The position numbers and the translations under genes were made by a program. The notes under the pieces were generated by a model. It saw only the letters and a list, made by a program, of their open reading frames with translations, ran no database searches and was not told the origin of the DNA. From Anaerolineae bacterium (GTDB lineage Bacteria > Chloroflexota > Anaerolineae > Epilineales > Epilineaceae), in assembly GCA_029262755.1 (NCBI GenBank), contig JAJCYU010000251.1:1-33415 (forward strand): a stretch of DNA of 33,415 nucleotides, read 5' to 3'. Each line of letters starts with the position of its first letter. Position 1 is the first letter of the stretch. Shown in pieces: positions 1-33,415 of the stretch.

Positions 1-1
1 C

Positions 2-871
2 GTCGCGCGTACGATTGAACGGCTCCTTGCCATGGACGATGCTCCCGAGCGGCAGGTGCAGGTGGCCATCGATTTCGTCGCACCGGAAATCGACGAGAAC
101 ATTACGGCCAAGGAACTCGGCATCGAGACGCTGCTGCGCGAAGAGACCAGCTACTACCGGGGCAGCTCGCCCGACCGCGTCCACAATGTGGCGCTGGCTG
201 CATCCAAGTTCGACGGCGTGCTCATCGCGCCGGACGCCGTGTTCTCCTTCAACGACACCGTGGGGGATATCTCGGAGGAAGAGGGCTACAAAAAGACCCT
301 GATCATCCTGGACGGCGCCACGGCGGATGGGGTCGGCGGCGGCACATGCCAGGTCTCGACAACCCTCTACCGGAGCGCGTTCTGGACGGGTCTGCCGATC
401 GTCGAGCGCCTCGCGCACGGCTACCGCGTAGCGTACTACGAGCAGAACTCCCCGACCGGCATGGACGCCACGGTGTACGGGCCGACCATCGACCTCAAGT
501 TCAAGAACGACTCCGGTGGCTGGCTGCTGATCGAGACCGAAGCCGACAGTGCGGATCGAGCGCTTACCTTCCGGGTCTATGGCCCGCGCCTGGACCGCGT
601 GGTCGAGATGGAGGGCCCGGTCGTGCATACCCGCGTGCCACCGCCGGCCCCTGCAGTCGTCGTGGATCCTGAGCTTCTGCCGGGCCAGTCTCGCGAGGAC
701 GAACTGGAACGGGAGGGACTTTCGGTCACCGTGGAGCGCATCATCCGCCACAACGGTGAAGAACTGCGCGACGTGTTTCGCAGCTCCTATCGTCCGACCG
801 GCGCCCTTACGGCGATCGGCCCTACGCCGGAGCCGCAGCCCGGCGAGCCTCCCGCACCGGCGCTTCCCTAG
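2..871 (+). CDS. VanW family protein, 5' truncated by the window edge
   Basis: Frame is open to the window start (VARTIERLLAMDDAPER...). Contains VanW-type motif FSFNDTVGDISEEEGYKKTLIILDG...GGGTCQVSTTLYRSAFWTGLPIVERLAHGYRVAYYEQNSPTGMDATVYGP. Confidence 0.9.
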   Translation, partial: VARTIERLLAMDDAPERQVQVAIDFVAPEIDENITAKELGIETLLREETSYYRGSSPDRVHNVALAASKFDGVLIAPDAVFSFNDTVGDISEEEGYKKTLIILDGATADGVGGGTCQVSTTLYRSAFWTGLPIVERLAHGYRVAYYEQNSPTGMDATVYGPTIDLKFKNDSGGWLLIETEADSADRALTFRVYGPRLDRVVEMEGPVVHTRVPPPAPAVVVDPELLPGQSREDELEREGLSVTVERIIRHNGEELRDVFRSSYRPTGALTAIGPTPEPQPGEPPAPALP

Positions 872-1120
872 CAGGCCGTTGGGACGCCTTGGCACCGTGC
901 ACGAGGACGTGGCATGGCTGCTTCGTTCCATCGACTCTCGGCCTGCGTCTCGCCCTTACGCCCGTTCCTGACACGGTCCCGCGAAGCGCATGGCCGCTCG
1001 AACTCCGCGTCGATGGCGGGCCGAAGCGTGCAGACACGTTGGTTCCTTTGCCCGCTACGAGTTGCACGTTTCGAGCTGCCCGCATCGAGTTCGGAGCTAT
1101 GACGTGGCATCGCTTTTACT

Positions 1121-2356
1121 GTGCAGCGACGCCGATCGCTGAATCGTGCTCGTGAGCGCGTGAACGGCCCTGCGACCACGCCGGGGCCGTCGGCTCGCCT
1201 CCGCGTCGCGTGGGTCGTGGGCGGCCTGCATGCGGGCCCAGACGATCCGTTTGCGCCGTATCTGGCCACGTCGCTACGCGGGCTCGCCAAGCACGCCGAG
1301 GTCGTCGCGTTTCCGCTGCGCTACCCGGTGGCGCAAGTGCCCTATTCGCTCTTCGGAGCGCGCGTGGAACCGCAGTCGATCGGCGACGTGCGCCTGCGCG
1401 AAAGCCCAGCACTTTGGCGGAGCGTGGTTCGATCCATTGTGCAGGCTCACCGGCGCCGGCCCTTCGACCTGGTTCACGCGGTGCAGGCAGCCGAACCGGG
1501 CTTTGTGGCGTCCCTTGCTGCGGCGCGGATCGGACGGCCACTCGTAGCCCAAGTACTCGGGGGCGAGTTGGTCGATCTCGCGGACATCGGCTTCGGTGGC
1601 AAGCAGGACCGTGCGGGCCGATGGTTCGTGGCCTCCACGCTCCGTCGAGCGGCCCGCGTGGTCGTGCTCAGCGACGAGAGTGCCGGTGCCGCCAGGGCCC
1701 GTTTAGGTTCCGCGCGGGCCGATCGGATCCGGATCGCGCCGCTACCGGTTGAGATGGACCGCTTCCGCCCGCGATTGCTCCGAACGCGTCGCGCCCAGCT
1801 GCGCGCGGGAGAGGCTCCGTGTCGGCTTCTTGCGGTGGCCAACTTACTGCCCGTGAAGGATCACGCAACGCTCCTTCGCGCATTCGCGCAACTCGCCGCG
1901 CTTCGACCCGACGTGCGCCTCCATCTGGTCGGTGGTGGGCCGACGCTAGCGGCCCTGCGGCGCCAGGCGAGCGAGCTCGGGGTAGCGGAGCGTGTTCAAT
2001 GGTGGGGCCAAGTGCCGCATGCCGCGGTTCACGTGGCCTTCGCGGGGGCAGACGCCTACGTGTCCTCCAGCCGGCACGAGGCGCAGGGTGTCGCCCTATT
2101 GGAAGCGGCGTCGTGTGGGCTCCCGGTCGCCGCGACCGCCGTCGGCGCGGCGCGGGAGCTGCCGCCGAGCCTCGTGCACCGCTGCCGCCCGGGCAGCGTG
2201 GAAGGCCTTCTCGCCGCCATGGCCGACGCGCTCCAGAGCGCGCCCGCGCCGCGCGCTTCGCGCCGTGCGGTTCGGGATCTCCTGCGACCTAGGTGGAGTG
2301 AAGCTGCGTGCGCACAGCGAATGCTCGCGGTGTGGCGCGAGATCGCGGCATCATAG
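1121..2356 (+). CDS. Glycosyltransferase family 4 (GT-B fold); exact start uncertain
   Basis: N-terminal RVAWVVGGLHAGPDDPFAPY; C-terminal GT4 features LLAVANLLPVKDHATLLRAFAQL...LVGGGP...VQWWGQVPHAAVHVAFAGADAYVSSSRHEAQGVALLEAASCGLPVAATAVG. Confidence 0.85.
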   Translation: MQRRRSLNRARERVNGPATTPGPSARLRVAWVVGGLHAGPDDPFAPYLATSLRGLAKHAEVVAFPLRYPVAQVPYSLFGARVEPQSIGDVRLRESPALWRSVVRSIVQAHRRRPFDLVHAVQAAEPGFVASLAAARIGRPLVAQVLGGELVDLADIGFGGKQDRAGRWFVASTLRRAARVVVLSDESAGAARARLGSARADRIRIAPLPVEMDRFRPRLLRTRRAQLRAGEAPCRLLAVANLLPVKDHATLLRAFAQLAALRPDVRLHLVGGGPTLAALRRQASELGVAERVQWWGQVPHAAVHVAFAGADAYVSSSRHEAQGVALLEAASCGLPVAATAVGAARELPPSLVHRCRPGSVEGLLAAMADALQSAPAPRASRRAVRDLLRPRWSEAACAQRMLAVWREIAAS

Positions 2357-2523
2357 GTCGCGTGCGGGCCGTAGCGCTACGATAGGCCACGCGCGCGACA
2401 CGCGGCTTCCTCGAGCGTGCGATTCCGTCGATTGGGCGGACGCAAACGCCCGCGTGCGGCTTCGCGTTCAGGGTCACACGCTCCACGCCACCGCGAATAC
2501 CTCCTACCGCGGAGCAACCGCAT

Positions 2524-3897
2524 GTGCAGTCCTCGTTCTTGAACAGCTCATCGTCTCCGGAGTGGAATGATCCGCTCTGGTCGCGCGTTGCGTTGCCCTA
2601 CGCACGAGTGGCCCAATGCCTTGGTTTCACCGTCGGAATTCGCACCAACGACCCGCGCGTCCTCGGGTTGTTCGAAAGCGCGTTCGGCCCTGACGTTTCC
2701 GTAACAGGCGCGCCGGATCTGGATCTTGCGGTGACGGCCGATTGTGAACCGGCGGCACGGGCTCGGCCCGCGGCTCCGGGGACGAGCCAAACGGCGCAAG
2801 CGAACAACCTCGACGAGCCAGATCGCCCCGACACGGCGCCGCATGCGCAGCGCGGCGATCCGGATAGCAACACCCAGGACCGCACGCACGGAGCAACAAC
2901 TCTCCGTCCTCCAGGCCCGGAAGACTCGAGCGACAGGAGTCGCATGCCTGCAGGAGATTCGCGCGCGCCCGGCGTATCGTCGTCCCAGCATCATGAGAGT
3001 GAACATCCTGCGACCCGCTCGGACGCGCTGCCGGCGACCCCGCATGCTCCGGGCGCCTCCTTCCACCGGGAACGCAATGGGCTGTTCGTCGCGGGCGACG
3101 ATCGCGGGAGCGTGGTAAGCCTCGATCTGGTCGCGGGCCGGGGAGCGGCCTTCGTCAGCACCGCCACGCCGCCATTCGTCATACGCCAAGTGCTGCTCGA
3201 GTCGCCGGTTTGGCGGCTGGCGACCGCGCGGGGATTGGTGGCATTGCATGCAGCCACGGTCGTGGTGGACGGTGTCGGGCTGCTGCTGCGCGGCGCAGCA
3301 GGCTCCGGCAAATCGACCCTTGCCGCCGCGATGTTGCGCGCAGGCCACCGCGTGACTTCCGACGAAGTGACCTGGTGGGATCCGCGAGGGAATCGTCCTG
3401 TGCTGCGCGGCGGGGCTCGCTGGATCCATGTGGAGCCTAGGTCGGCGCAGGACTTCGACAGGTTCCGCGACCGCCCCGACCACCCCGAAGGTCCGCCGGA
3501 AGATGGCACCGTCGTCGACGTTCGCGGTATCGACGCTCTCGGCGTCGACGTTCGCGGTGTCGCACCCGGCAAGCGAGCCCTTGAGATTCCGTCCGACCTC
3601 GCCGCACCGGTGGTCGAATTCGGCCGGCTGATCTTGCTTCAGCCGCCAGCCGGGGGCTGGACGCAGCACTATGCTGCGGCGGATGCGTCGATTCGCGAGC
3701 TCACGGCCGATGCGGCGCGCGACGGCTTCGACGCGCTCCGCATCCGCGGCGAGGGCTCACAGGAACCCCGATGTTTCGATCGTGCGCGCGACGACCTATG
3801 TCGGGACGGGGCAATGGAACTCAAACTGGGTAGCGTCCCCGCGAACGTGGCGTGTTTGGAACAGATAGCGCAGCAGGTTCGGAAGGCGCGCGCATGA
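2524..3897 (+). CDS. HPr kinase/phosphorylase-like (HprK-related) P-loop protein with a long low-complexity insert; GTG start
   Basis: P-loop GLLLRGAAGSGKSTLAAAMLRAGHRVTSDEVTWWD typical of HprK-like kinases. N-terminal NDPRVLGLFESAFGPDVSV. About 110 aa of T/P/S/H-rich sequence between the N-terminal region and the kinase core. Confidence 0.75.
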   Translation: MQSSFLNSSSSPEWNDPLWSRVALPYARVAQCLGFTVGIRTNDPRVLGLFESAFGPDVSVTGAPDLDLAVTADCEPAARARPAAPGTSQTAQANNLDEPDRPDTAPHAQRGDPDSNTQDRTHGATTLRPPGPEDSSDRSRMPAGDSRAPGVSSSQHHESEHPATRSDALPATPHAPGASFHRERNGLFVAGDDRGSVVSLDLVAGRGAAFVSTATPPFVIRQVLLESPVWRLATARGLVALHAATVVVDGVGLLLRGAAGSGKSTLAAAMLRAGHRVTSDEVTWWDPRGNRPVLRGGARWIHVEPRSAQDFDRFRDRPDHPEGPPEDGTVVDVRGIDALGVDVRGVAPGKRALEIPSDLAAPVVEFGRLILLQPPAGGWTQHYAAADASIRELTADAARDGFDALRIRGEGSQEPRCFDRARDDLCRDGAMELKLGSVPANVACLEQIAQQVRKARA

Positions 3898-5117
3898 GGG
3901 AGCTCCCCCGCAGACGTGACGGTCGGCCCACGCGGGTGGCGCTCGTCCTGCCCTACTACGATCCGGATGCCGGCGACGACCCCTTCGCGGTTTTGGCCCG
4001 CTACCCGACGATTCCGGGAATCGCGGCGGCTCAGGCATCGCAGGGCCTAGACGTCGCGGCGTTCCAGCTCTTTCCGCGCAGGGCCGACCTCGCCTTGGAC
4101 GGCGCGGCCTTCCACTTCGTGCCCTCCGGCCCCGCCGCACGGGGGGCCTCCCGCGCGATGCATCGTGCGTTCCCACGTTATCGGGCGCCGTACTGGGAAG
4201 CCGCAGGGTCGCTTGCGGCCCGGGTGGGCGCGTGGCGTCCGGACGTCGTGCATGCCTTCGGCGCCACGCTCGACCTCAACCTTGCGATGACGGCCGCGAC
4301 GGCGCGTGCCGGAGGCTCGGGGCTGGTCGTTCACTATCATGGAGGTCTTCCGGACGCAGACCCGCTTACCCAGGCGCTGCGACGGCGCACGTTGCGCCGT
4401 GCGGATCGCCTGCTTTTCACGCATCGCGATCAGGCGCAGCCGTGGATTGCCGCCGGCATGGTCCGGCCGGATCGCGTCGCGGAAGTCGTGGAGACCTCGA
4501 CCCACATTCGGCCGATGGCGCGCGCGCGGGCGCAGGCGATCACGGGGATCTTCGGCGATCCCGCCTGCGTGATGGTCGGCCGCCTCCACGCCATCAAGGA
4601 TCCATTGACCGTGCTGACGGCGTTCGCCATCGTCGCCGAGCGACGCCCCTTGGCGACGCTGCATGTCGTGGGACCGGACGGCGGGCTGGCTACGGCGTGC
4701 AGGGCTATTGTGGCCGCTACACCGTCGTTGGTGGGCCGCGTACACGTGCACGGCGCCGTACCGCACACGCACATGCCCGCCATCTACGGCGCGGCCGATC
4801 TGCTACTCCAGGCCAGCCGCCGCGAGTGGAGCGGCCTCTCCGTGCTCGAGGCCATGGCCTGCGGCGTCGTGCCCGTCGTGACCGACATCCCCGCCTTCCG
4901 CGCGATGACCGGCGACGGCCGCTACGGGCGGCTGGTGCCCGTCGGTGACGCCGGCGCGATGGCACGGGCCGTGCTCGATCTCCCGCCCCGCGTTCGCGCA
5001 CCGTTATCACGCGCGGTGGCCGCCTGGTTCCAGCAAGCACTGAGCTTCGATGCGCTCGCCGCTCGTCTGGGCATCGTTTACGACGATGTGCTGCGGGAGC
5101 GCGCCGGTAGAAGCTGA
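3894..5117 (+). CDS. Glycosyltransferase family 4
   Basis: ATG at 3894 overlaps the upstream TGA (ATGA). GT4 motifs VGRLHAIKDPLTVLTAFAIVAERRPLATLHVVGPDG...VHVHGAVPHTHMPAIYGAADLLLQASRREWSGLSVLEAMACGVVPVVTDIPAFR. Confidence 0.85.
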   Translation: MRELPRRRDGRPTRVALVLPYYDPDAGDDPFAVLARYPTIPGIAAAQASQGLDVAAFQLFPRRADLALDGAAFHFVPSGPAARGASRAMHRAFPRYRAPYWEAAGSLAARVGAWRPDVVHAFGATLDLNLAMTAATARAGGSGLVVHYHGGLPDADPLTQALRRRTLRRADRLLFTHRDQAQPWIAAGMVRPDRVAEVVETSTHIRPMARARAQAITGIFGDPACVMVGRLHAIKDPLTVLTAFAIVAERRPLATLHVVGPDGGLATACRAIVAATPSLVGRVHVHGAVPHTHMPAIYGAADLLLQASRREWSGLSVLEAMACGVVPVVTDIPAFRAMTGDGRYGRLVPVGDAGAMARAVLDLPPRVRAPLSRAVAAWFQQALSFDALAARLGIVYDDVLRERAGRS

Positions 5118-5428
5118 GGGGATCCCGACCTGACTAGCGAGACAAGGCAGAGGTCGCGGATCGAACGCGCTAGCGTGAACTCTGGCTGTGTGTTTCCGGG
5201 CATGTCAACCGCGGATTTTGGAAAGCTGCCGGCCGGTCTCCAAGGTGGAAGGCAGCGGCGCCCCGTTCGCCGCGGTCAGCTGCGACCGGTCGATCCCCTT
5301 TTCCTGCGCAGCGAGTCTATGGATGTAGGGCTGCGCAGGGAGCAGTGCTGTGCCGCCCCGCGGCGCGACGTCTGTGTCCGAATCGAATGCAGCAAGCACG
5401 ATGTCCACGACCAAGCGAGCGACAATTC

Positions 5429-7660
5429 ATGAGGCACCGCTGCATAGACGAGTCACCACGCCGCCGATCCAAGATCGGCATTCAACGTCGCCTGCCCCCG
5501 TGCCGGTTGTCCGGTCTCGTGGCGTTTCTCGTGGCTGGAATGGGCGCCTTCGCGGCCCTCTCGCCCCATCCGACAACCGCGCGGGCGGCCGGCGATGGCC
5601 TCGTACTCGAATTCGAGCACGGAGGCGCCCTGAGCGCGTTGGCCACCGACGGATCGTGGGCCTACCTCGTCCAGGGCAGTCGCGTCCACGTGGTCTCGCC
5701 GTCAAACCCGGGGGGCTCGCCGCTTGCAAGCAGCAAGCCGGACTCCCTGTCCAGAGTGAAGGCGGCTGTCGCGCGCGACGGAACGGTCGCGTTAGGCGGT
5801 GACGGGTTGCGCATCTTCCATCACCGGGGGACCGATCTTCGCATCACTGATCAATGGCTGCCGCGGCACGGCATCGAGGCGCTGGCCTGGGCTGGTGACA
5901 GGCTGTGGGTGCTCGGCGACGACGGTCAGGCCCACCGGTTGCGCATCGACGAGGAGGGCACGATCGTGCGCCGTGACCGCTGGGCGCCGACCGCGCCGAC
6001 GTTGGAAACGACAGCGCAGATCTCGGCGCTCGCCCCGTCGCCGAACGGCGAGCTGTTGTTCGCACTTGTGCAGTGGGTCGGTGAAACACAACCCTTCCGC
6101 GACCCACCGGTTCGCTCGGCGGAGATTCTCCAGATCGAGGTCACCTCGGGCACGAACCGGGTGATCGCACGCGCGCCCGCCCAGCGATGGCCTCGGCCGG
6201 GTCTGCTCGCCGGGGACACGTGGGCCATGCTCTATGCGCGCTCCGGCTTCGGCGCGACGCCACAAGCGCAGCTGTTTACGAAAGGACCCGCGACGGGACT
6301 CTCCAGCCAGCTCTTGAGATGGGCGGGGGAGTACGGCACCCAGTCGCTGGCCATGATGGACGACGTGCTATGGCGATTGGACCAGAGCGGACAGCTCTAT
6401 CGACACGCGCGTCTAAGCGCTGTTCAATCACAACCCGTTCCGACGCCCTCCTTTACGGGGGTCTCCGTGTTGGGCATCGGTGCGCGATTGGCCCTACTAA
6501 GCCCGGAGCAGATGTGGTGGCTCGAGGACGATGGTTCGGCCGCGCCCGACGTAGCCCTGGACACCCGCGAGATTGCCGAGGTGGCCGCGACGAAGCATGG
6601 CGCGTGGCTGCGTCGCGGAACCCGCGCGATGGACTTTGTACCCGCTACCGGCCCCGACGGCTGGCTCCTCCCCCCGCCGCACACCGGGCCGACGTACGTC
6701 TATCAACTCTTTGGGGCCGGCGAACGCGTTTATTCTCTTGCCAACGGCGTCGTAGAGATCTATGCCGACCGCAGCCGGGACCGTGGCCGGCTCGAACGCT
6801 TGGCCGGGCTCCCTCAAGCCGGCGACCACCGAACGAGCCTGCTGATGGACGCCGAAGGGGACCGGGTCGTCACCAAGGACTCGTCGGGCACGATCTGGCT
6901 GCAGCGCTCGACGGTCGATGGCCGCCCCGCGCAAGAGCTCTACATGCTGACAAGCGGCGACGTCATCGACGAGCACCTGGACGGCGACCTGCTGTGGCTC
7001 GCAATCACGTCGCGACGTACAACCCGGCTCGAAGGATTCGACATCGCAGGCGTGGGCATTACCGCACCCCGGCAAACGAGCCTTAGCCTGCCCGGCTCCA
7101 CAGCCATCAGCTTCGCCGTCGAGCGCGGGATCGCGCTCGTGGGCCGTGGGCCCATCCTCTCCGCGCTACGCGTCTCCGATCCGAGCCGGCCCAAGGAAGT
7201 CGATGTGCTCGACCTCCCGGGATCGATCGTTCACGTTACCGTGCAGGGACTGATTGCGTGGGTCTACTCCACGGGCTCCGCGTCGGACTATCTGAGCGCC
7301 ATCCAGATCGGCCATGGTGGATCCTTGCACGATCTCGGCACCGTTACGTTGCCGCTCGGAGCGACCGAGATCGCCCTCGCGGCCGACGCCGGCGGCGTGT
7401 GGCTCGTCGCAGATCGGGCGCTCCAACGCTACACCTTCGCAACGCCGCTCGATTCTTCCCCGACCGCCGACCCACGCCCGAGCTCGACGGCGCCGGCGTC
7501 GGCGACACCGACTTCGACCGCGACCGCGCCGGAGGCGACCGCGACGACGGCGCTCCCGACGGCAACGCGCACGCCCACAATGCACCGAGAATTGCGCGTG
7601 TTGCTGCCGTGGCTGGCCCGAGGTGGGGCGTCCGCGCTCGTTCGCTTCGGGACACCATAG
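5429..7660 (+). CDS. Predicted secreted beta-propeller-like protein with T/P-rich linker and C-terminal LPWLARG tail
   Basis: Signal-like segment LSGLVAFLVAGMGAFAALSPHPTTARAA. Repeated propeller-like segments (ALATDGSWAYLVQGSRVHVVSP, ALAWAGDRLWVLGDDGQAHRL). Linker PSSTAPASATPTSTATAPEATATTALPTATRTPT, end RVLLPWLARGGASALVRFGTP. Confidence 0.7.
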   Translation: MRHRCIDESPRRRSKIGIQRRLPPCRLSGLVAFLVAGMGAFAALSPHPTTARAAGDGLVLEFEHGGALSALATDGSWAYLVQGSRVHVVSPSNPGGSPLASSKPDSLSRVKAAVARDGTVALGGDGLRIFHHRGTDLRITDQWLPRHGIEALAWAGDRLWVLGDDGQAHRLRIDEEGTIVRRDRWAPTAPTLETTAQISALAPSPNGELLFALVQWVGETQPFRDPPVRSAEILQIEVTSGTNRVIARAPAQRWPRPGLLAGDTWAMLYARSGFGATPQAQLFTKGPATGLSSQLLRWAGEYGTQSLAMMDDVLWRLDQSGQLYRHARLSAVQSQPVPTPSFTGVSVLGIGARLALLSPEQMWWLEDDGSAAPDVALDTREIAEVAATKHGAWLRRGTRAMDFVPATGPDGWLLPPPHTGPTYVYQLFGAGERVYSLANGVVEIYADRSRDRGRLERLAGLPQAGDHRTSLLMDAEGDRVVTKDSSGTIWLQRSTVDGRPAQELYMLTSGDVIDEHLDGDLLWLAITSRRTTRLEGFDIAGVGITAPRQTSLSLPGSTAISFAVERGIALVGRGPILSALRVSDPSRPKEVDVLDLPGSIVHVTVQGLIAWVYSTGSASDYLSAIQIGHGGSLHDLGTVTLPLGATEIALAADAGGVWLVADRALQRYTFATPLDSSPTADPRPSSTAPASATPTSTATAPEATATTALPTATRTPTMHRELRVLLPWLARGGASALVRFGTP

Positions 7661-7984
7661 ACCATCGCCGGCGTCTTGCGCACGACCGAGCTGCTAGGCC
7701 AGGTGACCCGCTCACTTGGACGCTGAGGTGCTGCGCCCGGGGTGCGACGCCATCGCGTTGCGCCCCCCCCGCGCGAACAATCGCGGCGAGGAGGTTGTGA
7801 CCGCGATCAACGGGGCCGAACGCATCGCGCCACCATCGACTGAGGAGGGAGCCGCACGAACCCCTTGGGTCGTCGTCGTTCCGCTCGATTCGCGACCCAC
7901 GTGTTGTGCACCGCAGAGATGGGCGGGAGCGAGTTCCAAAGACACCAGGGTCACGGACCTTTTCGCGACGACCTGACATCGCGC

Positions 7985-10702
7985 CTACGCTTTCAACTGC
8001 GCCTGCAACCACGCGACGATTGCCAAAGCGTCCGTGCGCAAGGCCCCGTTCTCGGTGACGCCAGTCCTTGATTGCACGCGACACCACGCGTCGCCCGGAC
8101 GCAGGGTTCGCCCCGACTGCGGCGCGAGCACGAGCCACGGTGCTGTGGCCGGCGGCGAGGGTTCGTCGAGCCTAAAACCGGCCTGTTCGCAGGCGTAGGC
8201 GCCATGACCGTCCACCACGGGCCCGTACCAGCCCGATGCCAGCCGCGGAGTGCGCGCACGCCCAGACCCGACGTGGTGAAGCACCAACTGCGCTCCTACA
8301 AGCGGCATTTCGTGGGCGTCGAGTGACGCGCCATCCGCGTCCGGATCGCGCAGGGAGACGACGTGCCGGGCGAGCATCGGCAACCGTCCGGCAAACAGTT
8401 CCAATTGGGTGTAGGCCGAGACGGATGCGACGAGCCGCGGGTTCACCTCGATCACCCAGTAGGCTCCATCTACGTCCCGTAGCAAATCGACGCCGAAGAA
8501 CCCCCGGTAGCCTTCCGCGCCAAGTCCGGTCCCAATGCGCCGCGCAAGCTCGATTCCAGGCGCCGTGTCGAGTGCTTGCTGCCGGGTGGCGCTCCAATCT
8601 TGACCGCACGAACCGAGGGATTGCAGCGTGAGCGCGGGATGCCCCGTGATTTGTAGGAACGGAGCGCCGACGACGACCCCCCGCGCGGTCACGCACGCGT
8701 TGACCGTCCACGTCTCGCCTTCCAGGCGACGGCTGACGCGCGCGGTCCGGCCGCGCAGGGCATCGCGTGCGGACACGAATAGCGGCTCGTCGTCCACCGG
8801 AAAGGTCTTCAGCCCCGCGTAGCCGCTGGGTCCCTGTACAACCAGACGAGGCCCGAGGAGCGAGCTCAACTGCGCATACGAGCTTGTCGCCAGCTCCACG
8901 GCCGCAGAGGGTGGCAGCGGAAGGCCGAGCTCCGCGCCAATCTCGAGAAAGGCAAGCTTGTTCTCCCACCGGCGAGCGAGCTTCGCCGGCGAAGCAATCA
9001 GGGGCCAGCCCATGTCCCGGCAGCGCCGCTCGATGGCATGCGAACTCTTGAAGACCAGGATTGCTGGCGCAGGAGCCTCGGCCAAGAACGCTTCGGTGGC
9101 GGGGGCCTGTAAGACATCCAGCGCGTTACGGCCTGCCGGGCGACGTGTTGCGGGCGGTGAGTTGGACCCCGACGAGGTAGACGGCGATGGGGGAGACGGC
9201 GTCGAAGCATTTGGAGGGTGCGTGCCGTCGCGCGCGGCAGGGCTCGCCGCGGCGGTGGCATTGGGTGCAGCAAGAGGCGCGGCCTCCGGGTCCGCGCTGG
9301 GCGGCGGATCGGCCTCCAGCGCGAGCACCGCGTGTCCCGCCGATCGCAGCAACCGGCCCGCCGGTGTGTCATCCAAGACCGCGAAACGCATGCTCGGCAG
9401 CAACGACTCCAAACCGATCCCATAGTGCGTGTCGGGTCCGACGAAGCTAAGACCGGCAACCTGCCGCGATGCCCACGCGGAGAAGGAAGCAACGTTCCGC
9501 ACAACACCGGCATCCGAAGGCTCCGCGCCGGGCTCATTACGTTCGTCGCCACTCCCGAAGGAGGGCACGGATGAGTCTTGAGAGGCTTGCGGCCACGCGT
9601 CCATCGCCTGCAGGGCAGCGTCCACGTCCTCGACGAAACGTTCGCTCAGTTCGGCCATGCCCTGTACTTGGTCAATAGCGCGAGCGTGATCGTGCGACTC
9701 GTCTTGCGAATCGCCTGCGCGGCGCGGCACATCGACACGTCGGGCGCCGGTGATCACGACCGCGACGTTGCGCAGCCCACGTTCGCGCGCGGCCCGGCCG
9801 GCTGCGGCAAGTGCGGCCGCGCCTTCGAGCGACGAATCGATGCCGGCGTCCAAGAGCAGACGTCCGGCGGCTTCGGCTTCCGCGTCGGTGATGACCCAGC
9901 CCGATCCACCCGTGGAACGCAAGAAGCGCTTCGCTTCCCCGACCCTGCGCGTCTTGCGTGCGCCGAGCTGCCCGACGCGGCTCTGTCGTTGGGCCGGTTC
10001 GAGCACCCGCTTATCGAACTCGCCGGCGACCGGCTGGGCCCCTGCGCCCTGCACGGCGTGGAGCTGCGGTATCGCGAACGTCGGGGCGTGTTCGGGTCTG
10101 TTCGCTGCCGACCGAACCATGGCGGCGAATTCCGGGCGTTGCCAGGCGCGGCCGATGGCCACCAAGGAGGTTGCGCTCGAGACGAACGTGAAGACCGCCT
10201 CGACGGGCGGCTCGATGGCGAGAAGCTCCCAGCCGAGCGTCTGAAACCCTTCCGGCGCCGCTGGATCCGTGGACGGTCGCAGGTTGTGTAAACCCCGTGC
10301 AGCCGCGACATCGCGGGCGAGCGTCAGCGCGCGCTCGGAAACTAGCAACAAGGCGCCTTCCGCCGTGATGCGCGCTCGTTTCGCCGGCGAGGTCCGGGGC
10401 GATACGAACGCCGCCACCGGGATGCCGGCGGCCCGCCCGTAGCGCGCCGTGGCGATCGCGGCGTTACCGGAGGACGAAATGACAAGCCACCGCGGCGGCG
10501 GATCGGCACTGGCCAACAGCGAAACCTGATAGGCCGCGCCACGGTCCTTGTGCGATCCCGTCGGGTTGCGGTCTTCCCGCTTGAGCACGAGCCGCGCGAG
10601 GCCGAGTTGCGCCGCAATCGCGGGCACATCCTCCGCCGGTGTATCTCCCTCTCCGAGGCTGAGACGGCGGCCGGGTGGCGGCGCATGCGCAAACCCCTGC
10701 AC
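7985..10702 (-). CDS. Fusion: N-terminal threonine-synthase-like fold-type II PLP enzyme + C-terminal ATP-grasp ligase; GTG start
   Basis: PLP part: LSLGEGDTPAEDVP, KREDRNPTGSHKDRGAAYQ (catalytic Lys), SSSGNAAIATARYG, VITDAEAEAAGRLLLDAGIDSSLEGAAALAAAG. ATP-grasp part: RWENKLAFLEIGAELGLPLPPS...LVVQGPSGYAGLKTF...GAEGYRGFFGVDLLRDVDGAYWVIEVNPRLVASVSAYTQLE. Confidence 0.85.
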   Translation of the reverse strand: MQGFAHAPPPGRRLSLGEGDTPAEDVPAIAAQLGLARLVLKREDRNPTGSHKDRGAAYQVSLLASADPPPRWLVISSSGNAAIATARYGRAAGIPVAAFVSPRTSPAKRARITAEGALLLVSERALTLARDVAAARGLHNLRPSTDPAAPEGFQTLGWELLAIEPPVEAVFTFVSSATSLVAIGRAWQRPEFAAMVRSAANRPEHAPTFAIPQLHAVQGAGAQPVAGEFDKRVLEPAQRQSRVGQLGARKTRRVGEAKRFLRSTGGSGWVITDAEAEAAGRLLLDAGIDSSLEGAAALAAAGRAARERGLRNVAVVITGARRVDVPRRAGDSQDESHDHARAIDQVQGMAELSERFVEDVDAALQAMDAWPQASQDSSVPSFGSGDERNEPGAEPSDAGVVRNVASFSAWASRQVAGLSFVGPDTHYGIGLESLLPSMRFAVLDDTPAGRLLRSAGHAVLALEADPPPSADPEAAPLAAPNATAAASPAARDGTHPPNASTPSPPSPSTSSGSNSPPATRRPAGRNALDVLQAPATEAFLAEAPAPAILVFKSSHAIERRCRDMGWPLIASPAKLARRWENKLAFLEIGAELGLPLPPSAAVELATSSYAQLSSLLGPRLVVQGPSGYAGLKTFPVDDEPLFVSARDALRGRTARVSRRLEGETWTVNACVTARGVVVGAPFLQITGHPALTLQSLGSCGQDWSATRQQALDTAPGIELARRIGTGLGAEGYRGFFGVDLLRDVDGAYWVIEVNPRLVASVSAYTQLELFAGRLPMLARHVVSLRDPDADGASLDAHEMPLVGAQLVLHHVGSGRARTPRLASGWYGPVVDGHGAYACEQAGFRLDEPSPPATAPWLVLAPQSGRTLRPGDAWCRVQSRTGVTENGALRTDALAIVAWLQAQLKA

Positions 10703-10740
10703 GAATCGCCAGATGCCGATCTCGTTCCTATGCGAAGTCG

Positions 10741-11187
10741 CTACTTCTCCTCCTCCTCGAAGAGGTCGAGCAATAGCGGCTCGCGTTGGATGACCTCAAG
10801 CTCCGCACCGCAGTGGGCGCAGTACAGCACCTCACCCAGCTCGACGTCGCCGGCAACCGGCACGCCTTCCCCGCAGGCGGGACACGGTTGGTCCGCCCCG
10901 GTGGGCACAGCGGGCACCTCGGTTCCAGAAGAAACGGGCGGTGCTTCGAACGAAGCGGCAGTAGCCGTCGAATCGGCTGTTCCGGATCCATCCCCCGTCG
11001 CGATGGACGTAGTCGGGTGGCTGGAAGAGGTCGGAGTGTCGGCTGGAGAGTGACCGGTTTTCGAGGGTGTCTCGTGCGTCACGGGATCCTCCGTGTTTCG
11101 GGTGGCGGCGGGACCGGCCGGATTGGGTTTGGTGCGGGGTCGCTGATGACCCTTGCGGAAGAACAGGCGGATCCAAGTGGGGATCAT
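10741..11187 (-). CDS. LysW/AmCP-like zinc-ribbon carrier protein with ~95-aa low-complexity N-terminal extension and EEEEK C-terminus
   Basis: C-terminal domain CPACGEGVPVAGDVELGEVLYCAHCGAELEVIQREPLLLDLFEEEEK follows the LysW pattern CPxCG..ELGE..C..CGAELEV...PL.L...E. ATG at 11187 preceded by GGAGG (ggaggattgagATG), 1 nt after the Mur ligase TGA. Confidence 0.8.
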   Translation of the reverse strand: MIPTWIRLFFRKGHQRPRTKPNPAGPAATRNTEDPVTHETPSKTGHSPADTPTSSSHPTTSIATGDGSGTADSTATAASFEAPPVSSGTEVPAVPTGADQPCPACGEGVPVAGDVELGEVLYCAHCGAELEVIQREPLLLDLFEEEEK

Positions 11188-11188
11188 C

Positions 11189-12871
11189 TCAATCCTCCGC
11201 GTCATGGGCGACGGCGCTTGAGGCGGTAGCTTCGCGCAACAGAGCTCGAAAGCCGCGCTCGCCACCACCGTCTACGTAGAAACGTCGAAAGAAGTACGGG
11301 CATGCCGGCGATAGCAACACGATCTGTCCCGGACGCGCCTTGTCGACAACACTGCGAATCGCCGGCGGCAGATCCTCGAATCGATCGATGGCCGGGGCAA
11401 CGACACGATCATGATTGCTGCCCGACTTCGCGATCAACGCCTCCACCGCCGCTGCTATACGCGCACCGCCTGCCCCAGGCAACACGACCAATCGTACGAC
11501 ACGTTTGTGGATCTCCGCCGCGAGGTCGGCCAGCGCGAGCCCCTTGTCGTCTCCGCCTACGATCAGCACGATCCGGTCGCCCAGAGCGCGCAGCGCGGCG
11601 ATGGTGGCCTGGGGGGTCGTCGCGTTCAGGTCGTCGTAGTAGGCCACATCGTCGGCGCCCCACACGAACTGGATGCGATGGCGCAGACCCCGATAGGCGC
11701 GCAGTCCTGCATCAATCGCGCGCAGATCCGCGCCCGCGAGGCGCGACGCGAGCGCCGCGGCGAGCACGTTGCTCTCGTTATGATCGCCCGGTAAGCGGGG
11801 CAAGGCCGGAAGGGTCAGCCGTTCTACGGGCCCGACCGGACTGGCGCGCAGATGGAGCACGCCGTCCACGAGCCACGCCGCGCAATGCGCCTGCCGGCCC
11901 GTGTCATCGCCGTGCCCGTCGATCGTTTCGCGCGCCGCTATCCCTATCGCGCCATCGTCTTCCCCGTCAACGGTGCTCATCCCGTGTCCTTCGTCCGAAG
12001 CGCCGACCTCACCGGGCGTGCCGGAACCGGTCCGGCGCGGCGCCGCGCGAGCGAACAACAGCGCGTGCCCGGGCGCATGGTTCGCGAACCCGGCGGTGAC
12101 GGCATCGTCCGCGTTCAGCACCGCGAAGCCGGAGGCCGGCTGGGCGTCCAGGAGACGGCGCTTCACGGCGGCATAGGCATCGAAGGAGTCGGCGTGCTCG
12201 TCCAAGTGGTTGGGCAGCACGTTGGTCACGACCGCGACGTCCGCACCCTGTCCGGGGGCCAGTTGAAGTCCGCGCAGATGGCGGTTGCTGACCTCGAGAA
12301 CAAGCCAGTCCGTGGCGGACATCTGGTCCATTCGGTCCAAAACCTGCACGCTGCGTCGCTCGTTGCCTGCGTACCAAACGCGCAGCTTCGCCTGCAGCAA
12401 CATGGACTCGACGAGCCGACTCGTCGTGGACTTACCGTTGCTGCCGGTCACCGCAAGGATCCGCGCCGGCGCCAAGCCGAAGTAGAGGTCCATGATGCCG
12501 CGAAGGGGAAGTCCGGCATCGATCAGGGGGGCCAACGCCGCCACGTTACGCGGATACAGGTACCAGGCCTGTCCGGCGAAGATCACCTCCGCGTCCTCGA
12601 TCCCCTCCAAGTAGGCATTGCCCAAACGGCGGGTGAGCGGCAGGCTGGACAACTCCGTCCATAGGCTCGCTCGCTGCGCCTTCGGCAGTCCCACGTGGGA
12701 GCGCGAAAACGCACGTCGGAGCGGTTCGCCTTCTTCGACATCGTGAACCGTGATATCGCGGGCGCCGCGCTCCCATAGGAATCGGGTCACGGCCGTGCCC
12801 TCGCTGCCAGCGAGCCCAACCACGTGGATGCGGCGGCCAAGCAGGTCGCCCAGGGTGTCGGCGTTGATCAC
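11189..12871 (-). CDS. MurD-like Mur ligase; GTG start
   Basis: Mur ligase motifs TGSNGKSTTSRLVE, VVTNVLPNHLDEHADSFDAYAAVKRRLL, LNATTPQATIAALRAL, LIVGGDDKGLALADLA, VLLSPACPYFF...GERGFRALL. GTGA overlap with the upstream NlpC/P60 gene. Confidence 0.88.
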   Translation of the reverse strand: MINADTLGDLLGRRIHVVGLAGSEGTAVTRFLWERGARDITVHDVEEGEPLRRAFSRSHVGLPKAQRASLWTELSSLPLTRRLGNAYLEGIEDAEVIFAGQAWYLYPRNVAALAPLIDAGLPLRGIMDLYFGLAPARILAVTGSNGKSTTSRLVESMLLQAKLRVWYAGNERRSVQVLDRMDQMSATDWLVLEVSNRHLRGLQLAPGQGADVAVVTNVLPNHLDEHADSFDAYAAVKRRLLDAQPASGFAVLNADDAVTAGFANHAPGHALLFARAAPRRTGSGTPGEVGASDEGHGMSTVDGEDDGAIGIAARETIDGHGDDTGRQAHCAAWLVDGVLHLRASPVGPVERLTLPALPRLPGDHNESNVLAAALASRLAGADLRAIDAGLRAYRGLRHRIQFVWGADDVAYYDDLNATTPQATIAALRALGDRIVLIVGGDDKGLALADLAAEIHKRVVRLVVLPGAGGARIAAAVEALIAKSGSNHDRVVAPAIDRFEDLPPAIRSVVDKARPGQIVLLSPACPYFFRRFYVDGGGERGFRALLREATASSAVAHDAED

Positions 12872-13950
12872 GAGCTGGTGTGGCCGCTCGGATTGCCATT
12901 CACGCGACCGAGCCCCGGCTCCCCTCCCGATGAGACCGGAGCCGCGTCGGTGTCACGCGGCAAGGGCCGCAGACCCTCCGGAAAGCGACGGGCGGCGCGC
13001 AGGCCGTAGCGGGCAAGAAAGTCGTCCATGGGCTCGACGACGACGGCAGCATGGTCAAGTCCAGCGTGGGCCACCGAAAGGGTCCCACGTGGCGGCTCGT
13101 CCTGCGGTGCGTGGCCCTCGGAGAGGCCGACAAGAGCCGCTCCGACCCACGGCGCCGGGGGCAGCACGAGCGCGGTATGCGAGACGCCGCGCTCGAGATG
13201 GTGCAGCAGGAGCAAATCGCCCATGGCCCAGGACTCGCGCGGCACCCGGGCGCCGAAGCGCGTCTGATCGCTCGAATGGCGCGGGAGCCCAATGCCCTGG
13301 GCTGCGCGGAATACCTTCTGCGTCAGCGCGGAACAATCGATGCCGCTGCGCAGGCGGCCCCCGAGACGATACGGGGAGCCAAGCCAAGGGGCGAGCGCAA
13401 CCAACCAATCCGTCGCGTCCGCGGGGCGGGCGCTTCCCGCCCATCCGTCTCGCCATTCGGCTACGCTGGGCGGACGATCCGCGCTTGGATCGAGATCGGT
13501 CACGCTGGCGGCTTCACACCACCCGACGGTCCGATCCGCGAGCTCGACCGCGAGCCAGCCCGCCGAGGGCCAGAGCCGCCGAATGGGCGGCTCATCGGCC
13601 GACCACTGGGTGGCCAGGTCCCCGTTGGGCGTTGCGTGCACGTCCACGTGCGTTGCACGCGGCGCAATCCAGACGGCGTCGTCGAGTTCGGTCAGCGCGC
13701 GCACACGGACACGCGCCGCATCCGGCTCGTAGCCGCCGACGCGCAGACCGCTCGCCAACGACCGTTCCAGGGCCGCACGCTGAGACGGCACGAGCACGTC
13801 GCCCACAACCCAGGCGCCGCCGTGTCCGTCTGATTGCACGTCGAGCTCCGCCACGACCACCCCGTGTTGCTCCCGCCAGCGGGCGAGCAGATCGCGCAGG
13901 GTGTCGCGCACGTGGGCAATGAGGGCCGCTTCGTGCACGGTGGGCTCCAT
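12868..13950 (-). CDS. NlpC/P60 family cysteine peptidase with SH3-like region and an unassigned N-terminal domain
   Basis: [46 protein letters not shown]...[21 protein letters not shown] is a classical NlpC/P60 catalytic region (Cys in GIDCSAL, His in VSHTALVL). SH3-like segment [22 protein letters not shown]. Confidence 0.85.
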
Positions 13951-14197
13951 CACTGTTCGCGGGGTCGAGTTCCGGCAGTGCCGGAATCGCGGTGAGAGGG
14001 CGCCAAGTATAGGGCCGCCTTGCGCTCGCGCACCAGCCGAAGCAGGTTGCCGCAGCCTGACCGGGCCCTGCGATCCTGCTAGAATCCAGGGTCCGTTCCC
14101 AGCCCAGCCCAAGGCGGTCAGCATACCGTCGTCCCGGCCCGGAGCGCGCAGCCCGCGGGCGGCGCCCGCGCTCGTGCCCCGACCAAGGAGTCGCACC

Positions 14198-16990
14198 ATG
14201 GCCCATCGAGACGCTTTCAACGCGCGCCGTAGTTTGGAGACCGCGGACGGCCCCGTCGCGATCTACGCGCTCGATGCCGTGGCACGGGCGGGCCTGGGCG
14301 ACGTCGACCGATTGCCGCGCACGATACGGGTCTTGCTCGAGGCCGCGCTGCGCAACCTGGACGACTTTTCCGTGACCGAAGAACACGTTTCGGCCATCGC
14401 TGGGTGGTCGCCTAGCGGTGACCAAGAGCACGAGATCCCGTTCAAGCCTTCGCGCGTGATCCTGCAGGACTTCACGGGCGTTCCCTCCGTCGTGGATATG
14501 GCGGCGCTGCGCTCCGCGATGCATCGCTTAGGTGGCGATCCGCAACGGATCAACCCGCAGGTGCCCGTCGATCTGGTAATCGACCACTCCGTGCAGGTCG
14601 ACGCCTTCGGCTCGCTCGCCGCGCTGCTGATCAACGCCGATCGCGAATTCGAACGCAACGAAGAGCGCTACAAATTTCTCCATTGGGGCAAGGAGGCCTT
14701 CGAGCGTTTCCGTGCCGTACCTCCCGCATCGGGGATCGTGCATCAGGTCAACCTCGAGTACCTGGCCACGGTGATCGCGGACGGCGACATCGACGGTCTG
14801 CGCACCGCATGGCCGGATTCGCTTGTGGGAACCGACTCGCATACGACCATGATCAACGGCCTCGGCGTATTGGGCTGGGGCGTGGGCGGTATTGAGGCCG
14901 AGGCCGTCATGCTCGGCCAGCCGATCTACATGCTGTTGCCCGACGTGGTCGGCTTCGAACTCAGCGGCGCGCTTCCGGACGGCGCAACTGCCACGGACCT
15001 CGTCCTGCGCGTAACGGAAATGCTCCGGGCCCACGGCGTTGTCGGCAAGCTCGTCGAGTTCTTCGGCGACGGCTTGGGTCGACTCTCGCTGCCCGACCGG
15101 GCGACGATCGCCAACATGAGCCCGGAATACGGTGCAACCTGCGGCTTCTTCCCCGTAGACGACGAGACCCTCGCGTATCTGCGACGCACGAACCGCGCGT
15201 CGCGCGCCGATCTGGTGGAGCGCTACACGAAGGAGCAGGGCCTCTTCCGCGTCCCCGGCATGGCGCCCTTGGATTACTCCAGCAGCTTGGGTTTGGACAT
15301 GAGCACCGTGGTGCCGAGCATGGCCGGTCCGAAGCGGCCACAGGACCGCGTCGCCGTGACCGATCTCAAGAAGAGCTTCTACATGACCATGCGCGATGCG
15401 ATGGGGCGCGAGGTGCCGGAGGAGTTCCCCGCTTACGTCACGGGCACGGGTTCGGCCACAACCCATGTCAACGGTACGAACGGCCGGGTGGCGCAGCGTA
15501 GCGACTTGTACGGCACGTCGCGTGTACCGGTGCAGCTCAACGACGAAAACTTCACGATGCAGGATGGCGCCGTAGTCATCGCGGCCATTACCTCGTGCAC
15601 CAATACGTCCAACCCGACCGTCATGATCGCCGCGGCGCTGCTCGCCAAGAAAGCGGTGGAGCTGGGTCTGGACAGCAAGCCGTGGGTCAAGACCAGCATG
15701 GCGCCCGGTTCCAAGGTGGTGACGCGCTACATGGAGGCATCCGGACTCGATCCCTACCTTCAGGCTTTGGGCTTCCACACGGTCGGCTACGGCTGCACGT
15801 CGTGCATCGGCAACAGCGGGCCGCTGCCCGAGCCGATCGAGACAGCGATCAAAGAGCACGATTTGGTCGTATGCTCCGTGCTTTCCGGCAATCGCAACTT
15901 CGAGGGCCGTGTCCATCCGCTAACCCGTGCGAATTATCTTGCGAGCCCGCCCCTCGTCGTGGCGTATGCAATTTCCGGCACGATGGATATCGACCTCGCG
16001 ACCGAGCCGCTCGGAACTGACCCCAACGGGGCGCCGGTGTACTTGTCCGACGTCTGGCCGACGCAGGACGAAATCCGGGAAACGGTTGCGGCGAGCCTTC
16101 GCCCCGAGCTGTTCGCCGAGGAATACGGTCAGATCTTCACCGGCAACGAGCGTTGGAACGCCATCGAGGCAGCGGGCGGAGCGCTCTATGATTGGCAAGC
16201 GGATTCGACCTACATCCGCGAACCGAGCTTCTTCCAGGACCTGACCGTCGACGTGCCGCCCATCGAAGGCGTGCGCGATGCACGCGTCCTGGTGCTGGTC
16301 GGCGACTCGATCACGACCGATCACATCTCGCCGGCCGGGGCCATCCCATCCCGTTCGCCTGCGGGCACCTATCTCCAAGCCCACGGCGTCGAACCGCGCG
16401 ACTTCAACAGCTACGGCAGCCGCCGCGGCAACCACGAGGTCATGGTGCGCGGCACCTTCGCAAACATCCGGCTGCGCAATCAACTCGCGCCGGGCACGGA
16501 GGGCGGCTTCACTACGCACTTGCCTTCCGGCGAGGTCACCTCGATCTTCGAGGCGTCCGAGCGCTATCAGGCGGCGGGCACCTCGCTCGTCGTGCTGGCG
16601 GGCAAGGAGTACGGCACGGGCAGTTCCCGCGACTGGGCTGCCAAGGGCACCCTCTTGCTGGGAGTCAAAGCGGTCATCGCGCAGAGCTTCGAGCGCATCC
16701 ACCGAAGCAATCTCGTCGGCATGGGTGTGCTGCCACTGCAGTTCGCGGATGGCCAGAGTTGGCAATCGCTCGGCCTGACCGGGAGCGAGCACTTCGATAT
16801 CCACATGCCGTCGGAACTCGAAGCGGGTCAGCCCGTGGAGGTCACGGCGCGTAACGCCGACGGTGTCGCCACGACGTTCACGACCGCGAGCCGCCTCGAT
16901 AGCCCCGTGGATGTACGCTATTACCGTAATGGCGGCATCCTGCATACGGTCCTGCGCGACATGGTGCGCGGCGAAGCGCAACCGGCGTAG
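14198..16990 (+). CDS. acnA: Aconitate hydratase A
   Basis: SD AAGGAG then [114 protein letters not shown]. Confidence 0.96.
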
Positions 16991-17152
16991 CCTGCGGATC
17001 GCATGGCGTGGGGGCGAGTCGCGAAGCCCGGGATGGACATTGGACGACAGGACGTGCGAAGGATGCGCTGGAAGAGCCACGCGTAGCGTTTCACCTGACC
17101 CTCTCTTGTTATGTCAATTGCACATTGGGACGTAGCGGTCATCGCAAGCCCA

Positions 17153-17192
17153 ACCTTCGGCGGCCTTGTACGCCTCGTCGGCTGCCGAAGGT
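17153..17192. other. Long intergenic hairpin (13-bp stem with one G-U, 14-nt loop)
   Basis: accttcggcggcc (17153-17165) pairs with ggctgccgaaggt (17180-17192). Confidence 0.7.
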
Positions 17193-17428
17193 CGCACGAG
17201 AGGAGCCGACTTTGGGCCGCCCCGCGTCGGCCATCGACAGAGCGGCCATGGGCGCGCCGCAACGCGACGCCACACGGCCGATTCTCGCGGCTCTCTGCCT
17301 GCGTCGTGTAGGCATTGCCTCGACCCTGTGACGCGAGACGACGTCCCGACAATGAGTAGAGCGATTCGTGCCGTCCCGCCGACCCCGGCAGCCTTATCTG
17401 GCAGCCCATCCCGCCCTGGAGTTATGGA

Positions 17429-20413
17429 ATGTTGTTCTCTGCCCCCTTGGCTCGCACCTTCGTGGTTGTCGGCGTCGTGGTGATCGCCCTGTCTGTATGG
17501 GGCGCTCCGTCCGCAGCGCAGCCTGCAGCGCCGTTTTCCTGGGTCTGGATCGAAGGGGAGGACGCGCAGCGGCATGATTTCAACGGCCACTCTTGGTACT
17601 GCTGTGACGGCGTCCGGGCCGACCTCCTATCACCCGGAATTCCGGAGCAACGGGACGGCGCCTGGCTGGCGCACTATGCGAACGACGGGCAGACCGCGAC
17701 GGCCTCGTGGGATGTGGACGTACCTACGAGCGCCTCGTACACCGTTTGGGCGCGCGTCTCAAGCTGGAACGTCGGCCTGTGGTGGCAGATGGACGGCCAG
17801 ACGCGGCGCGCACACGACGCCGCCGCGGACCCGCGCGAGTACCTGAACCTGCTCGAGCCGGGCCGAATCGACATCCGCTTTCTATCCTGGCAACGGCTGG
17901 GCGATACCGAGTTAGAGGGCGGCGCTCATCAACTAACCCTGGGGCTGGAAGGACATCCGAGCCGCAACGAGGGCCAAGAAGTGCATGGTGGCGTGGACGC
18001 CATCGTGCTGGTCGCCGCAGACGCGCTCTGGGCGCCTTCGGGCGCGATGCAGCCACCCACCGGCAACGAAGCAGCGCCGCAGCGCGATACTTGGTTCCCG
18101 CTCGTACCATCGGACGATCCGTTCTCGGATGCCTCCGTGACCGATGCCGGCGGATTGCTGCATGCGCCGGCCGGTCGACACGGAGCGCTTCGGCCAGACG
18201 GTCGCTCCTTCCGGTTTGAAGACGGCACGCCCGTGAAATTTTGGGGCGTCAACGCGCACCCGCCCGCCACGGAGGAGCTCGCCCAACGCCAGGCTCGTTG
18301 GTTGGTCAAGCAGGGTGTCAACCTCGTCCGCCTCCACCCGGTGCAATCGGTCGTCGGCCTGCTCGAACGCGACCCGGCTACCGGAAACCGGCGGCTGAAT
18401 CCCGAGCACCTCGACAAGCTCGATCGCTGGTTCGCGGTGCTCAAGGAACACGGCATCTACATGACGTGGTCGCCCGTGTATCCGCACATCATCACCGCCG
18501 ATGACGGCTATCCGGTCAACCTCTACAACGAGCTGCAGGATGCCAACACGTGGAATATGCCTCCGGGGACTAGCGGCAAGTCGAGCTCCGGAGTCGTGAA
18601 CGTAATGCGACCCCTTCAAGATGCCGAATGGGCGTGGCTAAAGCCGCTGCTCGAGCACGTCAACCCCTACACGGAGCTGCGCTACGTCGACGATCCGGCG
18701 TTGGCACTCCTAGAGACCCACAACGAGGACTCGATCTTCTGGCATTGGCCGCTCAACAGCTTGCAGGGCGGCGAGTTGCCGGGCCACCTGGCCGCGCTGC
18801 AGGGCATGTGGGCCACGTGGCTCCAAGATCGCTACGCAAGCGACGCCGCGCTGCTGGCCGCTTGGGGACCACCCGGCAGTGGCAGCCGACCGGGCGACGG
18901 CTTGGGCAACGATACGATGGCGATCTACGGCGCCTGGGAGTTCGAAGCAGACGGCCCGCCGCAACATCCGATGGAACAGGCTCGTTTGGGCGATTGGATC
19001 CGCTTCCTTGCCGAGACGCAGGCAGGCTACTTCGCGCGACGCGAAGCGGAGGTACGTGCGCTCGGCTACCGCGGCGTCACTGTGACCACCGCCTGGATGT
19101 CCGGCGGACCCGCTGCTCACCTGGCCAACGTTTGGACCGACGACGTGGCCGAGGCGATCGATCGGCACAGCTACTTCGGAGGTGGCGAGGGCGGGCACAG
19201 CGTGCGGCCGGGCACGGTCAACAACGGTTCACACCTCGGCGCACCGGGCAGCGGCATCTTGCAACGCGGCCTCGAGCAGGTGGAGGACAAGCCCTTCCTG
19301 CTCTCGGAATGGACGCAGTCGCCGCCCAACCAATGGAAGGCGGAGATCGCTCCTTTGTTCGCGTTCTACGGCATGGGTTTGCACGGCTGGGATGCGTCGA
19401 TGCACTTCTCCGCCGATCAAGACGGACGTATGGGCGGTGGATGGCCCGACGAGAATAGCTACGTCTCCGAAACTCCCCACTACGCGGGCCAGTTTCCGGT
19501 TCTCGCGCGCAGCGTCCACCGCGGCGACTTCGACGAAGGGCCGCTCGCTGCCGCACGGCGCTTGGCCGTCGACGACATTTTCCGCGGCGTGGACGCGTTG
19601 ACCCGGGACACGCCATCGGGCGGCTGGGCCGGCGATGCTCCCGGAGGAGCCCTGGCGACGCCGAGAGAGGTCTTCGCGATCGGCCGCACCACGCTCGATA
19701 TCGGCGACGACCTTCCGCGCAGCGAGCGCTTGGACTGGTCGAGCTATTGGGACGAGTCCGCGCGAAGCATCCGCAGCGCAACCGATCAGCTGGAGTGGGA
19801 CTACGGACGCCGCGTGGTCCAGGCGCGTAGCCCGCGCACCCAGGGCGTCATCGGCTGGGCAGGCGCCGACGGTGGGGAAACGTGGTCGCTGCCGGCGCTC
19901 GAGGTCACGGTCCGGACACCCTTCGTGAGCCTGTTGCTGACGAGCCTCGATGATCGCGTGCTTGTAGAGAGCGGACATATCCTGGTCACGGCCCTCGCGC
20001 GCGACCAGCAGACAGGGGCCCGCTACAGCGCGGACGGCTCCCGGCTCGAGGCTCTGGGCGGCCCGCCGCTGCTACTGGAGCCCGTGCAAGCGGATCTCCG
20101 CTTCACCGGTCCGTCCATCACCTCAGCCCATCGCCTTGACATCCACGGTGTGCCCATAGGCGAACCGATTGAACATGACGCGGACTCCGTGACCCTCGAC
20201 GGCCGGTGGGCGAGCTATCAATACGAGATCCGTCGTGACGTGGCGCCGACGGAATCGACGCCGTCCGCATCCCCGGTCCCGAGCCCCATCCCTTCACGCG
20301 AGCCGACCCGTGGTCCGGCGCCCACGGCTTTAGCGACGCAACCGCCCACGGGCGACATGCCTCCGCTGGCTCTGCCTTGGCTTGCTCGAGGCTCGGGGGC
20401 GGCGCTGCGCTAA
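17429..20413 (+). CDS. Secreted glycoside-hydrolase-like (clan A/GH5-like, TIM-barrel) protein with N-terminal CBM-like module and C-terminal LPWLARG tail
   Basis: Signal peptide-like MLFSAPLARTFVVVGVVVIALSVWGAPSAAQPA. FRFEDGTPVKFWGVNAHPPATEELAQRQARWLVKQGVNLVRLHPV...HLDKLDRWFAVLKEHGIYMTWSPVYP...LLETHNEDSIFWHW...PFLLSEWTQSPPNQW. C-terminus PPLALPWLARGSGAALR. Confidence 0.75.
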   Translation: MLFSAPLARTFVVVGVVVIALSVWGAPSAAQPAAPFSWVWIEGEDAQRHDFNGHSWYCCDGVRADLLSPGIPEQRDGAWLAHYANDGQTATASWDVDVPTSASYTVWARVSSWNVGLWWQMDGQTRRAHDAAADPREYLNLLEPGRIDIRFLSWQRLGDTELEGGAHQLTLGLEGHPSRNEGQEVHGGVDAIVLVAADALWAPSGAMQPPTGNEAAPQRDTWFPLVPSDDPFSDASVTDAGGLLHAPAGRHGALRPDGRSFRFEDGTPVKFWGVNAHPPATEELAQRQARWLVKQGVNLVRLHPVQSVVGLLERDPATGNRRLNPEHLDKLDRWFAVLKEHGIYMTWSPVYPHIITADDGYPVNLYNELQDANTWNMPPGTSGKSSSGVVNVMRPLQDAEWAWLKPLLEHVNPYTELRYVDDPALALLETHNEDSIFWHWPLNSLQGGELPGHLAALQGMWATWLQDRYASDAALLAAWGPPGSGSRPGDGLGNDTMAIYGAWEFEADGPPQHPMEQARLGDWIRFLAETQAGYFARREAEVRALGYRGVTVTTAWMSGGPAAHLANVWTDDVAEAIDRHSYFGGGEGGHSVRPGTVNNGSHLGAPGSGILQRGLEQVEDKPFLLSEWTQSPPNQWKAEIAPLFAFYGMGLHGWDASMHFSADQDGRMGGGWPDENSYVSETPHYAGQFPVLARSVHRGDFDEGPLAAARRLAVDDIFRGVDALTRDTPSGGWAGDAPGGALATPREVFAIGRTTLDIGDDLPRSERLDWSSYWDESARSIRSATDQLEWDYGRRVVQARSPRTQGVIGWAGADGGETWSLPALEVTVRTPFVSLLLTSLDDRVLVESGHILVTALARDQQTGARYSADGSRLEALGGPPLLLEPVQADLRFTGPSITSAHRLDIHGVPIGEPIEHDADSVTLDGRWASYQYEIRRDVAPTESTPSASPVPSPIPSREPTRGPAPTALATQPPTGDMPPLALPWLARGSGAALR

Positions 20414-20448
20414 GGGTGCGCGCTAAGGGCTCGCCCTAAGGTTCGCCC
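20410..20448 (+). repeat. Three-copy ~13-bp degenerate tandem repeat spanning the stop codon
   Basis: ctaagggtgcgcg / ctaagggctcgcc / ctaaggttcgccc. TAA at 20411, 20424 and 20437 falls in all three forward frames. Confidence 0.7.
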
Positions 20449-20535
20449 AAACATTCGCGGGCGATGGGACTTGTTCGGGGAACCCGGCAAACGCAGAAGG
20501 TCCAAGACCCTACGCGGTGGCCGGGCGCGACCGCG

Positions 20536-21483
20536 TCATGGCTGCGCAGGCGCGGGGAGATCTTCGACAGCGAGAAGCGCATCCACCGCGCGGTGGACGG
20601 TATCGACGTCGAGCCATGACATATCGCGCGGGGACTCCGGCGCTACGACGGATACAGTCGGGCCGCTCGGCGCCCATCGATCCGGCGAGGTCGGGCCGAA
20701 CAGGGCCAAGGTCGGCACGCCGAGTTGCGCGGCGAGGTGTGTCGGCCCGCTATCGTTGCCGACGTAGGCGCGCGCCCCCTGCAACGCCTTGGACAACGCT
20801 CCAAGGCTGGGCGCCACCATCGCGCCGAGATCGTCGCGCCACGTGCGTAGCGCAACATCGCCCCACTGCTGCCATTCTACTTCGCCGAGAATCGGCTGAA
20901 CCACGTGCCCGGACTCGCGCAGTGCTCCCACGAGTTGGGCGAAGTGCGCACGGGGCCAGCGTTTCATCGCGCCACCACTACCTGGATGGATTACGATGGG
21001 GCCACCCTCTGCCGCACGCGAGGTCGCTTCGTCCCGCCCGGAAGCGGGCACCGGATCCACGACGAAATCCTGATCGGCCAGGCACGCCAGATGCCACCGT
21101 GCAACGTGATCCGTCCATTCTTCCGGCGGCCGTGGCGGTACGAACGCGATCTGCGCCTGCGGAGCGAGACGACGGACCGCGTGCGCCCATGCATCATCAC
21201 CACGGCTGACGAAGGACACGATGGAATGGGCGTCGGCCAACGCCGCTTGGAGATCGGAGTCCAGATGATCGAGACCCGGCGCAAAGAGGCGCGCCCAACG
21301 CTCGTGCTGGCCATCCACGGCTTCGACTCCGGGCAGCACGCGTGCGGCAAGCCTTGCCTTGCTCCAGCCGGTGACCGTCCAGGTATGGGTGTCGGTCGCG
21401 ACCGCCTGCTGCCCCAAAGCACGCAAGATTGGCCACGTCAGGACAAAGTCTCCGAGCGCGCTGTCGTGGACCACGATGTGCAT
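20536..21483 (-). CDS. Glycosyltransferase family 9 (heptosyltransferase-like)
   Basis: MHIVVHDSALGDFVLTWPILRAL, IVIHPGSGGAMKRWPRAHFAQLV, YVGNDSGPTHLAAQLGVPTLALFGPTSPDRWAP are GT9 hallmarks. Confidence 0.9.
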   Translation of the reverse strand: MHIVVHDSALGDFVLTWPILRALGQQAVATDTHTWTVTGWSKARLAARVLPGVEAVDGQHERWARLFAPGLDHLDSDLQAALADAHSIVSFVSRGDDAWAHAVRRLAPQAQIAFVPPRPPEEWTDHVARWHLACLADQDFVVDPVPASGRDEATSRAAEGGPIVIHPGSGGAMKRWPRAHFAQLVGALRESGHVVQPILGEVEWQQWGDVALRTWRDDLGAMVAPSLGALSKALQGARAYVGNDSGPTHLAAQLGVPTLALFGPTSPDRWAPSGPTVSVVAPESPRDMSWLDVDTVHRAVDALLAVEDLPAPAQP

Positions 21484-21846
21484 GGCGGTTGCGTCCTTGG
21501 GATGGCAGCGGAAGAAAGACAGGGTGCCAATCTACGGAACGAAGTCGACGTCGAAACCACCAGCACTTCGACCATACGCGACGTGAGCCCCGTGGGGCCA
21601 TCCGCACACGCGGGTGCGCAGAAGAACCGTGACGTTCGTCTACGAAGGCAATCCGCAGACACAAGGCGGATCGGCCAGCGATCCGATCAGGACGATGTCG
21701 AGCTTGCGGCGTAGTCAGGCGGCCGATTGTAGGCCGAGGGTGATGGGCATTCCAATGTGCCTGCCGACCAGCCCGTACAGAGCGCTGGGCCAGCGCCACG
21801 TCGATCGACCGACCTCCGATTGTCGAGAGGGCGGAGGCTGGAGCGC

Positions 21847-24102
21847 CTACGGCTTGCCGGGCGAATCGGGCAGGTCGGGCACGGCGGCAGACGTTGGGAG
21901 TGCGATCTCGATCTGTCGTGCAATCCACGGCATATCCCGGCGGTCGAGCACGCCGGGTGTTGGTCCCTCGCTCTGCGCTCCAGCAGGCATCGTGGCGTCG
22001 AGTTGATCCGGCGCTAGCGGCGCCTGCTGGCTCCACGCAAGCGGGGAGGCGAGACCGAGGCGAGCGCTGATATGTTGCAGATCGTCCAGATCAACGCCGC
22101 CGTCGCGGTCCAAGTCGGTGCAAGGCACGTCGAGTGGGCCGCTCCGCCGGAACCTCGCGGCGACGGCGGAGAGGTCGCCGACGTCGATGCGTCCATCCGC
22201 GTTTACATCGCCCCGGGTCAGGATCGCAGGCGCGATCTGCATACGCTGGCCGGCGCGCAGCGGGATGAGGCCGCCGTCGATGGACAAGCCGCAGGCCATC
22301 GTTGCGGTGATCGGATAGCGGTCGGGAGGCAAGCGGTCGAAGAAGTAGCGACCCGTCGGACCGGTCACGGTGCTGAGCGGTCCGAGGCGAACCACAGCAC
22401 CGCGCACAGGACCTTGGTCGTCAAACAACACGCCGCTGGCGCTCGCGGTATCGCGCGGACAAGGAGCGCTCTTCACACGGGCAGCAACGACCTCCAGCCG
22501 GCGGCATGCGTTCTCGCCCATCGTCACGCCGTCGATCTCGACGAAGCCGCCCAGCATCGCGTCGAGACGTTGGTTGCGTGACGTGACGGTCAGTCCGGGC
22601 GTGCCGTCGCATGCGAGGAGTTGGTATCCGTCGCCGTGACAGTTGTGCAGAGAAGGCACGTATTGCAGCCAACCCGAGGTTGTAAGCTGCGCACGGTTGA
22701 CGGGCGGCAAGGGCAAGCTCGCGAGTAGCAGGCGCCGCGGTTGGCTCACGCCCTCGACAGTGGGGCGATCGGGGAACGAATCCCACACGGCGGTCACGGC
22801 GCCGAGGCCGTCGAGCGCGACGGCCTGACGCCGCGCGTCGATCAGGGCGGGCGCACGGTCGAGGCGCAATGGCTCGTCCGCGAGTCGCTCATCAACCCAG
22901 GCGCCGTATAGGCGTGCGCCCGGATCCCTCGTCTCCCCCCAAGCCACGAACGCGCGGCCGCCGCCACCGCCCAACGCAATGTCCAGCAGCGCACCGCGCG
23001 CCGGGCGATAGCGAATGCGGTCGAGCTCCCACGGGCCGGCATCGTCCGGCCGGCTCGCAACCCGCACCGTTCCGCCATCGCCCTCGTCCACCCATGCCGC
23101 GACGAGGCGCCCTGTGCCGTCCGCCACCACATGCGGTGACCGCTGCAAACCGCCCACGGTTCGCGCTAGAGATTCGTCGGGCCACCACGCATCTCCGCGG
23201 CCGACGTGACTTCCTGCGGGTAGTCGGGCGGCAAAGATTCCGCTGCGCCGGCCACGCGTATCTCGCCAGATCGCGTGAAGATCGCCCGACACGTTCATGG
23301 CCAGGTCGATATCGCGTTGGTCGCCCGGCGCGTGCGCAGCGTGAACAAGAACGGACGGTGTCCACCGACCATCGGGTTCGCGCATAGCGTGGCGTAGATC
23401 GGCGTTTTCACCGCGCAAGTCCGTCCAGGCCGCATGCACCCTCCCCCATGGATCGGCGACCAACGCGGGCTTCCACTGAGGCGCGGCTACGGCGTCGACA
23501 TATTCGGGCTTCGAGAACGAGGATTCGTTGGTTCGCATCACCGCATGAGCAATGGCCGCCCGCTCTAGGAGCGGCAGCTCGAAGAGCACGTGCACGGCGC
23601 CGTCGCTGTCGAGCACAACGACGGGCGCCGCAGCCGGACCGGAGACGACCGTGATGGGTGGCAGCCACGTCCGCGCCCATGGCCGGTGCGCATAGCGAAT
23701 AGAAGCGCCTGGCGCATTCGAGGCAGCCGTCCCGGCCGACCGCTCCTGCCACACGGCGTGCAAGCCGCCCGCATGATCGACCCAGAGATCAACCTCTTCC
23801 TGCCCCCGCCCAGACGCGGACTCGACCAGTGGTTGCGGGAACGACCATCGAGAACTGTCTTGGGCCAGGACTACGGCGCGCTCGTCTGCTTGGAGCGAAC
23901 CGAACAGTGTCGCGGCAAACGAGGCAGCGGCGACCCAGGACCAGAGCGCTCGAGACATGGGGCCGCGTCGCCGCGCCGCGCCGACTCGCGATCGCGAACG
24001 TGACCGTGAATGGGAACGGGATGGGGTACGGGAACGTGAACGGGCTCGACCGGTCATGACCTGGACCGAAGCCAGGATGGGAACCCGCTCTGGATTCGAC
24101 AC
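21847..24102 (-). CDS. Secreted protein with BNR/propeller-like repeats, dockerin type I-like domain and C-terminal MPWIAR tail
   Basis: Dockerin-like GDVNADGRIDVGDLSAVAARFRRSGPLDVPCTDLDRDGGVDLDDLQHISARLG. Repeats such as LDSDGAVHVLFE, ADPWGRVHAAWTDLRGENADLRHA, NVSGDLHAIWRDTRGRRSGIFAA. GTG at 24102 preceded by GGAGG; a shorter ATG start at 23958 would give MSRALWSWVAAASFAATLFGS. Confidence 0.75.
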   Translation of the reverse strand: MSNPERVPILASVQVMTGRARSRSRTPSRSHSRSRSRSRVGAARRRGPMSRALWSWVAAASFAATLFGSLQADERAVVLAQDSSRWSFPQPLVESASGRGQEEVDLWVDHAGGLHAVWQERSAGTAASNAPGASIRYAHRPWARTWLPPITVVSGPAAAPVVVLDSDGAVHVLFELPLLERAAIAHAVMRTNESSFSKPEYVDAVAAPQWKPALVADPWGRVHAAWTDLRGENADLRHAMREPDGRWTPSVLVHAAHAPGDQRDIDLAMNVSGDLHAIWRDTRGRRSGIFAARLPAGSHVGRGDAWWPDESLARTVGGLQRSPHVVADGTGRLVAAWVDEGDGGTVRVASRPDDAGPWELDRIRYRPARGALLDIALGGGGGRAFVAWGETRDPGARLYGAWVDERLADEPLRLDRAPALIDARRQAVALDGLGAVTAVWDSFPDRPTVEGVSQPRRLLLASLPLPPVNRAQLTTSGWLQYVPSLHNCHGDGYQLLACDGTPGLTVTSRNQRLDAMLGGFVEIDGVTMGENACRRLEVVAARVKSAPCPRDTASASGVLFDDQGPVRGAVVRLGPLSTVTGPTGRYFFDRLPPDRYPITATMACGLSIDGGLIPLRAGQRMQIAPAILTRGDVNADGRIDVGDLSAVAARFRRSGPLDVPCTDLDRDGGVDLDDLQHISARLGLASPLAWSQQAPLAPDQLDATMPAGAQSEGPTPGVLDRRDMPWIARQIEIALPTSAAVPDLPDSPGKP
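23987..24052. repeat. Degenerate hexanucleotide repeat encoding an Arg-Ser run
   Basis: cgcgat cgcgaa cgtgac cgtgaa tgggaa cgggat ggggta cgggaa cgtgaa cgggct. On the minus strand it reads RARSRSRTPSRSHSRSRSRSR. Confidence 0.75.
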
Positions 24103-24226
24103 GAAGACCTCCGTGTAGGACATCGGCGAACGCGTATGCTGGCGCAACGTCCTGGCTCAGGTGCGATTCGTGCGGATAGATGGCACGACGTTGTGGGTCT
24201 GCGTGCACCAAAGATGGAGCGAGCCT

Positions 24227-25462
24227 TCACGTACCGGCGTCCGCGAGTGCGTCTCCATAGAGCGGACCGGAGCGTGGTCCCCGCTCTACGAGCGCACGTA
24301 GCGCGTCGTCGTATCGCGGCGCCATCATCGCCCAATCGTAGCTTGCGACCGCGTCGCGCAGGGCGACCCGCGTCGGGTCGAGCGACCAGTCCAGACGCGT
24401 GTCCGGCGCGGATAGGAGGGAGGCGAGTCGTTCGTGCAACGACGATTCGTCGCGCACAAGACAGGCTTCGAGCAACGCGTCGGGCAAGATCTCCGGATAG
24501 CTCAAGCGCCAGGGAGCGACGGGCATGCAGCCACAATAGATGGCCTCGCAGAGGGCAGCGCCGAAAAACTCGTGCCGCGCGGTCGAAACAACGACATCGC
24601 CGCGCCATAGCCAGCGCGCATAATCGCCCCGGCTCTGTGCGTAGCCCCATTGGACAATGCGCGGACCGAGAGCCTCCCGCGCTGCGGCGAAGACGGCGGG
24701 CTCCCGAACGAATTGTTCGCCAAGGATGATCAGCTCGAAGTCGAGATCGCGGGCCGCCAGCGCATGCATTGCGCGAAAGAAGACCTCGGGACCCTTGTCG
24801 TGTTCCCATCTATGGTTCCAGACGATGCGGACGGGGCCGGGGGGACGGGCCTTTGGTCGTGCAGCGTCCAGCACGCGCAGGTCTATGCCCAAGGGTAGGA
24901 CGCTGCTACGGGCGGCGACCGCGTCGGGCGCACCAGGCTCGCGGAAGTCCGGGAATTGCCCCAGGAATCCAGGCAGCGCAGTGAGAAAGCTGTCGCGGTT
25001 GAAGGCGGAGTTCCACCAGACGGCATCCGCGGCGAGACAGGAGCTCAGGTTGGTGAACCCGTAGTGTTCGTCGACGCGCTTGGCTCGGCGCCGGCGGGAA
25101 TCGCTCCAGGCGTCCTCGGCGGGCGGTTCCGGATACGCCAGCTGGTTCTCATGCATGTAGAGCGCGGCAGGGACGTCGGCCAGCCTGGAGCGCGAGAGCG
25201 CGAGGAAGGCGGCGAGATCCAGCATATCGCCGGCAAGCACAACGTCCGGACGGGGACCCTCATCGGAAAGCTGGCGTCGCGCCAAGGTGAGAGCGCCGCC
25301 GTGCATGCGCCACTTCCAAAAGCGGCCGGGCATCGTTGCCCGTTGGATCTCGTGACCGCTGTGGGCGGCGAATCCGTGCAACCACGCAGCGTGTGAGCCC
25401 GTTTCGTAGGGCTCCACGACAAGGACGCGAAGCGTCCTAGGCACGGCGGCAGAGGTAGGCAA
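24227..25462 (-). CDS. DUF3524/GTDC1-like glycosyltransferase, homolog of tRNA-queuosine alpha-mannosyltransferase; TTG start
   Basis: LRVLVVEPYETGSHAAWLHGFAAHSGHEIQRATMPGRFWKWRMHGGALTLA...LYMHENQLAYP...HYGFTNLSSCLAADAVWWNSAFNRDSFLTALPGFL...VRIVWNHRWEHDKGPEVFFRAM follows the GTDC1 pattern (GSH, HENQL, NS.FN..SFL). Confidence 0.8.
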   Translation of the reverse strand: MPTSAAVPRTLRVLVVEPYETGSHAAWLHGFAAHSGHEIQRATMPGRFWKWRMHGGALTLARRQLSDEGPRPDVVLAGDMLDLAAFLALSRSRLADVPAALYMHENQLAYPEPPAEDAWSDSRRRRAKRVDEHYGFTNLSSCLAADAVWWNSAFNRDSFLTALPGFLGQFPDFREPGAPDAVAARSSVLPLGIDLRVLDAARPKARPPGPVRIVWNHRWEHDKGPEVFFRAMHALAARDLDFELIILGEQFVREPAVFAAAREALGPRIVQWGYAQSRGDYARWLWRGDVVVSTARHEFFGAALCEAIYCGCMPVAPWRLSYPEILPDALLEACLVRDESSLHERLASLLSAPDTRLDWSLDPTRVALRDAVASYDWAMMAPRYDDALRALVERGPRSGPLYGDALADAGT

Positions 25463-26845
25463 TCACGGACCCGAGCGCGTTGGGGTCGCCGCAACCGGCG
25501 GAGAAACCGCGGGCGCCCGACCGGGCGTCGGCGTCGGCTCGCTGTTCGGCGTCGGTGTGGGCGTCGGCAGGCGCGTTCCGACGAGCAGCACCTCCACCTG
25601 CTCCGGCGTGATGCTCTCGACGGTCAGACCCTGATCCTCCGGAACCCGCACCAACACGACGAGCCGGTAGGTGCCGGCCGTACGCTCCTCGATGTCTACC
25701 CGCGCCGATAGGTCCGTTGCGCTCAGCTGTTCCAGAACGGGCTGGGAGCCCGTGACCGCGACAAGCACGCGCTGCGGCGAGATCGTCGCGGTGAGACCGG
25801 GTGGTAGTCGTTCGACCACGACATCGAGCGCAAACTCGCTTCGCCCCGGCAAGGCCTCCACGAGCACGGTGACGGTGATCTCGCCCGTCGGCAGACCGTC
25901 GACGCGCAATCCCTCCGGCAAGTCGAGCGGGACGCGGACCTGGCGGGTGGTAGTCATGCCCGTGATATCGAAGATTTGGGCGTTGACAACGCCTTCCGCC
26001 ACGAGGCTCGCCATGCGCTCCCTTGGACCGTATACGGTAACCTCGCGGGGCTCAATCTCGCGCCCGCGAAGCCAGTAGCCGTCGGGGACGCGACCGGTTG
26101 GTGGCGGGACGAGCACGGGTAGGCGCAAGCCCGTCGGGCTGAAGCGCGCGGAGACATCGACGAACGCGGGGAAGGGTGTGAGCGCCGGAACGGGCGTTCC
26201 CGCGGCGTCCAGGGCGGACACCGCAACGTCCGTGTAGCGGCGTGTCACGCCGACGGCCCCCTCGACATCCGGCACGAGTGCGGCCACGCGCTCTACGCGG
26301 GCAAGACTTCGCGCGGGTCCTTGGAGCATGACCGCGTCCGGCGAGACCCGCTCACGTTCCAAGACCATGCCCTGTCCTGCTTGGCCGGCGACCCCGACGC
26401 TCACGCGCAGCGTCTCGGTGACCACCCGGTCGAAGCGTACGAGCACCTGGGGCGGGTCGATGCGCACGATTCGAGCTCCTATCCGGCGGCGCGACGCCCA
26501 CGTACTCGATGGGCTCCATCGCCATTCCACGGGCCGCATCACCGGGCCCGTTGCGGGGTCCACGGACGCGCAATCGGTATAGAGCGTCACATCGTCCGCG
26601 GACATATCCACGAGCCGATCGCCAAGACCCCGCACCGTGAGCACGACCGGCTCCGACGCTCCGATGTAGGCGTCCCATTCGTCCGGAACACCCTCGCAGG
26701 CGATGGCAGCCGCACCACCGCCCGGCAGGAGGTTGATGTCGCTCATCGCGCGTTCGGTATCGTTGCGCACGTACCAAAACAGGAACGCCAGCAGCACCGC
26801 GAGACCGGCTGTGCTCATCCGATCGAATCGACGCGCTTCGTTCAT
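25463..26845 (-). CDS. cdaR: YbbR-like domain protein (CdaR-type regulator of diadenylate cyclase)
   Basis: N-terminal single TM MSTAGLAVLLAFLFWYVRNDTERAMSD followed by repeated YbbR-like segments (VTVYGPRERMASLVAEGVVNAQIFDITGMTTTRQVRVPLDLPEGL). ATGA overlap with upstream cdaA. P/T-rich C-terminal tail. Confidence 0.85.
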   Translation of the reverse strand: MNEARRFDRMSTAGLAVLLAFLFWYVRNDTERAMSDINLLPGGGAAAIACEGVPDEWDAYIGASEPVVLTVRGLGDRLVDMSADDVTLYTDCASVDPATGPVMRPVEWRWSPSSTWASRRRIGARIVRIDPPQVLVRFDRVVTETLRVSVGVAGQAGQGMVLERERVSPDAVMLQGPARSLARVERVAALVPDVEGAVGVTRRYTDVAVSALDAAGTPVPALTPFPAFVDVSARFSPTGLRLPVLVPPPTGRVPDGYWLRGREIEPREVTVYGPRERMASLVAEGVVNAQIFDITGMTTTRQVRVPLDLPEGLRVDGLPTGEITVTVLVEALPGRSEFALDVVVERLPPGLTATISPQRVLVAVTGSQPVLEQLSATDLSARVDIEERTAGTYRLVVLVRVPEDQGLTVESITPEQVEVLLVGTRLPTPTPTPNSEPTPTPGRAPAVSPPVAATPTRSGP

Positions 26846-27786
26846 GCGCCACCCGCCTCTGCGTCGTCACCGGCGGAGCGACCTTCGGGCTTCGCTGCCG
26901 GCTTCTCTGCGGCGGCGCCGGACGGTTCTTCGACAGGCTGCAATACCGATCCGACGATCTCTGCGACCGCAACGCGAAGCCGATCCAAGGCTCGCTCACG
27001 GGAAGGAGGCGCGACCAAGTAGCCGGTGAGCAAGCTGGCCAACGCGCTTGCATCGAGATGTCGCGATAGCCGACCATCTCTGGCAAGCGATAGGATGCCG
27101 GTCTCCTCGCTGACGACCACCGCCAACGCGTCCGATGTCGCGGAGATCGAGACGGCAGCCAGGTGGCGTGTACCCAGACCGGGATCGCTGACGGGCACGT
27201 CCGCGAGCGGTATGACGGTTCGTGCCGCCGCGAGCCGATCCCCGCGCACAACGACCGCGCCATCATGCAGGGGGCTGTGCGGGAAGAATACCTGCAGTAG
27301 GAGGTCGCTGGTCAGCATCGCGTCCATGCGGACGCCACGCTCCACAAGGTCGTCCAAACCCGTCTCGCGCTCGAGGACGATGAGGGCTCCGTGCCGCAAC
27401 TCCGAAAGCTTCTCCGCGGCCAATCCAATCGCAGCAACAACGGATTCCGCGGTCGTCGGATCCATCGTCGGGCGCAGGATCACGCCGGCGCGACCCAGGC
27501 GCTCCAAGGCACGCCGAAGCTCCGGCTGAAAGACAACGGGAATCGCGAACAGGACACCGGGCAACAACGCCTTCAAGATCCATTGCGACGCGAGGAGGTT
27601 GGCTTGAGAAAGGAGGAGGTACGCGACCGGCGCCAGCAGGAGCACGCCACGCAGCAACTGGACGGCTCGGGTGCCGCGCACGACGTAGAGCAGGGTGTAG
27701 ATCAGCCCAGCGACCAGGGCAATATCCAGCACGTCCCACGGGGAGAGCGCGGAAAGGCGGAGGGCGAGATCGGCGATCCACTGCAT
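26842..27786 (-). CDS. cdaA: Membrane diadenylate cyclase, CdaA type
   Basis: TM region WDVLDIALVAGLIYTLLYVVRGTRAVQLLRGVLLL; IPVVFQPELRRALERLGR; DAC motifs PLHDGAVVVRGDRLAAARTVIPL and GLGTRHLAAVSISATSDALAVVVSEETG. Confidence 0.92.
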   Translation of the reverse strand: MQWIADLALRLSALSPWDVLDIALVAGLIYTLLYVVRGTRAVQLLRGVLLLAPVAYLLLSQANLLASQWILKALLPGVLFAIPVVFQPELRRALERLGRAGVILRPTMDPTTAESVVAAIGLAAEKLSELRHGALIVLERETGLDDLVERGVRMDAMLTSDLLLQVFFPHSPLHDGAVVVRGDRLAAARTVIPLADVPVSDPGLGTRHLAAVSISATSDALAVVVSEETGILSLARDGRLSRHLDASALASLLTGYLVAPPSRERALDRLRVAVAEIVGSVLQPVEEPSGAAAEKPAAKPEGRSAGDDAEAGGA

Positions 27787-27832
27787 CAGCCGCGTTCCAC
27801 GTTGGGCGAATGCTGCACGCGATCCGCCCCGA

Positions 27833-28765
27833 TCACGCGGGGAGCGGCATTCCGCCCGCGAGCCACGCGAGCAGGGCCATCTGGGCATGCATGCGGTTCT
27901 CGGCCTGATCGAAGACCCTGCTTCGCAGGCCGTCGATCACCGCGTCGGTGATCTCGTCTCCCCGATGCGCAGGCAGGCAGTGAAGGACGATCGCGTCGGC
28001 GCCGGCGCGCGCGACGAGGGCCTCATCGACGCGGTAGGGCGCAAAGCGCGCCTTGCGTGCTGCCGCTTCGTCTTCCTGCCCCATGCTGGCCCACACATCG
28101 GTATAGACCACGTCCACGCCGTCCACGCCGTCGAGCGACGTCGTTGCGTGCACGCTGCCTCCCGAGGCCGAGGCGAAGCCTTCCGCCGTGTGCATCACGG
28201 CAGCGGACGGCGCGTGGTTCTCTGGATGCACGATCGTGACATGCATGCCGGCCAACGCCCCCCCGTGCAGCAGGGAGTGCGCCACGTTGTTTCCGTCACC
28301 GACATAGGCCAAACGACGTCCGGTGAGATCGCCGTACGCGTCTCGGATAGTGAGAAGATCAGCGAGGCCCTGGCACGGATGATTGTGATCCGACAGTCCG
28401 TTGATGACCGGAACGCTCGCAAAGCGCGCCAGCTCCTCGATATCCGCATGGGCGAACACGCGCGCCATGATGACGTCTGCGTAGCGCGAAAGAACCCGCG
28501 CGATGTCCGCGGCGCTCTCGCGACTGCCGAGCCCGATTTCTGCCGGAGACAGGTAGAGCGCGTCACCGCCGAGCCGGCGCATTCCGACCTCGAATGAGAC
28601 ACGCGTCCGCAAGCTCGGCTTGGCGAACAACATAGCGAGGGTGCGACCAGCAAGCGGTTGGGGCCGGTCGCTTGCGGTTCCGGACGAGCGCAGTCCGGCC
28701 GCCAAATCGAGCAGGCCGCGCAACTGGTCAGGCGATAGGTCCGCCAGGCTGAGAAAGTCCTTCAA
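27833..28765 (-). CDS. argF: Ornithine carbamoyltransferase; TTG start
   Basis: KPSLRTRVSFEVGMRRLGGDALYL, NGLSDHNHPCQGLADLLTI, VYTDVWASMGQE, VLHCLPAHRGDEIT, RMHAQMALLAWL. Confidence 0.95.
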   Translation of the reverse strand: MKDFLSLADLSPDQLRGLLDLAAGLRSSGTASDRPQPLAGRTLAMLFAKPSLRTRVSFEVGMRRLGGDALYLSPAEIGLGSRESAADIARVLSRYADVIMARVFAHADIEELARFASVPVINGLSDHNHPCQGLADLLTIRDAYGDLTGRRLAYVGDGNNVAHSLLHGGALAGMHVTIVHPENHAPSAAVMHTAEGFASASGGSVHATTSLDGVDGVDVVYTDVWASMGQEDEAAARKARFAPYRVDEALVARAGADAIVLHCLPAHRGDEITDAVIDGLRSRVFDQAENRMHAQMALLAWLAGGMPLPA

Positions 28766-28983
28766 CGTTGCGGCTCCTCGGGCGCGGATTGCGTCGGGAG
28801 TATAGACGTGTGCCGCCCACGTCGCAACGGTCCGAGCGCCCCCGCGAACCGGCTCGCATGGGCGTAGCGGAACGTCGCCTTGGGGTCATGGACGTGGACT
28901 TGTGCCGTGTTGAGCGCTTCGAGAATCGTTTGCGGCACGCGGAGCGCACCGGGGGGGGACGCGCCCATCGATCGCGAATACAT
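28762..28983 (-). CDS. Candidate small ORF (73 aa) of unknown function
   Basis: MYSRSMGASPPGALRVPQTILEALNTAQVHVHDPKATFRYAHASRFAGALGPLRRG... Starts 9 nt after the upstream membrane-protein stop and overlaps the argF start (TTGA). Confidence 0.35.
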   Translation of the reverse strand: MYSRSMGASPPGALRVPQTILEALNTAQVHVHDPKATFRYAHASRFAGALGPLRRGRHTSILPTQSAPEEPQR

Positions 28984-28991
28984 TTCGCCGT

Positions 28992-29996
28992 CTACCGTGC
29001 CAGAGAAGCGAGCGCCATGGCCGCGATCAGGAGGACGCGTATCCGATCGATGGCTGCAAAATCGATTCGTTTGCCGCTGTGCGTTCTCACCCTTTCCTCC
29101 GCACCGCTCTCCGGATCAAGGTGTTCATCGGCGTTGTCGGGACGGGCGAGAAGCGGCCAGGCGGCGGCCCAAAGAATTCCCACTCCGATTCCGGCGAGGG
29201 GATGGTCCCAGACAAGAAGCGCGAGCGCCGCGCACAGCCATGGCCAACTTGTGCGCGACGTTTCCAGAGCGCGCGGCGTCCGATTCGGTTCCGCCGCGGC
29301 AGCCACGTCGCGGTCGGTCCCAATCCCGATCAGCGCCACGACCAACATGAGCAATACGAAGGGCCAAAGAGCATTCGTTTGGAGCCAAGCCGCGAGTTCG
29401 GATAGCGCGGAGCTTGCAAGCCGGTGGTCGCCGGACAGCGGGCGTGGACCATCCAGGGCTACCCATGTCAACACGGCCGGGACCATCCACACCGCAGCCT
29501 CTTGCACTCGCTCTATCAGACGCGCTCGATGGGGCGACGTCTTCAACGCAGGCGCGATCAGGTGGGCACCCAATGCGGCGGAGAGGACGGCGATGAGGAA
29601 TCGCAATGACGAGGATCCAAGCAGGGCTCCGATCGCGAGCGCGAGGACCACGCGCATCGCGATCCAGGCCCCTGCGGGCGGCGTATGAACCCGCTCTGCT
29701 CGTTCCGACGGCGCCGAAACATCGCCGCCGTCTGGTGCGAACGCCCATTCTACGATCGGCGTGAGCAGGAAGACGGCAAGCCACCAGAGCACGACGGTAC
29801 GGGCCAAGACGTCCGGCAGAGAGCCCGACCAAGGCGCGGCCGCCATCACGCCGAAGAGCACTGGCCAAATCGCGGACGCCCACGCGATGCCCGCAAGAGG
29901 CGCCAGACTGGGCAACGGTGCATTGAGCATCGCATCGACACGAGCGTGCCGGGCCGATGCGTCCGACTGCGCGGAGGAATTCGGTAGCGGATTCAT
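28992..29996 (-). CDS. Multi-pass membrane protein, unknown function
   Basis: Several hydrophobic segments: LAGIAWASAIWPVLFGVMAAAPW, TVVLWWLAVFLLTPIVEWAF, MRVVLALAIGALLG, LWPFVLLMLVVALIGIG, SWPWLCAALALLVW. Confidence 0.65.
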   Translation of the reverse strand: MNPLPNSSAQSDASARHARVDAMLNAPLPSLAPLAGIAWASAIWPVLFGVMAAAPWSGSLPDVLARTVVLWWLAVFLLTPIVEWAFAPDGGDVSAPSERAERVHTPPAGAWIAMRVVLALAIGALLGSSSLRFLIAVLSAALGAHLIAPALKTSPHRARLIERVQEAAVWMVPAVLTWVALDGPRPLSGDHRLASSALSELAAWLQTNALWPFVLLMLVVALIGIGTDRDVAAAAEPNRTPRALETSRTSWPWLCAALALLVWDHPLAGIGVGILWAAAWPLLARPDNADEHLDPESGAEERVRTHSGKRIDFAAIDRIRVLLIAAMALASLAR

Positions 29997-30242
29997 GGGC
30001 GCGCGATTATATCATGCGACGAGCACAGCACTTGCGAGGAACGCCCAGCGCTATTGCTGGCAGATTTTCGGCGGTCGTTCTGGGGCATCGGCACTTTGCG
30101 CAACACGCGGAACTCGACGCCAGGCGTCCCCGCGGAAGCCGAGCCGCGGCACGGCGGTGCCGCTGCGCACCTGTATCACGAAGCCGCAGCGTGCCACGAT
30201 CAACTACGTCCGCTTGCTGGCCTGCAAGGTGGGCCCGGGCTC

Positions 30243-30296
30243 TGTGGCAGCACCGACCCATCTGGCAGCACCGACCTATGTGGCGGCACCGAGAAG
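30243..30296. repeat. Three-copy 18-bp near-perfect tandem repeat spanning the stop codon of the bactofilin-like gene
   Basis: tgtggcagcaccgaccca / tctggcagcaccgaccta / tgtggcggcaccgagaag. Confidence 0.8.
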
Positions 30297-31835
30297 ATCG
30301 CGCGCCTGCGATTGCCACGCTTGCGCGGTTGCCCTTGTAATGGGCAGCACGCCCGGAACGGAGATCGCCGCGACGAGCGCGCTCTCATCCGCGCGGAGCA
30401 AGGCGCTTAGATCATCCAGGCCCGCATCGCGCAACAATGCCGCATAGATCGGCGAGATCCCGGTCACGTCCTCCAACGAAAATTGTGAAGCGGTGATGCC
30501 CGAGCCTGTCTTCGGGTCCGCGGCGCCTATCGACGGCGTGTCCGCTGCCGCCGACTTCGCGGTTGCATCTGTCTGGTCGGAGTCCGCAAATCCAACGGGG
30601 TCCTGCGACAACATCGGATCCGGTGTGGACGTTGGTGGCGACCACGCTTCGGCAGACTGCTCGGCTTTGCGGTCAAAGGCATCGTTCTCGGACGAACGAT
30701 CCTCTGTAGCCGACATCGCCTCCGGCGACCCTGAGCCGGACCTGGAAGCCTCCGACTCGAAGGAAGGCCGATCTTGCCCCGGTGCGCCCGTATGCCATCC
30801 GAGATCTGCGTCGAATGCAGCCTCCGGACGTTGTGATCCGAGATCGGAGCCGTCCGGCGGTTGCCAGGAGGCCGGTTCGCTTCGAGCGGGTCCGCGCGTC
30901 CCCATACGGGAGAGGAGCGCGGCTCCAAATGCCCACGCGGCAAGCACTCCCACCAACATGATCCCGCCGCATACGACAAGCAGGTTGGAGCCGTACATGA
31001 GAGCGCTCAGAAAAGCAGCCAGCACGCCTGTGCCAAGCGCCGTCTGCACGCGCTCGCCCTGGCCGGACACGATCCGGGCACCCAACTTCTGCCCAATGCC
31101 AACCCAGCCAAGCGCTATGGCGACGGCGCCTGCAACGAAGAGCAAGATAGCCCCGAGACCAAAGGTGACAAAACCAACCATCACCGCAGCCGGTACGAAG
31201 AGCAGGAAGGCGATCATACCGACGATCAATGCCCCCAGACCGGCGACAAGATTGTGCCCGGCAGCGAGCCGCAGATTGCGCACCGCGGCCGGAGCCGCGG
31301 TGGCTGTGAGGGCGGCGAAGATCGTGCTGAGCAGCACGGTTCCCAGCGCGGCCAGAACCCGCTCTAAGACGTCGCGTGCGCGAGCCGTAGAGGAGATGGC
31401 GCGCGGATCGGGACGCAGGTCTCGGGCGCTGCGCACTTGCCCGACGTCCGCGCCATCCGCGACGGAAACCGCGCCGCCGGCTGTCACGTCGCCCCCGATG
31501 CGTGCTGTAGAAGCGATGGAAATCTCGCCGATCGCATACACATTGCCGTCCACACGCCCGGAAATCGTCGACGCGTTCCAGCTGTTGAGGTCGCCGCGGA
31601 TGCGGCCCTCGATGACCGCGCCGCCGACGACGTTCGCATCGCCGTCGATCTCTCCGCCCGCTTCGACACGCAGATCGCCCTTCACTACCGACACGTCGCA
31701 ATCCCGCAGCTCTCCGGCAGCGACCACTAGATCTTCGCCGAACACAATGCAGGATTCTTGCGCCATTGCCGGGAGCGGCGCGGCCAGCTGTAGGCCGAAG
31801 GCCAACACCACGGCAACGGCAATGCGTTGCGGCAT
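30276..31835 (-). CDS. Exported bactofilin-like (polymer-forming) domain + TM helices + C-terminal helix-hairpin-helix-like domain
   Basis: Signal MPQRIAVAVVLAFGLQLAAPLPAMAQ. Beta-helix-like GDLRVEAGGEIDGDANVVGGAVIEGRIRGDLNSWNASTISGRVDGNVYAIGEISIASTARIGGDVTAGGAV. TMs NLVAGLGALIVGMIAFLLFVPAAVMVGFVTFGLGAILLFVAGAVAIAL. HhH-like DVTGISPIYAALLRDAGLDDLSALLRADESALVAAISVPGVLPITRATAQAW. Confidence 0.75.
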   Translation of the reverse strand: MPQRIAVAVVLAFGLQLAAPLPAMAQESCIVFGEDLVVAAGELRDCDVSVVKGDLRVEAGGEIDGDANVVGGAVIEGRIRGDLNSWNASTISGRVDGNVYAIGEISIASTARIGGDVTAGGAVSVADGADVGQVRSARDLRPDPRAISSTARARDVLERVLAALGTVLLSTIFAALTATAAPAAVRNLRLAAGHNLVAGLGALIVGMIAFLLFVPAAVMVGFVTFGLGAILLFVAGAVAIALGWVGIGQKLGARIVSGQGERVQTALGTGVLAAFLSALMYGSNLLVVCGGIMLVGVLAAWAFGAALLSRMGTRGPARSEPASWQPPDGSDLGSQRPEAAFDADLGWHTGAPGQDRPSFESEASRSGSGSPEAMSATEDRSSENDAFDRKAEQSAEAWSPPTSTPDPMLSQDPVGFADSDQTDATAKSAAADTPSIGAADPKTGSGITASQFSLEDVTGISPIYAALLRDAGLDDLSALLRADESALVAAISVPGVLPITRATAQAWQSQARDLLGAAT

Positions 31836-31867
31836 GGAGATGCGGCCGCGCCGAATCGCGCGAGCGA

Positions 31868-32401
31868 TCACCGGCCCGCCTCGCGTTCCTGCAAGGCGTT
31901 CGTAGATCGAGGCAACACGAGGACGCCGAACCAAGCGGCGGCAATCGTCAATGCCAGCGCGCCGGAAAGCAGCCAGCCGACCGAACTGCCCGATGCGGCC
32001 TGAAGCATTGCATCGCCCATCGCAAGCAGGCCGAACGCGGTGGCCCGCGTCAGCGTCCATAGCGTGGGGCCAAGGTCTGCAAGCTGCCAGTGTCGGGAGA
32101 GCCCCACACTCGACCACGCAACAGCACCGGTTCCAACCAGCATCGCTGCAATGCGCAACAGATGAGCGCGCCACATCGGAGCCCTGCGTTCCTCCGCCTC
32201 GAGCCGGCCCATGACCCGCATCGAGAAATCCATGGGCGGTTCGACGAGCGGATCGGTTCGCAGCATGTGGTGAACCACGCGCTGTCGTTCCCATTCCTCC
32301 GCCAGCTCGGCAGAGTCGTCGACGAGCTCACGGAGCGCACGAGGGATCGCACCCTCTTCCAGCGCCGAGTCCATCAGGTCGCGAATGTCGGTTGCGTGCA
32401 T
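31868..32401 (-). CDS. Putative anti-sigma factor with TM segments
   Basis: Starts with MHATDIRDLMDSALEEGAIPRALRELVDDSAELAEEWERQRVVHHML and has two hydrophobic segments. Overlaps the end of the ECF sigma gene. Confidence 0.65.
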   Translation of the reverse strand: MHATDIRDLMDSALEEGAIPRALRELVDDSAELAEEWERQRVVHHMLRTDPLVEPPMDFSMRVMGRLEAEERRAPMWRAHLLRIAAMLVGTGAVAWSSVGLSRHWQLADLGPTLWTLTRATAFGLLAMGDAMLQAASGSSVGWLLSGALALTIAAAWFGVLVLPRSTNALQEREAGR

Positions 32402-33018
32402 CGTGTTACTCCTCCCATCGGAGCCGCCGAAGCCGTTTCCCTGCGGCTTCCGGCGGAGATACCAGGCTCATTGGGCCCGCTCTCGGCGATAAGCTCGGCC
32501 AGCCTTCGCCGAGCGCGATGCAGACGGCTCTTCACGGCCGAAACGCTCTCCCCCGTCGTCTCCGCGATCTCCGCGTAGCCCAGATCGTGCCAATACCGCA
32601 GGACAAGCACGAGACGATATTCCTCGGGAAGATGCTGCAACAAAGCGCGAATCTGTACGCCCCGTTCCGATCGGACCACGTTGCGCACCGGATCGACGGT
32701 TTCGGCGGCGAGTTGTCGCCACGGCGGCAATCCGTCCAACGAAACCACCTGGAGCTTCTTGCGACGCAATCGATCGATGCAGTGGTTCGCGGTGATGGAA
32801 AGCAACCACGTTGAAAACTTTCGCCCTGGGTCGTAGGCGCCCAACGCCCGATAGGCCTTTAGGAATGCTTCCTGGGCCGCATCCTCGGCATCGTTCGGAT
32901 TGCCGAGCATCCGGTAGGCCATGTTGTAGACTGGGCGTTGATAGCGTTCGACCAGATGGGCGAAGGCGGAACGGTCGCCGGCACGGGCATCCCGTATCCA
33001 GACGGCCTCCTCGTCCAT
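32374..33018 (-). CDS. ECF-family RNA polymerase sigma factor
   Basis: Sigma-2 RYQRPVYNMAYRMLGNPNDAEDAAQEAFLKAYRALGAYDPGRKFSTWLLSITANHCIDRLRR; sigma-4 LLQHLPEEYRLVLVLRYWHDLGYAEIAETTGESVSAVKSRLHRARRRLAELI. Confidence 0.95.
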   Translation of the reverse strand: MDEEAVWIRDARAGDRSAFAHLVERYQRPVYNMAYRMLGNPNDAEDAAQEAFLKAYRALGAYDPGRKFSTWLLSITANHCIDRLRRKKLQVVSLDGLPPWRQLAAETVDPVRNVVRSERGVQIRALLQHLPEEYRLVLVLRYWHDLGYAEIAETTGESVSAVKSRLHRARRRLAELIAESGPNEPGISAGSRRETASAAPMGGVTRCTQPTFAT

Positions 33019-33176
33019 GTTCTCCCTCCTTGCTCGTGTGCTGCCTATACGCGGCGCCCCGGAGGGGGTTGCGGCGCTTGGCGCATTGCTACCGGGTGGA
33101 TACCATCGGCCGCCTCATCGCGGCCTTCCCATGGGCGCAACGTGAACCGTTGAAGCCTCGCCAGCCGGAGCCGACC

Positions 33177-33359
33177 ATGGACTACGATCTCATCATCGAC
33201 TGGCCGGGCGCATATGGCGGCCCGTCCTCGCGCGATGAACTCTTGCGTGCACTCAAAGAAGCGCTAGCGCTCGTCGAGTATACCCCAGGCGACACGGAGC
33301 TGTCCTGCGCAGGAATCCGAATCGAGGTCACCCGAACCGGCAGCCCGCGGGAAGAGTAG
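33177..33359 (+). CDS. Small hypothetical protein (60 aa)
   Basis: MDYDLIIDWPGAYGGPSSRDELLRALKEALALVEYTPGDTELSCAGIRIEVTRTGSPREE. Upstream CCGGAG and compact acidic composition; no recognised family. Confidence 0.45.
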   Translation: MDYDLIIDWPGAYGGPSSRDELLRALKEALALVEYTPGDTELSCAGIRIEVTRTGSPREE

Positions 33360-33415
33360 CCCGGCGTTTGCCCTACGTCTCGCGCGCATCGCGGCCTCAG
33401 CATGTCGGCGGATCC

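Follow-up and report, generated by a model that had tools for sequence, protein, structure and literature searches.

A candidate carrier-protein module for peptidoglycan D-glutamate in Chloroflexota without MurI and canonical MurD

A five-gene module was found in the 33,415-nucleotide stretch of DNA analyzed here (the window), where an NlpC/P60 peptidase, a MurD-like ligase, a LysW-like carrier, a PLP enzyme and an ATP-grasp ligase are encoded in this order on one strand. We propose, with a probability of roughly 0.4, that the five proteins replace MurI and canonical MurD and place D-Glu at stem position 2 via a carrier-bound intermediate. Nearly all bacterial cell walls have D-Glu at position 2, and its known sources are, to our knowledge, few (MurI, D-amino-acid transaminase and MurD2/MurL) and include drug targets. 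There is a real chance that the module, which would be carrier-protein biosynthesis in a new form, is a third route to peptidoglycan D-Glu; if so, it would explain how some Chloroflexota build walls although they lack MurI and canonical MurD. The carrier-bound route would be, as far as we know, the first use of a protein carrier in the synthesis of peptidoglycan precursors. The range of LysW-type carriers, which some natural-product pathways also use, would grow beyond lysine, arginine and those few natural products, and NlpC/P60 peptidases would gain a biosynthetic role. No description of the five-gene module was found in the open-licence papers searched. Its features in the window are given below, where G002 is JADYYS010000030.1, an Ardenticatenales MAG and the nearest relative, and f98 is a second Chloroflexota family.

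12868..13950 (-): NlpC/P60 peptidase without a signal peptide, predicted to cut a gamma-D-Glu bond and release the product (Pfam PF00877, E 1.5e-14)
11189..12871 (-): MurD-like Mur ligase, the sole MurD candidate in the genome (TIGR01087, 201 bits; residue map; tree)
10741..11268 (-): LysW-like zinc-ribbon carrier ending in LFEEEEK, start provisional, conserved domain at 10741-10911 (Pfam PF21344, E 5.9e-12)
7985..10702 (-): PLP enzyme/ATP-grasp fusion ORF of 905 aa (separate genes in relatives)
9590..10702 (-): PALP domain, a fold-type II PLP enzyme resembling threonine synthase and serine racemase, predicted epimerase of carrier-bound Glu (Pfam, AlphaFold, Foldseek)
10547..10549 (-): Lys52 of GSHKDRG, the predicted PLP Schiff-base lysine (invariant in 12 homologues)
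10154..10195 (-): VFTFVSSATSLVAI, the glycine-poor phosphate loop (VSSAAS in G002; S-G-A-T in f98)
9497..9589 (-): joint between the two enzymes, an unconserved linker at residues ~372-402 (in its place G002 has an ATGA stop/start overlap)
7985..9502 (-): ATP-grasp ligase part, predicted gamma-glutamyl ligase on the carrier (NF005096; profile and fold matches)
9098..9295 (-): Pro/Ser/Thr/Ala-rich insert within the ATP-grasp part, residues ~470-535 (G002 alignment; pLDDT <50)

The five genes were observed together in Ardenticatenales (G000 and G002) and in f98. There, the carrier gene lies in reverse orientation between those for the MurD-like ligase and the PLP enzyme, and a few contigs end before the full five-gene set is visible. 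The inverted f98 carrier gene is convergent to the MurD-like gene with a 3' overlap of ~35 bases (e.g., L040 4170-5832), and the two genes are co-directional in Ardenticatenales. When a profile of the module MurD was applied to 400 Chloroflexota genomes, module MurD was found in 14 genomes from two families, with scores of 690-855 bits versus at most 300 bits for canonical MurD. A contig scan, for which the patterns had been built from two close sequences, matched G002 alone. Plasmid searches returned distant ATP-grasp relatives and one weak match to the MurD-like ligase, and gave no match to the LysW-like carrier.

The presence of the module was compared with that of known D-Glu and MurD genes. 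MurI is found in none of the 14 module genomes, whereas 260 of the 386 other Chloroflexota carry it (Fisher P = 2.7e-7, a value that is too strong, since the 14 genomes come from just two lineages). MurI is also absent from G001, a relative with an ATP-grasp gene fragment at a contig end, and is present in two sister-family genomes. No D-amino-acid transaminase scored above the cut-off in the module genomes, and D-Glu supply by such an enzyme was rejected, since the candidates were just class-IV aminotransferases of ~100-150 bits that also occur in MurI-bearing genomes. A second MurD elsewhere was found in none of the 14 module genomes, the next candidates reaching at most ~101 bits; sister families of the same order carry canonical MurD at 313-340 bits. 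Furthermore, all three dcw clusters read in module genomes (G002, G403 and G424) have the order mraY-ftsW-murG with murD gone, and the order mraY-murD-ftsW was observed in four non-module genomes. As the remaining peptidoglycan genes (MurC, MurB, MurE, MurF, Alr, Ddl and MraY) were found in module genomes, a wall is probably made. Judged from this distribution of genes, the module probably replaces MurI and MurD.

Two further observations concern the same genes. About 126 sampled Chloroflexota genomes, roughly a third of those without the module, have no MurI match either, which counts against the model; some of them may lack peptidoglycan and others may hold another D-Glu route. In G002, MurC and MurB are fused in a single frame (L086 7695-10199), as are MurF and alanine racemase (L087 1-2547).

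The MurD-like ligase has the Mur ligase core, the P-loop, Thr321 and Lys348 in common with canonical MurD, but it is encoded outside the dcw cluster, has lost Ser415, and carries a Q-(A/G)-W loop where canonical MurD has the UDP-binding SPG loop. In the tree, module MurDs group in a single clade, separate from canonical MurD. Scored with TIGR01087 (cut-off 211.95 bits), the window protein reaches 201 bits, that of G002 213 bits and the other module MurDs 178-204 bits. In MurD, Lys348 and Thr321 bind the first carboxyl of the substrate and Ser415 and Phe422 the second (PMC3527612). Thr321 and Lys348 are kept in all eight module and all four canonical MurDs compared, and Ser415, kept in the four canonical enzymes, gives way to Tyr or Gly in the eight module enzymes. 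The loss of Ser415 with retention of Thr321 and Lys348 is what would be expected if the gamma-carboxyl were amidated, and it suggests a pocket that binds the Glu alpha-carboxylate but, lacking the gamma-carboxylate serine, allows an amidated gamma-carboxyl. With the SPG loop changed, a first substrate other than UDP-MurNAc-L-Ala may be used. Module MurDs also differ at Lys319 (Asn/Ser), Ala414 (Pro) and Leu416 (Phe/Val), positions at which changes are also found in, or favor, L-Glu-using enzymes (PMC8788868). MurD2 itself has Arg at the Lys348 position, required for L-Glu, and Glu at the Asp182 position (PMC8788868); this signature is absent from the eight module MurDs, which have Lys and Asn, respectively.

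Among the module carriers, the four zinc-ribbon Cys are retained as two CxxC pairs, and the C-terminus reads F-x-(D/E)-E-E-K in 14 of 14. LysW-type carriers serve lysine and arginine, with attachment at the C-terminal Glu in both LysW and ArgW (PMC10433800). As in these pathways, the zinc-ribbon carrier of the module is small, has an acidic tail at its C-terminus (PF21344), and is accompanied by an ATP-grasp ligase and a hydrolase for release (PMC10433800). The module differs in that Lys takes the place of the final Glu of the carrier, the ATP-grasp enzyme is not LysX-like by sequence, and the MurD-like, PLP and NlpC/P60 partners are new. All 23 canonical Chloroflexota LysW sequences read end in EDWGE, and membership of the module carriers in LysW/ArgW proper was rejected on their Lys-ended C-terminus and the absence of EDWGE from every one of them. 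Because a C-terminal Lys offers an amine and not a carboxyl, the carrier would suit a substrate joined by its own carboxyl.

NlpC/P60 peptidases cut gamma-D-Glu-diamino-acid bonds, and a gamma-D-Glu-Lys bond would thus be a natural release target for the module peptidase. Its Cys-His-His catalytic motifs are present, with DCS, SH and HA conserved in 11 homologues. No hydrophobic N-terminus was found in the module protein, a presumably cytosolic peptidase.

The ATP-grasp part was assigned by sequence and by fold. Over residues 531-781 it matches PRK06524/NF005096, an ATP-grasp family (E 2.5e-28), at 98.4 bits and so below the curated cut-off of 684 bits. A Pfam domain search, which an earlier note on this DNA had named as a check, found PALP in the 905-aa protein and ATP-grasp_3 in 12 of 12 isolated ATP-grasp domains, with ATP-grasp undetected in the full-length protein at E 0.001. 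The Glu-x-Asn metal motif is present (E352 and N354 of the domain, both invariant), and the AlphaFold model of this part matches structures of biotin carboxylase, PurK and L-amino-acid ligase. Profile matches include CarB (2.6e-9) and BesA, an L-propargylglycine--L-glutamate ligase (1.5e-7), and BesA is also among the fold matches (E 1.3e-11). BesA joins the gamma-carboxyl of Glu, and the resemblance may point to a carrier-bound gamma-glutamyl group, where the BesA function is taken from its PDB name and the sequence match lies mostly over the common ATP-binding motif. Distant relatives annotated as ‘biotin carboxylase’ (PRK06524) stand beside a C45-family peptidase gene in L084, a Rhizobium leguminosarum plasmid (7770-10247), and in L085 (7683-10160). 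One of these settings is near nifHDK and the other contains alanine racemase and D-amino acid dehydrogenase; the ligase/peptidase pair is uncharacterized.

The PLP domain gives a full-length PALP match at residues 15-319 (Pfam PF00291, E 7e-47, model positions 2-295 of 295) and is modeled with a pLDDT of ~90 across residues 10-320. Its best fold matches are threonine synthases (Foldseek E 7e-21), followed by serine dehydratases and serine racemases, but it fails the curated threonine synthase model (best 72.8 bits versus a cut-off of 303). The lysine of GSHKDRG, reported earlier as retained, is indeed present as Lys52 and is invariant in 12 homologues, as are the SSSGN loop and Gly319; the late Thr-Gly motif is invariant or nearly so. 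The earlier note had further described the usual glycine-rich phosphate loop as replaced by VFTFVSSATSLVAI. The sequence is present as described, but the loop appears glycine-poor rather than replaced: glycine is missing from it in two Ardenticatenales (SSATS in the window protein, SSAAS in G002), and ten relatives have S-G-A-T. Because of these ten relatives, the change is best read as drift inside one family and not as a new cofactor site. The altered cofactor use suggested from the loop was rejected, since the AlphaFold model, another check named at the time, shows an intact threonine-synthase/serine-racemase-like fold, Lys52, SSSGN and Thr-Gly are conserved, and the loop retains small polar residues.

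The fold, the PLP lysine and an SSGN-type loop, the last also known from serine dehydratases, are common to the module PLP domain, the serine/aspartate racemases and threonine synthase, at ~20-25% identity. The module domain is unlike these enzymes in its glycine-poor phosphate loop and in the location of its gene in a carrier module. The re-face base of serine racemase is Ser84, and the corresponding residue lies in the SSSGN loop (PMC6424897). By sequence and model, the domain is closer to threonine synthase than to a racemase, which counts against an epimerase, and it could catalyze replacement chemistry rather than epimerization.

We tentatively propose the following reactions for the module. 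The ATP-grasp domain would couple L-Glu, by its gamma-carboxyl, to the side-chain amine of the carrier's invariant C-terminal Lys, and the PLP domain would epimerize the carrier-bound L-glutamyl group to D. The gamma-linkage fits a PLP epimerase because the free alpha-amine, which such an enzyme needs, stays open. The MurD-like ligase would then use the free amine of D-Glu on the carrier as the acceptor for UDP-MurNAc-L-Ala, and the NlpC/P60 peptidase would cut the gamma-D-Glu-Lys bond to the carrier and free the product. We infer the attachment site and bond, the sequence of the steps, and that the PLP reaction is an epimerization. It is conceivable, if on balance doubtful, that Glu stays attached to the carrier Lys through its side chain during activation, inversion and ligation, such that free D-Glu never exists and the NlpC/P60 protein is a biosynthetic release enzyme.

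Alternatively, the module may supply stem position 2 by other chemistry, in which the MurD-like ligase uses free L-Glu, as MurD2 of Xanthomonas does, or an unusual PLP-made amino acid borne by the carrier; the position-2 residue may then not be D-Glu, or may be epimerized elsewhere. We regard this as unlikely. The genomic evidence for replacement of MurI and MurD applies to it equally, the PLP domain is nearest to threonine synthase, a replacement-chemistry enzyme, and the Pro and Phe flanking the Ser415 position and the change of Lys319 are common to MurD2; however, Lys348 is kept, whereas MurD2 needs Arg there for L-Glu (PMC8788868). The invariant C-terminal Lys and the peptidase are less well accounted for by such chemistry, and the ordinary MurE presumably needs a residue resembling Glu. 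It is slightly less likely again that the product of the module, built on a LysW-type carrier, is a separate small molecule or a modified amino acid with no part in the cell wall, unrecognized proteins doing the jobs of MurI and MurD. In its favor, lysine and arginine pathways use LysW-type carriers (PMC10433800), the MurD-like ligase has an altered UDP loop, and the plasmid ATP-grasp relatives adjoin C45 peptidases, not mur genes. Yet there is no other MurD candidate in the 14 module genomes, murD is absent from the three dcw clusters, and the module recurs family-wide and in two Ardenticatenales genera, as a core trait would.

The earlier note had instead read the frame as a fusion in which an altered PLP enzyme and a ligase channel an amino acid between two active sites, a reading that now appears highly improbable. 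It did not take in the MurD-like ligase and the NlpC/P60 peptidase of the same operon, or the loss of MurI and canonical MurD from module genomes. The single 905-aa frame that it described, with a fold-type II PLP domain and an ATP-grasp ligase in one protein, is real in the source assembly, as one open frame at 7985-10702 on the minus strand, and its placing of both enzymes in one system with a carrier protein is borne out by the LysW-like carrier gene in the same module. However, G002 encodes the two enzymes in separate genes that overlap by ATGA, ten f98 genomes have them in separate frames, and fusion as a family trait was rejected on these 11 genomes. The Pro/Ser/Thr stretch taken for the inter-enzyme linker lies inside the ATP-grasp part; the true joint, at residues ~372-402, is unconserved, and this, together with the separate genes and the intact PLP site, argues against fusion-based channelling. 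The fusion may be a quirk of the source MAG or its lineage, or may be a sequencing error, as a frame-joining error is possible where the linker is open but not conserved. The fusion per se is of little weight.

The proposed carrier-bound route was also compared with two known systems. The MurD2/MurL route of Xanthomonas, in which MurL is ATP-dependent and acts after MurD2, has no carrier protein, PLP enzyme or peptidase (PMC8788868). The CysO-CysM-Mec+ cysteine pathway of Mycobacterium is, by analogy, a precedent for teaming a PLP enzyme with carrier and peptidase: it pairs a small carrier protein with a fold-type II PLP enzyme, and the amino acid is set free by a peptidase, but the carrier has a ubiquitin fold and a thiocarboxylate, the chemistry is that of sulfur, the peptidase is of another kind, and there is no Mur ligase (PMC3227635). 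Elsewhere in the window, two long plus-strand frames (5345-7660, 771 aa; 17429-20413, 994 aa) gave no Pfam match even at E 0.1. At 24227-27888 on the minus strand, a queuosine-tRNA mannosyltransferase-like gene adjoins YbbR and a CdaA-type diadenylate cyclase.
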